NCBI RefSeq assembly: GCF_000938265.1
Contig: NZ_JYFC01000004.1
Coordinates: 62,001 to 126,000, forward strand
Direction of reading: 5' to 3'
Source of the DNA: Agreia bicolorata
GTDB taxonomy: Bacteria; Actinomycetota; Actinomycetes; Actinomycetales; Microbacteriaceae
Length of the DNA stretch: 64,000 nucleotides
The notes beneath the pieces were generated by a model. It made no database searches. It saw nothing but the letters and a program-made list of their open reading frames with translations, and was not told the origin of the DNA. Made by a program: the position numbers and the translations under genes. This document shows positions 1 through 64,000 of the stretch, in pieces; within the stretch, counting starts at the first letter, position 1; each line of letters begins with the position of its first letter.

Positions 1-153
1 TCAACGTTTCGTCCATCGAAATCGAGGTTTGTGACCCCGCGTGACGACGTGACGAATTGTGAACGAATCTGCTTGGCCCGCTTGCGCAGCCGCACCTAGC
101 GTCTCACCAACGCGACACGGCCCGTGTCGAGACCTAAGAAGAAGGAGGCAGAT

Positions 154-1296
154 ATGCCCATCGAATTCCTCGGCATCGCCGGGCTCAATGACGGCGGCGA
201 GACCCAGGCCCGTTCCGGCGCCAGTTTCGACAAGGACTACACGCTGCGGTTCGCCCGTGCTCATGAAGACAACGGCTGGGATCGGATCCTGTTCGCTTAT
301 CACTCGGGTGCTCCCGACCCGGCGACCGCGGCGGCCTACATCGCGTCGAAGCTCGATCACCTCAAGATCCTGCTCGCGCACCGGCCCAACGTGTCGTACC
401 CCACCTATGCGGCCAAGGTCTTCGCGACGCTCGACCAGATCAGCGACGGACGCCTCAACGTGCACGTCATCACGGGCGGTTCGACCGCCGACCAGGCGGC
501 GGAGGGCGATTTCCTCACGAAGGACGAGCGCTACGCTCGCACCGGCGAGTACATCCGCATCGTGAAGAAGGCGTGGACAAGCCGCGAGCCGTTCAGCTTC
601 GACGGAGAGCATTACCGCTTCGAGAACTTCGTCAGCGACATCTGGCCCGTGCAGCAGCCGCGGCCGCAGATCTCGTTTGGTGGCTCCAGCGATGCCGCGT
701 ACCGCATCGGTGCTGCCGACGCCGACATCTACGCGCTCTGGGGCGAGCCGCTGGCGAACACCGCAGAGCAGATCGAGCGCATCACGGTCGAGGCGCTCGC
801 GGTCGGACGCACCGAGCGACCCCGCATCCAGGTCGCGTTCCGCCCGATCCTCGGCGCCACTGAGGAACTGGCGTGGAAGAAGGCCGAGGAGATCCTCGGG
901 AAGATCGAGGCGCGGCAGGCGCAGGCCGCACCGAGCTCGTTCGTCGGCGACCCGAAGAACCCCGAGAACGCCGGATCGCAGAGGCTCCTCTCGATCGCGA
1001 ACCAGGGCGAACGCTTCGACCGGGCTCTGTGGACGCGGCCTGCCGCGGCATCCGGTGGGCGCGGCAACTCGAACGCCCTCGTCGGAACTCCTGAGACGGT
1101 GGCCGCGGCCCTGCTCGACTACATCGACCTCGGCGTCGACATCATCTCGGCTCGCGGCTACGACTTCATGAACGACACGATCGACTTCGGCCGCTATGTC
1201 ATTCCGCTCGTTCGCGACGAGGTCGCGAAGCGTGACGCGGCCGCCGCCCAGGCGTCGGCGTCGACTCAGCCGGAGGCATCCCGTGACGCTGCTTGA
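154..1296 (+). CDS. SsuD-like LLM-class flavin-dependent monooxygenase
   Basis: 380 aa. The protein follows the alkanesulfonate monooxygenase (SsuD) pattern: an N-terminal LLM barrel, the VITGGS segment near residue 105, FLTKDERYART, and the central ISFGGSSDAAYRIGA stretch followed by YALWGEP. This family uses FMNH2 and O2 to cleave C-S bonds in the cytoplasm. I chose the ATG at 154 because AAGGAGG lies 6 bases upstream; an in-frame ATG at 124 would add ten basic residues. The gene opens an operon: its stop overlaps the GTG of the GNAT-permease gene by 14 bases. The substrate is unknown; the amino-acid-type ABC transporter beside it suggests a sulfur-containing amino acid or sulfonate. Confidence 0.88.
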   Translation: MPIEFLGIAGLNDGGETQARSGASFDKDYTLRFARAHEDNGWDRILFAYHSGAPDPATAAAYIASKLDHLKILLAHRPNVSYPTYAAKVFATLDQISDGRLNVHVITGGSTADQAAEGDFLTKDERYARTGEYIRIVKKAWTSREPFSFDGEHYRFENFVSDIWPVQQPRPQISFGGSSDAAYRIGAADADIYALWGEPLANTAEQIERITVEALAVGRTERPRIQVAFRPILGATEELAWKKAEEILGKIEARQAQAAPSSFVGDPKNPENAGSQRLLSIANQGERFDRALWTRPAAASGGRGNSNALVGTPETVAAALLDYIDLGVDIISARGYDFMNDTIDFGRYVIPLVRDEVAKRDAAAAQASASTQPEASRDAA

Positions 1297-2905
1297 CCAG
1301 ACCCCGCGCGGAACCGAGCGTTTCGTCTACGTCTCGGCCGATGATGCGATCGCCGAGCCGCTGCTTCGCGAGCTCGAGCAGGAGTACGACGCGCGCTACG
1401 GCGAGTTCTTCGGCGAGAAAGCGTCGGCCGAGATCACGCGGTACCCGGCGGCGGCGTTCTCGCCTGAAGAAGGCGGCGCGTTCGTACTTCTGCTGCGCGA
1501 TGGCGTTGCCATAGCCGGAGGCGCATATAAGAGATTCGATGACCATACGGCGGAACTCAAGCGCATCTGGACCTCGTCGGCGCATCGGAGGCAGGGCCTC
1601 GCCCGCCGCGTAGTGAAGGAGCTCGAAGGCGAGGCGGTGCGCCGCGGATACACGCGGGCGTATCTCACGACCGGGCCGCGCCAGCCCGAGGCGAAGCACC
1701 TGTACTTTCAGACCGGTTACACGCCGCTGTTCGACACCACGCTCGACCCCGAAGAGGTCGTCGTGCACGGGTTCGCCAAGAGCCTGGATGACACGCCCCT
1801 CGACGTGGCCGGCATCACGACGGCCCATAACGACAGCCTCGCCGTGCGTTCCCCGCGCCCGTCGAACCGTTCCCTGAGCCTGTCGAAGAGGGATGCGCCG
1901 ACAGGCAAGGCGGAGCCCTTCGACAAGCTCAGGGAACGGGCGGTGAAAGTCGTGCCTGCGCGGCACTGGTGGCGGTGGGTGCTGAGCGCGCTCGTGGCCT
2001 TCGTGGTGCTGCAATTCGTGTGGTCGCTCGTTACGAACAAGCAGTACGAGTGGAACGTGTTCGCCGAGTACTTCTTTTCGCAGTCGGTGCTCAATAGCCT
2101 CGGCGTGACCCTCGGCCTCACGGTCGTCTCCGTGATCGGCGGGTTCATCCTGGGTGCGGTACTGGCGAACTTCAGGCTCTCGAAGTCGCCCCTGCTGAGC
2201 GGGGCGGCCTACGCCTACATCTGGTTCTTCCGCTCGGTGCCGCTGCTGGTGCAGATTCTCGTCTGGTACAACCTGGGCTACCTCTACCCGACGCTGGGGC
2301 TCGGAACTCCGTTCACGACGGACTTCTGGCTGGTCTCGTTCTCGACCACGACCTTGATCACGGCGTTTGCCGCGGCCACCATCGGACTCACGCTGCACCA
2401 GGCCGCCTATTTCGCGGAGATCATTCGCGGAGGCATCCTGTCTGTCGATCAGGGCCAGCTCGAGGCGTCTGCCGCCCTGGGCCTGCCTCGTCGGGTGCGG
2501 TTCTTCCGCATCATCCTGCCGCAGGCTGCTCGGGCCATTCTGCCCAACTTCTTCAACGAGGTCATCGGTCTGGTGAAGGGTACGTCGGTTGTGTTCGTCG
2601 TGGCGCTGCCCGAGCTCTTCTACACGGTGCAGGTGATCTACAACCGCAACCAGCGCGTCATTCCGCTGCTGCTCGTTGCGGTGGTCTGGTACGCGATCAT
2701 CACGACCGTGCTCTCGATCATCCAGTTCTACGTCGAGCGCCATTACGCCCGCGGCGCGCACCGCGAGCTGCCGCCCACGCCCATCCAGCGGGCGACGGCC
2801 TGGGTGAAGCAGCAGTGGGCGCGCCTCGGCGACGAGACGACCGACGACCCGCTCGCTGCCGAGAAGAACCGACGTCACGACATTGTTCTAGGAAGTGGAT
2901 CATGA
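1283..2905 (+). CDS. GNAT acetyltransferase fused to polar amino acid ABC transporter permease
   Basis: 540 aa in one open frame. Residues 1-165 form a GNAT domain with the acetyl-CoA loop RRQGLARRVV; residues about 228-520 form a HisM/GlnP-type permease with several membrane spans and the EAA-type loop EASAALGLPRRVRFFRIILP that contacts the ATPase. In known systems these are separate proteins. The linker (about residues 190-222) is encoded by a REP-like inverted repeat (1868-1888 and 1918-1938), giving the peptides NRSLSLSK and PFDKLRER. The GTG at 1283 was chosen because upstream residues look like an out-of-frame arginine-rich shadow of the preceding gene. The stop overlaps the ATPase start (ATGA). 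Either a true fusion or two genes joined when the repeat removed a stop; the frame is clean on both sides. Confidence 0.85.
   Translation: MTLLDQTPRGTERFVYVSADDAIAEPLLRELEQEYDARYGEFFGEKASAEITRYPAAAFSPEEGGAFVLLLRDGVAIAGGAYKRFDDHTAELKRIWTSSAHRRQGLARRVVKELEGEAVRRGYTRAYLTTGPRQPEAKHLYFQTGYTPLFDTTLDPEEVVVHGFAKSLDDTPLDVAGITTAHNDSLAVRSPRPSNRSLSLSKRDAPTGKAEPFDKLRERAVKVVPARHWWRWVLSALVAFVVLQFVWSLVTNKQYEWNVFAEYFFSQSVLNSLGVTLGLTVVSVIGGFILGAVLANFRLSKSPLLSGAAYAYIWFFRSVPLLVQILVWYNLGYLYPTLGLGTPFTTDFWLVSFSTTTLITAFAAATIGLTLHQAAYFAEIIRGGILSVDQGQLEASAALGLPRRVRFFRIILPQAARAILPNFFNEVIGLVKGTSVVFVVALPELFYTVQVIYNRNQRVIPLLLVAVVWYAIITTVLSIIQFYVERHYARGAHRELPPTPIQRATAWVKQQWARLGDETTDDPLAAEKNRRHDIVLGSGS
1868..1938. repeat. 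REP-like inverted repeat inside a coding sequence
   Basis: Left arm 1868-1888 begins CGTTCCCTGAGCCTGTCGAA and right arm 1918-1938 is its reverse complement with one mismatch (G to A). The 29-base loop is in frame with the surrounding GNAT-permease gene. The same repeat occurs at 31277-31328 and 45705-45754, both between genes. Confidence 0.92.
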
Positions 2906-3735
2906 GTACACCGACGTTCATTCGTTCGTTCGATGAGCAGGCGATTCCGCTTCCTGCGAAGCCGGTGCGGGCCACGGTCGGGCTGGTCGAGATCACCGAC
3001 GTCTCGAAGAGCTATGGAGCCGTGCGGGTGCTGCGCGACGTGTCGCTGACGGTGCAGCCCGGAGAGGTCATCGCTCTCATCGGTCCGTCGGGCTCAGGCA
3101 AATCGACGCTGCTGCGTACGATCAACCACCTCGAAACGGTCGACACCGGATCGGTCACCGTCGATGGACAATACATCGGCTACGAGCTCCGCTCCGGGCG
3201 GCTGCACGAGCTGCCGGAGAAGAACGTTCTCGAGCGTCGAACGCAGATCGGCATCGTTTTTCAGAACTTCAACCTGTTTCCGCACCTCACCGCGCTCGAG
3301 AACGTCGTCGAGGCGCCTGTCGCACTCAAACGGGCGACCAAGGCGGAGGCCCGCGAACAGGCGAAGGCTCTGCTCGCGAGGGTCGGGCTGGCAGACAAAG
3401 AGCACCACTACCCGCGGCAGCTCTCCGGAGGGCAGCAGCAGCGTGTGGCCATCGCCCGCGCGCTTGCCCTGAACCCGAAGGTACTGCTGTTCGACGAGCC
3501 GACCAGCGCGCTCGACCCCGAGCTCGTCGGGGAGGTGCTCGACGTCATCCGGGAGCTCTCGAAGAGTGGCACGACCCTCATCATCGTGACCCATGAGATC
3601 GGCTTCGCCCGCGAAGTCGCCGACCGCGTCGTGTTCCTCGAGCAGGGCGAGATCCTCGAAGAGGGAACGCCCAGCCAGGTGCTGTCGAAGCCGCGTCACC
3701 CCCGCACCAGAGATTTCCTCCGCAAGGTGCTCTGA
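2902..3735 (+). CDS. Polar amino acid ABC transporter ATP-binding protein
   Basis: 277 aa, normal for the family. Walker A GPSGSGKS at residues 61-68, Q-loop glutamine at 121, signature LSGGQQQR at 174-181, Walker B ending LLFDEPTSALD near 195-205, and a switch histidine in IIVTHE. The sequence pattern is that of GlnQ/HisP ATPases. It would power the permease encoded immediately upstream; the ATG at 2902 overlaps that gene's TGA, which indicates translational coupling. An N-terminal extension of about 28 residues precedes the usual ABC start. The specific substrate cannot be read from this subunit. Confidence 0.93.
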   Translation: MSTPTFIRSFDEQAIPLPAKPVRATVGLVEITDVSKSYGAVRVLRDVSLTVQPGEVIALIGPSGSGKSTLLRTINHLETVDTGSVTVDGQYIGYELRSGRLHELPEKNVLERRTQIGIVFQNFNLFPHLTALENVVEAPVALKRATKAEAREQAKALLARVGLADKEHHYPRQLSGGQQQRVAIARALALNPKVLLFDEPTSALDPELVGEVLDVIRELSKSGTTLIIVTHEIGFAREVADRVVFLEQGEILEEGTPSQVLSKPRHPRTRDFLRKVL

Positions 3736-3796
3736 CACCCGTCACAGCCCGAGCACCATCCATCACAGAAACCCAGAGAGGCGCCACCAGCAGATC

Positions 3797-4825
3797 ATGG
3801 CAATCAACAAGAAGCAGATCGGGGCAATCGTCGGTGCGGTCGTCGTCGTGGCCCTGGCCGGCGGCGGCATCGCCATCGCCGCCAATGCGAACAGCAGCAA
3901 CTCCGCCGATGCCGCCCCCACCGGCTCGACCGAGGATCAGGTCGCGGCGGCCACGTCGTTCGACCTCAGCAGCAAGAACGCCGATGACCGCCCGACCATC
4001 GACCCCGTCGCCGACGCGGTCGCATCCGTCAAGGCCAGCGGCTTTCAGCCGATCGAACCCGGCAAGCTCACCGTCGCCCAGACCGTCGCGAGCGGCGCCC
4101 CACCCCTGGTCTTCGCGGCATCCGACGACAACACGACCGCACTCGGAAGCGAGGCCGACTTCGCCGCCCTCGTGGCCGACGGACTCGGCCTCGACTACAA
4201 CCCCGTCTCGGTCGACTGGGCCGATTGGCCGCTCGGAATCCAGTCGGGCAAGTACGACATCATCCTCAACAACGTGACCGTCACCGAAGAGCGCAAAGAG
4301 CTGTACGACTTCGCCAGTTACCGGGTCGACCTGCTCGGCTTCTTCGTGAAGAGCGACAGCGACATCACGTCGATCACCGAGGCGAAGGACATTTCCGGGC
4401 TCACTATCATCGTGGGGTCGGGCACCAACCAGGAGAAGATCCTGCTCGCCTGGAACGAGGAGCTGACCAAGGCTGGCAAGAAGCCTGCCGAGCTCGTCTA
4501 CTACAACGACACCGCGGCGGCGAACCTGGCCATCCAGTCCGGTCGGGCCGACGCGAACTTCGAGCCCAACGCGAGTGGTGCCTACGCTGCCGCCTCGTCG
4601 GGAGATCTCAAGGGCGTCGGCACCGTCAGCGGTGGGTGGCCGCAGACCGCCGACATCGCGGCCGCCACAAAGAAGGGCAACGGCCTGATTGACGCCGTGA
4701 ACATCGTGCTCAACGCCGCGATCGACGGCGGCGAGTACCAGCAGGTGCTCGACCGCTGGGGCCTCGACAGCGAGTCGATCCCGAAGAGCGAGATCAACCC
4801 TCCTGGCCTGCCGAAGACCGACTAG
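3797..4825 (+). CDS. Family 3 solute-binding protein of the ABC transporter
   Basis: 342 aa. A basic N-terminus (MAINKKQ) leads into a hydrophobic segment (about residues 8-28) with no lipobox cysteine, so the protein is probably anchored by an uncleaved signal or released, unlike the typical lipoprotein form. The mature part shows SBP family 3 features: GSEADFAALVADGLGL, QSGKYDIILNNVTVTEERKE and YDFASYR. A purine-rich GAGAGG lies upstream of ATG 3797. It is the last gene of the operon with the ATPase and fused permease, and faces the convergent GNAT gene 15 bases away. Ligand probably an amino-acid-like molecule. Confidence 0.88.
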   Translation: MAINKKQIGAIVGAVVVVALAGGGIAIAANANSSNSADAAPTGSTEDQVAAATSFDLSSKNADDRPTIDPVADAVASVKASGFQPIEPGKLTVAQTVASGAPPLVFAASDDNTTALGSEADFAALVADGLGLDYNPVSVDWADWPLGIQSGKYDIILNNVTVTEERKELYDFASYRVDLLGFFVKSDSDITSITEAKDISGLTIIVGSGTNQEKILLAWNEELTKAGKKPAELVYYNDTAAANLAIQSGRADANFEPNASGAYAAASSGDLKGVGTVSGGWPQTADIAAATKKGNGLIDAVNIVLNAAIDGGEYQQVLDRWGLDSESIPKSEINPPGLPKTD

Positions 4826-4840
4826 AGGTCGGCGCTGCAT

Positions 4841-5890
4841 TCAGTCGAGGTCGAGTCCGAAGGCGAAGATGTCCACGAATCTTCCGGGCTCGACCTCGAT
4901 GCGTTCCTCGCGATCCGGCAGCCGCACGAAGCCGAGCCGTGTGTACAGCCTCTGGGCCGGCAGCATGATGCTGCCCGTGTTCATGACCACACGCTTCACG
5001 CCTCGGATGCGGCCCAGGCCGACCACGTGCGACACGAGCGCTTCCCCGATTCCGCGGCCACGGGCATCCGGGCTCACGGCCAGCAGTCGGAAGTCGAGCT
5101 CGTCGTCGCGTGCCACGGCCGAGATACGGGCGCCGGGTCGGGGCGTCCAGACCGTGCCGAGGATCGCTCCCGTCGCGGTGTCTTCGGCCACCCACACCTC
5201 GTCGGATCGGGCGCGATCGTGCACATCGGCCAACGATCGCACGTAGCTCTCGGAGAGATCGTAGTCGTGCGTGTAGGCCTCGACGGTGAGGTGTGCGACC
5301 ACGTCGACCTCGTGGGGTCGCACGAGCCGGATGCGCACGGGTGCGACGTTCTCGATCGCATAGCGGTAGACCTGAGCGATGCCGACGCCGGGCTCGTGGC
5401 CTCCCTCGCGTGCGACGACCCGCTCGAAGCCGGCGCGCAGATAGTTGCGCTGCGCCGTGTGGTTGAGGGGCCCGGTGTCGAGCACGAGAGCGGTTGCGCC
5501 CCAGCTTCTGGCGAGGTCGATGGATGCCTGAACGAGCCCCTGCGCGACGCCGCGACCCCGGGCGGCCGGGTCGACGGCAAGCAGGCGCATCTCGGCTTCG
5601 CCATCGCGGGCCTGGCGTGAGATCGGGTTGTGGGCTCGGGTGACAGTCGCGGTGCCGAGCAGCGTTTCGGTGCCTTCTTCGACGGCGACGAGCAGCCCGC
5701 CATCGTTCGCGCGGGCTCCCGCATCGCGATGCATGGCGACGCGCTCGGGGCCGTGGTGCAGGTGAGCATAGGGACCGGTGGTGAAGCCCCGTGTGGTGAG
5801 TTCGCCGGTGGCCTCGTACTCGTCTTCTCGCGCCTGGCGCACGGTGAAGGCGGATGCGATGGCGGGCTGGGTCTCGAGAGGTTCTGGCAC
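4841..5890 (-). CDS. Tandem-domain GNAT N-acetyltransferase
   Basis: 349 aa with two GNAT domains in one chain. The acetyl-CoA loop appears twice: RLLAVDPAARGRGVAQGLV in the first half and RLLAVSPDARGRGIGEALV in the second, so both copies keep the motif A pattern R/Q-x-x-G-x-G/A. Start is a GTG at 5890. Convergent with the ABC operon (15 bases between stops). The family includes mycothiol synthase-like and many uncharacterised tandem GNATs; the flanking cluster would allow a role in acetylating the imported compound, but nothing in the sequence fixes the substrate. Confidence 0.85.
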   Translation of the reverse strand: MPEPLETQPAIASAFTVRQAREDEYEATGELTTRGFTTGPYAHLHHGPERVAMHRDAGARANDGGLLVAVEEGTETLLGTATVTRAHNPISRQARDGEAEMRLLAVDPAARGRGVAQGLVQASIDLARSWGATALVLDTGPLNHTAQRNYLRAGFERVVAREGGHEPGVGIAQVYRYAIENVAPVRIRLVRPHEVDVVAHLTVEAYTHDYDLSESYVRSLADVHDRARSDEVWVAEDTATGAILGTVWTPRPGARISAVARDDELDFRLLAVSPDARGRGIGEALVSHVVGLGRIRGVKRVVMNTGSIMLPAQRLYTRLGFVRLPDREERIEVEPGRFVDIFAFGLDLD

Positions 5891-6088
5891 CAGTCGAGAC
5901 TACGAGATCCGGCCTGGGAGGGTGCGTTGGTCGGTAGGCCGCTTGCGGTCGTATCGAGACCACCGCCGGCGCACCGTCTACTCCTCCACAGGGTGCCCTT
6001 TCGGTGGGTTATCCACGGGTGTAATCCCTGATCATCGAGTGATTGTCGTGGTTGAGCCAGTGTCGGTGGTTGCTGTTTGACTTCATGT

Positions 6089-7387
6089 ATGACATCCCTC
6101 GATATCAGTCTTGAGCAGTCGCCGTATGTGGTGGCGCTTGAGCGAATTGCCGCCCGTGACAGGCAGATAGCCGAGCTGTCTGCTCTTCGGGCCACTGAGG
6201 TGCATGATGCCTGGCAGCTGTTGTTGGCCGAGGCCCCGCATGATCAGTCCACGGCGGGCCCGCGCTGGTCTCCCGATCGTGTTGCCGAGGTGGAGTTCTT
6301 CACCGAGATAGCGATGCTCACCCACCGCACCGAGTACCGTGCTCGCACCCTCGCCGATACGGCGATCGCGCTGGTGTCGAAACTCCCGGCGTCGTTCGCG
6401 GTGCTGGCAGCGGGCGATATGTCCGAGGAGCACGCTGCGGTGATCGCGACCCATTCGGAGGGGTTGGAGGGTGAGGCGCTCGAGAAGTATGACGCGCGTA
6501 TGGCCAGGCTCGCTCCCGGGCTGACGTACAAGCAGCTGGAGTACCGGGCCCGAGCACAGGCCCTAACGGCGAACCCGAAGACCGTGGTCGAGCAGGTCGA
6601 GAAAGCGGTGAAGACCCGCCGGGTCACGGTCGACCCGGCGAAAGACGGCATGGCGTATCTCACCCTGTTCGCCCCGGCCCCGGAGGTGTATGCGATCGCG
6701 AACCGGGCCGTGTCTCTGGCGAAGGGCCTCAAGGTCGGTGGTGACGTGCGCAGCATCACCCAGCTGCGGGTCGACGTGCTCTCCGACCTGCTGTTGAACG
6801 GCGAGACCTCGATCCCCGGCGCAACCAGAGGCATTCGGGGTCGGGTGCATGTGATGGTTCCGGCGATGACGTTGCTCGGTGTGGGCGAGGAGCCGGCGAT
6901 CCTTCGCGGCTATGGCCCGATCGACCCGGTCACCGCGGCCAGGTTGACGGCGGATGCGACGTCGTGGCGGCGCATCCTGACCGACCCGATCACGGGCCGC
7001 ATCCTGCCGTTGAGCCCCACCGATTACCGGCCCACCCAGGAGATGCGCGATCACGCCACGCTCGTGCATCCGTACTGTGTGTTCGGTGGCTGCGCCGACG
7101 ACTCCGTCGGCGCCGACATCGACCACACCCGCGACTTCGGGGGCGGCGGTCTCACCGAAGACGACAACCTCGCACCGCTGGCGCCTACCCATCATCGGGT
7201 GAAGCACCACACCCGATGGCAGATCGACCAGGGCGAGAACAACACCCTCATCTGGACATCGCCGGCCGGGCTCGTCTACGAATTCGAACCGCAGGGCATG
7301 ATGCGCCCCGCCCCGAAAGCCCTCGTCGACGCGGTCACGAAAGGCATCCGCACGGAGGTGAGAACAGAAGAACCCTGCCCCTTCTGA
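6089..7387 (+). CDS. DUF222 / HNH endonuclease (13E12 repeat family)
   Basis: 432 aa. The N-terminal two thirds are a helical DUF222 region; the C-terminus carries an HNH nuclease fold: CVFGGCADDS, the catalytic D-H pair in GADIDHTRDF, DDNLAPL and THHRVKHH. Such genes are abundant and often multicopy in Microbacteriaceae and mycobacteria; their function is not firmly established. ATG 6089 is preferred; a TTG at 6077 would add four residues. The gene is convergent with the aminotransferase (24 bases). A decayed paralogue lies at 60040-61408. Confidence 0.87.
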   Translation: MTSLDISLEQSPYVVALERIAARDRQIAELSALRATEVHDAWQLLLAEAPHDQSTAGPRWSPDRVAEVEFFTEIAMLTHRTEYRARTLADTAIALVSKLPASFAVLAAGDMSEEHAAVIATHSEGLEGEALEKYDARMARLAPGLTYKQLEYRARAQALTANPKTVVEQVEKAVKTRRVTVDPAKDGMAYLTLFAPAPEVYAIANRAVSLAKGLKVGGDVRSITQLRVDVLSDLLLNGETSIPGATRGIRGRVHVMVPAMTLLGVGEEPAILRGYGPIDPVTAARLTADATSWRRILTDPITGRILPLSPTDYRPTQEMRDHATLVHPYCVFGGCADDSVGADIDHTRDFGGGGLTEDDNLAPLAPTHHRVKHHTRWQIDQGENNTLIWTSPAGLVYEFEPQGMMRPAPKALVDAVTKGIRTEVRTEEPCPF

Positions 7388-7411
7388 ATCTCGCAGAGCT
7401 CCTCGTCGGCG

Positions 7412-8632
7412 CTATCCGCGCTGCCGGGCGAGTGCACGGCCGATGCGGGCCGCGGCTTCGTCGAGAAGCTCCTCGGACACGTTGCCATAGGCCAGTCGCA
7501 GGTGGCGATCGGCGTCACTGCCCTCGCCCGAGGTGAAGAACGAGCCGCGCTGATACTCGACGCCCTCGTCGCTGGCGTCGTGGGCGAGCCGTTCCGCGTC
7601 GATTTTGTCGTCGAGAAGGCGTGGCCAGAGAAAGAAGCCGCCCTCGGGCTGCGAGATCTGGAATTCACCGGGCGCATGCAGTTCGAGCGAGTCGGCGAGA
7701 AGATCGGCACGACGTCGGTAGAGCGCGTTCGCCGTGGCGAGGTTGTCGTCGAAGAAAGCGGGCTGCGCGTTGAGCAGGTCGCCCACGACGCTCTGCACGA
7801 AGGTGCTCGAGTGAGAATCCTGCCGACTGCGCAGCTTGACGAAGGCATCGACGAGGTGCTCGGGAACGACGACCCAGCCGAGTCGGAGGCCGGGGCCGAG
7901 AGTCTTGGTGAAGGTGTTGATATGAACCACGTGGGAGGACTGATTGAAGACGTCGAAGCTCTGCTCCTCGCCGCGGAACCGAAGCTCACGGTAGGGATTG
8001 TCGGCGAGCACGGTGAATCCGTAGTGCTCGGCAAGGCGCACCAGCTCGGTGCGCGCGGCTGTCGGCAGGGTGCCCTGCGAGGGGTTGTGGAAGTCGGGAA
8101 CGGTGTACACGGCGACGGGTCGAGCGCCGCGGGCGAGCTCTGCCGAAAGAGCTTCGACGTCGAGACCGTCGTTGTGCACGGCGATCGGAAGCACCTGCCC
8201 CTGCGACAGCTCGAGCCCGCGCAAGAACAGCGGGAAGATCGGGTTGTCGACGGCGACGAGGTCGCCGCGGTCGACGATGGCTGCGAGGCTCAGCGAGATT
8301 CCGTGAAAGCCACCGTTGGTGATCAGGATGCGCTCGACCGGAACGCCTTCACGGGCGGCGATCCACTGACGCAGGGGATCGAGCCCGGCCGTGCGGGAGT
8401 ACTGCAGCGAATCGGTGCCAGACGCGGGGGCGCCTAATACGCGGCGAGTCGACTCGATGAGTTCGGCGGTCGGCAGGGCCGACGGATCTGGGATGCCGCC
8501 CAGCAGCTCGATCGCGTCGTGACGCCGATTGCGCAGCGTCGCGTCGCCGAAGCCCTGGGGGTCGGTGAGGTGCTTCACAAGCGAGGTGACGCGGTTGGGC
8601 GCGATGGTGTCGGACGCTGTGGTGAGGCTCAT
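7412..8632 (-). CDS. MocR-like PLP-dependent aminotransferase (fold type I)
   Basis: 406 aa. Class I/II aminotransferase resembling the catalytic domain of MocR regulators and LysN/2-aminoadipate aminotransferases, but without a winged-helix domain. Visible landmarks: substrate/cofactor region ITNGGFHG, VPDFHNPSQGT, the aspartate-tyrosine pair in ADNPYRELRF, and the PLP lysine in NTFTKTLGPGLRLGW. ATG 8632 was chosen because AGAAGGG precedes it; 19 extra residues upstream are not family-like. Divergent from the quinone-oxidoreductase-like gene. The amino donor and keto acid are not predictable from sequence. Confidence 0.85.
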   Translation of the reverse strand: MSLTTASDTIAPNRVTSLVKHLTDPQGFGDATLRNRRHDAIELLGGIPDPSALPTAELIESTRRVLGAPASGTDSLQYSRTAGLDPLRQWIAAREGVPVERILITNGGFHGISLSLAAIVDRGDLVAVDNPIFPLFLRGLELSQGQVLPIAVHNDGLDVEALSAELARGARPVAVYTVPDFHNPSQGTLPTAARTELVRLAEHYGFTVLADNPYRELRFRGEEQSFDVFNQSSHVVHINTFTKTLGPGLRLGWVVVPEHLVDAFVKLRSRQDSHSSTFVQSVVGDLLNAQPAFFDDNLATANALYRRRADLLADSLELHAPGEFQISQPEGGFFLWPRLLDDKIDAERLAHDASDEGVEYQRGSFFTSGEGSDADRHLRLAYGNVSEELLDEAAARIGRALARQRG

Positions 8633-8867
8633 GATGCCCTTCTTTCGTATCGAGAGGCTGTGTCGCCCAGCATGACCTCGCGCAGGCACGGGCCACGGCC
8701 AATACTCTGCGGCCGAGAGTGCCCTGTGAAATAGTGCGTGTCACGTCGCTCAACACAGGGACATATGCCGACACATGGGTGCCGCGACTTGCAATGCGAG
8801 CGTCGGCGAACTAGCGTCGCGCAGAGCCGCTGAAAATACGAAATCGGTGAAAAGAACGGGGCCGAAA
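8633..8867. promoter_or_regulatory. Divergent promoter region
   Basis: 235 bases between the aminotransferase and the oxidoreductase start codons; both promoters should be here. A 7-bp inverted repeat CCCTGTG (8722-8728) / CACAGGG (8754-8760) is the only symmetric element I see and is a weak operator candidate. No clear -35/-10 pair could be assigned. Confidence 0.35.
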
Positions 8868-9812
8868 ATGGCGACAATTGTTCAGTATTCACGTCTCGGA
8901 GGACCGGACGTTCTCGAGGTCGTCGAGGTTCCTGTTCCCTCCGTCACCGACGGCCACGTGCTCGTCGAGGTGCAGGCCATCGGGGTCAATCCCATCGACT
9001 CGAAACTGCGCTCCGGGTTCCGCGCATCGGCTCCGCTCGACGGGCCGCGCGGCGTCGGGGCGGATGCCTCGGGCGTGATTCTCGAGGTCGGTTCGGGCGT
9101 CGACGGATGGGCCGCGGGCGACGAAGTCATTATTCAGCGCGCCCCCGGCGCATACGCCAGCCATCTCGTGGTCGCTCCCCATAACCTCGTGCGCAAGCCG
9201 TCGGTGTGGACCTGGTCGCAGGCCGCGGCCGTCGGCATCCCGGTCTCGACCGCCTATCAGGCACTGCGATCGCTCGGCGTTACCGAGGGCACGCGGCTGC
9301 TGATCCATGGCGGGACGGGTGGCGTGGGACAGGCCGCGGTGCAGTTCGCCGTGGCCTGGGGAGTCCGAGTGTTCGCCACGGCGAGCCCCGCGAACCACGA
9401 GCGGCTGATCGAACTCGGGGCTGTTCCGTTGAGCTACGGAGACGGGCTTGTCGAGCGCGTGCGCGAGGCCTCGCCGGAAGGAATCGACGTGGTGCTCGAC
9501 GGAGCCGGAACCGAGGAGGCCCTCCAGGCATCGTTCGAGCTGGTGGAGGACCGCTCGCGCATCGGCACGATCGTCGTGGGAGGTCGAGCTGCCGAGTTGG
9601 GCATCCGCGCGTGGATGGGTGGAAGCCCGGTGCCGCTCACTGACGAAGAGGTGCGGTTGCGTGCCGAGGGAGTTCCGGCGGCGATCGAGCTCGCCGCACA
9701 GGGAAAGTTCGACGTGGAGGTCTCGGAGCGCTTTCCGCTGGCCCGCGCCGCCGATGCGCAGCGCCTCAGCGAAGAGGGCCACACCCGCGGAAAGATCGTT
9801 CTGATTCCGTAG
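8868..9812 (+). CDS. NADPH-dependent quinone oxidoreductase-like MDR protein
   Basis: 314 aa, zeta-crystallin/QOR type of the medium-chain dehydrogenase superfamily. N-terminal catalytic part with GVNPIDSKLRSG, then a Rossmann domain with LIHGGTGGVGQAAVQ as the nucleotide-binding motif. Zinc-ligand cysteines are absent, as expected for the quinone oxidoreductase branch. ATG 8868 gives the usual N-terminus (MATIVQYSRLGGPDVLE); an ATG 31 codons upstream adds no family sequence. Followed after 5 bases by the Nudix gene, so possibly co-transcribed. Confidence 0.88.
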   Translation: MATIVQYSRLGGPDVLEVVEVPVPSVTDGHVLVEVQAIGVNPIDSKLRSGFRASAPLDGPRGVGADASGVILEVGSGVDGWAAGDEVIIQRAPGAYASHLVVAPHNLVRKPSVWTWSQAAAVGIPVSTAYQALRSLGVTEGTRLLIHGGTGGVGQAAVQFAVAWGVRVFATASPANHERLIELGAVPLSYGDGLVERVREASPEGIDVVLDGAGTEEALQASFELVEDRSRIGTIVVGGRAAELGIRAWMGGSPVPLTDEEVRLRAEGVPAAIELAAQGKFDVEVSERFPLARAADAQRLSEEGHTRGKIVLIP

Positions 9813-9817
9813 GCGAA

Positions 9818-10291
9818 GTGAATCTGACTGAGCGTCTGGCGCACGAGGCCGTCCTCGACGGGATTGAGAGATTCGTGTCGGGCGCGGTTGTACATTCGAA
9901 CGGTCGTGTTCTTCTCGTCCGTCGGTCAGACGATGACGAATACTTGCCAGGGCGGGAAGAGCTGCCCTCGGGCGGAGTCGATGACGGCGAGTCCATTGAT
10001 GAAGGACGGACGCGCGAACTCCAGGAGGAGATCGCTCTCGGAGAGCACCGGGTCGACGATGGATCCGTTGGATTGTTCGACTACACCGATGGACATGGTC
10101 GATTGGCCAGGCAGTTCACGTTCTCGATTCCGTGGCCGAATGGCGAGCCGCGACTATCGCCCGAGCACTCTTCATATCGATGGATCGATCGAGTCTAGCT
10201 CGACAGGGCCGACGTCACTGCGGAGACCAGAGAGGTCCTCGTCCAGTGGTGGACTTGGCATATGGGAACCGCGCTGTCGGGAGTGGTCTAG
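9818..10291 (+). pseudogene. Nudix hydrolase gene interrupted by an in-frame amber codon
   Basis: The open frame from GTG 9818 stops at TAG 10196-10198 after 126 aa. It carries a Nudix box, GGVDDGESIDEGRTRELQEE, in which the final conserved Gly is replaced by Ala. Continuing in the same frame past the TAG gives LDRADVTAETREVLVQWW, a typical C-terminal Nudix helix, and ends at a second TAG (10289-10291). So a single nonsense codon, rather than a frameshift, seems to split the gene. Alternatives: sequencing error, recent inactivation, or a shortened but functional enzyme. Family role: hydrolysis of nucleoside diphosphates linked to other groups. Confidence 0.72.
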
Positions 10292-10372
10292 GTCCCCTTG
10301 GGAATGGGCGGAGATGCGTCCAACCGGCCTCGTATACGGTTCGGATGCGCTGTTCTCCGTCCGTTCGTCGGC

Positions 10373-10437
10373 AAACGGGAGGAGATTTCGAAGATCGACG
10401 CGCTATTTGCGTCGGATGTGCTTGGTTCCTCCCGTTT
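10373..10437. repeat. Nested palindrome between convergent genes
   Basis: Outer 11-bp arms AAACGGGAGGA (10373-10383) and TCCTCCCGTTT (10427-10437) enclose an inner stem CGACGC (10396-10401) / GCGTCG (10409-10414). It lies between the rightward Nudix gene and the leftward flavoprotein gene, so a two-way terminator is the simplest role. No T-run follows. Confidence 0.6.
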
Positions 10438-10471
10438 GTAGCGTGCGGTCGCGTCGAACTGGTTCAGGAGG

Positions 10472-11626
10472 TCAGCGAGCCGCGGCCAGAGAGAAGAGAG
10501 CGGGCGCGGCGCCCACACCGTCGACGAGGTCGGCCAGCACTCGACCGATCGCCGGGGTGAACTTGAACCCGTGGCCCGAGAAGCCCGCACCGACAACCAG
10601 CGGGCCGGCGGAATCGACGACGAAGTTCGAGTCGGGACTCGTTGTGTAGGTGCAGCTGATCTCTACGAAGGAGTCTGGGTCGGCGCCCGGAAGCCACTCG
10701 CGCGCGTAGCGCTGCAGCGCCGCCAGCTGGGCCGGCTCCGAGACGAACGTGCGCGCATCCGGATCGACCACCGCGCCCGTGCCGTGCCATCCGGCCTTCA
10801 CGCCCTGGCCGGGCGTGAACATGCCGTAGACGCCCGAGTACCAGTAGTCGTACGACGGGTCGAGAGGGTTCGGCGCGTGATTGAACCCTGGCCAAGACAG
10901 TGTCGCGTCGCGCACCGCGAAGTGTGCGGGCTGCTCTTGGGACACGACGAGCTGGGGCAGCGCGACTGACGAGCCGACGAGCTTGGTCGTCCATGCTCCG
11001 AGAGTCACGACAACTCGACGAGCGTCAAGAGTCTCGATCGCAGCCGACGGCTCGCCGCTGACGGCGTCGACCGGCTGCACGTCGACGAGCACAGAGTCGG
11101 CTGACACGACCCGGATGGCGGCTACTCGAGAATGGTGCCGAACGATCGCGCCGTGGGAAGCCGCGGCTCTCTGCAGGGCCGACACTGCAGCATCCGCGTT
11201 GAGCCTGCCCGCCTGCGGCATGAAGAGCACGCGGGTGTCGAAACGGATGCCTGGCCAGCGCGAGCCTGCCTCCTCCGGAGTGAGGAACGATGCCTCGAAA
11301 CCATACGTGTGCAAGGCTGACGCCACCGCATCGAAGGCCGGATTCGCCCCGTGATTCGCGAGCCCTACCTGGTCGAGAACGGAGACCCCCGACTCGGCCT
11401 CGAGCTCGCGCCACAGCGGCAGCGCCTCGCGCAGCAGCGAGAGATATGTGTCGTCTCCGTAGCTGAGGTTGAAGTTGCGCGATGCCCCGTGCGACGCGCC
11501 GTGAGTGTGCCCGGGGCCGAAGCGCTCGAGCAGGGTCACCTCGCGGCCGCGTCGGGCGAGCTGCCAGGCGGCGGCGGAACCCATGGCCCCGCCGCCGACC
11601 ACGACGACATCTGCGCGCGTGACCAC
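10472..11626 (-). CDS. Monomeric sarcosine oxidase / N-methyltryptophan oxidase-like flavoprotein
   Basis: 384 aa, close to the 385-390 aa usual for the family. N-terminal FAD-binding motif VVVVGGGAMGSAAAWQLARRG, then LLERFGPGHTHGASHG; near the end the covalent-FAD cysteine context SCTYTTSPDSNFVVD and the family hallmark GFSGHGFKFTPAIG. These enzymes oxidise N-methyl or secondary amino acids to an imine with H2O2 release. The GTG at 11626 overlaps the TAG of the preceding monooxygenase gene (TAGTG), so it is the fourth gene of the DUF1684-led operon. The actual substrate may be a sulfur-containing secondary amine; that is inference from neighbours. Confidence 0.88.
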   Translation of the reverse strand: MVTRADVVVVGGGAMGSAAAWQLARRGREVTLLERFGPGHTHGASHGASRNFNLSYGDDTYLSLLREALPLWRELEAESGVSVLDQVGLANHGANPAFDAVASALHTYGFEASFLTPEEAGSRWPGIRFDTRVLFMPQAGRLNADAAVSALQRAAASHGAIVRHHSRVAAIRVVSADSVLVDVQPVDAVSGEPSAAIETLDARRVVVTLGAWTTKLVGSSVALPQLVVSQEQPAHFAVRDATLSWPGFNHAPNPLDPSYDYWYSGVYGMFTPGQGVKAGWHGTGAVVDPDARTFVSEPAQLAALQRYAREWLPGADPDSFVEISCTYTTSPDSNFVVDSAGPLVVGAGFSGHGFKFTPAIGRVLADLVDGVGAAPALFSLAAAR

Positions 11627-13014
11627 TAGGCCGAAACCAGCGACCCGGCCGACCGAGGTGCCACGCCGGGCAGCCCGAGCGTCTCGTGCAGGGTCGCGCC
11701 CTCGTCGTAGTCGGTGCGATACACGCCGCGCTCCTGCAGTTCGGGAATGACCCGGTCGACGAACTCGTCGAGGCCGGTCGGGTTGGTGTTCCCCACGATG
11801 ACGAAGCCGTCCGAGGCGTCCTCCTGCACGTGCCGGTTGATCGTCTCGGCGACGAAGCCGGGGGTGCCCACGAAGGTGTGCTTCGCGGCGAACGAGATCA
11901 CGAGCTCGCGAATCGACCAGCCCGACGCCTCGGCCTGCTCGCGCCACGCTTTCGCCGTGGCCACGGGATCGGTGTGCACGTACGCTCGGCCCTTGGCGCC
12001 GCCCTCGGTCGTAACGACCGGGTCGATCGACGGCAGCGGGCCCTCGACGTCGTAGCCCGAGAGATCGGTGTTCCAGACCTGCTCGAGGAACGACAGAGCG
12101 GTCTGCGGGCTCACCTGCAGTCGCGAGATCTCGCGCGACCGCTCCTGCGCCTCGTCGTGCGTGTCGCCCAGGATGAAGGTGGCGGCGGGCAGGATCTTGA
12201 GCGAATCGCGCGGGCGACCCACCGCATCCAGTCGCCCTTTCACGTCGTCGTAGAACGCGCGCCCGGCCTCAAAGTCGGCGTGCCTCGAGAAGATCACGTC
12301 GGCCGAATTGGTCGCGAAACCGCGACCGTCGGGCGAATCGCCCGCCTGCACGATCACCGGATGCCGCTGCGGGCTGGGCGGCAGCGTCGCGTAGCCGGTC
12401 ACATCGAATTGCGGGCCGTGGTGGTCGACGAGCCCCAGGCCGGACGCGCGCACGAACTCGCCCGAGCGCTTGTCGGCCACGAGCGCGTCGTCGGCCCAGC
12501 TGCCCCACAACTCGGTCGAGACGTCGAAGAACTCTTGGGCTCTCGTATAGCGGTCGGCGAGTTCGAGGAACTTGCCGCGCCTGAAGTTCGCCCCGTGGAA
12601 GGCGTCCGAGGTCGTGACGATGTTCCAGCCCGCGCGGCCGCGACTGAGGTGGTCGAGCGTGGCGAGCTGCCGGGCGAGCTCGTAGGGCTCGTTGAAGGTC
12701 GAGCTCAGCGTTCCGACGAGGCCGATGTTCGAGGTCACCCCCGCCAGTGCAGCGAGGATCGCGAGCGTGTTGGGGCGCCCGACCACGTCGAGGTCGTGGA
12801 TGAGGCCGCGCGTCTCGCGCAGCCGCAGCCCCTCGGCCAGGAACAGGAAGTCGAATTTGCCGCGCTCGGCGTTCTGCGCGAAGTGGCGGAACGAGGAGAA
12901 CGCGATCTGGCTCCGCGAACGCTCGTCGCTCCAGACCGTGGTGTTGTTCACACCGGGAAAGTGGGCGGCGAGGTGGATCTGCTTGGTCGGCTTCGAAGAA
13001 GAAGAGGTGCTCAT
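11626..13014 (-). CDS. NtaA/SnaA/DszA-family FMN-dependent monooxygenase
   Basis: 462 aa. LLM flavin monooxygenase of the NtaA/SnaA/DszA type: opening IHLAAHFPGVNNTTVW, FDFLFLAEGLRLRE, the TLDHLSRGRAGWNIVTT stretch with NIVT near residue 150, and VIVQAGDSPDGRGFA. Members cleave C-N or C-S bonds (nitrilotriacetate, dibenzothiophene sulfone, succinocysteine derivatives) with reduced FMN from a partner reductase. ATG 13014 overlaps the TGA of the upstream LLM gene (ATGA). No flavin reductase is encoded nearby, so one must be supplied elsewhere. Confidence 0.9.
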   Translation of the reverse strand: MSTSSSSKPTKQIHLAAHFPGVNNTTVWSDERSRSQIAFSSFRHFAQNAERGKFDFLFLAEGLRLRETRGLIHDLDVVGRPNTLAILAALAGVTSNIGLVGTLSSTFNEPYELARQLATLDHLSRGRAGWNIVTTSDAFHGANFRRGKFLELADRYTRAQEFFDVSTELWGSWADDALVADKRSGEFVRASGLGLVDHHGPQFDVTGYATLPPSPQRHPVIVQAGDSPDGRGFATNSADVIFSRHADFEAGRAFYDDVKGRLDAVGRPRDSLKILPAATFILGDTHDEAQERSREISRLQVSPQTALSFLEQVWNTDLSGYDVEGPLPSIDPVVTTEGGAKGRAYVHTDPVATAKAWREQAEASGWSIRELVISFAAKHTFVGTPGFVAETINRHVQEDASDGFVIVGNTNPTGLDEFVDRVIPELQERGVYRTDYDEGATLHETLGLPGVAPRSAGSLVSA

Positions 13015-14261
13015 CGGCTGGCGCTTTCGATCAGTTCGGCGGTTTCGGAGCGGGCGCTCGCGTAGCGGTTCGCGGCGGGAGCGAAGCCCAGGCGCTCGCG
13101 CAGGGTCAACGCGTCGTACGGTCGATCGAGCACACCGGTCTCGGCGAGTACGGGCACAACACCTCGGGTGATGCGCTCGAGATCGAGCGGCAGGCGCGCG
13201 GGGCGCAGGCGCACGCCGGAGATGCCGGCCTGCTGCCAGCGCAGCAGCTGCGCGGCCACGTTCTCGGCCGTGTCGGCCAGAATCAGGGCGTCGGATGCGT
13301 AGGGCGAGCCGTGCAGTTCGTCGAGCGCCGCGAGGGCGGCGACGGCCGCTTCGCGCGTGTCCTCGATGAGTACCACGGCCTCGGCCCAGATGCGCAGCGG
13401 TTCGCCGGCGCGGCGTTCGACGGCCAGCTCCGCGTCGCCGAGCTCGCCGAGGATCTGCTCGAGGTGCTCGTCGGAGTGCGGCGTGATTGCCACGATGTCG
13501 GCCTGGGCGACGGCGAGTTCGTAGGGAACCGCCTGGTGGGCGAGCACGAACACGATCGGCTGCCCCTGAGGTGAGCGCGGCACGATCGACGGCCCCTTCA
13601 CGCTGAAGTTCTCGCTCTCGAAGTCGACGTAGTGCAGACGGTCACGGTCTATGAAGCGGCCCGTCGGCACATCGCGGATCACCGCGTCGTCCTCCCAGCT
13701 GTCCCAGAGGCGGCGGGCGACCTCGATCGCGTCGGCGGCCTCGCCGAACAGCTGCCGGATGAGAGCGGTCTGCTCCTCATCGGCCCCGCTCGCTGTGCGC
13801 GCTGGGTCGAGCACGGGAATCTCGCGACGGCCGACGTGGGCCGCCTCGTGAGAGCGGCCCGAGACCTGCACTCGCCATCCGGCCCACCCTTGCGAGACGT
13901 GATCGAGGGTCTGGATGCCCGTGGCCGTGTGGAACGGCTCGGTGTGCGTGGTGGTCACGGTCGGCACGATGCCGATGCCGGGCACCCGCGCCGCGATGGT
14001 GTTGGCGAGCAGCAGGGCGTCGAGCCGGCCGCGAACCTCGTCGCCGCGCAGCTCGAAGGGGCCGTAGCCGCTGCTCTGCAGGCCGAAGGAGTCCTCGATG
14101 GTGACGAGGTCGATGCCGGCGGACTGAGCCTCGACGACCAGCGAGACCCAGTATTCGGGGCCGAACAGGGCCTCGGGGCGGGCGCTGGCGTCGCGCCAGG
14201 CGGCGGGATGCCAGCCGGCCCCGTCGAGGGCGATGCCGAGGTGGAAGGGTGTGCGGCTCAT
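13011..14261 (-). CDS. LLM-class flavin-dependent monooxygenase
   Basis: 416 aa. LLM barrel with GIALDGAGWHPAAWRD at the start, DLVTIEDSFGLQ, GIVPTVTTTHTEPFH, the TLDHVSQGWAGWRVQVS segment that parallels the neighbouring enzyme, and VFVLAHQAVPYELAVAQAD. Shorter than the NtaA paralogue and only distantly similar, so the two may act as a pair or in sequence. Start ATG 14261 overlaps the stop of the DUF1684 gene (ATGA); the longer frame upstream of it is that gene read out of frame. Substrate unknown. Confidence 0.87.
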   Translation of the reverse strand: MSRTPFHLGIALDGAGWHPAAWRDASARPEALFGPEYWVSLVVEAQSAGIDLVTIEDSFGLQSSGYGPFELRGDEVRGRLDALLLANTIAARVPGIGIVPTVTTTHTEPFHTATGIQTLDHVSQGWAGWRVQVSGRSHEAAHVGRREIPVLDPARTASGADEEQTALIRQLFGEAADAIEVARRLWDSWEDDAVIRDVPTGRFIDRDRLHYVDFESENFSVKGPSIVPRSPQGQPIVFVLAHQAVPYELAVAQADIVAITPHSDEHLEQILGELGDAELAVERRAGEPLRIWAEAVVLIEDTREAAVAALAALDELHGSPYASDALILADTAENVAAQLLRWQQAGISGVRLRPARLPLDLERITRGVVPVLAETGVLDRPYDALTLRERLGFAPAANRYASARSETAELIESASR

Positions 14262-15112
14262 CGCGGTGCGCTCTCCGTTCCGGTGCTCGGATGCAGGGGA
14301 GTCTTCTCGCCGGCCTCGACGGCGACGGGCAGCCGGTTCTCGACCGGAGGCAGCGGGCACGTGGCGAACTCGGTGTAGGCGCAGGGCAGGTTCGTGGCCC
14401 TGTTGAAGTCGATGGTCACGCGGCCCTCGGCATCCGGCGCGGCGATCTGCAGCGAGCGATTGGCGGCGTACGTCGTGACTCCGCTCGTCGCGTCGGTGAA
14501 CAGCACGAACAGCGAGCGGGGGGCCTGGCCGTTGAACGCGGTGAGCGAGAACGTCTCGCCTCGCAGCTCGAACTCGATCACGCCGGGGGAGTCGTAGACG
14601 TGCTCGAGCCCCTCCGCCACGGATCCGACGGTCACCGGCTTCGGCTCGTCGAAGGGCACGAAGACGCCCTCGGCCTTCCAATGCGGGCTCGCCGGGTAGA
14701 CCGGTGTGCCCGAGTAGTCGACGAGCGTCGGATGCGATGGGTGCCGCGGGCGCAGAATGTCGACACCTCCGCGTCGGGCCACCTCGAACTCCGCGGCTCC
14801 GGCGCTCGCGGTGACGCCACCGCGCTCCGGGATGACGCCGAAGGAGTGTCGGCCGACGATTTTCTCTCCGTCGATCACGATCTCCTCGCCCTCGGCCAGG
14901 GCGACAACGGGGCCGGCCGCCGACGTCGACCACTCGCCCGGAGCATCCGGGTACCGTGTCGGGGTCTCGTCGAGCCAGTTGAGGCTCGTGACCGCGAGAA
15001 AGCCGTGCGGGTCGGCACGGTTTTTCTCGTGGGAGTCGTGCCACGCCTGCCACTCGGCGGCAAAGGCGGTGTCATCGATGGTGGCTTCGGATTCTGACTG
15101 CAGTGTGCTCAT
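14258..15112 (-). CDS. DUF1684 domain protein
   Basis: 284 aa. The DUF1684 hallmark is near the C-terminus: TIDFNRATNLPCAYTEFATC followed by PLPPVENRLPVAVEAGEK. The N-terminal part WQAWHDSHEKNRADPHGFLAVTSLNWLDE is also typical. No signal peptide, so cytoplasmic. No biochemical function is established for the family. It heads a tight four-gene operon with two LLM monooxygenases and a sarcosine-oxidase-like enzyme, all joined by ATGA or TAGTG overlaps, which suggests a step or chaperone role in the same pathway. ATG 15112 is the first start in the frame with a family-like N-terminus. Confidence 0.88.
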   Translation of the reverse strand: MSTLQSESEATIDDTAFAAEWQAWHDSHEKNRADPHGFLAVTSLNWLDETPTRYPDAPGEWSTSAAGPVVALAEGEEIVIDGEKIVGRHSFGVIPERGGVTASAGAAEFEVARRGGVDILRPRHPSHPTLVDYSGTPVYPASPHWKAEGVFVPFDEPKPVTVGSVAEGLEHVYDSPGVIEFELRGETFSLTAFNGQAPRSLFVLFTDATSGVTTYAANRSLQIAAPDAEGRVTIDFNRATNLPCAYTEFATCPLPPVENRLPVAVEAGEKTPLHPSTGTESAPR

Positions 15113-15215
15113 GCTTCACACGCTACGAACGGAGACCGCCTTTCACCGTCGCGCCAAGACACAGAGAGTCATGGATGCAACGCGAGGTAACGCAACTTGA
15201 CGCCGCCCGCGAGGC

Positions 15216-15283
15216 CAGTAGTGCCCGATGCGGTCAATTGTGCCCGGTGCGCCGGTACCTCTTGTCCGCGGCGGGCACTACTG
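15216..15283. repeat. Long-arm palindrome between two leftward genes
   Basis: Perfect 12-bp arms CAGTAGTGCCCG (15216-15227) and CGGGCACTACTG (15272-15283), separated by 44 bases. It lies 3' of the leftward monooxygenase gene ending at 15298 and about 100 bases upstream of the DUF1684 operon. It could be a terminator for the former or an operator/leader structure for the latter. Confidence 0.6.
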
Positions 15284-15297
15284 ACGTGTGGGAGGCG

Positions 15298-16740
15298 TCA
15301 GATCACCCAGTGCGGGCCGAGCGTCGGGGCGATCGGGGCCTCGCGTACCGGCTTCGTCAGGTGCAGGTGGCCTCGCAGGGTCTTCGCGTCGTAGCCCTCA
15401 TGCACCAGGCCTCGGCGGATCAACTCCGGCACAACGAGATGGGCGAAGAGCTCGAACTGCTCGTGCAGGAACGCGCTCTGAATGGCGAAGCCGTCGGTGG
15501 CGCTGGCGCGGAACCAGGTCTCGAGGTGGTCGGCGATGTCTACGGCCGATCCCACGACGAGCGGGGCCGCGACGGTCTGGGCCACCACGAGGTGCCGATA
15601 GGTGACCGGCCTCTCGCCGCCGACCGTGCGCCCGGACCGCGACTCGACGACCTCGAGCAGGCGCTGGCCCGCCGCGTTGAAGCGCTCCGCGGTGGCGAGC
15701 GACACGGTCTCGTCGAGGCCGCGTTCGAGCAGGGGCAGGCCAACGGAACGCAGGAACGCGGCAGCCGACCTGTTCGCCGGCAGGCCGAGCGACTGCGCCC
15801 GGGCGCTGCCGTCGTCGAGGGGCACGAGCGCGACGAGCTCGTCGTAGATCTCGAAGGCGGCCTGTCGCGTCTCCCCGACGATCGGCAGGATGGGCGTGAT
15901 GATCGTGACATCGCCCGGCGCACGGCCGGCGGCGGTCGCGCGAAGGCCGGCCTCTCGGTAGAACTTCACGGCGTCTCCGAGACTCGACGGTGCCACGATG
16001 TGGATGTCGGCGTGCGCGGCCGCGAATTCGCGGGCACGAACCGAGACGCCCGCGTGTGCCACGGGGATCTGCCCCTGCACGGGACGCAGCGCGTTGAGTG
16101 GACCGGCCACGCTGAACCGCCTGCCCTCATGGTCGACCGGGTCGATGAGCGAGTGGTCCACCAGAACGCCGCGTTTTGCGTCGGCCACCACCGCGTCGTC
16201 ATCCCAGCTGTCCCAGAGGCTGCGCAGCAGCCGCACGAACTCGACCCCGGTCTCGAAGCGGTTGTCGTCCGAGCCCGCGGCATCCGTTCTGCCGAAATTG
16301 GCGTTCGCTCGCGGGTCGGTGCCCACGGTCAGATTCAGACCGAAGCGCCCGCCGCTCAGCCGGTCGATGGATGCCGCAGCCCGGGCGATCGCGTAGGGCT
16401 CGGAATGCGCGGTGCTGGCCGTGGCGATCAGGCCGATGCGGTTCGTGACGGCGGCGAGGTATGCGGCCGAGCTGAACGGATCGATCCGCGCGAGCAGCGA
16501 CGGCTCCGTGTATTCGAGGTCGGAGCTCGACGAGAGCCAGTCGCCGAGGAAGAGGAAGTCGAAGCCGGCCTTCTCGGCGGTGCGGGCGAGGCGCTTGAGG
16601 GCTGCCGGGTCGTTACCCGGGTTCTTGTGGGCGCCCGGGTAACGCCACCCCGAGGGGAACGCGCCCAGGGTGCGCACCATTGCTCCGAGAACCAGCTGTC
16701 TATCGCGTTCGAGCGTGCGGACGGGAGTCGGGGTGCTCAT
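15298..16740 (-). CDS. NtaA/SnaA/DszA-family FMN-dependent monooxygenase
   Basis: 480 aa. Third LLM enzyme of the leftward block and the second of NtaA type: LGAMVRTLGAFPSGWRYPGA, FDFLFLGDWLSSSSD, IGLIATASTAHSEPYAIARA, SIDRLSGGRFGLNLTVG, and VAHAGVSVRAREFAAAHAD. ATG 16740 was chosen since the long upstream extension in the frame is antisense to the C-S lyase gene. It is transcribed away from the patB-like gene, with 99 bases between starts. The family cleaves C-N or C-S bonds of small organics using FMNH2; the position beside a C-S lyase favours a sulfur compound. Confidence 0.88.
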   Translation of the reverse strand: MSTPTPVRTLERDRQLVLGAMVRTLGAFPSGWRYPGAHKNPGNDPAALKRLARTAEKAGFDFLFLGDWLSSSSDLEYTEPSLLARIDPFSSAAYLAAVTNRIGLIATASTAHSEPYAIARAAASIDRLSGGRFGLNLTVGTDPRANANFGRTDAAGSDDNRFETGVEFVRLLRSLWDSWDDDAVVADAKRGVLVDHSLIDPVDHEGRRFSVAGPLNALRPVQGQIPVAHAGVSVRAREFAAAHADIHIVAPSSLGDAVKFYREAGLRATAAGRAPGDVTIITPILPIVGETRQAAFEIYDELVALVPLDDGSARAQSLGLPANRSAAAFLRSVGLPLLERGLDETVSLATAERFNAAGQRLLEVVESRSGRTVGGERPVTYRHLVVAQTVAAPLVVGSAVDIADHLETWFRASATDGFAIQSAFLHEQFELFAHLVVPELIRRGLVHEGYDAKTLRGHLHLTKPVREAPIAPTLGPHWVI

Positions 16741-16839
16741 GCGACGACCATAGGCGCGCGGTCCGCACGGCGCCGAGCGACGATGACACATGGCGTAAAG
16801 CAGCGACGGGCTGCGGTGCATAGTCCGTACGATCGCTGC

Positions 16840-18039
16840 ATGACTCACGCCTTCGACAGCATCACCCGTGCCGAGCTGAGCATTCCCTCGAGCCGCAAGT
16901 GGAGCCTGCACCCCGGGACGATCGGGGCCTGGGTGGCTGAGATGGACTTCGGTACCGCACCGCAGGTGACCCGCGCGCTGCACCAGGCCATCGACGACGG
17001 CAATCTGGGCTACCTGGCGCCGGCGACTTCGCACGAGATGGGCAAGGCCACGGCGGCGTGGCACCGCGACGAGTACGGGTGGGATTTCCCGTGGCAGAAC
17101 GTGCACGCCGTCTCCGATGTGATGGCGGCCCTCGAAGTCGCCATCACCAAGTTCTCGCCGTCGGGCACCGGTGTCATCATTCCTACTCCGGCGTACATGC
17201 CCTTCCTCAGCTTCGTTCCCACGCTCGGACGCGAGGTGTTCGAGGTGCCGGGTATCACCGATGCCCGCACCTGCCGCTGGCAGCATGACCTCGTCGGAAT
17301 CGAGGCGGCCTTCCATGCGGGAGCGCGCACGCTCATCCTCTGCAACCCGCAGAATCCCACCGGAACCGTGCTGACGCGCGACGAGCTCGAGGCGATCGCG
17401 GCCATCGTCGACCGTCACAACGGTCGGGTCTTCGCCGACGAGATCCATGCGCCGTTGCGCTATGAAGGCGCTACGCACATTCCCTACGCGTCGCTGAGCG
17501 AGATCACGGCGAGGCACACGATCACGTCGACGTCGGCATCCAAGGCCTGGAACCTGCCCGGCCTCAAGACGGCACAGCTGATCACCTCGAACGCCGCCGA
17601 CGAAGAGCTCTACCAGACCTTCGGATTCGCGGTCATGCACGGAGCTGCGACGCCGGGAGTCATCGCCGCCACGGTCGCCTATACAGAGGGCCGTGAGTGG
17701 CTCGGCGAGGTCGTCGACTACCTCGACGGCAACCGGCGACTGCTCGCAGAACTGCTCGCCGAGCATCTTCCCCAGGTGCGCTACACGATTCCGGATGCGA
17801 CATACATCGCCTGGCTCGACTGCTCCGATCTCGAGATCGAGGGCTCGGTCGCGGACTTCTTCAGGATCGAGGCCGGGGTCACCCTGACCGACGGCGCGCT
17901 CTGCGGCCGCGGCTACGAGGGATATGCCCGCATCATCTTCGCCATGCCGAGGCCGATCCTCGAGCAGGCGGTCGTCGAGATGGCGGCCGCGGTTCGCCGA
18001 TGTCTCAGCCCCTCCGCTAAAGAAAGCAGTGTTCTGTGA
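16840..18039 (+). CDS. PatB/MalY-type cystathionine beta-lyase (C-S lyase)
   Basis: 399 aa PLP enzyme. Family features: WVAEMDFGTAP, GYLAPATS, HAVSDVMAALEVAI, CNPQNPTGTVLTRDELEAI, FADEIHAPLRYEG and the PLP lysine in TSTSASKAWNLPGLKTAQ. PatB/MalY enzymes split cystathionine and S-substituted cysteines into thiol or sulfide, pyruvate and ammonia. ATG 16840 is close to the expected N-terminus (MTHAFDSITRAEL); no strong Shine-Dalgarno is visible. The TGA overlaps the GTG of the sulfhydrylase gene, so released sulfide could be re-fixed by the next enzyme. Confidence 0.9.
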   Translation: MTHAFDSITRAELSIPSSRKWSLHPGTIGAWVAEMDFGTAPQVTRALHQAIDDGNLGYLAPATSHEMGKATAAWHRDEYGWDFPWQNVHAVSDVMAALEVAITKFSPSGTGVIIPTPAYMPFLSFVPTLGREVFEVPGITDARTCRWQHDLVGIEAAFHAGARTLILCNPQNPTGTVLTRDELEAIAAIVDRHNGRVFADEIHAPLRYEGATHIPYASLSEITARHTITSTSASKAWNLPGLKTAQLITSNAADEELYQTFGFAVMHGAATPGVIAATVAYTEGREWLGEVVDYLDGNRRLLAELLAEHLPQVRYTIPDATYIAWLDCSDLEIEGSVADFFRIEAGVTLTDGALCGRGYEGYARIIFAMPRPILEQAVVEMAAAVRRCLSPSAKESSVL

Positions 18040-19370
18040 CCGATGCCACCCAGCCCTCGATCGATGTCGCGCAGCCCGAGTACGACTGGCAGGGGTACGC
18101 CTTCGACACCCGCCAGGTGCACGCGGGGGAGTACGAGGATCTCAATGCCGGAGCCCGCGTCTCGCCGATCGCGATGACCGCCGGCTACCGCTTCGACTCG
18201 TTCGACGACGCCCGCAACCGGTTCTCGGGAGACGCCGACGGACTCATCTACTCACGCCAGCGCAATCCCTCCGGGGCCGTGGCCGAGAAGCGCATCGCCT
18301 CGCTCGAAGGGGGATCGGAAGCCATCGTCGTGTCGTCGGGACAGGCCGCGATCACAGCGGCCCTGCTCGCGCTCGCGGAGAACGGCGAGCGCATCGTGTC
18401 GACGGCCAGCATCTATAGCGGCACGCGGGTGCTCTTCGGTCGCAGCTTCGCCCGCTTCGGTGTGTCGGTCGACTACGTGTGGAACACGGCCGACGACGAC
18501 GAGTGGGATCGCGTCATCCAGCCCAACACGAAGGCGATCTTCACCGAGACGATCCCCAATCCCAAGAACGACATCGTCGATATCGAGCAGGTCGCCCGGG
18601 TGGCCGCCCGGCACGGTATCCCGCTCGTGGTCGACAACACGATCGCGTCGCCCTACGTCATCCGCCCGATCGAACACGGCGCGGCAGTCGTGGTGCACTC
18701 GTCGACGAAGTTCCTCTCGGGCCATGGCGCGGGGCTCTCCGGGGCGATCGTCGACGGCGGCACGTTCGACTGGGCCGCCTCGGAGAGGCGCTATCCGCTG
18801 CTGACCGAGCCGCAGACATCCGGTGGCAGATCGCTGCTCGAGCGATACGGCCGCACCGGCTACGCGCGGCTCGCTCGCGAGGCCGTGGTCAACGACATCG
18901 GGCCAGCGCTGTCGCCGTTCAACTCGTTTCTGCTGCACCAGGGCATCGAGACTCTGTCACTGCGCATGGAGCGGCATCTCGACAGCTCGGTGACGATCGC
19001 CCGGTGGCTCGAGCAGCACGCGAAGGTCGAGAGCGTCGACTTCGCCGGGCTGAAATCGAATCCGGCGTACGAGCTGGCGCAGCGTCTGTACGGCGGACGC
19101 ACCGGGTCGGTCTTCGCCGTGACCGTTCGCGGGGGAGCAGCCGGGGCGCGGAGCTTTCTCGACGGTCTGCGGGTCGTCTCCCGCATGACGAACATCGGCG
19201 ACGTGCGGTCGATGGCGCTGCATCCCGCGACCACGACGCATTTCTCGTTCACCGAGGAGCTGCGCCAGAAGCTCGGAATCACCGCGGGACTCGTCAGGCT
19301 GTCGATCGGCATCGAAGACGTGAACGACCTCGTCGCCGACCTCGACCAGGCACTGGCCCGCGTCGTCTAG
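18036..19370 (+). CDS. O-acetylhomoserine sulfhydrylase-like PLP enzyme (Cys/Met metabolism)
   Basis: 444 aa. Trans-sulfuration family: FDTRQVHAGEYEDLNAGARV, IYSRQRNPSGAVAEKRIASLEGG, SSGQAAITAALLAL, the PLP lysine in VVHSSTKFLSGHG, and the C-terminal SRMTNIGDVRSMALHPATTTH typical of O-acetylhomoserine aminocarboxypropyltransferases. It would add sulfide or methanethiol to O-acetylhomoserine, giving homocysteine or methionine. GTG 18036 overlaps the stop of the C-S lyase gene (GTGA). Convergent with the ArsR-SRPBCC gene 13 bases away. Confidence 0.9.
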   Translation: MTDATQPSIDVAQPEYDWQGYAFDTRQVHAGEYEDLNAGARVSPIAMTAGYRFDSFDDARNRFSGDADGLIYSRQRNPSGAVAEKRIASLEGGSEAIVVSSGQAAITAALLALAENGERIVSTASIYSGTRVLFGRSFARFGVSVDYVWNTADDDEWDRVIQPNTKAIFTETIPNPKNDIVDIEQVARVAARHGIPLVVDNTIASPYVIRPIEHGAAVVVHSSTKFLSGHGAGLSGAIVDGGTFDWAASERRYPLLTEPQTSGGRSLLERYGRTGYARLAREAVVNDIGPALSPFNSFLLHQGIETLSLRMERHLDSSVTIARWLEQHAKVESVDFAGLKSNPAYELAQRLYGGRTGSVFAVTVRGGAAGARSFLDGLRVVSRMTNIGDVRSMALHPATTTHFSFTEELRQKLGITAGLVRLSIGIEDVNDLVADLDQALARVV

Positions 19371-19383
19371 GTGGCGCGGGGTT

Positions 19384-20136
19384 CTAGGAATACATGAGCG
19401 AGCCGGGCGTGGTGAGCTTCTCGCCGGTCTCGAGGTAGGTCTTGAGGCCGGAGAGGATCATCGGCCAGCCGCCATAGAGCTGCTCGTTCGCGCCTTCGCG
19501 CAGTTCGTCGTGGGTCACCACAAGTCGGCACGAATCGCCGACCTGCTCGATCTCCCACGTGACCCGGGTCGTGCCTTCTGACTCGACCTCGTCGCTCCAG
19601 CGGGCCACCATCGACTGCACAAGCTTGCGCGGAGGGTCGACCACGAGGTTCACTCCGTCTCCGAGCGGCGCGTTCGCTTTGGGATTGGTCTGCGTGTAGC
19701 TCGACCCTTCGGTGAAGTCCGACTCGATCGTGTTGCCGAAGTTGTACACGCTGCGGATCTCGCTGTCGGTGATCGCCTGCCACAGACGCTCGGGCGTCGT
19801 GCGGATGTAGATCTCGAATACCTTTTCCATGGTTCTCTCCAGTTCTGTTTTGAGGTCGCTGAGCGCGGCCGTCCAGGGTTCTGCGTATTTGCTCGTCCAT
19901 CGGTCGTGCACGAGCCGGATGGGCACGGGATTGAGAAAATGCAGCTTCTCGCGGCCTCGTCGCCGAGTGATCACGAGCCGAGCATCTTCGAGAATTCCCA
20001 GGTGTTTCATAACTCCGAAGCGGCTCATATCGAACCGCGCCTCGAGCGCGCCGAGCGACTGGCCGTCTTCGAGAAAGAGCGCATCGAGGATCGCTCTTCG
20101 CGTGGGATCGGCAAGTGCCCGGAATACCTCATCCAT
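19384..20136 (-). CDS. ArsR-family HTH regulator fused to SRPBCC (AHSA1) domain
   Basis: 250 aa. Residues 1-85 form an ArsR winged helix: FRALADPTRRAILDAL, LGALEARFDMSRFGVMKHLG, and RRRGREKLHFLNPVPI; residues about 100-245 form an AHSA1/SRPBCC hot-dog-like ligand cavity (EIYIRTTPERLWQAITD, GGWPMILSGLKTYLETG). No metal-binding cysteine pair of classical ArsR is seen, so the SRPBCC half probably senses a hydrophobic or small organic ligand. A perfect palindrome 14 bases upstream of the ATG is its likely own operator. Confidence 0.9.
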   Translation of the reverse strand: MDEVFRALADPTRRAILDALFLEDGQSLGALEARFDMSRFGVMKHLGILEDARLVITRRRGREKLHFLNPVPIRLVHDRWTSKYAEPWTAALSDLKTELERTMEKVFEIYIRTTPERLWQAITDSEIRSVYNFGNTIESDFTEGSSYTQTNPKANAPLGDGVNLVVDPPRKLVQSMVARWSDEVESEGTTRVTWEIEQVGDSCRLVVTHDELREGANEQLYGGWPMILSGLKTYLETGEKLTTPGSLMYS

Positions 20137-20149
20137 GCGTCAAAGATAT

Positions 20150-20165
20150 GTGACCATATGGTCAC
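20150..20165. promoter_or_regulatory. Palindromic operator of the ArsR-SRPBCC gene
   Basis: GTGACCATATGGTCAC is a perfect 16-bp palindrome just upstream of the leftward regulator gene (ATG at 20136). The TGACC-N4-GGTCA shape and location fit an autoregulatory site; binding is inferred. Confidence 0.7.
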
Positions 20166-20178
20166 CTGTCAAGGATTC

Positions 20179-22734
20179 TCAGCGCGTCTGGCGACGGCCG
20201 CTCAGCGCGGCGATCGCGTCGGCTCGGTTTGACACGCCCAGCTTGCGATAGAGCGACCTGAGCTGCGTCTTCACGGTGTTGGGCGACACGACCAGTGCGT
20301 CAGCGATGTCAGACACCGACGACAGGCGCACGAGCTGCTCGGCGACTGCCTCCTCGCGTGAGGTCAGGGGGGCGCGGGCCGGGGCGATGGGAATGAGCGA
20401 CGGCGCGCCCGCCAGCGCGGGTTCGACGGAGCTCATCTCTGCGAGCATCGAATGCTGGTGCTGCTCAGGGATGAGGGCGAACGCGAGACCCTGGTGACTG
20501 TGCTGAAGAAAGGTTGCGGCTCGGAGCGTGGCGGCCGTTCCCTCGTCGCGACCGGTCGCGACGAGCGCGGCCGCGCGCAGGACCAGTACCTCGGCTTCGA
20601 CCCGAGGTGTCTGGTCGCCGCCCGGGGGATGCTGCTCGAGCAGTTCAAGAGTCGTGTCGGGATTGCCGCGCGCCAGCGAGATCCGCGCCAGGGCCACCGT
20701 GTCACGTCGCCCGCGCTTCCCTTGCACGGCGAGGGCCTTCTCCGCGGCATCCGCGTCGCCGGCCGCCAGAAGCAGCAGCGACCGAGTCGCCCTGAGTCTG
20801 GCCGCGGTGAACGGTCCGAGGGCCGAGCGGTTCTGATGCGTGTCTACCTCGCGTTCGAATTCGAGCAGCGCGCGATCGAGGTCTCCTCGGAACAGAGCCA
20901 CGAGTGCATCGAGGTGGGCCAGGATGGGCCAGTGCTCGATGGTGGGTCTGTGCTTGTCGAGCGAACGCACGTGGCTGTCGGCGGTCTCGGCATCGAATCG
21001 TTCGAGGGCGATGAAGGCACGCGCAACGCGATGGAAGCTCCCCGCATACCCGTTGATCCAGCCGTCCGGCCATGTTCGAGTCGCCCCATCGGCCACGCGG
21101 TCCTCGGCGGTCACGAGGTCTCCCGTGATGGCGGCCGCACCGGCCTCGAGCGCCAGCCCCTGCAGGCCGGCAGGCAGGTTCTCGGCCTCGCCGATGGACG
21201 CGCTCCGGCGGAAGCAGTCCATGGCCTTGTCCATACGGCCGTTGTAGAAGAAGCTCGTGCCGATATGCGTGAACAGCACGGGCACCAGTCGACCGAGCGA
21301 CGCCCGATCCTCGAGGCTCAGACCGATGAGTGTCTCGTAGGCGACCTCTGCGGCCGTGAGTGACGCCTCGAACGATCCGAGAACTCTCAGAGACGAGCTC
21401 TCGATGGTGCGGAACAGGGCCCGGTCGGGTGGTTCGGCGCGCTCGCCCTGGACGCGCGACGAAGCGATGGCCAGGCCGAAGAGTTCGATGGCGCGTAGCC
21501 GGTGCTGTTTGCGTGCGTTGAAGATGAGCGCCAGCAGCATGGCAAGCAGAGGGTACTGCCTGAGCGCGAGCAGGGGCGTCTTCGAGAACAGCTCGATGAT
21601 TTGAGCGCTGTGGTTGCGGAGCAGGAGGAATGCCGAGTCGCGCACGATGCGCGACGCGAAATTCAGATCTCGTGCTTGCATGGCGAATTCGAGTGCCTCG
21701 TAGGGCCGGCCGTGCTTGTGCGACCACACCGCCACCTGGCGGCGCAGCCCGTTGAGAGAGCCTCGATCGGCACGCGTCAACTCTCTGAGGAACGATTCAC
21801 GCAGGAGTGGCGTAAGGGTGAAGACCCTGTCTCGATCCTCGCCGTGCCACAGCCCCAGTCCCTCTTGCTCAGCGCGGGCGAGAAGGCGCGCAGCGTCAGC
21901 CGAGCCCGACAGGTCGTGCGCCAACGACTCAGTGAGCACGTCGGCGATCGAGATCGCGAGCAGGAACGAGCGGTACTCGTCGTCTTCGGGCGCCGATTCG
22001 GAGGAACCGGCGTTGGCCCACACGTAGCTTTCGTATGTGCTCACGGCGCGCGCGACGCGTTCCGCGGCATCGGATGCCTGCGGCGCGGCCACGGCGACGG
22101 CCCGGGTGAGCAGGGGTGAGCCACCCCAGCGCATGACCTCGTCGATGAGCTGCTCGGACTCGTCGGGACCGAGCGCAGCACGCGCCTCGTTCCTCGAGAA
22201 CGAGAGTTCACGCCATCCGATGACGGCACGCTCGGTCGCAAGCACGGGCCCCGCCGCGTCGACGACGGCGACGCGGCGCGTCGAGAGAACGAGACGCAGA
22301 CGGGGAACGCGGGGGAGCACCGAGAGAAGCGGAGTGATCGCCTCGACGCTCAGGAGATCGGCTCGATCGACGATGAGAACGGTGTCGTGGCCGAGCGACT
22401 GGAGTCCGCGGCGCAGCAACGACCATTCGTCTGTGCCGCCGGCCAGCGCCGCATCGGCGAGTCTCAACGGGTTGCTCTCGGCCAGCATGTCGGCCGCCGA
22501 CAACTCCGCGGCGATCAGCGAGACCACGGCGGGGCCGGAGGTGTCATTCGTCTCCAGCTGAACCCAGATTCCGCTCTGCGACGTGTTCGCGGCCCATTCC
22601 GCGAGGAGCGATGTCTTTCCCGCGCCCGCGGGGCCGTGCACGATCACGAGAGGGGCGGCGGATTCGATGACAGAGACGAGTTCGGGCCTCGCAACGAGAT
22701 TCGGCGGAAGCCGAGGGGCGCCCCACACCGTCAT
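20179..22734 (-). CDS. MalT/LAL-like LuxR-family transcriptional regulator
   Basis: 851 aa. N-terminal STAND NTPase with Walker A HGPAGAGKTSLLAEW (residues about 33-47), a long TPR-like helical middle, and a C-terminal LuxR HTH: LTSREEAVAEQLVRLSSVSD followed by VVSPNTVKTQLRSLYRKLGV. This is the MalT/LAL architecture, in which ligand binding and ATP drive oligomerisation and promoter activation. ATG 22734 overlaps the stop of the membrane-protein gene (ATGA), so the two are co-expressed. Regulated genes are unknown. Confidence 0.9.
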   Translation of the reverse strand: MTVWGAPRLPPNLVARPELVSVIESAAPLVIVHGPAGAGKTSLLAEWAANTSQSGIWVQLETNDTSGPAVVSLIAAELSAADMLAESNPLRLADAALAGGTDEWSLLRRGLQSLGHDTVLIVDRADLLSVEAITPLLSVLPRVPRLRLVLSTRRVAVVDAAGPVLATERAVIGWRELSFSRNEARAALGPDESEQLIDEVMRWGGSPLLTRAVAVAAPQASDAAERVARAVSTYESYVWANAGSSESAPEDDEYRSFLLAISIADVLTESLAHDLSGSADAARLLARAEQEGLGLWHGEDRDRVFTLTPLLRESFLRELTRADRGSLNGLRRQVAVWSHKHGRPYEALEFAMQARDLNFASRIVRDSAFLLLRNHSAQIIELFSKTPLLALRQYPLLAMLLALIFNARKQHRLRAIELFGLAIASSRVQGERAEPPDRALFRTIESSSLRVLGSFEASLTAAEVAYETLIGLSLEDRASLGRLVPVLFTHIGTSFFYNGRMDKAMDCFRRSASIGEAENLPAGLQGLALEAGAAAITGDLVTAEDRVADGATRTWPDGWINGYAGSFHRVARAFIALERFDAETADSHVRSLDKHRPTIEHWPILAHLDALVALFRGDLDRALLEFEREVDTHQNRSALGPFTAARLRATRSLLLLAAGDADAAEKALAVQGKRGRRDTVALARISLARGNPDTTLELLEQHPPGGDQTPRVEAEVLVLRAAALVATGRDEGTAATLRAATFLQHSHQGLAFALIPEQHQHSMLAEMSSVEPALAGAPSLIPIAPARAPLTSREEAVAEQLVRLSSVSDIADALVVSPNTVKTQLRSLYRKLGVSNRADAIAALSGRRQTR

Positions 22735-23357
22735 GAGCTGTCTCGACCTCGATGTCGGCGGCGCACTCCGGCGCGCGACAGTGCCTGCTCGATGCGTACC
22801 GCGACGCTCGCCAGCAGCAGCACCGACAGCATCCGGCCGACGAAAGTGAAGACGACGACCCATGCCGACATCACGGCCGGATCGATGACGACCAGCGAGA
22901 TGGCGAAGAGCACGAGCGCGAGCGCGGCGGCGGCCAGATACCAGAATCGCTCCCGCGGTCGGGAGTAGAAACGGCCGGCGAGCAGAACGAGCTCGGCGGT
23001 CAACGCGGGCAGCCCAAGAGCGACCACGATCAGGAATCCGAGGGCGGTGAACGGCAGCGCGAGGAGGCTTGCTACGAGAGCGGTGAGCAGCAGAGATCCG
23101 GGTGCTCGGAGCCACCGCGCCGCGACCAGTGGACCGAGCGAGGAGATCGAGCCGACCAGGGAGTACGCGATGGGCGAGGCGAGCGCGACGGAAGAGGTGA
23201 TCGGGCTCATCGCCACGATCAGTACGGCCGTGAGGGCGCCGAAAGCTGCGCACTGCAGCAGCATCGACGTGCTCCACGCCGACGCTGTTCTGGGAGCGCC
23301 CCCGATTCTCGTCACGTCAGGAGAGCGGGGTCGATCGGCACAAATCCGAAGTCCCAT
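22731..23357 (-). CDS. Small multi-pass membrane protein, possibly ECF-type S component
   Basis: Up to 208 aa with about five or six hydrophobic segments, for example LQCAAFGALTAVLIVAMSP, LLLTALVASLLALPFTALGF and ALALVLFAISLVVIDP, and a basic tail (RRRHRGRD). The size and pattern resemble ECF transporter substrate-binding subunits of the MptD kind, but this is tentative. The ATG at 23357 gives a charged N-terminal stretch; ATG 23264 (MLLQCAAFGA), with GGAG upstream, may be the real start. Coupled to the LuxR regulator by ATGA, which suggests it supplies or senses that regulator's ligand. Confidence 0.6.
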   Translation of the reverse strand: MGLRICADRPRSPDVTRIGGAPRTASAWSTSMLLQCAAFGALTAVLIVAMSPITSSVALASPIAYSLVGSISSLGPLVAARWLRAPGSLLLTALVASLLALPFTALGFLIVVALGLPALTAELVLLAGRFYSRPRERFWYLAAAALALVLFAISLVVIDPAVMSAWVVVFTFVGRMLSVLLLASVAVRIEQALSRAGVRRRHRGRDSS

Positions 23358-23455
23358 ATCGTCATGATGCCTTATTAAACACCTGCCGCAGCCCGCCCTG
23401 CCCCCGGCCGCGGGCAGCCGGTATCCTGTCGAGACGGCCTGAGACAGGAGTTTGT

Positions 23456-24127
23456 GTGAGTCAACTGAGCCAGCCCCCCGCCTTCTCGTACCCGAATCAG
23501 CGCGTCATCCGGCCTCCTCTGCCGAAGACGCAGCGCAATCGAGCCCTGTTCGCCGGCGCCGTGTCGAACACCGTGCTCTCTGCCGGGCTCGGCATTCTCA
23601 GCGCGGCCGGGCTCGTCATCGCGTTCGGCCTCATCTGGGAGTTCGTTCTGCTCCTCATCAGGGCCTCCGGCACGTCGACGTCGAGCTTTGGCGATCAGAG
23701 GCCGGTCGAGTGGGTGCTCGAACGGCTCGGCTACGATCCTTCCGATGCCTGGATCTTCTGGGCTGTCATCGTGGTTCTGCTGATCGCCGGGGCGTTCGTC
23801 AGCTGGGCGGGAATCTGGATCGGCAAGGCCATCGTCGCGGAGTCCGGTGCTGCCAGGCCGTGGGCCGTGACCTGGAGTGCGACGGGCATCCTGCTCGGAC
23901 TCGGGCTCATCGCATCGACCGTCGTCTCGCCGTTGGCGGGCCCGGCCCTCTCGGTGGTGCTGGGTTCGGCCGTCGCGAGTGGTGCTCCGACCGAAGACGG
24001 CTCGGCCGGCATCGGCGTGGCCCTGGCGGCCTCCATTATCGGAGCGATCCTCTCGCTCGCCGTCTACGCGATTGCCGGCTCCCTCGTGTGGTGGTGGATG
24101 GCGCACGCCTTGCGCCGAGCCGCGTGA
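23456..24127 (+). CDS. Hypothetical membrane protein
   Basis: 223 aa. After a proline-rich N-terminus come roughly five membrane segments (TVLSAGLGILSAAGLVIAFG, AWIFWAVIVVLLIAGAFVSW, GILLGLGLIASTVVSPLAGP, and two near the C-terminus ending WWWMAHALRRAA). GTG 23456 follows GACAGGAG. I do not recognise the family. Its stop overlaps the GTG of the LacI gene (GTGA), so it is co-transcribed with that regulator; a link to sugar uptake is not evident. Confidence 0.72.
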   Translation: MSQLSQPPAFSYPNQRVIRPPLPKTQRNRALFAGAVSNTVLSAGLGILSAAGLVIAFGLIWEFVLLLIRASGTSTSSFGDQRPVEWVLERLGYDPSDAWIFWAVIVVLLIAGAFVSWAGIWIGKAIVAESGAARPWAVTWSATGILLGLGLIASTVVSPLAGPALSVVLGSAVASGAPTEDGSAGIGVALAASIIGAILSLAVYAIAGSLVWWWMAHALRRAA

Positions 24128-25143
24128 CCCAGCCGCCGGCATCCGGGCGGGCCCCCAGCATTCGCGATGTCGCTCGCCTCGCGGGCGTGTCGCACCAGAC
24201 CGTCTCGCGCGTGCTCAACGCGCACCCGAGCATCCGGCCAGAGACCAGGGAGCGTGTGCTCGCCGTGATGGGCGAGTTGAACTATCGCCCCAACCGCGCG
24301 GCGCGCACCCTCGTGACCTCGCGGTCGGCGACCCTCGGGGTGCTTTCCGCGTCGAGTGCGCAGTACGGTCCCGCGTCGAGCATCAGAGCCATCGAGCGCG
24401 CTGCCCGTGCCGAGGGCTATTTCGTGAACACGGTCAACGTCGACGGTTCCGATGTCGACGAGATCGAGGCCGCGCTCACCCACCTGCTCGACCTCGGAAT
24501 CGAGGGGCTTGTTGTGATCGCACCGCAGGTGAGGGTCTTCGACGCCCTGGTGTCGCGCGGCCTCGACCTGCCCTTCGTCACGATGCAGTCCACGGGGCGG
24601 CAGGGAGACCACGCACTCTCGGTCGACCAGATCACGGGAGCCAGGCGCGCGACGAGGCATCTGATCGAACTCGGGCACACGCGCATCCAGCATCTGGCCG
24701 GCCCGCTCGACTGGATCGAGGCGGAGGCTCGCATCGTCGGATTCCACGCGGAGCTCGAGGCTGCAGGGCTGCCCCGGGTCGAGCCGCTCGTCGGTGATTG
24801 GACTCCGGAGTCGGGCTACGTCGCCGGGCAGAGGATCGCCGGAGAGGGCGGCCCCACCGCGGTGTTCTCTGCCAACGATCAGATGGCCCTCGGTCTGCTG
24901 CACGCGCTGCGCGACGCAGGGCTGGATGTTCCGGGTGACGTCAGCGTCGTCGGTTTCGACGACATTCCCGAGGCCGCGCATTTCTGGCCGCCGCTCACGA
25001 CTGTGCGGCAGGACTTCGACGAGTTCGGGCGCCGCTGCATCGCGCTGCTGCTTGCGGCGATCCGCGGCACCCCGGTGGAGGAGCGCGCTCTGGTTCCCGA
25101 CCTGATCGTGCGGTCGTCGACGGCACCGCCCCGCGCGCGCTGA
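24124..25143 (+). CDS. LacI-family transcriptional regulator, likely of the pentose genes
   Basis: 339 aa. N-terminal HTH SIRDVARLAGVSHQTVSRVL with hinge NYRPNRAARTL, then a periplasmic-binding-like sensor with AVFSANDQMALGLLHALRDA and VSVVGFDDIPEAAHFWPPLT. It sits directly upstream of araBDA, whose promoter contains the palindrome AATGTGAACGGTCACATT (25401-25418); the same core occurs before the xylA/sugar-binding-protein genes. That makes it a probable AraR-like repressor of both. GTG 24124 overlaps the preceding stop. Confidence 0.88.
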   Translation: MTQPPASGRAPSIRDVARLAGVSHQTVSRVLNAHPSIRPETRERVLAVMGELNYRPNRAARTLVTSRSATLGVLSASSAQYGPASSIRAIERAARAEGYFVNTVNVDGSDVDEIEAALTHLLDLGIEGLVVIAPQVRVFDALVSRGLDLPFVTMQSTGRQGDHALSVDQITGARRATRHLIELGHTRIQHLAGPLDWIEAEARIVGFHAELEAAGLPRVEPLVGDWTPESGYVAGQRIAGEGGPTAVFSANDQMALGLLHALRDAGLDVPGDVSVVGFDDIPEAAHFWPPLTTVRQDFDEFGRRCIALLLAAIRGTPVEERALVPDLIVRSSTAPPRAR

Positions 25144-25243
25144 GCATCCGCGCGGCCACTCGCAGCCGACTCGGCGCAGATGCACCGAAGGCTGCGGTTT
25201 TGAGTGCATCCGGGTCGGGTCGATGGGGGGCGCTCGATCCACC

Positions 25244-25289
25244 CGGCGCAGAAGCACCTTCCGCGCCGGGTGAGGGTGCTTCTGCGCCG
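25244..25289. terminator. Hairpin after the LacI gene (possible terminator)
   Basis: Perfect 15-bp arms CGGCGCAGAAGCACC (25244-25258) and GGTGCTTCTGCGCCG (25275-25289) around a 16-base loop. It lies within the second copy of the 58-bp duplicated element. No T-run follows, so termination would be of the L-shaped or hairpin-only type. Confidence 0.5.
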
Positions 25290-25360
25290 AGTCGATGGGG
25301 CGACGTGGGTGATGGGGCGACGTGGGTGATGTGTCATGTGGCGCGACATCGGGGCAGCGC

Positions 25361-25391
25361 TTGACATCTCGCGGCGCCGCTCAGGTAACAT
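25361..25391 (+). promoter_or_regulatory. araB promoter
   Basis: TTGACA at 25361-25366 and TAACAT at 25386-25391 with a 19-base spacer; the expected start of transcription falls at the edge of the LacI-type operator at 25401. Assignment is by sequence match only. Confidence 0.6.
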
Positions 25392-25400
25392 GAACACGGC

Positions 25401-25418
25401 AATGTGAACGGTCACATT
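25401..25418. promoter_or_regulatory. LacI-type operator of araBDA
   Basis: AATGTGAACGGTCACATT: 7-bp inverted arms around a 4-base centre, placed between the -10 box and the araB Shine-Dalgarno, a position suited to repression. The 14-base core TGTGAACGGTCACA recurs at 32837-32850. Confidence 0.78.
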
Positions 25419-25460
25419 GGCCGGATCCACCGCGTGAGAACGAACGAAGGAGTTCCCCCG

Positions 25461-27137
25461 ATGAGCACTGCCGACACGAACGACGACGAACGCTACGTCG
25501 TCGGCATCGACTACGGAACCCTCTCGGGGCGCGCCGTCGTGGTGCGCGTCAGCGACGGCGCCGAACTCGGCAGCGGTGTTCTCGAATACCCGCACGCCGT
25601 CATGGATCGCACGCTCGCCGCATCCGGCGCCACCCTGCCGCCCGAGTGGGCTCTGCAGGTGCCGAGCGACTACGTCGATGTGCTCAAGCACACCGTGCCG
25701 GCGGCTCTCGCCGAGGCGGGCATCGACCCCTCGAAGGTCATCGGCGTGGGCACCGACTTCACGGCCTGCACGATGGTTCCGACGCTCGCCGACGGCACGC
25801 CGCTCAACGAGCTGCCCGAGTACGCCGACCGCCCGCACGCCTACGTCAAGCTCTGGAAGCACCACGCGGCCCAGCCCCAGGCCGACCGCATCAACCGTGT
25901 GGCCGAGGAGCGCGGAGAGGCCTGGCTTCCCCGCTACGGTGGGCTCATCTCGAGCGAGTGGGAGTTCGCCAAGGGTCTGCAGCTACTCGAGGAAGACCCG
26001 GAGCTCTACAACCGCATGGACCACTGGGTCGAGGCCGCCGACTGGATCGTCTGGCAGCTCACCGGCGAGTACGTGCGCAACGCCTGCACCGCCGGCTACA
26101 AGGGCATCTGGCAAGACGGCGAGTACCCGTCGTCCGAATTCCTCGCCGCGCTCAACCCCGACTTCGCCGACTTCGCCACCAGCAAGGTCGAGCACCGCAT
26201 CGGCCAGCTGGGGGATGCCGCGGGTCGGCTCTCCGCGGAGGCTGCGGCCTGGACGGGTCTGCCCGAGGGCATCGCGGTGGCCGTCGGAAACGTCGACGCC
26301 CACGTGACGGCTCCCGCCGCGCGCGCCGTCAAGCCCGGACAGATGGTCGCCATCATGGGCACCTCCACCTGCCACGTCATGAACTCCGACATCCTCAAAG
26401 AGGTTCCGGGAATGTGCGGCGTCGTCGACGGCGGCATCGTCTCGGGCCTCTATGGCTACGAGGCAGGCCAGTCCGGCGTCGGAGACATCTTCGCCTGGTA
26501 CGTCGAGAATCAGGTGCCCGCCCACTATCGCGAGGCGGCAGATGCACGCGGCATAAGCATCCACTCGTACCTGACCGAGCTGATCGAGCACCAGCCGGTT
26601 GGCGGTCACGGTCTGCTGGCCCTCGACTGGAACAACGGCAACCGCTCTGTGCTCGTCGACACCGAGCTGTCGGGCCTGCTCGTGGGCCAGACGCTCGCGA
26701 CCCGGGCCGAGGAGATCTACCGGGCTCTGCTCGAGTCGACCGCGTTCGGCACCCGCAAGATCATCGAGACCTTCAACGCCTCGGGCGTCGAGGTGACCGA
26801 GTTCATCGTGGCCGGCGGCCTCATCAAGAACGCCTTCCTCATGCAGACCTACAGCGACATCCTGCGCCTGCCGATCTCGATTCTCGCCAGCACCCAGGGC
26901 CCCGCGCTCGGCTCCGCCATCCACGCCGCCGTCGCGGCCGGCGCCTACCCCGACGTGCTCGCCGCGAGCGACGCGATGGGCCGGCTCGACGAGGCCGTCT
27001 ATGTGCCGAACGAGGCGAACGCCGACGCCTACGACGCCCTCTACGCCGACTACTCCGAGCTGCACGACTACTTCGGTCGCGGCGCCAACGATGTGATGAA
27101 GCGGCTGAAGACCGCACGAAAGAAGGCACTCGCGTGA
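25461..27137 (+). CDS. araB: Ribulokinase
   Basis: 558 aa, matching bacterial ribulokinases. FGGY kinase fold: YVVGIDYGTLSGRAVVVRV at the N-terminus, GTDFTACTM, and the C-terminal IVAGGLIKNAFLMQTYSDIL. It phosphorylates L-ribulose with ATP to L-ribulose 5-phosphate in the cytoplasm. ATG 25461 follows CGAAGGAG. First gene of araBDA, coupled to araD by a GTGA overlap. Expression is probably controlled by the LacI-type site upstream. Confidence 0.96.
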   Translation: MSTADTNDDERYVVGIDYGTLSGRAVVVRVSDGAELGSGVLEYPHAVMDRTLAASGATLPPEWALQVPSDYVDVLKHTVPAALAEAGIDPSKVIGVGTDFTACTMVPTLADGTPLNELPEYADRPHAYVKLWKHHAAQPQADRINRVAEERGEAWLPRYGGLISSEWEFAKGLQLLEEDPELYNRMDHWVEAADWIVWQLTGEYVRNACTAGYKGIWQDGEYPSSEFLAALNPDFADFATSKVEHRIGQLGDAAGRLSAEAAAWTGLPEGIAVAVGNVDAHVTAPAARAVKPGQMVAIMGTSTCHVMNSDILKEVPGMCGVVDGGIVSGLYGYEAGQSGVGDIFAWYVENQVPAHYREAADARGISIHSYLTELIEHQPVGGHGLLALDWNNGNRSVLVDTELSGLLVGQTLATRAEEIYRALLESTAFGTRKIIETFNASGVEVTEFIVAGGLIKNAFLMQTYSDILRLPISILASTQGPALGSAIHAAVAAGAYPDVLAASDAMGRLDEAVYVPNEANADAYDALYADYSELHDYFGRGANDVMKRLKTARKKALA

Positions 27138-27856
27138 GCGACACCGTGGCAGAGTTCACTCCCGAGATCCAGGATGCGATCGCGCGCGTCCGCGAAGACG
27201 TCGCGCGGCTCCATGGCGAGTTGGTGCGCTACGGACTCGTCATCTGGACAGGCGGCAACATTTCGGGCCGCGTTCCGGGCGCCGAGCTGTTCGTGATCAA
27301 GCCGTCGGGCGTCGACTACGACGACCTGGCCCCGGAGAACATGATCCTCTGCGACCTCGACGGCGCCGTCATCCCCGGCACACCCGGTTCCGAGCGCTCC
27401 CCCTCGAGCGACACGGCCGCCCACGCATACGTCTACCGGCATATGCCCGAGGTCGGGGGAGTGGTGCACACGCACTCCACCTACGCGGTCGCGTGGGCCG
27501 CGCGCGCCGAGCCCATTCCCTGTGTCATCACGGCCATGGCCGACGAGTTCGGTGGTGAGATCCCGGTGGGTCCGTTCGCCATCATCGGCGACGACTCCAT
27601 CGGTCGCGGCATCGTCGAGACGCTGAAGGGCCACCGCTCGCGTGCCGTGCTCATGAAGAGCCACGGCCCGTTCACGATCGGCAAAGACGCCCGCGACGCG
27701 GTCAAGGCCGCGGTCATGGTCGAAGACGTCGCCCGCACCGTGCACATCTCCCGCCAGCTCGGCGCCCCCGTCGAGATTCCCGAGCCCGCGATCGACTCCC
27801 TCTTCGACCGCTACCAGAACGTCTACGGACAGAACCCCGAAGGATCCCTCGCATGA
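27134..27856 (+). CDS. araD: L-ribulose-5-phosphate 4-epimerase
   Basis: 240 aa class II aldolase fold. Signature elements: [25 protein letters not shown], the zinc histidines in VVHTHSTYA, and [14 protein letters not shown]. It converts L-ribulose 5-phosphate to D-xylulose 5-phosphate, the shared product with the xylose branch encoded 2-5 kb downstream. GTG 27134 overlaps the araB stop and its TGA overlaps the araA ATG. Confidence 0.95.
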
Positions 27857-29370
27857 GCACACTCCGCACCACTCTCGACGACTACGAGATCTGGTTCCTG
27901 ACCGGCAGCCAGGGCCTCTACGGCGAGGAGACCCTCCGCCAGGTGGCCGAGCAGTCGAAGACGATCGCCGACACGCTCGAGGCGTCCACGGGCATCCCTG
28001 TTCGCATCGTGTGGAAGCCGGTGCTCACCGACTCCGACGCTATTCGCCGCATGGCCCTCGAGGTCAACGCGAACGACAAGGTCATCGGTGTCACCGCCTG
28101 GATGCACACCTTCTCGCCAGCCAAGATGTGGATCACGGGCCTCGACCTGCTGCGCAAGCCCTTGCTGCACCTGCACACGCAGGCGAACGTCGAGCTGCCC
28201 TGGGGCGAGATCGACTTCGACTTCATGAACCTCAACCAGGCCGCGCACGGCGACCGCGAGTTCGGTTACATCCAGGCCCGCCTCGGCGTCGCCCGCAAGA
28301 CGGTCGTCGGTCACGTCACCGACCCGAGCGTGCAGAAGCAGATCTCCGACTGGAGCCGCGCGGCTGCGGGCTGGGCCGCCACCCACGAGATGAAGCTCGC
28401 CCGCTTCGGCGACAACATGCGCTACGTGGCGGTGACCGAGGGTGACAAGACCGAGGCCGAGCTGCGGTTCGGCGTTCAGGTCAACACCTGGGGCGTCAAC
28501 GAGCTGGTCGAGGCCGTGGATGCGCAGAGCGATGCCGATGTCGACGCTCTCGTGGCGGAATACGAAGAGCTCTACGACGTCGTGCCCGAACTGCGCAAGG
28601 GTGGAGAGCGCCACGTGTCGCTGCGCGACGGCGCCCGAATCGAGCTGGGACTCCGCTCCTTCCTCGAGGCCGGCGGCTTTTCGGCCTTCACCACGAGCTT
28701 CGAAGACCTCGGTGGCCTCAAGCAGCTTCCGGGTCTCGCGGTTCAGCGCCTCATGGCCGAGGGCTACGGCTTCGGTGCCGAGGGCGACTGGAAGACGGCC
28801 GTGCTCGTGCGCGCCGCCAACGTCATGGGCGCAGGCCTTCCCGGTGGTGCCAGCCTCATGGAGGATTACACCTACGACATGACTCCCGGCGCGGAGCTCA
28901 TCCTGGGCGCCCACATGCTCGAGGTCAGCCCGTCGCTCACGACGAAGAAGCCCACCCTCGAGATCCACGCGCTCGGCATCGGCGGAAAAGACGACCCGGT
29001 GCGCCTGGTCTTCACGGCCGACTCCGGCCCCGCCGTGGTCGTCGCGCTCTCCGACATGCGCGACCGCTTCCGCCTCGTGGCCAACGTGGTCGAGGTCGTG
29101 CAGCCCACGGCCCCGCTGCCGAAGCTGCCCGTCGGGCGTGCGGTGTGGAAGCCCGAGCCCAACTTCCAGACGTCGGCCGCCGCGTGGCTCACGGCCGGTG
29201 CGGCGCACCACACCGTGATGTCCACCGCTCTGGGGCTCGAGGTGTTCCAGGACTTCGCCGAGATCGCGAAGACCGAGCTGCTCGTCATCGACGAGAACAC
29301 CGAGCTGCGCGAGTTCGCCAAAGAGGTGCGCTGGAACGCGGCCTACTACCGCCTCGCCCAGGCGATCTAG
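27853..29370 (+). CDS. araA: L-arabinose isomerase
   Basis: 505 aa, usual family length. Opens with [18 protein letters not shown]; metal and catalytic residues are seen in [32 protein letters not shown] and the histidine pair GAAHHTV. Interconverts L-arabinose and L-ribulose using Mn2+. Last gene of the araBDA operon; followed by a strong hairpin at 29401-29438. Confidence 0.97.
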
Positions 29371-29400
29371 CTCGGCCTATCGGGGCGCTTGTTACCCGAA

Positions 29401-29438
29401 GCGACGGATGTTGCCGGTCAGCCGGTAACATCCGTCGC
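29401..29438 (+). terminator. Hairpin downstream of araA
   Basis: 17-bp arms GCGACGGATGTTGCCGG (29401-29417) and CCGGTAACATCCGTCGC (29422-29438) with one mismatch and a 4-base TCAG loop. It starts 31 bases after the araA stop. No U-tract follows. Confidence 0.65.
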
Positions 29439-29733
29439 GACCGGCAACATGCTCGGCTCCGGGGCCTCTGCCGGAGCGCGAGCCGGATGCCGGAATTGAG
29501 GTATCCGGCGAAGACCACAGGATCGACCGCGCACAGGGCAAGGAACGGGAGATCGACCCATCCGTAGGAGATCACGTTGACTGCCGCCATGGCGGCAAAG
29601 ACGCTGCGCACGGCGAAGATGGCGGCCAAGGCGAAGCTCGCTGTGGGACGCGCGCTCAAGCGCCACCAGGGTCGCGGCGCCGCGATCTCCTCTCCTCCGC
29701 CACGGAAGATTCGAGTGCCGTAGCGACCACGCC

Positions 29734-29808
29734 AAGTCAGCACGATTGCGGCGACATGCCGACGGCTTGGGGTCGGCGCGCCGGCGAAGGCGCGATGTGT
29801 GCTGACTT
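29734..29808. repeat. Nested palindrome before the xylB stop
   Basis: Outer arms AAGTCAGCAC (29734-29743) and GTGCTGACTT (29799-29808) with an inner stem GCCGAC (29758-29763) / GTCGGC (29772-29777). Same layout as 10373-10437, also between convergent genes; possible two-way terminator. Confidence 0.55.
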
Positions 29809-29843
29809 AGCTTCCCCTCGACAGACTCAGGGGACCACGGATC

Positions 29844-31247
29844 TCAGACCGCGCGAGCCGCGTACTGCTCTCGGATGACCGGGCGGTAGTCGGGAGCCGG
29901 AGTGGCGACCGTATCGACTGTCCACGAGGGCCGACTTCCGGTCAGCACCCATGCGGCCTGGGTCGCGGCGCCGTCGGCCACATACTCTCCAGGGGTCGGG
30001 ATGCTGACGGGCAACTCAAAGACCTGGGCGGCGATCGCCTGCACGGCCGGGTTGAGAGCGGCTCCGCCGATGATGAGCAGCCTCTCGGCCTGAACCCCGA
30101 GCGTGGTGACGGCAGCGACCCCGTCGGCCAGGCCGCAGAGCAGGCCCTCGATCGCGGCGCGCGCCAGGCCCTCACGGGTGGTCGACGCGAGCGTCATGCC
30201 GAACAGCGTGGCGGTGGCGTCGGGCAGATTGGGGGTGCGCTCGCCCTCGAAGTACGGCTGCAGAACGAGACCTTTCGATCCTGGCTCTGCCGCGAGGGCG
30301 AGGGCGCCGAGCTCGTCGTGGGTGACGCCGAGAAGCCGGGCCGTGGCATCCAGGATGCGCGCGGCGTTGAGGGTCGCGACCAACGGCAGCGACAGGCCGC
30401 TCGCGTCGGCGAAACCGGCCACGGTGCCGGTGATGTCGTTGATGGGGGTCTCGGTCACCGCGAAGACGGTGCCGCTCGTTCCGATCGACACGACGACGTC
30501 GCCGGCTCGTGCGCCCAGGCCGAGGGCAGCGCCCGCATTGTCGCCGGCGCCGGCGCCGAGCACGACGCCCGAGGGGGTGGTGCCCGCAGACTCTGACGGG
30601 CCGAGCACGCGAGGCAGGATGCAGTCGTGACCGAGGGCGGCCACGAGGAGTTCGCGGTCGTACTCGCCCGAGACCGAGTCGAAGTAGCCGGTTCCACTCG
30701 CGTCGGAGCGATCAGTGGTGAGTTCTGACAGTACGGGGCCGAGGGGGCTGCTGTCGTCATCGACGGGACCGAAGCCGCGCAGCCGCCAGGTCAGCCAGTC
30801 GTGGGGGAGTGCGACGGCGGCGACGCGTTCGGCGTTCGACGGCTCGGCGTCGCGCAGCCAGCGGAGTTTGGTGATGGTGAAAGATGCGACGGGCACGCTT
30901 CCCGTGCGGCGCGCCAGCTCGTCGGCGCCGAACTCGGCGATCAGCGCGGTGGCGGCGGATGCCGACCGGGTGTCGTTCCAGAGCAGGGCGTCGCGAACGA
31001 CTCGGCCATCGGCATCCAGAGCGACCATGCCGTGCTGCTGGCCGGCTACGGCCAGCGCGGCCACGTCGTCGAGCCCGCCGGCCGCGGTGAGTGCCTGGCG
31101 CAGCGCCTGCCACCAGGCCGCCGGGTCGACTTCAGTGCCCTCCGGATGCGGCGCGCGGCCCATGCGCACGAGTGCGCCCGTCTCGGCGTCGCGGATGACG
31201 ACCTTGCAGCTCTGGGTGGACGAGTCGACGCCGGCGACGAGGGGCAT
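29844..31247 (-). CDS. xylB: Xylulokinase
   Basis: 467 aa FGGY kinase of the xylulokinase branch: [19 protein letters not shown] at the start, [34 protein letters not shown] and [19 protein letters not shown]. It phosphorylates D-xylulose to D-xylulose 5-phosphate. ATG 31247 has AAGGA upstream; the longer frame runs into the REP-like repeat and is not part of the protein. Lies downstream of xylA on the same strand with a 245-base gap containing repeats, so the pair may be separately tuned. Confidence 0.94.
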
Positions 31248-31276
31248 GGGGAGTTCCTTAAAGTGTGAAAACGAAC

Positions 31277-31328
31277 CGTTCCCTGAGCTTGTCGAAGGGG
31301 GGAGGCCCTTCGACAAGCTCAGGGAACG
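31277..31328. repeat. REP-like inverted repeat between xylA and xylB
   Basis: Perfect 23-bp arms (31277-31299 and 31306-31328) around a 6-base loop; core of the right arm is CTTCGACAAGCTCAGGGAAC. Same family as 1868-1938 and 45705-45754. Placed within the xylA-xylB transcript, where such hairpins commonly act in RNA stability or partial termination. Confidence 0.92.
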
Positions 31329-31350
31329 AGGAGGTGGCTGGCCGCGGGGC

Positions 31351-31463
31351 TTACGGTTCAGAGCCTTCCGCGGCTGAGGGCTGCCGCCTTTCGCGCGCAT
31401 GGTTGGCAGCGGGGGATACGACTCAGAGTCTGCCGTGGTCTTGGGCTGCCGCCTTTCGCGCGC
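31351..31463. repeat. Imperfect tandem duplication between xylB and xylA
   Basis: Two 48-base copies, 31351-31398 and 31416-31463, offset by 65 bases. The last 21 bases of each (31378-31398, 31443-31463) are identical, starting GGGCTGCCGCCTTTCGCGCG; the first half has diverged. It adjoins the xylA terminator hairpin. Confidence 0.7.
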
Positions 31464-31501
31464 TGATTCGGCGACGCATCAGCGTCGCCGAATCAGCGCG
31501 C
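31458..31501 (-). terminator. Hairpin spanning the xylA stop codon
   Basis: Perfect 20-bp arms 31458-31477 (ends TTCGGCGACGC) and 31482-31501 around ATCA. The stem includes the last codons and stop of xylA (31493-31495). No T-run in the transcript direction; may stall, terminate or protect the mRNA. Confidence 0.6.
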
Positions 31502-32683
31502 GCCAAGCAGGTGCTCGAGCGCCAGCTGCTGCAGGCGAACGAAGCCGAAGCCCTTGCCGTTGAAGTAGGCGTTCGCGTCGAAGTCCTCGTAGGCGCTGCG
31601 GTCGGCGAGCAGGTCGTCGTAGCTCTCACCGTCGCCGAGCGTGTTCTGCGACAGCTCGAGAACGCGCGACGCGGCGAGCTGCTCTTGCACTTCGGGGTCT
31701 GCGCGGAACGCTGCGGCGCGCTCCTTGAGCAGGAGGTAGGTGCGCATGTTCGCCGCCGCCGAGTCCCAGACGCCAGTGATGTCTTCGGTGCGGGAGGGCT
31801 TGTAGTCGAAGTGACGAGGTCCGTCGTACGCAGGTCCACCGTTCGGGCCGCCGTTTTCGAGCAGGTCGACTAGAGCGAAGGCGTTCTGCAGGTCGCCGTG
31901 ACCGAACACCAGGTCCTGGTCGTACTTGATGCCCCGCTGGCCGTTGAGGTCGATGTGGTAGAGCTTGCCCTGGTAGAGCGCCTGGGCGATGCCGGCCGTG
32001 AAGTTCAGCCCGGCCATCTGCTCGTGACCGACCTCGGGGTTCACTCCAACGAGCTCGGGACGCTCGAGTGTGTTGATGAATGCGAGCGCGTGGCCGAGGG
32101 TCGGCAGCAGGATGTCGCCGCGCGGTTCGTTGGGCTTGGGCTCGATCGCGAAGCGGATGTCGTAGCCCTTGTCGGTGACGTAGTCACCGAGCAGGTTGAC
32201 GGCCTCGCGGTAGCGCTCGAGGGCCTGGCGGATGTCTTTCGCCGAGTCGTACTCTGCGCCCTCGCGGCCGCCCCACATCACGAACGTCTTGGCGCCCAGT
32301 TCGGCGGCCAGGTCGAGGTTGCGCAGCACCTTGCGCAGAGCGAAGCGACGCACGGCGCGGTCGTTGGAGGTGAAGCCGCCGTCTTTGAACACGGGAGCGG
32401 AGAAGAGGTTGGTGGTGACCATCGGTACGATCACGCCGGTGTCGGCCAGGGCCTGCTTGAGGCGATCGATCTGCTTCTGGCGCTCGGCGTCGGTGGAGCC
32501 GAAAGCGAAGAGGTCGTCGTCGTGGAAGGTGAGTCCGTAGGCGCCGAGCTCGTTGAGCTTGTGCACGGCCTCGACCACGTCGAGGGGAGCCCGGGTGGGG
32601 CCGCCGAACGGGTCGGCTCCGTTGTAGCCGATGGTCCAGAGGCCAAAGGAGAATTTATCGTCGCGCGTGGGCTCGAGGGCCAT
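31493..32683 (-). CDS. xylA: Xylose isomerase
   Basis: 396 aa, class I (actinobacterial) xylose isomerase. Landmarks: [12 protein letters not shown] with the catalytic histidine, [29 protein letters not shown] with metal-binding Glu and Lys, [23 protein letters not shown] and [12 protein letters not shown]. Converts D-xylose to D-xylulose. Divergent from the sugar-binding-protein gene; the shared control region carries the TGTGAACGGTCACA operator. ATG 32683 is the only sensible start ([19 protein letters not shown]). Confidence 0.97.
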
Positions 32684-33079
32684 GGTGATTCCCGTCTCTC
32701 AACGTCGTTGGTGAATTGTTGCTGTCGAAAACATATCAGTTTTGGGTCTGGCGGGCCAGATGCGAATCGATCACTTTCTCTGAGATCGAATTGTTATCTC
32801 CGCAAACTAATGGACGCGATCCCTGATTTTCAGGGGTGTGAACGGTCACATCGCCACGTCGCTTCAAGATTGTGAGAGCGAGATCAGTGAATTGCGTAGA
32901 CGTACGTCGACGTCGTGGGATATGTTCGCTCCGTCAACAAAGGTCGTGAAAACGACCGGGGCCATCACAGCGATGCCCCGTTACGAGGGAGTAACTGTCG
33001 ATAGACAGCCTTCCTCCGCTTGTGACGCCGTCCCCATCGATCGGGCCGGCCCCTGGCAGCATTCAGAGAGGAAAGCACC
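32684..33079. promoter_or_regulatory. Divergent control region of xylA and the monosaccharide transporter
   Basis: 396 bases without a gene. Symmetric elements: TCTGGCGGGCCAGA (32747-32760), CCCTGA/TCAGGG around TTT (32822-32835 approximately), and the LacI-type operator TGTGAACGGTCACA (32837-32850). Sites for the two ROK repressors encoded downstream are expected here, but I could not assign them with confidence, nor firm -35/-10 boxes. Confidence 0.65.
32837..32850. promoter_or_regulatory. Second copy of the pentose LacI-type operator
   Basis: TGTGAACGGTCACA, identical to the core of the araB operator at 25403-25416. Its place between xylA and the sugar-binding-protein gene implies shared control with araBDA. 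Confidence 0.72.
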
Positions 33080-34207
33080 ATGACCACGAGAACCACGAAA
33101 CGGCTTCTGGCCGTTCTCGCCACTTCAGCGGTGGCACTGTCACTCGCCGCGTGTTCGTCGAGCCCCGCGACGACCGACGGCGCATCCGGCGACACGATCA
33201 AGGACTGCAACGTCGGCATCTCGATGCCTACGCGCTCGCTTGAGCGCTGGATCAACGACGGCGAGCAGCTTCAGAAGTCCCTAGAGGGCGCGGGCTGCAC
33301 CGTCGACCTTCAGTACGCCGACAACAAGACCGACCAGCAGATCAGCCAGATCCAGAACCAGGTCGCCGGTGGCGCCAAGATCCTCGTGATCGCGGCCATC
33401 GATGGCAAGGTGCTCGCGCCGGTGCTCGACGAGGCCAAGAAGCAGAACGCCACCGTCATCGCCTACGACCGCCTGATCAACGGCACCGACAATGTCGACT
33501 ACTACGCAACCTTCGACAACTACAAGGTCGGCACCCTGCAGGGCCAGTACATCGAAACGCAGCTCGGACTGAAGGACGGCAAGGGCCCGTTCAACCTCGA
33601 GCCCTTCGCCGGCAGCCCCGACGACAACAACGCCAAGTTCTTCTTCTCCGGCGCGTGGGATGTTCTGCAGCCCTACGTCGAGAAGGGCCAGCTGGTCGTG
33701 CCGAGCGGCAAGGCCCCGAAGAGCGACGACGACTGGGCCTCCATCGGCATCCAGGGCTGGGCTTCCGACAAGGCTCAGGCCGAGATGGACAACCGCCTCT
33801 CCTCGTTCTACACGGGTGACCAGAAGGTCAACGTCGTTCTCTCCCCGAACGACAGCCTGGCGATCGGCATCGAGGCTTCGCTGAAGTCCGCCGGTTACAC
33901 CCCCGGTGCCTCCTACCCGATCATCACCGGACAGGACGCCGACAAGGCCAACGTCAAGGCGATCCTCGATGGCGAGCAGTCGATGACCGTGTGGAAGGAC
34001 ACGCGCGCCCTCGGCGACCGCGTCTTCCAGATGATCAAGTCGATCGCCGCCGGTGAGAAGCCGGAGGTCAACGACACGAAGACCTACGACAACGGCAACA
34101 AGGTCGTTCCGTCGTACCTGCTCGACCCCGAGGTCGTCGTCAAGGACGACGTGCAGACGAAGCTGATCGACTCCGGCTTCCTCAAGGCGTCCGACGTCGG
34201 TCTCTAA
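33080..34207 (+). CDS. chvE: Monosaccharide ABC transporter substrate-binding lipoprotein (ChvE-like)
   Basis: 375 aa. Lipoprotein signal with lipobox LAAC (cysteine near residue 25), then a CUT2-type periplasmic-binding fold: VGISMPTRSLERWINDGEQL, AGGAKILVIAAIDGKVLAPV, VIAYDRLI and a C-terminal GQDADKANVKAILDGEQSMTV. ChvE-like proteins bind arabinose, xylose, galactose or glucose; the location beside xylA favours pentoses. RBS GAGAGGAAAG precedes ATG 33080. A hairpin between this gene and the ATPase gene would let the binding protein be made in excess. Confidence 0.93.
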   Translation: MTTRTTKRLLAVLATSAVALSLAACSSSPATTDGASGDTIKDCNVGISMPTRSLERWINDGEQLQKSLEGAGCTVDLQYADNKTDQQISQIQNQVAGGAKILVIAAIDGKVLAPVLDEAKKQNATVIAYDRLINGTDNVDYYATFDNYKVGTLQGQYIETQLGLKDGKGPFNLEPFAGSPDDNNAKFFFSGAWDVLQPYVEKGQLVVPSGKAPKSDDDWASIGIQGWASDKAQAEMDNRLSSFYTGDQKVNVVLSPNDSLAIGIEASLKSAGYTPGASYPIITGQDADKANVKAILDGEQSMTVWKDTRALGDRVFQMIKSIAAGEKPEVNDTKTYDNGNKVVPSYLLDPEVVVKDDVQTKLIDSGFLKASDVGL

Positions 34208-34219
34208 AGATCCACCCCC

Positions 34220-34250
34220 GGTCGGCCCCGCCTCTTCGGCGGGGCCGACC
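34220..34250 (+). terminator. Hairpin between binding-protein and ATPase genes
   Basis: Perfect 13-bp GC-rich stem GGTCGGCCCCGCC (34220-34232) / GGCGGGGCCGACC (34238-34250), 5-base loop, followed by TTCT. Likely a partial terminator or mRNA-stabilising end within the transporter operon. Confidence 0.75.
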
Positions 34251-34303
34251 TTCTCCGTCGGCGAGCCGCCGACAGCATAAAGACGTGAAATGGAGGGAGC
34301 CCG

Positions 34304-35857
34304 ATGAGCATCCAGGACAGCGTGCAGCAGCACGACGTGATTCTGCGAATGAACGACATCGTCAAGGACTTCAGCGGAGTCAAGGCGCTCGACGGCGTCT
34401 CGATCAGCGTGCGGCGCGGCGAAGTCCACGCCATCTGCGGCGAGAACGGCGCGGGCAAGTCGACCCTGATGAAGGTGCTCTCCGGGGTGTATCCCACGGG
34501 CAGCTTCGGCGGCTCGATCGAGTTCGAGGGTCACGAGGTGGCCTTCCGCGGCATCAACGACAGTGAGCACGAAGGCATCGTGATCATCCACCAGGAGCTC
34601 GCCCTGAGCCCCTACCTGTCGATCGCCGAGAACATCTTCCTCGGCAACGAGCTGTCCACCCGGGGCGTGATCGACTGGAACAAGACGAACCGCGAGGCGG
34701 CGCTGCTGCTCGCTCGCGTGGGCCTCGACGAGAACCCCGCGACCAAGATCCTCGAACTGGGCGTCGGCAAGCAGCAACTCGTCGAGATCGCCAAGGCGCT
34801 GTCGAAGCGGGTGAAGCTGCTCATTCTCGACGAGCCCACTGCGGCCCTCAACGATGAGGACTCGGCTCATCTGCTCAGCCTGATCGACCACCTGCGCATG
34901 CAGGGCATCACCTGCATCATCATCAGCCACAAGCTGAAGGAGATCAAGAGAATCGCGGACACGGTCACGGTCATCCGCGACGGCAAGACGATCGAGACGA
35001 TCCCGATGGACGGGCCCGATGCCACGGAGGCGCACATCATCCGCGCCATGGTCGGCCGCGACCTCAACAGCCTGTTCCCGCCCCGTGACTCCAACATCGG
35101 AGAAGAGGTGCTGCGCGTCGAGGATTGGACCGTTTACCACCCCGTCGACACCTCGAGACTTGTGGTCGACGGCGCCTCGTTCACCGTGCGCGCCGGCGAG
35201 ATCGTTGGTTTCGCGGGCCTGATGGGCGCCGGTCGAACCGAACTCGCGATGAGCATCTTCGGACGCTCCTACGGGACCAACATCTCGGGTCGCATCTTCA
35301 AGAACGGTGTCGAGATTCAGAACCGCACCGTCGACGAGGCGATCCACAACGGATTCGCCTACGCCACCGAAGACCGCAAGAAGTACGGCCTCAACCTGAT
35401 CGGCGACATCCAGGTGAATGTGTCGGCAGCGGCCCTGGGCAAGCTTGCCAAGGGCGGCGTCGTCGACTCCCACCGCGAGTACAAGGTCGCCGACTCCTAC
35501 CGCGAGAAGATGAACATCAAGGCCCCGAGTGTGGCCTCGATCACGGGCAAGCTCTCGGGTGGCAATCAGCAGAAGGTCGTGCTGTCGAAGTGGATCTTCG
35601 CCGGCCCCGACGTGCTGATTCTCGACGAGCCCACCCGCGGCATCGATGTCGGTGCCAAGTACGAGATCTACGGCATCATCAACGAGCTGGCCGCCCAGGG
35701 CAAGGCCGTGGTCGTCATCTCGAGCGAGCTGCCCGAGTTGCTCGGCCTGGCCGATCGCATCTATGCGATCTCCGAGGGAAAACTCACCGGTGAGGTCTCT
35801 CGCGAGAATGCGTCCCAAGAAACCCTTATGCAGTACATGACCGCGGGAAAGGACTGA
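34304..35857 (+). CDS. mmsA: Monosaccharide ABC transporter ATP-binding protein (two ABC domains)
   Basis: 517 aa. Two fused ABC domains as in CUT2 sugar importers: the first with Walker [14 protein letters not shown] and [17 protein letters not shown], the second with a degenerate Walker A (GLMGAGRTE) but an intact [14 protein letters not shown] signature and [13 protein letters not shown]. Powers uptake of the sugar delivered by the ChvE-like protein through the permease at 35863. ATG 34304 follows TGGAGGGAG. Confidence 0.94.
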
Positions 35858-35862
35858 CCCCG

Positions 35863-37074
35863 ATGAGCACAACAACCCCCACCATCACGCCCCCGGTGCC
35901 GAGCAAACGGCGCATTCCCAAGCTCTCCATCAACTTCAGGCAGTACGGCATCCTGGCGGCCCTCGCGGTCATCGTCATCCTGTTCCAGATCATGACGAAC
36001 GGGCGCCTGCTGCTGCCCGGCAACGTGAACAACCTGATCCAACAGAACGCCTATGTGCTGATCCTCGCAATCGGCATGGTGATCGTGATCATCGCGGGCC
36101 ATATCGACCTCTCGGTCGGCTCCGTCGTGGCGATGGTCGGCGCCGTTGCCGCGATCAGCATGAACTCCTGGGGCTTCCCGTGGTGGGCCGCGGTGCTTCT
36201 CTCGCTGGTGGTGGGAGCGGTCGTCGGGGCCTGGCAGGGCTTCTGGGTCGCGTACGTCGGCATACCCGCCTTCATCGTGACACTCGCGGGCATGCTCATC
36301 TTCCGTGGTCTCACGCTCGTCCTTCTCACCGGCGGAACGATCTCCGGCCTTCCCGCCGAGTTCACCGCGATCGGCGCCGGCTGGCTTCCCGCCTGGTTCG
36401 GCGAGGTCGCCGGGCGAGACGTTCTCACCCTCGTGCTCGGCATCCTGACCGTGGTCGTGCTGCTCGCCCAGGGTCTGCGTTCGCGCGCCACACTGCGCAA
36501 GCTCGACCTGCCGCGCGAGCCCATGGTGTCATTCTGGATCAAGAACGGCATCGCCGCGATCGCGATCCTCGCGTTCACCTGGCTGCTCTCCGACTACAGC
36601 GGAACCCCGATCATCCTGATCATCCTGGCCGTGCTGATTCTGCTCTACACATTCCTGCTCAACCGCTCGGTGTTCGGCCGCCACGTCTATGCGATGGGTG
36701 GCAACCTGTTCGCGGCGGTCATGAGCGGCGTCAAGACCAAGCGTGTCAACTTCCTCATCTTCGTGAACATGGGCATCCTCGCCGGTCTGGCCGGTGTCGT
36801 CTCGACCGCCCGCGCCGGCGGTGCCGTCGCCTCGGCGGGTCAGAACTACGAATTGGATGCGATCGCGGCCGTCTTCATCGGAGGCGCGGCCGTGCAGGGT
36901 GGCGTGGGAACCGTCGTGGGCGCTGTCATCGGTGGTCTCGTGATGGGTGTGCTCAACATGGGCCTGTCGATCCTGTCGGTCGACGCCGCCTGGCAGATGG
37001 CCATCAAGGGCTTCGTTCTGCTGTTGGCCGTCGCATTCGATATCTTCAACAAGCGGCGCGCGGGCGGCCGCTGA
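35863..37074 (+). CDS. mmsB: Monosaccharide ABC transporter permease
   Basis: 403 aa with 8-10 hydrophobic segments, including AYVLILAIGMVIVIIAGHID and the family pattern DLSVGSVVAM, GIPAFIVTLAGMLIFRG, GRHVYAMGGNLFAA and IGGAAVQGGVGTVVGA. Typical of XylH/GguB-type CUT2 permeases. ATG 35863 lies 5 bases after the ATPase stop. Forms the complete importer with the two preceding genes. Confidence 0.94.
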   Translation: MSTTTPTITPPVPSKRRIPKLSINFRQYGILAALAVIVILFQIMTNGRLLLPGNVNNLIQQNAYVLILAIGMVIVIIAGHIDLSVGSVVAMVGAVAAISMNSWGFPWWAAVLLSLVVGAVVGAWQGFWVAYVGIPAFIVTLAGMLIFRGLTLVLLTGGTISGLPAEFTAIGAGWLPAWFGEVAGRDVLTLVLGILTVVVLLAQGLRSRATLRKLDLPREPMVSFWIKNGIAAIAILAFTWLLSDYSGTPIILIILAVLILLYTFLLNRSVFGRHVYAMGGNLFAAVMSGVKTKRVNFLIFVNMGILAGLAGVVSTARAGGAVASAGQNYELDAIAAVFIGGAAVQGGVGTVVGAVIGGLVMGVLNMGLSILSVDAAWQMAIKGFVLLLAVAFDIFNKRRAGGR

Positions 37075-37119
37075 TTCCGGAGCCTGCATATCGAGACGAC
37101 GAAGGGAGAGTGAGGTCGA

Positions 37120-38354
37120 TTGAGCACGGCATCACTCACCCTCGGTAGCAGGGGAGGCTCGAGCAACGACCAGCTCCGGCGATACAACCTGTCGATGGTC
37201 ATGACGCTCATCCATCACTCGGGCGGCTGCTCGAGAGCCGAGATCACCCGACGCATGGGGCTGAACCGTTCCACCGTCGGCGCTCTGGTGGCTGAACTCG
37301 TCGAGCTCGGGCTCGCCTTCGAGGGCGAGCCCGAGTCGGTCTCGGGCCGGGTCGGCCGCCCCAGCGTGCAGGTGTTTCCGAACCCCGCCATCGTGGCGCT
37401 CGCCGTCTATCCCGATGTCGATGCGATCACGGTCTGCATCGTGGGGCTCGGCGGTGAGGTGATCCGTCGCATCCGATACGACACCGTGCGGGTGCCGACG
37501 GTGCACGAAACGGTCAACGTCGTCAAGGCCATCGTCGACGGCATGCGCGGCGAGATCGAATCGAGCTTCAGAGTCGCCGGTGTGGGCATAGCTGTTCCTG
37601 GTCTGGTGAACTCGAAAGATGGGCGGGTGCTGATCGCCCCCCCATCTCGGATGGCGCGACGCCTCTCTGGCCGCTGCGCTCGCCAAGGCGCTCGACTACC
37701 CCGGTGTTCGCCGGCAACGATGCGAGCCTGGGCGCCATTGCCGAGAGCCTGTTCGGCATCGCGCGGGGCATGGACGATCTCGTCTACCTCAACGGCAGCG
37801 CGAGCGGCATCGGCGGAGGGCTGATCATCGGTGGCTCGCCGCTGCGCGGAACGAGCGGATATGCGGGAGAGCTAGGTCACACCCTCGTGAACAACATGGG
37901 CTCGCGCTGCCACTGCGGTCGCACCGGGTGCCTCGAGACCGAGGTGAGCCTTAGCCGGCTGCTCGCCGTGCTCAAGCTTCCTCGCGCCGATCAGGACGAG
38001 CTCGAGATCGCGCTCGGGGTCTCTCGGGATCCGAAGGTCATGCGCGAGGTGCAACGGCAGATCGACATGCTCTCCGAGGCCATCTCGAACTTCGTGAACA
38101 TGTTCGACCCCGAGATCGTGATCCTGGGCGGTTTCCTCGCCTCGCTGCTCAGCGTAGGGCGCGAAAGACTGGCGGATGCCGTTCGCTTGCGTTCCATGAG
38201 CAGCATGGGTCACAGCGTGGTCATCGAGAAAGCCAGTCTGCGCTCGCGCATCATCATGGTCGGAGCCGCCGAACTCGCGTTTTCTGGCCTGCTCGACGAT
38301 CCCGCCGGTTTCGCGCGGGGCGCCACCGGGCGGGCGGGCCAGTCTCGCGCGTGA
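37120..38354 (+). pseudogene. ROK-family repressor, frame broken by two extra C bases
   Basis: N-terminal part 37120-37640: HTH SRAEITRRMGLNRSTVGALV and GVGIAVPGLVNSKDGRVLIAP. C-terminal part from about 37704: FAGNDASLGAIAESLFG, SGIGGGLIIGG, GYAGELGHT and the zinc motif CHCGRTGCLE. Between them, deleting one C from the 7-C run (37636-37642) and one from the 4-C run (37699-37702) restores a single 410-codon frame reading PHLGWRDASLAAALAKALDY, aligned with the intact paralogue downstream. TTG 37120 follows GTGAGG. Real double frameshift or homopolymer sequencing error; the corrected length supports one gene. Confidence 0.85.
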
Positions 38355-38406
38355 GCCAGAATAGACGAGACGGCAGCGCCGAGCGGCGGTCGACGAAGGG
38401 GAGCAC

Positions 38407-39603
38407 GTGAGCGTCGAGCAGCCCGCCCCTCTCAGCCGGGTCGGCAACAGCAACGATCAGGCGCGGCGGCACAATCTCTCGACCGTGCTCACGCTGCTTC
38501 ACCACGGCGGGTCGCGCACGCGGGCCGAGCTGACCCGCGCCACGGCGCTGAACCGCTCCACCATCGCCGCGCTGGTGGGCGAGCTCGGCGAACTCGGCCT
38601 GGTCTACGAGACCCAGCAGACCGACCCGGGTACGGTCGGCAGGCCCAGCCCTTTTGTTCATCTCACCGACCGCCTTCTCGCGGTCGCGGTCAACCCCGAC
38701 CTCGATGCCGTCACCATCGGTCTCGTGCAATTGGGTGGCAGGGTGCTCACGCGCGTTCGCCACGAGACGACGCGGGCGCCGGGCATCGAGGAGACGGTCG
38801 CGATCGTGCAGCGCGAGGTCGCGGGCCTTATTGCCGGCCTCGCAGACGATCAGCGCATCGCGGGGTTGGGCATCGCGGTGCCCGGCCTGGTGCGCAGCTC
38901 CGACGGCGTCGTCACCCTGGCCCCTCACCTTCTCTGGAATGACCAGCCCCTGGCCGAGCCGATCGCCGAAACACTCGGCATCCCGGCCTTTGCAGCGAAT
39001 GACGCCCAGCTCGGCCTTGTGGCGGAGAGCCTGTTCGGAGCGGGGCGCGGTGTCGAGGACATCGTCTATCTCAACGGCTCGACCTCCGGCATCGGCGGAA
39101 GTGTTCTGGTGGCGGGGAACGCCTTGCGCGGCGCTCAGGGCTACGCGGGCGAGCTCGGTCACACGCTCGTGAACAGTGACGGGGTCACCTGCTTCTGCGG
39201 CAAGAGCGGATGCCTCGAGACCGAGGTGAATCTGGCAAGGCTCCTCGAGGTGCTCGGCACCGCGCCGGTCGACGGCGACGAGTTCGACCGCATGCTGGTG
39301 GCCGCGGCCGACGACACTGTGCGCCACGAGATCGACCGCCAGCTCGATGTGCTCGGCACGGCGCTCGGAAACTTCGTGTCGATATTCAATCCCTCGTCGA
39401 TCATTCTCGGCGGATTCCTCGGATCGCTGTACGCGGCGAATCCCGAGCGGTTGCAGGCGGGGATCCGCCGCGCATCGTTCGGCTCACTCGGCGACGACGT
39501 CACGGTCGAGCGTGCCCAGCTGCGCACACGGCTCCTGATGGTCGGAGCCGCTGAACTCGCCTTCGCCCCCGTGCTCGCCGACCCCGCCGGTGCGCTCGGG
39601 TAG
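38407..39603 (+). CDS. ROK-family transcriptional repressor (XylR-like)
   Basis: 398 aa. N-terminal winged helix (TRAELTRATALNRSTIAALV) and a sugar-kinase-like ROK domain: GLGIAVPGLVRSSDGVVTLAP, YLNGSTSGIGGSVLVAGNAL, GYAGELGHT, zinc ligands CFCGKSGCLE and IFNPSSIILGG. A close paralogue of the broken ROK gene just upstream, so it probably arose by duplication. Location after the xylose transporter suggests xylose-responsive repression of xylA and the transporter. GTG start. Confidence 0.9.
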   Translation: MSVEQPAPLSRVGNSNDQARRHNLSTVLTLLHHGGSRTRAELTRATALNRSTIAALVGELGELGLVYETQQTDPGTVGRPSPFVHLTDRLLAVAVNPDLDAVTIGLVQLGGRVLTRVRHETTRAPGIEETVAIVQREVAGLIAGLADDQRIAGLGIAVPGLVRSSDGVVTLAPHLLWNDQPLAEPIAETLGIPAFAANDAQLGLVAESLFGAGRGVEDIVYLNGSTSGIGGSVLVAGNALRGAQGYAGELGHTLVNSDGVTCFCGKSGCLETEVNLARLLEVLGTAPVDGDEFDRMLVAAADDTVRHEIDRQLDVLGTALGNFVSIFNPSSIILGGFLGSLYAANPERLQAGIRRASFGSLGDDVTVERAQLRTRLLMVGAAELAFAPVLADPAGALG

Positions 39604-39689
39604 CTGACGTGCGCAGCCTCAGGGCCTCCGTGTCGTAGAGCGACGCGAGCCTTGTCAGGATGCACAACTCACCGACTAACGTGGCGATC

Positions 39690-40811
39690 ATGACTGCGCC
39701 GTCGACGATCGTGTTCGCCCCGGACTCATTCAAGGGCTCGGCCATGGCTGGGCAGGCGGCGTCTGCGATGGCGCGCGGCTGGGCATCCGTTCGCCCGACC
39801 GACAATCTGGTGCTGAAGCCGATGGCCGACGGTGGCGAGGGAACACTCGACGCGTTCGAGACGGCCGTGCCCGGATCGACGCGAATGCCACTGCGGGTGA
39901 CGGGCCCTGATGACCGGCCAGTCGACGTGAGCTGGCTCCTGCTTGCCGACGGCACGGGTGTGGTCGAATTGGCGAGCACCAGTGGTCTTACGCTGCTCGG
40001 CGAGCTCCGAGCCGACGACGCCCACTCCCATGGATTCGGTCAGGCGATCGTCGCGGCTCTCGATTTCGGTGTGCGCCGCCTCGTGCTCGCAATCGGCGGC
40101 AGCTCATCGACCGACGGTGGCGCGGGCGTTCTCGACGAGCTCGGCGCCCGGTTTCTGGATGCCGCGGGCCGCCCGGTGCGGGCCGGTAATCGCGGGCTGC
40201 GCGACCTCGCGGTTGCCGAGTTTCACACGTTGAGGCCGCTGCCGCCCGACGGTGTCGAGGTGCTGTGCGACGTGACGAACCCGCTGCTTGGCGCGAGCGG
40301 TGCGGCGGCGGTGTACGGGCCACAGAAAGGTGCGGTGACCGCCGAGGCAGTGAACCTGCTCGATGGTGGCCTGGCGACCTTCGCCCGTGTGGTGGGGCGT
40401 GACGCGCTCCGCGCGCGCCGGGATGCCGACCCCACGCATCCGGGTGCCGGCGCGGCCGGCGGAGTGGGCTTCGGTCTCTTGGTGTGGGGTGCGCGGCTTG
40501 TGCCGGGGTCGACGGGCGTGGCCGAGATGAGCGGACTGCCGGCGGCGATTGCCTCGTGCGACGCCGTCGTCACCGGCGAAGGCAGCTTCGACTCCCAATC
40601 GGCGGCTGGCAAAGCGGTCTCGGCCGTGCTCGCGGCGGCAGCCCCGAATGCGACGAGGGTCAGTCTCATTGCAGGTCGCATCTCGGCGCCCACTGAGCAG
40701 TTCGCCGACGCGGTCTCGCTCTCTCTGCTCGCGGGCTCCGCGCAGAAGGCTCAGGCAGAGGTGGGGCATTGGCTCGAGGCTGCCGGCGCGACCTTGGCCG
40801 GGCGCTTCTAA
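39690..40811 (+). CDS. Glycerate kinase
   Basis: 373 aa. Glycerate kinase type 1 (GlxK/GarK) family: APDSFKGSAMAGQAASAMARG at the N-terminus, PMADGGEGTLDAF, AIGGSSSTDGGAGVLDELGA, GPQKGA and VTGEGSFDSQSAAGKAV. It phosphorylates D-glycerate to 2-phosphoglycerate. ATG 39690 gives the family N-terminus; ten upstream residues in the frame are unlikely to be used. Stands alone after the ROK gene. Confidence 0.93.
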   Translation: MTAPSTIVFAPDSFKGSAMAGQAASAMARGWASVRPTDNLVLKPMADGGEGTLDAFETAVPGSTRMPLRVTGPDDRPVDVSWLLLADGTGVVELASTSGLTLLGELRADDAHSHGFGQAIVAALDFGVRRLVLAIGGSSSTDGGAGVLDELGARFLDAAGRPVRAGNRGLRDLAVAEFHTLRPLPPDGVEVLCDVTNPLLGASGAAAVYGPQKGAVTAEAVNLLDGGLATFARVVGRDALRARRDADPTHPGAGAAGGVGFGLLVWGARLVPGSTGVAEMSGLPAAIASCDAVVTGEGSFDSQSAAGKAVSAVLAAAAPNATRVSLIAGRISAPTEQFADAVSLSLLAGSAQKAQAEVGHWLEAAGATLAGRF

Positions 40812-40925
40812 CGGCGCTCAGGAGTCGATCTGAGAAGGATCAAAGACGAACCCGGATCGGAAGTCGAATCGATTCGGTAAGGTGGTTTCCATTCGTCTAC
40901 TGCACTGCTGTGCGCAAGGAAATCT

Positions 40926-42167
40926 GTGACCACCGACTCCATCACCGTCGTCCACCCGGGCGACTCCCTGTCTCGCCGTCAGCGCCTCGTCTATGTTCTG
41001 CTGCTCGGTGGTCTGACGGCCTTGGGGCCGCTCACGATCGACCTCTACCTGCCGGCATTCCCGATTCTCGAGCAAGACCTCGGGGTGTCGGCGGGAGCGA
41101 TCCAGCTGACCCTCACCGGCACCACGATCGGATTCGCTCTCGGCCAGCTGGTCGTCGGCCCGTGGAGTGACAAAGTCGGGCGGCGGCTTCCGCTGATCCT
41201 CGCGACCCTGGTGCACATTGCGGCCTGCATCGGGGCGGCTGTGTCTCCGGAGATCGTGACGCTCGGAATCTTCCGCGTTCTGCAGGGTGCGGGTGCCGCG
41301 GCCGGCGGAGTGGTCGCGATGGCGATGGTGCGCGACCTGTTCGGTGGTCGCCCGCTGGTGCGCATGCTCTCGCGTCTTGCCCTGATCACAACCCTGGCGC
41401 CCCTGCTTGCCCCGCTCATCGGGTCGCAGATGCTGCGCTTCACTGACTGGCGGGGAATCTTCTGGGCGCTGGCCATCTACGGGGTGCTCGTGGTGGTCGC
41501 CGTCTGGCTCTGGATCGTCGAGACCCTGCCCAAGGAGCGCCCGCGCGACGACGGCCACTCCACCTTGCGCCAGCGCTACCGATCGGTGCTTACCGATCGC
41601 ATCTTCATCGGTGTGGCGCTGATCGGCGGAATGACCTTCGCCGGACTCTTCACCTACCTCTCGGCCTCGTCGTTCCTGTTTCAGCTCGTCTACGAGCTCG
41701 ACCCTCAGCAGTACGGGCTGCTCTTCGCCGTCAACTCGATCGGCATCGCCGCGGGCACGCAGGTGTCGGCACGGCTCACGAAATACGTGGCTCCGCAGTG
41801 GATTCTGGCGGGCACGACCGCGATGATGCTTCTCTGCGCCGTAGCCATCGTTGTGCTCGATTCGGCCGGGGCCGGCCTGATCGGCATTCTGATTCCGCTC
41901 TGGTTCTTCATCGCTTCCTGCGGCTTCGGATTTCCGTGCGTACAGGTGCTCGCGCTCGACCGGCACGGCAAGGAGGCCGGCACCGCCGCGTCTCTTCTGG
42001 GCGCCGTCAACTTCGGCCTCGCGGGGCTCATCTCTCCGGTCGTCGGGTTCCTCGGCATCACCAGCGCTGTGCCGATGGGGGCGGTCATGGCGGTGACCGC
42101 AGCTGTCGCAGTGGTGTCGCTGTGGCTGATCGTGCGCCCGTCGACCGTGCCCGCGATCGGGCAGTGA
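40926..42167 (+). CDS. Bcr/CflA-type MFS efflux transporter
   Basis: 413 aa with about 12 membrane spans. Features of the Bcr/CflA drug-resistance subfamily: DLYLPAFPILEQDLGVS, GQLVVGPWSDKVGRRLPLI (loop 2-3 motif) and RVLQGAGAAAGGVVAMAMVRD. Likely exports a drug or metabolite by proton antiport across the inner membrane. GTG 40926 with AAGGAA upstream. Substrate not predictable. Confidence 0.9.
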   Translation: MTTDSITVVHPGDSLSRRQRLVYVLLLGGLTALGPLTIDLYLPAFPILEQDLGVSAGAIQLTLTGTTIGFALGQLVVGPWSDKVGRRLPLILATLVHIAACIGAAVSPEIVTLGIFRVLQGAGAAAGGVVAMAMVRDLFGGRPLVRMLSRLALITTLAPLLAPLIGSQMLRFTDWRGIFWALAIYGVLVVVAVWLWIVETLPKERPRDDGHSTLRQRYRSVLTDRIFIGVALIGGMTFAGLFTYLSASSFLFQLVYELDPQQYGLLFAVNSIGIAAGTQVSARLTKYVAPQWILAGTTAMMLLCAVAIVVLDSAGAGLIGILIPLWFFIASCGFGFPCVQVLALDRHGKEAGTAASLLGAVNFGLAGLISPVVGFLGITSAVPMGAVMAVTAAVAVVSLWLIVRPSTVPAIGQ

Positions 42168-42213
42168 TCGCAAGCCCTGCGCGCGTTTTCGGCGAAGCCG
42201 GTACGGTCGGGGG

Positions 42214-42915
42214 ATGATGACCGACCCATCAGGCGAGACAACGCAGAGCGTAGACCAGAAGACCCGCAGGGTGCAGCGCTTCTGGCCTCTGATCAGCGGG
42301 TTCGCCGTTCTGGTCGTGGCGGTGCTGATCGGCGCGGTCGTTATGCTGCGTGGCGCCGGCAACCCGCTCGGCCTCGATACCGAGTGGATGGACGAGATCC
42401 TCGAACACCGCTCGCCGTTCTGGGAGATTCCCTCGCTGGCGATGAACTACCTCGGGGGCGGCGTCATCGGTGTGTTCATCGTTCCGATCGCGGTCATCGT
42501 GGCTCTCTGCCTGTTCCGCAGGTTCTGGGCCGCGCTCTATTTCGCGGCCGCGACGATTCTGTCTGCCGGCCTCGTGCAGTTGCTGAAGGGCATCTTCGGC
42601 CGGGCCAGGCCAGAGGAGATTCTGGTGCACGCCGACTTCGGGTCGTTCCCGTCCGGGCACGTCGCCAACGCCACGACGATGGCCGTGGTGCTGGCCATCA
42701 TCCTGCGCCGCAGCTGGATCTGGGTCGTCGGCATCGTCTACGTGATCCTGATGATGCTGAGCCGCACCTATCTCGGAGCGCACTGGCTCAGCGACACGGT
42801 CGGCGGTCTGCTTCTCGGGGTCGGTGTCGCCGTGATCGTGTGGGCCCCGATCGCGAATCGGCTGTACCGAGAGAACGAGCGTCGACACAGTTCCGTCTTC
42901 GCCCGCGGGCGATAG
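42214..42915 (+). CDS. PAP2-family membrane phosphatase
   Basis: 233 aa, about six membrane spans. The three PAP2 motifs are present: KGIFGRARPEE, FGSFPSGHVANAT and SRTYLGAHWLSDTVGG, holding the catalytic histidines and arginine. Members dephosphorylate lipid phosphates such as undecaprenyl pyrophosphate or phosphatidic acid. Begins with two adjacent ATG codons; the first is used here. Confidence 0.92.
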   Translation: MMTDPSGETTQSVDQKTRRVQRFWPLISGFAVLVVAVLIGAVVMLRGAGNPLGLDTEWMDEILEHRSPFWEIPSLAMNYLGGGVIGVFIVPIAVIVALCLFRRFWAALYFAAATILSAGLVQLLKGIFGRARPEEILVHADFGSFPSGHVANATTMAVVLAIILRRSWIWVVGIVYVILMMLSRTYLGAHWLSDTVGGLLLGVGVAVIVWAPIANRLYRENERRHSSVFARGR

Positions 42916-42927
42916 GGAGAGTTTCTC

Positions 42928-42941
42928 CAACGTTGTAGTCT
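42928..42941. promoter_or_regulatory. Autoregulatory operator and -10 box of the second LacI gene
   Basis: CAACGTTG (42928-42935) is the palindromic centre shared with the sites at 44078-44105. TAGTCT (42936-42941) could be a -10 box placed 6 bases before the GTG at 42948, which would make the mRNA leaderless; no Shine-Dalgarno is visible. Confidence 0.6.
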
Positions 42942-42947
42942 CAACCC

Positions 42948-43958
42948 GTGGCCATAACACTGCACGACGTAGCCCGACTCGCGGGCGTGTCGATCAAGAC
43001 CGTGTCGAACGTCATCAACGACTACCCGCACGTCAGGCCGGCCACGAGAACGAAGGTCGAGGCCGCGATCGACGAACTCGGCTACCAGCCCAATCTCTCG
43101 GCGCGCAGCCTGCGCTCGGGTCGCTCCGGGGTCATCAGTCTGCTCATCCCCGACCTGCGCAACGCCTACTTCGCCGAACTGGCCGACGCGGTCATGCGGG
43201 CAGCTCAGGCCAAGGGGCTGTCGGTGATCATCGAGCAGATGCCCGGCGGCAAGAAGGAGGAGCTCGAGATTCTGCGCGGCCCCCGCATGCAGCTCGTCGA
43301 CGGAATCCTCTACAGCGTTCTCGCGCTCGGCCAGGAGGACGCCCACCACCTCGACGGCACGATGCCGATGGTGCTGCTCGGCGACCGCATCTTCAATGGC
43401 CCGAAAGACCACGTGACCATGGAGAACACGGCCGGCGCCAAGGCGGCGACCGATCATCTGCTGTCGCTCGGGCGGAGGCGTATCGCCGCGCTCGGCGCGC
43501 ATCCGGGCGAGGTCGTCGGATCGGCCGGGCTGCGGCTGGTGGGGTACCGTGACGCGCTCGCGGAATACGGAGTGGAATATGACGCCTCTCTCGTGATTCC
43601 TTCCATGAGCTGGCATCGGCAAGACGGTGCCGATGCGATGCGCACTTTTCTCGCCGAGGGCGTGCCGTTCGACGGCCTTGTGGCCTTCAACGACTCCATG
43701 GCCCTGGGGGCAATGCGTGTGATGCAGGAGGCCGGGCTGCGGATTCCGAACGACGTCGCCGTGATCGGCTTCGACGACATCGATGAGACCCGCTACTCGA
43801 TCCCGTCGCTGTCGACGATCGATCCGTCGAAAGACCAGATCGCCGAGACCGCGGTCGACCTGCTTCTCGCGCGCATCGAGCACCCCGATTCGGATGCTCC
43901 CGCGCGCGATCTCGCGACCGAGTTCCGGGTTGTGCAACGCGAGTCGAGCACTATCTGA
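42948..43958 (+). CDS. LacI-family regulator of the arabino-oligosaccharide genes
   Basis: 336 aa. HTH ITLHDVARLAGVSIKTVSNVI and hinge GYQPNLSARSLRSG; sensor domain with GLVAFNDSMALGAMRVMQEA and VAVIGFDDIDETRYSIPSLST. Palindromes centred on AACGTT lie directly before this gene and before the downstream transporter gene, so it probably represses both and responds to an arabinose-containing sugar. GTG start. Confidence 0.9.
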   Translation: MAITLHDVARLAGVSIKTVSNVINDYPHVRPATRTKVEAAIDELGYQPNLSARSLRSGRSGVISLLIPDLRNAYFAELADAVMRAAQAKGLSVIIEQMPGGKKEELEILRGPRMQLVDGILYSVLALGQEDAHHLDGTMPMVLLGDRIFNGPKDHVTMENTAGAKAATDHLLSLGRRRIAALGAHPGEVVGSAGLRLVGYRDALAEYGVEYDASLVIPSMSWHRQDGADAMRTFLAEGVPFDGLVAFNDSMALGAMRVMQEAGLRIPNDVAVIGFDDIDETRYSIPSLSTIDPSKDQIAETAVDLLLARIEHPDSDAPARDLATEFRVVQRESSTI

Positions 43959-44077
43959 ATGCTGGCCGAGCGCACAATGCGTGGTGCTGGGTCGGCCGAC
44001 CGACGCGTTCGATGTCGATTGGTCGAGCGATCGGAATCGTTACTTGACACACATCGGGGCGCAGTGCAGAATCACTT

Positions 44078-44105
44078 TTACAACGTTTACTTTACAACGT
44101 TGTAA
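44078..44105. promoter_or_regulatory. Tandem LacI-type operators
   Basis: TTACAACGTTTAC and TTACAACGTTGTAA; the second is a perfect 14-bp palindrome. They sit just downstream of the -10 box. A matching CAACGTTG precedes the regulator gene at 42928. Confidence 0.8.
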
Positions 44106-44281
44106 TTGACAGAAATTCGACTTGGCTGCACCTGCCATGATCGATTGCTCGAATCAAGGAGGATTCGTTGATGGTCACATGCCGCACTCCGTGGGCAGGC
44201 GCTCTCGCCGAACACTCTCACCCTTCTCCCGCCTCGGCGCACGCATCGCTGCGCTAGGGAGACGACGTACCCCACCGAACT

Positions 44282-44310
44282 CGCGACAGCACCGTCGCGG
44301 TTCTTCTTTC
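44282..44310 (+). terminator. Leader hairpin with pyrimidine run (attenuator candidate)
   Basis: CGCGAC (44282-44287) / GTCGCG (44294-44299) stem with a 6-base loop, followed by GTTCTTCTTTC just before the Shine-Dalgarno GAAGGGAA. Weak terminator shape; could attenuate or only structure the leader. Confidence 0.35.
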
Positions 44311-44327
44311 GAAGGGAACCATTCACA

Positions 44328-45692
44328 GTGAAGACCACATCACTTCTGGCCGTGGTGAGCGCTGGCGCTCTCCTGGTCACTCTCGCCGGCTGCTCGCCCG
44401 ATGTCAGCGCCGGCACGAGCACCGACTCCGCCGGCGGAGACGCAGGCTCGTGCAGCAACACGATCGTCAACAAAGACGCCCCTCAGGTATCCGTCTGGGC
44501 CTGGTATCCGAACATCAACACGGTCGTGGACATGTTCAACAAGTCGCACGACGACGTGCAGGTCTGCTGGTCGAACGCCGGCCAGGGCGCCGACGAATAC
44601 GCCAAGTTCTCCACGGCGATCGCCGCGGGCACGGGTGCTCCCGACGTCGTCATGCTGGAGGCCGAGGTCGTTCCCGGATTCATCCTGCAGGATGCCCTCG
44701 TCGACCTGAGCGAGCACGGCGCCGACGACGTAAAGGCGAACTTCAGCGCCGGTGCGTGGAAAGACGTCTCGAGCGGCGACTCGGTCTACGCCATTCCGGT
44801 CGACGGTGGCCCCATGGCCATGATCTATCGCGCCGACATCTTTGCGAAGTACGGCATCGCCATTCCTAAAACGTGGGACGAGTACGCCGCTGCGGCGCAG
44901 CAGTTGAAAGACGCGGGCGGCCCGTTCATGGGTGACTTCGGCAGCAACGTGCCCGCCTGGTTCACGGCACTGATGACCCAGAACGGCCAGACCGCCTGGG
45001 ACTACGACTCCTCCGACCCGCAGAAGATCGGCATCGATCTCAATGACGCGGGCAGCAAGAAGGTCGCCGACTACTGGCAGGACCTCGTCAAAAAGGGCCT
45101 CGTCGACACAAAGGACCAGTTCAACACCGACTACATCGGCGGTCTGACCAACGGCTCCTACGCCACCTATGTCTCCGCAGCGTGGGCTCCCGGATACCTG
45201 ACCGGAGCTGGAGCCGGAGCTACAGGAGATGGCGCCGAATGGCAGGCGGCCCCGCTTCCTCAGTGGGATCCGGCAAACCCCGTCTCCGTGAACTGGGGCG
45301 GATCCACGTTCGCGGTCACCACCCAGGCCAAGGACAAAGATCTGGCGGCGACCGTCGCCAAGGAGCTGTACGCATCCGACGAGGAGCTGCAGGACGGCGT
45401 CGACACCCAGACGATCTTCCCGCTCAACCAGAAGATGCTCGCCTCCGACGCGTTCGCCGACACCCCCGTCAAATTCTTCAACGGACAGACCGCGAACAAA
45501 GACGTATACATCCCGGCGGAGAACGCGTACAAGGGCTACACCTACAGCCCGTTCACCACGTACTACTACTCGGAGCTGACGAAGTCGATGGTCTCGATCA
45601 TCGATGGCAGCAAGTCCGGATCGGAGTCGCTCGATGATCTGCAGAAGACTATGACCGACTACGCCAAGGCGCAGGGCTTCACGGTCAAGTAA
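44328..45692 (+). CDS. Family 1 solute-binding lipoprotein of a CUT1 sugar transporter
   Basis: 454 aa. Signal peptide with lipobox LAGC (cysteine at residue 22), then an SBP family 1 fold (VSVWAWYPNINTVVDMFNKS, GTGAPDVVMLEAEVVPGF, YAIPVDGGPMAMIYRADIFA, VNWGGSTFAVTTQ). Followed by two MalF/MalG-type permeases and a GH51 arabinofuranosidase, so the ligand is probably an arabino-oligosaccharide. GTG 44328 has GAAGGGAA upstream. No ATPase gene is in the operon; a shared MsiK-like ATPase is likely used. Confidence 0.91.
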   Translation: MKTTSLLAVVSAGALLVTLAGCSPDVSAGTSTDSAGGDAGSCSNTIVNKDAPQVSVWAWYPNINTVVDMFNKSHDDVQVCWSNAGQGADEYAKFSTAIAAGTGAPDVVMLEAEVVPGFILQDALVDLSEHGADDVKANFSAGAWKDVSSGDSVYAIPVDGGPMAMIYRADIFAKYGIAIPKTWDEYAAAAQQLKDAGGPFMGDFGSNVPAWFTALMTQNGQTAWDYDSSDPQKIGIDLNDAGSKKVADYWQDLVKKGLVDTKDQFNTDYIGGLTNGSYATYVSAAWAPGYLTGAGAGATGDGAEWQAAPLPQWDPANPVSVNWGGSTFAVTTQAKDKDLAATVAKELYASDEELQDGVDTQTIFPLNQKMLASDAFADTPVKFFNGQTANKDVYIPAENAYKGYTYSPFTTYYYSELTKSMVSIIDGSKSGSESLDDLQKTMTDYAKAQGFTVK

Positions 45693-45704
45693 GCGCCGCT
45701 TCAC

Positions 45705-45754
45705 CCCTTCGACAGGCTCAGGGAACGACACCGTTCCCTGAGCCTGTCGAAGGG
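45705..45754. repeat. REP-like inverted repeat between binding-protein and permease genes
   Basis: Perfect 23-bp arms 45705-45727 and 45732-45754 with loop ACAC; left arm core CTTCGACAGGCTCAGGGAAC. It sits 12 bases after the binding-protein stop. In E. coli a REP at the same place in malE-malF raises binding protein over permease; a similar role is likely here. Confidence 0.93.
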
Positions 45755-45795
45755 CACAACGCCCGAGACCTCACCCAGTCGATCGAAGGACTGTC

Positions 45796-46716
45796 ATGAC
45801 CAACCCCGCCGCCGTGCTGAGAGCACCGTCCCGGCGCCGCAACCTGCGTCGCCCCTGGATAGGCTGGCTCTTCATCGCTCCCTTCGGAGTGATCTTCCTC
45901 GTCTTCCTCGTAGCGCCCCTGGTCTACGCGTTCTACCTCAGCCTCTTCTCGAAGGGTCTCGCCACCGGCACGACCTTCTCCGGGGCCGGCAACTACGTCA
46001 AAGCCTTCACCGATCCCGAGTTCCTCTCCGGCATCTGGTTCGTCATCAGGTTCGCCGTCATTCTCATTCCCATTCAGATGGCCGTCTCGCTTGCGGCAGC
46101 ACTCGTGCTCGACGCGCTGACCACCCGGCTCTCACGCTTCGCCAGGCTCGCCATCTTCGTGCCCTACGCCATCCCGGCCGTCGTCGGCACGCTCATGTGG
46201 GGCTTTCTCTACAGCCCCACCTTCGGCCCGCTCACCGGTCTTTTCAAGGTCGTCAATCAGAGTGCTCCCGAGATTCTGAGCTCGGGCAACATCTTCGGCG
46301 GGCTTCTGAACATCGTCGTATGGCAGTGGGCTGGCTACTACATGATCATCATCTACGCGGCGCTCCGAGGAATCGACCCCAGCCTCTACGAGGCCGCGCG
46401 CATCGACGGAGCCACGCCCCGCCAGATCGCTCTCCGCATCAAGGTGCCCATGATCTCGAGCGCGATGGTGCTCATCCTGGTCTTCGCGCTCATCGGAACG
46501 CTGCAGTTCTTCACGGAGCCACAGGTGCTGAGGCCGATCTCGAACGGCTCGATCACGTCGAGCTTCACCCCCAACATCTACGCGTTCGACCTCGCATTCC
46601 GCTTCTCGCAGTTCAACTACGCATCGACCATCTCGTTCTCGCTCGGCATCGTGGTCTTCATCGCGGTGTACATCTTCTTATTCGCCAGCCGCAAGCGCCG
46701 GGGAGGACTGTCATGA
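45796..46716 (+). CDS. CUT1 sugar ABC transporter permease (MalF-like)
   Basis: 306 aa with six membrane spans. Typical landmarks: WLFIAPFGVIFLVFLVAPLV, FVPYAIPAVVGTLMWGFLYS and the EAA loop YEAARIDGATPRQIALRIKVP. Pairs with the MalG-like permease at 46713 (ATGA overlap). Imports the sugar bound by the lipoprotein encoded upstream. Confidence 0.93.
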   Translation: MTNPAAVLRAPSRRRNLRRPWIGWLFIAPFGVIFLVFLVAPLVYAFYLSLFSKGLATGTTFSGAGNYVKAFTDPEFLSGIWFVIRFAVILIPIQMAVSLAAALVLDALTTRLSRFARLAIFVPYAIPAVVGTLMWGFLYSPTFGPLTGLFKVVNQSAPEILSSGNIFGGLLNIVVWQWAGYYMIIIYAALRGIDPSLYEAARIDGATPRQIALRIKVPMISSAMVLILVFALIGTLQFFTEPQVLRPISNGSITSSFTPNIYAFDLAFRFSQFNYASTISFSLGIVVFIAVYIFLFASRKRRGGLS

Positions 46717-47594
46717 CGACCATCACCAGAGTTCCCGCCGCCAAGAATAAGCCGAACATCACGGCGCACGTGTTTCTCGTAGCCCTGATCATCTACTTCC
46801 TGCTGCCGCTGTGGTGGTTGTTCGTGGCCAGCACGAAAGACCCACAAGGGCTCTTCACGGGCACCGGCGGCGCGTTGTGGTTCGACAAGAACTTCAACCT
46901 GCTGGCGAACATCCAGGAGCTCATCACCTACAAGGGCGGCATCTACTTCCGTTGGCTGGGCAATTCGGCCCTGTACTCGCTCTTGGGTGGGGTGGGCGCC
47001 ACGGTGCTGGCTGTGCTGGCCGGTTACGGCTTCGCCAAGTTCCCGTTCAAGGGGCGGGACTTCTCGTTCGCCGTGCTGCTCGGCTCAGTGATGGTGCCGC
47101 TCACCGCGCTGGTCATCCCGACGTTTATGCTGATGTCTCAGCTGCACCTCACGAACACCATCTGGGCGGTGATCCTTCCGTCGCTGCTCAGCCCGTTCGG
47201 CGTCTACTTGATGCGGGTCTACGCCGCCGACGCCGTTCCCGACGAGCTGCTCGACGCGGCGCGGGTCGATGGATCAGGGGAGCTGCGCACCTTCTTCACG
47301 GTGGCGCTTCCCCTGATGCGGCCGGCCGTCGTGACCGTGTTACTGCTCTCGGTGGTCGGAACGTGGAACAACTACTTCCTGCCGCTCGCCGTGCTCAGCG
47401 ACCAGAATCTCTACCCCGTGACCGTCGGGCTGGGCGGATGGCAGGCGCTCGCGGCATCCAACAACGGCGGCGGAACGTCGCTCTACACGCTCATCGTGGT
47501 CGGGTCCCTCATCTCGATCATTCCACTCGTCATCGCGTTCCTCTCGTTGCAGAAGTACTGGCAGGGCGGTCTCTCGCTCGGCGCCCTCAAGTAG
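46713..47594 (+). CDS. CUT1 sugar ABC transporter permease (MalG-like)
   Basis: 293 aa, six membrane spans. VFLVALIIYFLLPLWWLFVA at the N-terminus, GYGFAKFPFKGRD, and the EAA loop DELLDAARVDGSGELRTFFT followed by VALPLMRPA. ATG 46713 overlaps the MalF-like stop; the longer frame upstream is antisense-like and out of register. Third gene of the operon. Confidence 0.93.
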   Translation: MTTITRVPAAKNKPNITAHVFLVALIIYFLLPLWWLFVASTKDPQGLFTGTGGALWFDKNFNLLANIQELITYKGGIYFRWLGNSALYSLLGGVGATVLAVLAGYGFAKFPFKGRDFSFAVLLGSVMVPLTALVIPTFMLMSQLHLTNTIWAVILPSLLSPFGVYLMRVYAADAVPDELLDAARVDGSGELRTFFTVALPLMRPAVVTVLLLSVVGTWNNYFLPLAVLSDQNLYPVTVGLGGWQALAASNNGGGTSLYTLIVVGSLISIIPLVIAFLSLQKYWQGGLSLGALK

Positions 47595-47648
47595 TCCCGC
47601 TCGAAAAGCACCCCTCACCTCACTCACCCCTGAATCCTGGAGACACCC

Positions 47649-49160
47649 ATGGTCACCGCACGCCTCACCCTCGATCCACACTTCGCCGTCGGTGCGATCA
47701 ACCGCCGCATCTTCGGCTCGTTCGTCGAACACCTCGGACGCTGCGTCTACGACGGCATCTACGAGCCGGGGCACCCCACGGCCGATGCCGAGGGCTTCCG
47801 GGGCGACGTCATCGACCTCGTGAAAGAGCTCGGAACCACCACCATCCGCTACCCGGGCGGCAACTTCGTTTCCGGGTTCAAGTGGGAGGACAGCGTCGGT
47901 CCGCGTGAAGACCGGCCGCGCCGACTCGATCTCGCCTGGCACTCGACCGAAACGAACGAGATCGGCCTGCATGAGTTCTCGTCGTGGCTGAAGAAGGTCG
48001 ACAGCGAGCTGATGCTGGCGATCAACCTGGGCACGCGCGGCGTCGAAGAGGCGCTCGATCTGGTCGAGTACACGAACATCCGCTCGGGCTCGACGCTGAG
48101 CGACCAGCGCATCGCCAACGGTCAGGTCGAGCCGTTCGGCGTCACCATGTGGTGCCTCGGCAATGAGATGGATGGCCCGTGGCAGCTCGGCCATCGCAAT
48201 GCGGAGGACTATGGCAAGATCGCGAGCCAGACGGCGAAGGCCCTGCGCCAGCTCGACGAACGGCTCGAGCTCGTTGTCTGCGGATCGTCGGGCGCACAGA
48301 TGCCCACCTTCGGATCGTGGGAGCGCACCGTGCTGCAGCACACGTATGACGACGTCGACTACATCTCGTGCCACGCCTACTACGAGGAGCGCGGGGGAGA
48401 CCTCACGAGCTTCCTCGCCTCTGGCGTCAACATGGATCACTTCATCGAGTCGGTCGTCGCGACCGCCGACAGTGTGAAGGCCGAGCTGGGCTCGTCGAAG
48501 CAGATCAACATCTCGTTCGACGAGTGGAACGTCTGGTATATCGACCGCTACCAGCAGGTCGACAGGATCACCGATGTCGAGGAGTGGCCTGTCGCTCCGC
48601 GCCTGCTCGAAGACGTGTACTCCGTGGCCGACGCCGTTGTATTCGGCAGCCTGCTCATCTCGCTGCTGAAGCATGCTGATCGCGTGCAGTCGGCCTCGCT
48701 CGCCCAGCTCGTCAACGTGATCGCTCCCATCATGACGGAGCCTGGAGGAGATTCGTGGCGTCAGACCACCTTCTTCCCCTTCGCCGTCACCTCTCGCCTG
48801 GCCCGGGGCACGGTTCTCGAGGTGCGGCTCGAGAGTGACACACACGACACCAAGGAGTACGGCACCGTTGCCACCGTCGATGCCGTCGCCACCGTCGATG
48901 TCGAAGTCGGCACCGCCGCGGTGTTCCTCGTGAACCGCAGCCAGAGCGAGGAGGCGACCGTCACGATCAACATCTCCGCGCTGGGTGATCTGGGGCTCAT
49001 CGAGGCGTCGACTCTTGCCGACGACGACGTCTACGCGGCGAACACCTTCGCCGATCAGAACAGGGTCGGGCTCAGCCCGAACACGACTGCGACCCTGACA
49101 GACGGTCTCGTCACGATCACTCTGCCCCCGGTCTCGTGGAGCGCGGTGAGCCTGGGGTAG
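47649..49160 (+). CDS. abfA: Alpha-L-arabinofuranosidase, GH51
   Basis: 503 aa, normal GH51 length. N-terminal INRRIFGSFVEHLGRCVYDG, TTIRYPGGNFVSGFKWED; general acid/base glutamate in MWCLGNEMDGPW and nucleophile glutamate in ISFDEWNVWY; C-terminal beta-sandwich. No signal peptide, so it trims arabinose from oligosaccharides inside the cell after uptake by the transporter encoded upstream. The arabinose released feeds araBDA 20 kb away in this window. Confidence 0.96.
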   Translation: MVTARLTLDPHFAVGAINRRIFGSFVEHLGRCVYDGIYEPGHPTADAEGFRGDVIDLVKELGTTTIRYPGGNFVSGFKWEDSVGPREDRPRRLDLAWHSTETNEIGLHEFSSWLKKVDSELMLAINLGTRGVEEALDLVEYTNIRSGSTLSDQRIANGQVEPFGVTMWCLGNEMDGPWQLGHRNAEDYGKIASQTAKALRQLDERLELVVCGSSGAQMPTFGSWERTVLQHTYDDVDYISCHAYYEERGGDLTSFLASGVNMDHFIESVVATADSVKAELGSSKQINISFDEWNVWYIDRYQQVDRITDVEEWPVAPRLLEDVYSVADAVVFGSLLISLLKHADRVQSASLAQLVNVIAPIMTEPGGDSWRQTTFFPFAVTSRLARGTVLEVRLESDTHDTKEYGTVATVDAVATVDVEVGTAAVFLVNRSQSEEATVTINISALGDLGLIEASTLADDDVYAANTFADQNRVGLSPNTTATLTDGLVTITLPPVSWSAVSLG

Positions 49161-49169
49161 CGTTCACCC

Positions 49170-50456
49170 ATGAGAATTCTCCTGGTCGGTGCCGGCGGTG
49201 TCGGCGATGCCATTGCCAAGATCGCAGCGCGGCGGTCGTTCTACGAGCAGATCGTGGTCACCGACTACGACATCTCGAGGGCGCAGCGCACCGTCGATTG
49301 GATCGCCTCGAAGCACGGCAGCGAGGTCGCCGGCCGATTCGCTGTCGACGCGATCGACGCATCCGACCCCGACAACGTCGCCGACGTCGCCAGGCGACAC
49401 GGTGCCAGCCATGTGATGAACGCCGTCGAGCCCAAGTTCGTGCCCACGATCTTCTCGGGCGCGCTCGCCGCAGGCGCCGACTACCTCGACATGGCCATGA
49501 GCCTGTCGGAGCCGCACCCCACCGACCCGCACTCGGCGACCGGGGTGAAGCTCGGAGACGACCAATTCGCGCAGGCTGCCGACTGGGAGACAGCGGGGCG
49601 CCTCGCGCTCGTGGGCATGGGGGTGGAGCCCGGCCTCAGCGACGTGTTCGCGCGCTACGCCGCCGACCACCTCTTCTCGGAGATCGACGAGCTCGGCACC
49701 CGCGATGGCGCCAACCTCGTGGTACGCGACGAGGCCGGCAACGAGATCTTCGCGCCGTCGTTCTCGATCTGGACGACGATCGAGGAGTGCCTCAACCCTC
49801 CGGTGATCTGGGAGAAGGAGCGCGGCTGGTTCACCACGCCGCCGTTCTCGGAGCCCGAGGTCTTCACCTTCCCCGAGGGCATCGGCGACGTCGAATGCGT
49901 CAACGTCGAGCATGAAGAGGTTCTGCTCATGCCTCGTTGGGTCGACGCCAAGCGGGTGACCTTCAAGTACGGACTCGGCAACGAGTTCATCGGAATTCTC
50001 AAGACCCTGCACCAGCTCGGCCTCGACTCCACGGTGCCCGTGCGGGTGCGTTCGGCGAACGGCCCCGTCGAGGTCGCCCCCCGAGACGTGGTCGCTGCCG
50101 GGCTTCCTGATCCGGCCACCCTCGGTCCCCGCATGTCGGGCAAGACCTGCGCGGGCCTGTGGGTCACGGGCACAGGCGTCGACGGGCGCCCGCGGGAGGT
50201 CTACCTCTACCACGTCAGCGACAACGAGTGGACGATGCGCGAGTACGAGGCCCAGTGCGTGGTCTGGCAGACCGCCTTGAACCCAGTGATCGCGCTCGAG
50301 CTGCTCAGCACGGGAGCCTGGTCTGGCGTCGGTGTTCTCGGCCCGGAGGCATTCGATGCCCGCGCCTACCTCGAGTTGATGCAGGCTCCTGAGTCCGCGG
50401 GCGGCTACGGCCAGGCCTGGGGTCTGGAAGACCGGCTCGTTCCGCTCGTCTCGTGA
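49170..50456 (+). CDS. Saccharopine dehydrogenase-like NAD(P)-binding protein
   Basis: 428 aa. N-terminal Rossmann motif MRILLVGAGGVGDAIAKIAA, then MNAVEPKFVPTIFSGALAAG, DYLDMAMSLSE and GMGVEPGLSDVFARYAADHL as in the saccharopine/carboxynorspermidine dehydrogenase superfamily. It would form or cleave an imine-derived bond to an amino acid. The stop overlaps the start of an enolase-superfamily racemase gene, so the two likely act in one amino-acid pathway. The exact substrate is uncertain. Confidence 0.85.
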   Translation: MRILLVGAGGVGDAIAKIAARRSFYEQIVVTDYDISRAQRTVDWIASKHGSEVAGRFAVDAIDASDPDNVADVARRHGASHVMNAVEPKFVPTIFSGALAAGADYLDMAMSLSEPHPTDPHSATGVKLGDDQFAQAADWETAGRLALVGMGVEPGLSDVFARYAADHLFSEIDELGTRDGANLVVRDEAGNEIFAPSFSIWTTIEECLNPPVIWEKERGWFTTPPFSEPEVFTFPEGIGDVECVNVEHEEVLLMPRWVDAKRVTFKYGLGNEFIGILKTLHQLGLDSTVPVRVRSANGPVEVAPRDVVAAGLPDPATLGPRMSGKTCAGLWVTGTGVDGRPREVYLYHVSDNEWTMREYEAQCVVWQTALNPVIALELLSTGAWSGVGVLGPEAFDARAYLELMQAPESAGGYGQAWGLEDRLVPLVS

Positions 50457-51565
50457 AGATCGCGCGGATCAGCCTGCACCGCCTCGCGATGCCCCTCGTC
50501 AGGCCCTTCGAGACGAGCTTCGGAACGCAGACGGAGCGCGACGTGCTGCTCGTACACGTCGTCACCGCAGACGGCGTCGAGGGCTGGGGCGAGTGCGTGG
50601 CGGGGGCCGACCCCGTGTACTCGAGCGAGTACGTCTCGGGCTGCGAGCACGTCATCGAGAACTACCTGGCGCCCGCCGTGCTGGCCGCGCCTGACATCAC
50701 GGCCGAGACACTGGATGCGCATGTGCGCTTCGTGGTCGGCCACCGCATGGCGAAGGCCGTCGTCGAGGCGGCCGTTCTGGATGCCCAGCTGCGCGCATCC
50801 GGAATCTCATTCGGGCGTTACCTCGGCGCCGTGCGCGACGAGGTCGACTGCGGAGTCTCGGTGGGCATCGCTCCGAGCATCGACGAGCTGCTCGACGAGG
50901 TCTCCGGCTATGTGTCGGAGGGGTATCGACGCATCAAACTGAAGATCAAACCGGGCTGGGATCTCGAGCCTGTCGGCGCGGTGCGCGCCCTTCTCGGCGA
51001 CGATGCCCTGCTGCAGGTCGATGCCAACACCGCCTACACCCTCGCCGACATCGACCACCTGCGCGAGCTCGATGCGTTCGGCCTGCTCCTCATCGAGCAG
51101 CCCTTCGTCGAGGAGGACATCGCGGGCCACGCCGTGCTCGCCGCCGCCATCGACACCCCCGTATGCCTCGACGAGTCGATCACGTCGGCCGCCGTGGCAA
51201 GCGATGCGATCGATCGCGATGCGACATCCATCGTCAACGTGAAACCCGGACGGGTCGGGGGATACCTGGAGTCGGTGCGCATCCACGACGTGTGCCTAGC
51301 CCGCGACGTGCCCGTGTGGTGCGGGGGCATGCTCGAGACGGGGGTGGGCAGAGCCGCGAACGTGGCGCTCGCGGCGCTTCCGGGGTTCACTCTGCCGGGA
51401 GACACCTCGGCCTCGCGCCGCTACTATGCCGAAGACCTCACGGAGCCCTTCGAACTGGTCGACGGGCGACTGCGCGTTCCCACGGGCCCGGGAACCGGAG
51501 TGACCGTGCGGCGGGAGCTCGTGGCGGAGTGGGCGACCCGGCCTCCGCTGCTGCTGCTGCACTGA
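50453..51565 (+). CDS. Enolase-superfamily racemase/synthase (OSBS / N-acylamino acid racemase type)
   Basis: 370 aa. Muconate-lactonizing subgroup: catalytic KxK lysine in RIKLKIKPGWD, metal ligands in LLQVDANTAYT, LIEQPFVEEDI and CLDESITS, and the second lysine in VNVKPGRVGG. This branch includes o-succinylbenzoate synthase and N-succinylamino-acid racemases, which overlap in activity. No menaquinone genes are nearby; co-expression with the dehydrogenase (GTGA overlap) favours amino-acid racemisation. Confidence 0.87.
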   Translation: MKIARISLHRLAMPLVRPFETSFGTQTERDVLLVHVVTADGVEGWGECVAGADPVYSSEYVSGCEHVIENYLAPAVLAAPDITAETLDAHVRFVVGHRMAKAVVEAAVLDAQLRASGISFGRYLGAVRDEVDCGVSVGIAPSIDELLDEVSGYVSEGYRRIKLKIKPGWDLEPVGAVRALLGDDALLQVDANTAYTLADIDHLRELDAFGLLLIEQPFVEEDIAGHAVLAAAIDTPVCLDESITSAAVASDAIDRDATSIVNVKPGRVGGYLESVRIHDVCLARDVPVWCGGMLETGVGRAANVALAALPGFTLPGDTSASRRYYAEDLTEPFELVDGRLRVPTGPGTGVTVRRELVAEWATRPPLLLLH

Positions 51566-51575
51566 GTTGCCCCGG

Positions 51576-51702
51576 TCATGTGGCAGTAATCGACCTATTC
51601 TGCGAGTTTTAGGTCGATACGCGACAAGTTTCGAGGCGGTGGCCGCAGTCACTTGGCACAGATCGACCTAGAGTTCGGATTTTGCCTCGATACGTGACAG
51701 AT
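51576..51702. repeat. Pair of diverged 54-base repeats
   Basis: Copies at 51576-51629 and 51649-51702 share ATCGACCTA, a TTTT block and TCGATACG-GACA in register; about 70 percent of positions match by eye. Each contains inverted words (ATCGACCT against AGGTCGAT in copy 1). They fill most of the gap between the racemase and ATPase genes. Confidence 0.6.
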
Positions 51703-51748
51703 GGCAACGGCCTGGGGTGCCGGGCAACCGCCTGGGTAGAGTTTGGTC

Positions 51749-53584
51749 ATGACGAACGCCGACGGTTCCGCCATCGATCCTTACCTCGCGCAGGCCCAAG
51801 CGGATGCGAGGGCGGCTCTTGACCGAGCGCAGGCGGCAGCCGAGGCGGCGCAGGCTGCGCTTGCCGAGGCCACGCGTCGGGCGGCGGAAGCCTCCGCGGC
51901 GGCCCAGTCTGCGGCGGCCCAGACAGTCGCGGCCCCCGAGCAACCGGCTGCACCCGTCGCATCCGGGCCCCTCAGCGAAGCGGCGGTCGAGGCGGTTCGC
52001 GCCGGATACGACTTCGCTGGAGAGGCTCTGCAGATGGGCGCCCTCGTCAACGGTGAGGCGATCGCCGACGTTCAGGTGCGCATCCCGCTTGGCATGATCA
52101 CGCGTCACGGGCTGGTCGCCGGAGCAACGGGAACGGGCAAAACGAAGACGCTGCAGGGCCTGGCGGAGCAGCTTTCTGCGGCGGGTGTTCCGGTGTTCGC
52201 GGCCGACATCAAGGGCGACCTTTCGGGGATCGCCACGGCCGGGGCATCCGGCGACAAACTCGCAGAGCGCACGCGGGGGATCGGGCAGGATTGGACGTCC
52301 ACCGCGTTTCCCACCGAGTACTTCACCCTCGGAGGTGTCGGCACCGGGGTTCCGATCCGCGCCACGATCACCAGCTTTGGCCCCTTGCTGCTGTCGAAGG
52401 TGCTCGGACTCAACGAGACACAGGAGTCCAGTCTCGGGCTGGTGTTTCACTATGCCGACTCGCAGGGACTGCCGCTGATCGACCTCTCCGATCTACGCTC
52501 GGTTCTGAGTTATCTGCAGAGCGACGAGGGCAAGGGCGAGCTGAAAGAGCTGGGTGGCCTCTCGCCCGCGACTGTCGGCGTGATTCTGCGCGAACTCATC
52601 ACCTTCGCCGACCAGGGTGCCGACGTGTTCTTCGGGGAGCCCGAGATCGATACGGCAGAGTTCCTGCGCCTCGCATCCGACGGGCGCGGCATCGTCAGTC
52701 TGCTCGAGGTGCCAGGTGTGCAGGACAAGCCGGCCCTGTTCTCGACCTTTCTTATGTGGCTGCTCGCCGACCTCATGAACGACCTGCCCGAGGCCGGAGA
52801 CCTCGACAAGCCGAAGCTCGTGTTCTTCTTCGATGAGGCCCATTTGCTGTTCTCCGGTGCATCGAAGGACTTCCTCGCGGCCATCACGCAGACCGTTCGT
52901 CTCATCCGATCGAAGGGTGTGGGTATCTTCTTCGTCACTCAGATCCCGAAGGATGTGCCGGGGGATGTACTCGCTCAGCTGGGTTCGCGCGTGCAGCATC
53001 AGCTTCGGGCTCACACTCCGGACGATGCCAAGGCTCTGCGGCAGACCGTGCAGACCTATCCGGTGAGCGAGTACGACCTGGGCGAAGTGCTGCAGAGCTT
53101 GGCTATCGGTGAGGCGATCGTCACTGTGATGAACGAGAAGGGCGCTCCCACTCCTGTTGCGTGGACGCGGATGCGCGCTCCGCAGGGGTCGATGGATCCA
53201 ACACCGATGGCCGATATAGAGGCCACCGTGCAGGCCTCGCCGCTGCTGGCCCGCTACGGAGTCGCAGTCGACCCGGATTCGGCTAAGGAGATGCTGGCAC
53301 GCCGTCTGGATGCCGCATCCGCCGCCGCGGCCCAGGCGGAAGCTGCCGAGGCCGCCGCGAAAGAGTCGGCGAAGAGCGAGAAGGAGCGGTTGGCCGCACA
53401 GAAGAAGATCGATGCCGAGTACGACCGCCTGGCCAGGCAGAGCCAACCGCGCCGCACGACACGCACCTCGTCGTCTCGCAGAGCATCGAAGACCCCGATC
53501 GAACAGGTTCTCGGGTCGCCGGTCGCCAAGACGATTCTCACCGAGGTGATGCGGGGAATCTTCGGCAACGCGCGACGGCGCTGA
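51749..53584 (+). CDS. HerA-like ATPase, DUF853 family
   Basis: 611 aa. An Ala-rich coiled-coil-like N-terminus (residues 10-70) precedes a P-loop ATPase: GLVAGATGTGKTKTLQGLAE (Walker A near 133), PVFAADIKGDLSG, Walker B LVFFFDEAHLLF and a DUF853 C-terminal region (RSKGVGIFFVTQIPKDVPGD). A second charged coiled coil and a basic tail follow (about 525-585). DUF853/YjgR proteins are HerA-related, with no settled role. ATG 51749 is used; a TTG two codons earlier is less likely. Confidence 0.88.
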   Translation: MTNADGSAIDPYLAQAQADARAALDRAQAAAEAAQAALAEATRRAAEASAAAQSAAAQTVAAPEQPAAPVASGPLSEAAVEAVRAGYDFAGEALQMGALVNGEAIADVQVRIPLGMITRHGLVAGATGTGKTKTLQGLAEQLSAAGVPVFAADIKGDLSGIATAGASGDKLAERTRGIGQDWTSTAFPTEYFTLGGVGTGVPIRATITSFGPLLLSKVLGLNETQESSLGLVFHYADSQGLPLIDLSDLRSVLSYLQSDEGKGELKELGGLSPATVGVILRELITFADQGADVFFGEPEIDTAEFLRLASDGRGIVSLLEVPGVQDKPALFSTFLMWLLADLMNDLPEAGDLDKPKLVFFFDEAHLLFSGASKDFLAAITQTVRLIRSKGVGIFFVTQIPKDVPGDVLAQLGSRVQHQLRAHTPDDAKALRQTVQTYPVSEYDLGEVLQSLAIGEAIVTVMNEKGAPTPVAWTRMRAPQGSMDPTPMADIEATVQASPLLARYGVAVDPDSAKEMLARRLDAASAAAAQAEAAEAAAKESAKSEKERLAAQKKIDAEYDRLARQSQPRRTTRTSSSRRASKTPIEQVLGSPVAKTILTEVMRGIFGNARRR

Positions 53585-53609
53585 CCCTGCGTTTCGTCGA
53601 GGAGTCGGT

Positions 53610-54236
53610 CTAGCGCACCACGAGGTTCTCGGGTGACATAAGGAGAATGAGCAGAAGCGACAGCGCTGCGATAGTGCCCGCCGACACGGCGACGCCGAGC
53701 CACGGCCAGCGCTCGAACCAATAGAGAATCGGCGAATAGTCGCGGCGCAGCTCTGCGCGAGTCAAGGGCTCTTCGATTCGTTTGACGGGAACATCGAACG
53801 CTGCGGCCATGGCCTCGATGCTGTCCGTCGACCAGAACTGCCCGCGCATGCGCAGCAGTGCGTCGCCGTTGGTGTCGAGAAGGAACAGCTGCGGGACGGT
53901 CTCGAGCGACTGACCGCGATAGGCCGTGATGATCAGCACACTCTCGATGCGCTTGCTTGCGACCCTGTTGCTGGTGAAGAAGCCGCGCTCGGACACGCAG
54001 TCGTGGGCAAGGCGGATCGAGACTCGCGAGAGAAGGAACGAGGCGGCCGCGTAGACGGCGCTTACGACGAGAAGGGCGACGAAGACCCGGGGCCACGTTC
54101 CGCGTGGGATCGAGAACCAGAAGACGGCGGCGAAAACGGGAATGAGGAGGGCCGCCGTGACGAGACGGGTCTGCCCGTGCAGCTGGGCGATCGGGCGAAG
54201 GATGCGGTCAGTGCGCGAGAGGGGATTCTGTATCAC
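53610..54236 (-). CDS. Hypothetical membrane protein with PH-like core
   Basis: 208 aa. Two membrane segments near the N-terminus (VTAALLIPVFAAVFWFSIP and VFVALLVVSAVYAAASFLL), a soluble middle of about 90 residues (VLIITAYRGQSLETVPQLFL, GDALLRMRGQFWS), and one C-terminal span (WLGVAVSAGTIAALSLLLIL). The layout resembles bacterial PH-domain membrane proteins, but the match is weak. GTG start. Lies between the ATPase and TetR genes. Confidence 0.65.
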   Translation of the reverse strand: MIQNPLSRTDRILRPIAQLHGQTRLVTAALLIPVFAAVFWFSIPRGTWPRVFVALLVVSAVYAAASFLLSRVSIRLAHDCVSERGFFTSNRVASKRIESVLIITAYRGQSLETVPQLFLLDTNGDALLRMRGQFWSTDSIEAMAAAFDVPVKRIEEPLTRAELRRDYSPILYWFERWPWLGVAVSAGTIAALSLLLILLMSPENLVVR

Positions 54237-54359
54237 CGCGACCTCGATCCTTCGATGGCAAGGCGGGAGCTGGTACTCCTGCTTTGGCCAATCGTAGATC
54301 GCGGCCTGACACGTCAGACAGCCGCATTAATGAGGACACGCCGAGCGGCGTGGCCATCT

Positions 54360-54911
54360 TCAGTTGGAGGAGCCCGTTTCGCCCGGTCCGACCAGCTCGA
54401 CGGCGACGTCCGCAAGGCGCTCGATCAGCTCGTCGGAGGCGGGCTTATGCAGCACGAGCTCGCTGAAATACACAGGCCCAACGAGCTCGGCAAACTGCTC
54501 GGTCGTTACCGGTCCCACCAATTCGCGCAGCTGCTCGAGGCGCTTGTCGCTCATGTCGTCCATCGACGCCACAGCTTTGTCTTCCTGGGTTGCGTGGTGA
54601 ATCAGCGACGTCAGCGCGACCTTGGTGATGGGTTCGTGGATGCCGTCGCGCACGTTGGTGAGGAAGTGCACCACTCGTTCGCGGGTCGTCAGGCCCTCCG
54701 GGTCGAACCCGTCGGCGCCCGGGGCGAGGCTGACGGCTTCGCTGATGACCTGCTCGATCGTGCCCCAGTGCACGTAGAGCGTGCGGCGGGAGACCTCAGC
54801 CTCTTTGGCGAGGCTGCTCAAGGTGATGGTCTCGCCATTGCGCTCGGAGAGCATGCGGCGCGTGGTCTCGAGGACATGCAGGCGGGTTCTTTTGATTCGA
54901 GGATCAGTCAC
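54360..54911 (-). CDS. TetR-family transcriptional regulator
   Basis: 183 aa. HTH near the N-terminus: GETITLSSLAKEAEVSRRTLYVHW, then a helical ligand domain. GTG 54911 start; TATCAT (54919-54924, minus strand) lies 7 bases upstream, so the mRNA may be leaderless. Divergent from the aldo/keto reductase gene, its most likely target. Confidence 0.85.
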   Translation of the reverse strand: MTDPRIKRTRLHVLETTRRMLSERNGETITLSSLAKEAEVSRRTLYVHWGTIEQVISEAVSLAPGADGFDPEGLTTRERVVHFLTNVRDGIHEPITKVALTSLIHHATQEDKAVASMDDMSDKRLEQLRELVGPVTTEQFAELVGPVYFSELVLHKPASDELIERLADVAVELVGPGETGSSN

Positions 54912-55185
54912 AAAAGTAATGATAGGCGGTGCGTATTCTTTGCAGCATCCGCTTGACTCAGATGACTAGAGGCTGTAAGTAAATTCTAAGATTTCGCCAT
55001 TACCGTCAGTTTGTCTCCAGGGGAAGTGTGAAGGAACTGGTAGGCAGGGTTTTCACCCATGGAATCACCCTGTGAGCGCTGACTATGCAGCCAGGCTCGC
55101 GTGATGCGCCGCGAACCCTGCGGATTCAGCAAACGGGATACGATCTGTTAAATACACTGTGTTTTGTTAAGTCAAGGAGCCCATC
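54912..55185. promoter_or_regulatory. Divergent TetR / aldo-keto reductase control region
   Basis: 274 AT-richer bases. TTGACT (54953-54958) and TAAGTA (54976-54981), 17 bases apart, form a candidate rightward promoter. An imperfect palindrome AAATACACTGTGTTTT (about 55150-55165) near the reductase start is an operator candidate. AAGGAG precedes the GTG at 55186. Confidence 0.45.
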
Positions 55186-56127
55186 GTGGTCGAAATAGGT
55201 TCATCGGATCTCGCCATCTTTCCCCTCGCCCTCGGTGGCAATACCTTCGGTTGGACCAGCGATGAGGCGTCATCACGCGACGTGCTCGACGCCTTCGTGG
55301 CAGGCGGTGGCGATCTCATTGATACGGCCGACGGCTACTCGGCCTGGGTTCCCGGCAACACTGGGGGCGAATCGGAGTCGATCATCGGCCGGTGGATGGC
55401 AGATCGGGGCAACCGGTCCGACGTCGTCATCTCGACCAAAGTGAGTCAACACCCCGAATTCCGGGGACTCTCGGCGTCCAATGTCGCTGCAGCCGCCGAT
55501 GCGAGTCTCGCTCGGCTGGGCACCGACTACATCGACCTGTACTACGCGCACTTCGACGATGTGAACACGCCACTCGAAGAGACGGTCGCCGCGTTCGATG
55601 CGCTGGTCGCGGCCGGCAAGATTCGCTACGTTGGCATATCGAACTTCTCTGCCGAGCGTGTGTCGGAGTGGGTGGGCATCGCGAGGCGCAACGGTTTCGC
55701 GGCGCCGGTGGCGCTTCAGCCCCACTACAACCTCGTGCATCGATCCGACTTCGAGAAGACCCTCGCACCCGTCGCCGAGCGCGCACAGCTGGGTGTTCTT
55801 CCGTACTTCGGGCTCGCCGCCGGGTTCCTCACCGGCAAGTACCGCACCAGCGCCGATCTCGAAAAGAGCAGTCGCGGCGCCGGTGCGAAGGGCTATCTGA
55901 ATGACGAAGGTCTGGGCGTGGTGTCGGCGCTGGCGACGATTGCGGATGCGCGAGGCGCGGCGATTGCGAGCGTCGCTTTGGCCTGGTTGCTGGCTCGTCC
56001 GACCGTGGTCGCGCCGATCGCCAGTGCTCGAACGCTCACTCAGCTGCCTGATCTGCTCGAGGGCGCACGCCTCGAGCTGACGGGCCCGGAGATCGCCCTT
56101 CTCGACCAGGCGTCTGCCGGGTTCTAG
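55186..56127 (+). CDS. Aldo/keto reductase
   Basis: 313 aa TIM-barrel oxidoreductase. Catalytic tetrad visible: Asp in DTADGY, Tyr in the same stretch (YSAWVPG), Lys in ISTKVSQH and His in YYAHFDDVNTP; NADPH-site region IASARTLTQLPDLLEGA at the C-terminus. Reduces aldehydes or ketones; physiological substrate unknown. GTG 55186 with AAGGAG upstream. The stop TAG shares the CTAG tetramer with the stop of the convergent kinase gene. Confidence 0.93.
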   Translation: MVEIGSSDLAIFPLALGGNTFGWTSDEASSRDVLDAFVAGGGDLIDTADGYSAWVPGNTGGESESIIGRWMADRGNRSDVVISTKVSQHPEFRGLSASNVAAAADASLARLGTDYIDLYYAHFDDVNTPLEETVAAFDALVAAGKIRYVGISNFSAERVSEWVGIARRNGFAAPVALQPHYNLVHRSDFEKTLAPVAERAQLGVLPYFGLAAGFLTGKYRTSADLEKSSRGAGAKGYLNDEGLGVVSALATIADARGAAIASVALAWLLARPTVVAPIASARTLTQLPDLLEGARLELTGPEIALLDQASAGF

Positions 56128-57542
56128 GCCTGAACTGAGGGCACTGCCCGGGCGGGCTCAACGGGCTCGGCCTTGCCCGAGACGCGCCGGAGTTCGAGGC
56201 GCAGCTCGAGTTCGCTCATGACCATAGCGGCGAGGTCGCCGAGCGTCTCCAGGTCTTGCGCGGTCGTTTTTCGCGGCTCGAAGTCGAGAACGCAGAGCGT
56301 GCCGAGGTTGTGCCCGTCGCGAGTGGTCAGGGGAACCCCGGCGTAGAAGCGCAGTCCGAATTCACCGGCCACGAGGGGATTCGCCATCGCCCGCGGATCG
56401 AATGTGGCGTCATCCACGACCCATGCCTCGCCGCCGAGGATCGCGGACGCGCAAAGGCCGGCGTCCCTGCCGATCTCGGAGATCTCGAGTCCGTGATGCG
56501 ACTTGAACCAGATGCGGTCGAAGTCGACGATGCTGACGATGGCCACGGGCACATTGAAGAGTCGGGCGGCCAGGGCGGTGATGTGGTCGAAGGCGCCGTC
56601 GGGCGGGGTGTCGAGCACGTCGTAACGTCGGACGGCCGCGAGCCGAGTCGCCTCGTCGCTGGGCAGCACGCCCGCGTCGGGTGCGCTGTGTCGACCGGAG
56701 TCCGTGAGGAAGGCGCGGCGGAAGAACAGGATGATCTCGCCCAAGGCCGGTCTGTCGGCTGCGATGCGCGACGTCATGCCAGTGAGCAGAATGCGCCACT
56801 CCACGGGCAGGTCATCGGGAACGTCGGGGTCGTCGATGAGGCGCGCCATCGCCGCCTGAAGCTTCGGCCCGCTGAATGAGGGCACCCCGCTCAGACATTC
56901 GAGAAGGACGAGCCCGAGCGAATACACGTCGCTTGCCGGCCCGAGCGCCTCGCCCCGTGCCTGTTCCGGGCTGAGGTATGCGGCTGTGCCGGTGGCAGAA
57001 CCCTCGCTGGCGGGCAGGCCGTTGCGCGATTGTGCGATGCCGAAATCGGCCAGCTTGGCGCGGGTGCGCACGCCGTGACTCGTGTATTCGGCCAGCAGAA
57101 TGTTCGCAGGCTTCACGTCGCGGTGCACCACGCCGTGGTGGTGCGCGTACTCGAGCCCCTCAGCGAGGTCGTAAGCGAGCTGGGCGACCTGGCGTCGCCC
57201 CAGCGGACCGTCGATGAGAGCCTCCTTGAGGTTCTTGCCCTCGACAAGTTCCATCACCAGGAATCGGCGCGGGTTCTCGGGATCAGTACGGTCGATCCCG
57301 GCGTCGTGGAGTGTCACCAGGCTCGGGTGATTCAGGCTGGCCAGCACGGCGAGCTCGTGGTGCTGTCGGGCGAGTTCCTCGGTATTCGCCGGCGCCGGTT
57401 CGAAGAGTTTCACGGCTACGTCGCGGCCGAGTAATTGGTCGTGGGCCCGGTAGACCGAGGCCATGCCGCCTTTGCCGACGAACGAATCGATGCGGTACCT
57501 GTCGTGCAGCACCGAGTATGGATGTAACGCGGTCTCGCTCAT
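56124..57542 (-). CDS. Serine/threonine protein kinase with C-terminal GAF domain
   Basis: 472 aa. Kinase domain about residues 15-280: glycine loop GKGGMAS (23-29), ATP lysine K45 in VAVK, catalytic HRDVKPAN (140-147) and DFG (166-168). Residues about 300-450 form a GAF domain (RRYDVLDTPPDGAFDHITAL, VAIVSIVDFDRIWFKSHHGL, FYAGVPLTTRDGHNLGTLCV). No membrane segment or PASTA repeats, unlike PknB, so it is a cytoplasmic kinase probably tuned by a small ligand or redox state bound to GAF. ATG 57542 gives the family-like N-terminus. Confidence 0.92.
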   Translation of the reverse strand: MSETALHPYSVLHDRYRIDSFVGKGGMASVYRAHDQLLGRDVAVKLFEPAPANTEELARQHHELAVLASLNHPSLVTLHDAGIDRTDPENPRRFLVMELVEGKNLKEALIDGPLGRRQVAQLAYDLAEGLEYAHHHGVVHRDVKPANILLAEYTSHGVRTRAKLADFGIAQSRNGLPASEGSATGTAAYLSPEQARGEALGPASDVYSLGLVLLECLSGVPSFSGPKLQAAMARLIDDPDVPDDLPVEWRILLTGMTSRIAADRPALGEIILFFRRAFLTDSGRHSAPDAGVLPSDEATRLAAVRRYDVLDTPPDGAFDHITALAARLFNVPVAIVSIVDFDRIWFKSHHGLEISEIGRDAGLCASAILGGEAWVVDDATFDPRAMANPLVAGEFGLRFYAGVPLTTRDGHNLGTLCVLDFEPRKTTAQDLETLGDLAAMVMSELELRLELRRVSGKAEPVEPARAVPSVQA

Positions 57543-57750
57543 CGTGCAGCCCCCATCCCCCGTGGATGCCGTCCACCCCTCTATGTGATGGTAGATGCGG
57601 ATCCGATGGAACCTCACCAATGAAGCCAGGGGTTGACGAGCGGTGTGCACCCGTGCTGCGGCGGACGCAATCGCTTCCTACGCACATGGTGCATCCGGCG
57701 AGGGCGCCGCACAAGCGCGAAACACCCCTTTTCTTTGCGAAGATTGTCTG

Positions 57751-58257
57751 ATGCCCGAAAAGATCGAACTCGAAATTCACCATGTCGCCTGGTCTGACCC
57801 GCGTGCGATCGCCCTTCGCGACGTTATGGATGCGGAGATGCAGGTGCGGTACGGTCTCTCAAGCCCGGCCGACGCTGAGCTCTCGGAGGCCATCCACCGT
57901 GCCCTCGCAGTCGACGAGTCGACCGTCGTCGACACGGTGCTGCTCGTCGATGACGGCGTGCCCGTGGCCCATGCCGCCCTGCGGATGCTGCAGACGGATT
58001 CGGGCTCGGAATGGGAAGTCAAGAGGGTCATCGTCGACGGCACACGACGCGGACAGGGCCTGGGTCGCGCGTTGATGAACGAGATCGTCGAGATCGCTCG
58101 CCGAGGGGGCGCGCGGCGCGTCATCTTGCAGTCGGGAGACCGTCAGCCCGAGGCGGTCGGTCTTTACGCCGGCCTCGGGTTTACGCCCATTCCCGTCTAT
58201 GCCCCTTACGCGGACGTTATGCCGCAGTCGTTGTGTTTCGAATTGATTCTTCGCTGA
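57751..58257 (+). CDS. GNAT-family N-acetyltransferase
   Basis: 168 aa single GNAT domain: VKRVIVDGTRRGQGLGRALM is the acetyl-CoA motif A and GLYAGLGFTPIPVYAPYADV the C-terminal motif. ATG 57751 was chosen because the 36 upstream residues in the frame are cysteine/alanine-rich and unlike the family. Substrate unknown; divergent from the kinase gene. Confidence 0.87.
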   Translation: MPEKIELEIHHVAWSDPRAIALRDVMDAEMQVRYGLSSPADAELSEAIHRALAVDESTVVDTVLLVDDGVPVAHAALRMLQTDSGSEWEVKRVIVDGTRRGQGLGRALMNEIVEIARRGGARRVILQSGDRQPEAVGLYAGLGFTPIPVYAPYADVMPQSLCFELILR

Positions 58258-58311
58258 TCTGATGCGCGCTTGTCGGTACTCTGACGGCAGGGCAAGGCAT
58301 GAGGAGTGATC

Positions 58312-58884
58312 GTGGACACGAAGAATGACCGTGATGATCTGGATGCCGACGCGAACGACGGACGCCACGAGACGATGGCCGAGAGACTCGACCGCAACTG
58401 GGAGGAGATCCTTCAGGAGCTGCGTGTCATCCAGACCGGAACGCAGATTCTCACGGGCTTTCTTCTCGCCGCTGTCTTTCAGAGCAGGTTCAGCGACCTC
58501 GACGACTACCAGAAGATCGTTTATGCCTCGCTCGTCGTCGCCAGCATCTTGACGACGGTGATGGGCCTCGCACCCGTGAGCCTCCACCGCATCCTGTTTC
58601 GGCAGCACGCGAAGGCCACGATCGTGCGCACGACCGACCGTTTTCTGCAGATCATCATGGCGGGCGTCGCGTTGACGTTGGCCGGAACGGCCATGCTCAT
58701 CTTCGACTTCGTCTTCGGCCGTGTCGGCGGCGTCGTTGCCGGAGTCAGCGTTCTGTTGATTATCACTGTGCTATGGGTGGTGGTGCCTCGCCGCCTGCGC
58801 TCGCGCTTCTTGTTGGGCGCGGGCGCCGATCAACTCGGCGCAAGCTCCGGCGGGATCTCGACCTCGAAGGCGCGTCGCGAGTAG
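58312..58884 (+). CDS. DUF6328-like membrane protein
   Basis: 190 aa. Conserved-looking pattern ETMAERLDRNWEEILQELRV, IQTGTQILTGFLLAAVFQSR, then four membrane spans with GLAPVSLHRILFR between the second and third. GTG 58312 has AGGAG five bases upstream and is preferred to GTG 58306, which would overlap that site. Function unknown. Its 3' end overlaps the convergent HEAT-repeat gene by 55 bases. Confidence 0.78.
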   Translation: MDTKNDRDDLDADANDGRHETMAERLDRNWEEILQELRVIQTGTQILTGFLLAAVFQSRFSDLDDYQKIVYASLVVASILTTVMGLAPVSLHRILFRQHAKATIVRTTDRFLQIIMAGVALTLAGTAMLIFDFVFGRVGGVVAGVSVLLIITVLWVVVPRRLRSRFLLGAGADQLGASSGGISTSKARRE

Positions 58885-60035
58885 CGCCGCCCGTTGATCT
58901 GCAGTTCTATCAGGTGCGTGCCCGCGTAGTGAACACGGGTGGTCATCTGGTGGATGGCGTGCCTCTTGTGCACGTCGAGCGTTTCGCCGGCCTGCAGCTC
59001 TCGAGTGCTCAGCTTGAAGACTTTCTCGGCCAGCGCGCCAGAGCTCTTGACGTAGGAGACGGCGTAATCGATCGCCAGCCTCACGGGGGCGTCGCCTTCG
59101 TTGGTGACGGTGAACGAGAAGTCGAGTGAGCCCGGCAGAACGACCGTTTCGTGAGCGACGGTCATCGGCGAGACCTGCACCGTGGCGTCGGAGAACCCCA
59201 TCAGTGCCAAGGCGTCGGGGTCGGCTCTCTTCACCAGCGTTCGCAGCCCGTGCCGCACAACCCAGGTCGTGTTCTCATCGGGTTCCTCAAGCCAGCGCGC
59301 CGCCGTCTGAACGACCAATTTCGGATTCTGCCGACTGAGATCGTTGAGATGGTTCGCAACCGATCGTCGCACGTAGTCGCTCGGGTCCGCCCGCAGCGCG
59401 TCGAGTATCGGCACGGTTCTTTCGGGTGACGAGGTAAGCGCAGCGACGCGCACCGCCCACGGCAGGAACGGGCGAGTTCCCTCGCTGGCGAGTCGGCGCA
59501 CGTGCTCGTCGTGGTTGGCGGTCCAGGGCAGGATGTTCGTCACGGCGCGATCGAGGTCCGCTGCCAGAAACCGCCGGATCGCGAACTCCGCGGTGAGCCG
59601 CGGGGTGAGCTCGGCCAGCAGCGTGAGTCCGTCGTCGAAACGGGCGTACGTCTCGCGCGAATCGCTCGACCACCCGCGAAGTGCGGCTGTGGTGACCGCC
59701 TCCGATACCGGCCAGATCATCCATCCAGTGAAGTCGGGAGAGCGGAGCGCCCGTCGGATCGTGGCGGCAAGCCGGCCATAACTCGGGTCGTCTTGGGCAT
59801 CGGAGCCCCAGCGGCCGTCGCGAACCGAGCCAACTGTCTGGCCTCCGGATCGAAGTGCGTTGTCGCGCAGGATCGCCTCCGCGACGAGGTCGCTCCGCGC
59901 TCGCAGCTGCAGGCCGTCGACACGCTGGGCCGACTCTTCTACCGTGACCCAGGGGTTCGCGCCATCTGCCTCGCCAAGGAGTCCGGCCAAGCTCAGAACC
60001 GTATTCCTATTGATCAGCTCGTTCATCACACCCAT
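58830..60035 (-). CDS. HEAT-repeat protein of the DNA alkylation repair (AlkD-like, COG4335) type
   Basis: 401 aa. Helical N-terminal two thirds with HEAT-like repeats and the characteristic AIRRFLAADLDRAVTNILPW, SEGTRPFLPWAVRVAALTSS, PILDALRADPSDYVRRSVAN and HLNDLSRQNPKLV; the last 120 residues look like a beta-rich add-on (VLPGSLDFSFTVTNEGDAPV). AlkD-type enzymes excise bulky alkylated bases, but COG4335 members are not all proven glycosylases. ATG 60035; overlaps the DUF6328-like gene at its 3' end. Confidence 0.8.
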   Translation of the reverse strand: MGVMNELINRNTVLSLAGLLGEADGANPWVTVEESAQRVDGLQLRARSDLVAEAILRDNALRSGGQTVGSVRDGRWGSDAQDDPSYGRLAATIRRALRSPDFTGWMIWPVSEAVTTAALRGWSSDSRETYARFDDGLTLLAELTPRLTAEFAIRRFLAADLDRAVTNILPWTANHDEHVRRLASEGTRPFLPWAVRVAALTSSPERTVPILDALRADPSDYVRRSVANHLNDLSRQNPKLVVQTAARWLEEPDENTTWVVRHGLRTLVKRADPDALALMGFSDATVQVSPMTVAHETVVLPGSLDFSFTVTNEGDAPVRLAIDYAVSYVKSSGALAEKVFKLSTRELQAGETLDVHKRHAIHQMTTRVHYAGTHLIELQINGRRYSRRAFEVEIPPELAPS

Positions 60036-60039
60036 GTCG

Positions 60040-61408
60040 TCACGCTACTCGGCTCGGCGAGGATGCTGGACCGCGCACAGGGCCAGGCTCACTGTGCTCG
60101 ATGGGGTGCGCCGTTGCCCGAAACCTGAGCCGGATGGGTTTCTGCTCTGGGTCTTGATCAGGCGGTGGTGTGAGCCAGTAGTCGTGTTCGTAGCGCTGTT
60201 TGACGTGCTGCCCGGTCGACGAGGGCGGCGTGGTTCGGCCGATGGACCATCCGTGGTTGTGAAGTTGTTGGTGATGGTAACGGCAGAGAAGAACGCCGTC
60301 TCTGATGTTGGTCTTGCCATGCTGTGCCCAGTGGTCGATGTGATGCGCTTCGCACATGGATGGAGGTTTGTCGCACCCGTTCCAGACGCACCCGCCCTGC
60401 AGGGTGGCGAGGACGACTCTCTGCGCAGGTGTGAAGAGCCTGACGTCTCTGCCGAGATCGAGCGGCGATCCATTGCTATTGGTAACGACCGGTGCGTAGC
60501 CGGTGTCACAGATGAGCCGGTCAACGGTGCGTTTGGTGACGGGGTAGCGGGATCCTTCGATGAATGCCACGCCGTTGTCATCGGGTCGCCCGAGTTCGCT
60601 CGCGGTGATGATGACCTGCACGCTCGGCCGCTTGCGAGCGAGGATGGCGTTGTCGTCGAGCTCGGCTCCTGCTTTGAGCAGGCTGATCAGTGCGGAAGCG
60701 CGGATCTGCTCGGTGCTGCGCGGGTCATCGATGATCGATCGGGCACCTTCGGGCGCGGCTGCGAAGCGCGGCCCGCCGATACGAGGCCCGAGGATCAGAT
60801 CGAGGGTGGTCTTCACCCAGGCTCCATCTTCGGGGGCGAAATCGGCGCGCAGGTGCACCATTCCGTCGCGGGACATCCAGACTTTTGCTTCCTGCTGCGA
60901 CTGCAGAGCGTTCTCGTTTGCGGCCACGCTGTCGCGGTCGAGGAGGGCGCGGGCCTGACGGGCATCGCGGAATACCGTCTCGGGTGAATCGTCGGCGTGC
61001 AGCAGGTCGAGCAGTCGAGCAGTCGTCGGCCGCTTCGGAAGTGCCACGCGCAGCGTGGTCATTCGCAGAGTCGACGCTCGTCTCAGCCGCCTGCATAAGA
61101 CTTTTGCCCAGCCGGTCAATCTTGCGTGCTTCGGCTTTGCTGGTGCCGGCAGGCGCGGCGATCAAGCCCTGCGGATTCACGTACCCTTCGGATTTGGCCA
61201 TGCCGGTGCCGCCCGCTTCGGCGTGCGATCGACGATTGATCTCTGCGGCACCGAGGGCCAGGGCGCGCTCAGTCTCGTGTCGAAGTCGCCCAGCAGACAC
61301 CATGAACCGCTTTAAATCTGAAGAACTCAACAATGAGAGGTCGGAGGTCGCATGCATATTCGACATGCGAGGCACGAGGTCTCGCAGCGTATCGAATATA
61401 TGTTCCAT
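60040..61408 (-). pseudogene. DUF222/HNH endonuclease gene, frame broken with internal loss
   Basis: The N-terminal piece begins at ATG 61408 (MEHIFDTLRDLVPRMSNMHA) and reads DUF222-like to about 61070 (KSLMQAAETSVDSANDHAAR). The C-terminal piece is in another frame from about 61062 (LRVALPKRPTTARLLDLLHA) to the stop at 60040, with an intact HNH end: CVWNGCDKPPSMCEAHHIDH and CRYHHQQLHNHGW. Compared with the paralogue at 6089-7387 the stretch between them is short, so the frame change seems to come with a deletion of tens of codons. The two pieces overlap in different frames; a simple single-base error would not restore the missing block. Confidence 0.78.
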
Positions 61409-61495
61409 GCATCTATGGTACTGGTTATGATTACATAGAACAAGTGTTCGAATAGATCAATTTGGGCGAGGCTGGCGCCGGCGCCTGACGGTTCG

Positions 61496-61801
61496 CTACA
61501 GCTGAGCCAGCAGTCGTGAACGGGCGGCGTCGTACTCGTCGTTGCTGATGGTTCCAGCCGAGCAAAGCTGCTCGATCTTCTCGAGCCGTGCCTCGACACT
61601 CGGCTGCGAACTCAGCGCATCGCTGTCGAGCAGCTTCGTGGCGATGTCGCTCTGCAGTGTGAGCGGGTTGTGACCGGCGCGTCTCACGCGCGAAGCGTTG
61701 ACGAACACGCTCACGATCACGTAGACGAACACCACGGCAATGAAGCCTCCGATGACCCAGAAGACGATGGGCATGAATCCGGACATGTCGCTCTCGGGCA
61801 T
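61496..61801 (-). CDS. Small SHOCT-domain membrane protein
   Basis: 101 aa. One N-terminal membrane helix (MPIVFWVIGGFIAVVFVYVI) and a C-terminal SHOCT motif (ARLEKIEQLCSAGTISNDEY followed by DAARSRLLAQL). SHOCT domains are short oligomerisation or DNA/protein-binding modules at the end of many small membrane proteins. Start ATG 61801. Function unknown. Confidence 0.82.
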   Translation of the reverse strand: MPESDMSGFMPIVFWVIGGFIAVVFVYVIVSVFVNASRVRRAGHNPLTLQSDIATKLLDSDALSSQPSVEARLEKIEQLCSAGTISNDEYDAARSRLLAQL

Positions 61802-61882
61802 GATTTTTCCCTTCTCCCTATGAGCAACCCTCCTGCCGATCAGCCCCGAACGGGGGTCATACGGAGGGAACTCGGAGGAAGT

Positions 61883-62239
61883 TCAGGCGTCGATGATCGC
61901 GATGAATCGCGAGCCGATGCCGTCGAGTTCGCTGCGCTTGAGCCCATCGGCAGGCAACGGAATGTCGCCGATGCTGTGGTGGTCGCACGTCAGATAGGTG
62001 AACTCGGGCCACCACTTCTTCGGCCTGACAGACTCCTCGAATCCGCACACGTCGCATCTCAGCTGAACCCATACGGCTTTCTTGCCCGTGCGATTCGCCC
62101 GCGATTGCGCCAGCCACGGCGGCGGATTGTCGTTCATCTCCGCCAGCTCGGTCTCGGAGATCTTCGCGGCCATGCCGTGCTTGCGCGCCATCTCCATCGA
62201 GATGTCAAGGCGGAGGGCGGCTTCTCGTCGAGTGATCAT
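61883..62239 (-). CDS. Hypothetical protein with CxxC / CDHH putative zinc site
   Basis: 118 aa. An N-terminal helix-rich part (TRREAALRLDISMEMARKHG) is followed by RCDVCGFEESVRPKKWWPEF and TCDHHSIGD, which could bind zinc through two Cys of CxxC and the later Cys/His residues. The C-terminal FIAIIDA completes it. I do not recognise the family. ATG 62239 was chosen; the frame upstream is antisense to thyA. Divergent from thyA with 54 bases between starts. Confidence 0.7.
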   Translation of the reverse strand: MITRREAALRLDISMEMARKHGMAAKISETELAEMNDNPPPWLAQSRANRTGKKAVWVQLRCDVCGFEESVRPKKWWPEFTYLTCDHHSIGDIPLPADGLKRSELDGIGSRFIAIIDA

Positions 62240-62293
62240 CGTTGACAACGATAGTTCGTTCCGATCGTCTGCCCGTTGGATTAAGCTCGCAGG

Positions 62294-63100
62294 GTGCCCA
62301 CACATCACACTCCGTACGAAGACCTGCTGCGCCACACCCTCGAGACGGGGGCCATCAAGTCCGATCGCACGGGCACCGGTACGACGAGCGTGTTCGGCGC
62401 CCAGCTCCGCTTCGACCTGAGCGAGGGCTTTCCGCTGATCACCACCAAGCGGGTGCACTTCAAGTCCATCGCCTACGAGCTGCTGTGGTTCCTGCGCGGC
62501 GAGAGCAATGTGGGCTGGCTGCGCGAGAACGGCGTCACTATCTGGGACGAGTGGGCAGACGCCGACGGTGAGCTCGGTCCCGTCTACGGTGTTCAGTGGC
62601 GTTCGTGGCCCACCCCGTCGGGCGGCCATATCGACCAGATCGCACAGGTCATCGAGACGCTGAAGACCGACCCAGACTCGCGGCGCATCATCGTGTCGGC
62701 ATGGAACGTCGCCGAGATCCCCGAGATGGCCCTGGCCCCGTGCCACGCTCTCTTCCAGTTCTACGTAGCCGACGGCAAGCTGTCATGCCAGCTCTACCAG
62801 CGCAGCGCCGACCTCTTCCTGGGTGTTCCGTTCAACATCGCGAGCTACGCGCTGCTGACCCACATGGTCGCTCAGCAGACAGGCCTCGAGGTGGGCGACT
62901 TCATCTGGACGGGTGGCGACTGCCACATCTACGACAACCATCGAGAGCAGGTCACCGAGCAGCTCACCCGCGAGCCCTATGCGCTGCCCACGCTGCGCGT
63001 CACGCGCACTCCCGACAGCATCTTCGACTACAGCTACGACGATTTCGAGATCGTCGACTACGTGCACCACCCCGCGATCAAGGCTCCTGTCGCCGTATGA
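62294..63100 (+). CDS. thyA: Thymidylate synthase
   Basis: 268 aa. All core motifs: [35 protein letters not shown], the active-site cysteine in [34 protein letters not shown] and GDCHIYDNH. Converts dUMP to dTMP with methylenetetrahydrofolate. GTG 62294 has no Shine-Dalgarno; TAAGCT at 62282-62287 is positioned for a leaderless transcript. Its TGA overlaps the folA ATG, so dihydrofolate is recycled by the next gene product. Confidence 0.97.
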
Positions 63101-63600
63101 GCATCGCGCTCATCTGGGCCGAGGCGCGCGGGGGAGTCATCGGCGACGGTGGCACGATCCCCTGGCACGTTCCCGAAGACCTCGCGCACTTCAAGGAGCT
63201 GACTCTGGGTGGCACGGTCGTCATGGGGCGCCGCACCTGGCAGTCCCTCCCCGAGAGGTTCCGGCCTCTGGTCGGCCGTCGCAACGTCGTCGTGACCCGC
63301 GATCGCGACTTCGCCGCCGCGGGTGCCGAAGTCGGGCATTCGCTCGACGAGGTTCTGGATGCGTCGGTTCGCGACGAGTCGTCGGCTCCCGTCTGGGTGA
63401 TCGGCGGCGGCGACATCTATGCGCAGTCGCTGGCGCGCGCATCCCGGCTCGAGATCACCGAGGTCGATCTCGACATCGCGGGCGATACGAGGGCGCCTAG
63501 GATCGACCCGGCCCTGTGGGCCGTTGCTCACGAGACCGACTGGCTCGAGTCACGCACGGGCATCCGCTACCGCTTCGTGAGCCACTCGCGGCGCCGTTAG
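63097..63600 (+). CDS. folA: Dihydrofolate reductase
   Basis: 167 aa. [20 protein letters not shown] with the Trp/Pro of [36 protein letters not shown], and [20 protein letters not shown] are the standard DHFR motifs. Regenerates tetrahydrofolate consumed by ThyA using NADPH. Coupled to thyA by an ATGA overlap. Confidence 0.96.
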
Positions 63601-63627
63601 CACCCACCGCGCCCCTCGCGCGACTAC

Positions 63628-64000
63628 TCAATCAGCGCGATTGGGCGAGCTGCGATGCCAGTCGTCCTCGAGCATTCGGGGCCTTGCGACCACTCTGCCC
63701 GCGAGGCCCACGACCGCGAGGGTGAGCAGCAGAAAGGCGAGGGGCGCGGTCCAGCCGCCGGAGAGCTCGTGCAGCACGCCGACCACCAGCGGGCCGAGCG
63801 CGCCGAGGGCATATCCGATGCCCTGGGTGAACCCGCTGAGCGCGACGGTTCCCTCGGGCGTGCGACTCCGGAGTCCGACCAGAACGAGTACGAGCGGAAA
63901 CGTCAGTGGGCCGGCGCCGACGAGAGCTACCCAGAGCCAAGGAAGCGCCGCCGGGGCGAGCAGCAGCCCGGCATAGCCGGCCGCGAAGCAGACGAATCCG
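63628..64000 (-). CDS. CynX/NimT-like MFS transporter, C-terminal part (cut by window edge)
   Basis: About 124 codons are inside the window; the start lies beyond 64000. Read on the minus strand it gives GFVCFAAGYAGLLLAPAALP, WLWVALVGAGPLTFPLVLVL, GTVALSGFTQGIGYALGALG PL-V and TAPLAFLLLTLAVVGLAGRV, i.e. the last membrane spans of a CynX-type (cyanate/nitroimidazole-like) transporter, ending ...SSPNRAD and TGA (63628-63630). Specificity unknown. Convergent with folA. Confidence 0.75.
   Translation of the reverse strand, partial: GFVCFAAGYAGLLLAPAALPWLWVALVGAGPLTFPLVLVLVGLRSRTPEGTVALSGFTQGIGYALGALGPLVVGVLHELSGGWTAPLAFLLLTLAVVGLAGRVVARPRMLEDDWHRSSPNRAD

Follow-up and report, generated by a model that had tools for sequence, protein, structure and literature searches.

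The window analyzed here is a 64,000 nt stretch of the Agreia bicolorata genome, in which a single open reading frame joins a GNAT acetyltransferase to the permease of an amino-acid ABC importer, with a palindromic repeat translated between them. We consider it rather likely that this frame encodes one protein with a tethered GNAT, that the two halves descend from overlapping genes, and that the palindrome is a passenger in the linker. The features underlying this reading are as follows.

124..1296, + strand: luciferase-like (LLM, SsuD/MsuD-like) flavin monooxygenase gene (Bac_luciferase, 3.9e-64)
1272..1276, + strand: Shine-Dalgarno-like GGAGG ahead of GTG 1283 (anti-SD duplex)
1283..2905, + strand: fused GNAT/amino-acid ABC permease ORF
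1370..1717, + strand: GNAT domain, Acetyltransf_1, residues 30-145 (Pfam, above curated cut-off)
1856..1957, + strand: interdomain linker, residues 192-225, predicted disordered
1867..1888, + strand: left arm of the family A palindrome (inverted repeat), read NRSLSLSK
1918..1939, + strand: right arm of the family A palindrome (inverted repeat), read PFDKLRER
1943..1945, + strand: GTG codon, possible weak internal permease start
1967..2035, + strand: extra N-terminal helix of the permease in the structure model, residues 229-251
2141..2746, + strand: permease core, BPD_transp_1, residues 287-488 (Pfam, above curated cut-off)
2902..3735, + strand: polar amino acid ABC ATPase (ABC_tran, 4.5e-40)
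3797..4825, + strand: solute-binding protein, start inferred from sequence (SBP_bac_3, 2.8e-20, frame 3662-4825)

The fused frame runs from GTG 1283 to TGA 2905 and encodes 540 residues. A first-pass annotation had described it as a complete GNAT joined to a complete permease, and this description holds, with Acetyltransf_1 and BPD_transp_1 both above their Pfam cut-offs. The GNAT half is also modeled with a GNAT fold, and the permease half, with adjoining ATPase and binding protein genes, has the composition of an amino-acid ABC importer. The start at 1196 proposed by the ORF lister is unlikely, as the GGAGG and the conserved GTG favor 1283. This start is kept in six of seven species, where the upstream sequence forms anti-SD duplexes of -9.5 to -12.6 kcal/mol; the seventh (G001) instead has an ATG five codons upstream. 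The operon order is LLM monooxygenase, GNAT-permease fusion, ATPase and binding protein. The 3´ end of the monooxygenase gene shares 14 nt with the start of the fused ORF, and the ATPase ATG (2902) overlaps the fused-ORF stop by 4 nt (ATGA). The best PDB relative of the monooxygenase is the alkanesulfonate monooxygenase 7jv3 (9e-50). Upstream of the operon lie NlpA-lipoprotein and ABC genes.

One open frame passes through both domains in seven of the eight Agreia genomes. This conservation rules out a sequencing error or a chance open frame, as well as a fusion peculiar to the source genome of the window (G000), and a stop codon between the domains, which the earlier annotation had put forward as evidence against its reading, occurs in none of the seven. 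In the eighth genome, G006 (2.8 Mb, 260 contigs, 96% complete), just a distant permease was matched, with no fusion. Measured between the anchors PLDVxGITxAH and VKVVP, the linkers are 114 nt (G000), 138 nt (G002), 162 nt (G005), 147 nt (G001) and 120 nt (G003, G004 and G007) long. All five lengths are divisible by 3 and stop-free in the fused frame, and each of the seven linkers contains a stop in at least one other forward frame.

These reading frames indicate that the fusion is probably translated as a single polypeptide. It is very unlikely that the long frame is an annotation effect and that two proteins are made, the permease being initiated at the internal GTG 1943. This GTG is kept in all seven species and, in the three linkers carrying repeat family A (see below), follows a weak Shine-Dalgarno match (anti-SD, -6.0 kcal/mol). 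However, the four linkers carrying family B give 0 to -3.3 kcal/mol at this position, in all seven species a ribosome can read on from the GNAT without encountering a stop, the five linker lengths all keeping one frame, and most of the separate pairs (23 of 31) use an overlap in another frame.

The structure model (61-row alignment, mean pLDDT 81.9, pTM 0.56) shows a confident GNAT (pLDDT mostly ≥90), a linker at residues 192-225 with pLDDT <50, the helix at residues 229-251 and then the permease core. The closest solved relative of this core, in both fold and sequence, is the amino-acid ABC importer permease 4yms. This match covers ORF residues 269-487 only; 4yms is without an N-terminal enzyme domain, and the extra N-terminal helix of the Agreia fusion lies outside the aligned part. 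The EAA loop of ABC permeases is cytosolic and presumably corresponds to about residues 388-402 of the fused ORF. Counting helices back from this loop would place the N-terminus, and hence the GNAT, in the cytosol. The membrane-tethered acetylase proposed in the first-pass annotation is plausible by these predictions, given the disordered linker and the extra helix, which would place the GNAT on the cytosolic side. The gene product would be a cytosolic GNAT carried on a flexible linker at the permease N-terminus of a polar amino-acid ABC importer.

Within the linker, the two 22 nt arms of the inverted repeat are 95% complementary and, as had been reported, are translated in frame. Further copies had been noted near positions 31277 and 45705; the window indeed contains six half-sites of this repeat, family A, in three places (1873/1919, 31282/31309 and 45708/45737), compared to 0.23 expected from shuffles. 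The G000 genome contains 99 family A half-sites and none of the reversed control pattern. A second palindrome, family B (TCTCGATACG...CTACTCGACC), occupies the same linker in G001, G003, G004 and, in degenerate form, G007, while G000, G002 and G005 carry family A. Genome-wide, the three A-linker genomes contain 438 (G002), 230 and 99 (G000) family A half-sites and the four B-linker genomes 59, 47, 43 and 5; exact family B matches number 88, 87, 10 and 0 in B-linker genomes and 26, 24 and 2 in A-linker genomes, with 0 or 1 match to the reversed control patterns for the two families. The relation between linker family and genome-wide abundance is not strict, as in G003 family A outnumbers family B although the GNAT-permease linker is of the B type.

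Both families are short, imperfect, high-copy palindromes resembling REP elements, with up to 438 half-sites (A) and 88 matches (B) per genome. Placement was sampled for family A in G000 by a rough GC3 method, which covered 33 clusters (45 of the 99 half-sites) from 20 stretches and the window. The best coding frame differed between the two sides in 23 of the 33 clusters and was the same in 10; three of these 10 have a stop between the sides and seven are open through. By this rough measure the sampled family A clusters are, like REPs, mostly extragenic. The REP tags GTAG and CGTC are both absent from the family A arms; GTAG occurs within the family B arm, as a candidate tag. The RAYT transposase is not a constant companion of REPs in the genomes that carry them, and a search for its domain (Y1_Tnp, PF01797) gave no match in the one Agreia genome searched (G000), compared to 5 of 14 control genomes.

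The distribution of the two families bears directly on the cause of the fusion. The first-pass annotation had proposed that the fused gene arose when insertion of the repeat eliminated a stop and a start. This does not fit four of the seven Agreia fusions, which carry the different repeat B, and family A as the cause in all species is thereby ruled out. In a DNA tree of the permease and ATPase genes, G007 (B) branches first, followed by a split between G002 and G005 (both A) and a group in which G000 (A) stands beside G001 (B) and the pair G004 and G003 (both B), that is, G007_B, then (G002_A, G005_A) versus (G000_A, (G001_B, (G004_B, G003_B))). Two forks have 93-94% bootstrap, and the A/B label requires two changes. 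Trees that keep the A rows in one clade (p-AU 0.009) or the B rows in one clade (p-AU 0.014) are rejected, both groups having been defined with the tree in view. Between G003 and G004 the 120 nt linker is identical, whereas the GNAT part has 44 differences in 510 positions and the permease part 53 in 960; at the flank rate of 6.6%, about eight differences would be predicted in the linker. A recombination tract carrying this linker is unsupported, because the sequences already differ 9 nt upstream of it and again 12 nt downstream; the data fit either homogenization of the repeat among its copies or constraint on the DNA. None of the seven Agreia fusions is repeat-free, and hence the order of fusion and insertion is unobserved within the genus.

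Relatives were sought in overlapping sets of 60, 398, 11, 54 and 396 genomes, 928 in all. Among the matches listed that passed the filter, at least 12 rows besides the window are fused, six from Agreia and three each from genera g21 (fused in three of six matching genomes; 11 searched) and g15 (three of 24 matching genomes; 54 searched). At least 31 rows from the same filtered matches have a separate GNAT gene upstream of the permease on the same strand. In 23 of these 31 the GNAT stop lies within an ATGA or GTGA, a 4-nt overlap that puts the permease in another frame. The remaining eight are L068, L069, L070, L076, L080, L093, L096 and L097, with L076 (GNAT frame breaking after 93 residues) and L080 (poly-A run at the junction) doubtful as pairs. 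The downstream permease adjoins the GNAT in 10 of 15 further stretches, all 10 with an ATGA/GTGA-type overlap. Outside Agreia, the arms of the two repeats fit the six fused linkers at chance level, overall no better than shuffles; the closest case, L071, has 4 mismatches in 16 to family A (shuffle mean, 6.2). The comparison of related loci suggested by the first-pass annotation shows both 31 pairs of separate genes and, in two genera, six fusions whose linkers match neither repeat above chance.

On the permease tree, the fused label requires five changes, at least three of them forced by starred branches (a quick tree with long branches), and on the GNAT tree it also requires five, at least two forced. 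From these trees, three or more origins of the fusion are likely. The ancestral state was likely two genes with a 4-nt stop/start overlap and the permease in another frame, and such pairs would have become one frame several times in the bacterial family.

With this recurrence in mind, whether tethering brings the acetyltransferase anything at all must be considered. That the fusion is real yet neutral, overlapping coupled genes having drifted into one frame, has close to even chances in our judgment. Given the 31 separate pairs compared to 12 fused rows besides the window among the matches listed, separate proteins evidently suffice in many relatives; on the other hand, the fusion recurs in three genera and was retained, along with the operon, in seven Agreia genomes. 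A different origin, to which we give appreciable but lower credence, is that the Agreia operon is a chimera whose GNAT came from another operon lineage, the fusion point being a recombination breakpoint marked by palindromes. The Agreia GNATs group (92/95) with 11 separate GNATs whose downstream permease, seen in eight, is merely 45-48% identical, while the Agreia permease groups with those of G090, G170 and G368. However, a tree joining the Agreia GNATs with those of the same three genomes is barely rejected (p-AU 0.0497), and long branches are present.

The same repeats are found inside other Agreia proteins. Four of the 33 sampled family A clusters (four of the seven open-through) are flanked on each side by a Pfam domain within a single open frame and, as in Rickettsia palindromic elements, represent in-frame insertions within protein genes. 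Three further open-frame clusters (L129, L131 and L136) were not counted as in-gene, because none contains a Pfam family. Besides the GNAT-permease fusion, the domain-flanked inserts lie in NadB, between FAD_binding_2 and Succ_DH_flav_C; in an ABC exporter, between ABC_membrane and ABC_tran; and in an OleBC-like fusion (L135), between an alpha/beta hydrolase and an AMP-binding enzyme. Protein names beyond those of Pfam are our own reading, and the OleBC-like label of L135 is a putative name that draws on its Pfam domains. The palindromes are read in two frames, as SLSKG in the GNAT-permease and OleBC-like fusions and as PELVEG/PEPVEG in NadB and the exporter.

Both families alternate in these linkers also. 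The OleBC-like linker keeps its frame in all eight Agreia loci, all of them fused, and carries A in G000, G002, G003 and G005, B in G001, and B plus one A arm in G004. By exact patterns neither family is found in G007 and G006; with mismatches allowed, the G007 linker looks like a degraded copy of B (2 mismatches in one arm, 1 in the other), while that of G006 has no recognizable repeat, its best matches being near chance (3 and 2 mismatches). The NadB linker keeps its frame in seven of seven loci, with A in G000, G002, G003 and G005, B in G001 and G004, and what resembles a decayed B in G007 (1 and 2 mismatches); G006 gave no NadB match at the threshold.

These data allow the role of the palindrome to be weighed. 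Its insertion could still have made the Agreia fusion if a copy of A, or of an older B, had entered the 4-nt overlap, removed the stop and start and shifted the frame, with later copies replacing it. A palindrome is present at the junction in all seven Agreia fusions (degenerate in G007), and in G007, the outermost branch, that element is already of family B. The sister lineage G090 (sister fork 90) has separate genes with an ATGA overlap and the permease in another frame, so that an insert whose length is no multiple of 3 would readily fuse them. Set against this are the six fusions elsewhere that lack the repeats and the entry of repeats into linkers of NadB, the ABC exporter and the OleBC-like protein, which have several domains in any case, and we regard this origin as improbable. 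Rather, the palindrome probably settled in a tolerant linker and did not make the fusion. We infer its passenger status mainly because the G006 OleBC-like protein and the GNAT-permease fusions of the two other genera lack a recognizable repeat, and the same observations count against the original proposal that the repeat created the fused gene. We conclude that the palindromes colonize permissive interdomain linkers and are exchanged there with the frame kept, much like intragenic REPs and Rickettsia palindromic elements. In the proposed course of events, the Agreia linker would have become a landing place for short palindromes of two families, which could be inserted, duplicated and exchanged provided that the reading frame was not interrupted, the palindrome being a passenger in a tolerated linker and not the device behind the protein.

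The function of the fusion can be approached through its neighbors. ABC amino-acid importers are present in the scm (yxe) and ytn clusters of B. subtilis, and the YxeK monooxygenase is assigned to the NtaA group. The combination typical of scm/yxe clusters, an acetyltransferase, a flavin monooxygenase and an amino-acid importer, is present together in the Agreia operon. The Agreia monooxygenase scores 77 bits with TIGR03860, too low to place it in the NtaA group (cut-off, 280), and 202 bits with the alkanesulfonate model TIGR03565, likewise below its cut-off of 518. Our guess is that the incoming compound, which might be one containing sulfur, may be acetylated by the GNAT ahead of attack by the neighboring monooxygenase. 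That the putative substrate of the GNAT is the imported compound is a tentative idea that falls somewhat short of an even chance, and a benefit from tethering is more doubtful still. A Pfam scan of the 17 neighboring ORFs, those of stretch L047, revealed no deacetylase, including the N-acetylcysteine deacetylase ScmP. As described in the part of PMC12757645 drawn on here, Bacillus has acetylate-then-cleave pathways for S-modified cysteines. The Agreia operon resembles the scm (yxe)/ytn clusters of that account in having an acetyltransferase gene beside a monooxygenase gene, but it differs in that the monooxygenase is SsuD/MsuD-like, the GNAT is fused to the permease and no deacetylase is among those 17 ORFs.

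Agreia thus provides a natural series, comprising one genus, several proteins, two repeat families, and fused and unfused relatives. The series lets one ask how proteins come to tolerate selfish palindromes within them, whether these elements decorate linkers alone or also make fusions, and whether an importer-tethered acetyltransferase gives vectorial modification of the incoming substrate. A bolder reading, to which we assign little likelihood, is that the palindromes form a pool of exchangeable interdomain linkers, which enter and replace each other time and again so that linker length and composition evolve by repeat turnover at the DNA level, as the identity of the G003 and G004 linkers would suggest. 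In one such protein, on this reading, an amino-acid-like compound would be acetylated at the transporter exit as it is imported. The top-ranked matches in the open-licence literature give no account of two palindromes alternating in one linker across species; nor do they describe a GNAT-permease fusion, although this does not by itself show that the fusion is undescribed.

Several aspects of the Agreia locus have counterparts in known systems. Gene pairs with a -4 nt overlap are, according to the sections of PMC10666635 consulted, translationally coupled and enriched for subunits of complexes. The separate GNAT-permease relatives share their ATGA/GTGA junction with such pairs; in Agreia, by contrast, the overlap has disappeared and a single frame runs through. 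OleBC is named in the portion of PMC7158056 used here. It combines hydrolase and AMP-binding domains in one protein. L135 likewise has both domains but differs in carrying a palindrome in its linker in most Agreia genomes.

Intragenic REPs, the tolerance of linkers to them and in-frame Rickettsia elements are already published (PMC3733652, PMC2229807, each as far as consulted). The study of intragenic GTAG/CGTC-tagged REPs (BMC Genomics 2013, PMC3733652) suggested that flexible linkers are neutral sites; its main text contains no occurrence of Actinobacteria, Leifsonia, Clavibacter or Microbacterium. Like the tagged REPs described there, the Agreia repeats are short high-copy palindromes, often dimers, that occur within ORFs. 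They differ from them in that family A has neither tag in its arms, that G000 has no Y1_Tnp (RAYT) match, and that one and the same linker in homologous proteins carries either of two families. The Rickettsia palindromic elements, in the part of PMC2229807 available to us, are palindromic repeats in frame inside conserved protein genes. The Agreia elements are likened to them by this description, as in-frame palindromes within protein genes, but they are shorter, are read in two frames and, in the four Pfam-supported cases, lie between domains.

The palindromes of families A and B, two different short sequences found in the linker of the Agreia GNAT-permease fusion, also lie within other Agreia genes; in the genome of the window (G000) they occupy the following sites (L numbers denote fetched loci).

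L119:3692 region (contig C2, ~48591): nadB, in-frame family A palindrome between the FAD domain and the C-terminal domain
L121:1003-1056: ABC exporter, two family A arms between the membrane and ATPase domains
L135:1005-1022: OleBC-like hydrolase/AMP-ligase fusion, with a palindrome in its linker (corresponding genus loci L144-L151)

At the nadB interdomain site, other Agreia carry family A, family B or what appears to be a decayed family B copy, and a single frame runs through the OleBC-like fusion in all eight genus genomes. A search of the G006 genome with the family A and B patterns gave no matches to either; G006 is likewise the sole genus member that lacks the GNAT-permease fusion.

Among the 31 separate GNAT-permease pairs, the separateness of that in G441 may be an assembly artefact. 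Its junction (L080:1231-1560) contains a poly-A run and a stretch that resembles a sequencing-adapter remnant. Two genomes of genus g21 (L054, L057), outside Agreia, have an additional, separate GNAT match upstream of their fused GNAT-permease gene.

The window operon is adjoined on the opposite strand by a gene for a protein with two GNAT domains (4841-5890, minus strand). Upstream of the window, close to the sulfur-type monooxygenase, genes for an NlpA lipoprotein, an ATPase and a permease (L047:5180-7773) resemble a methionine importer.
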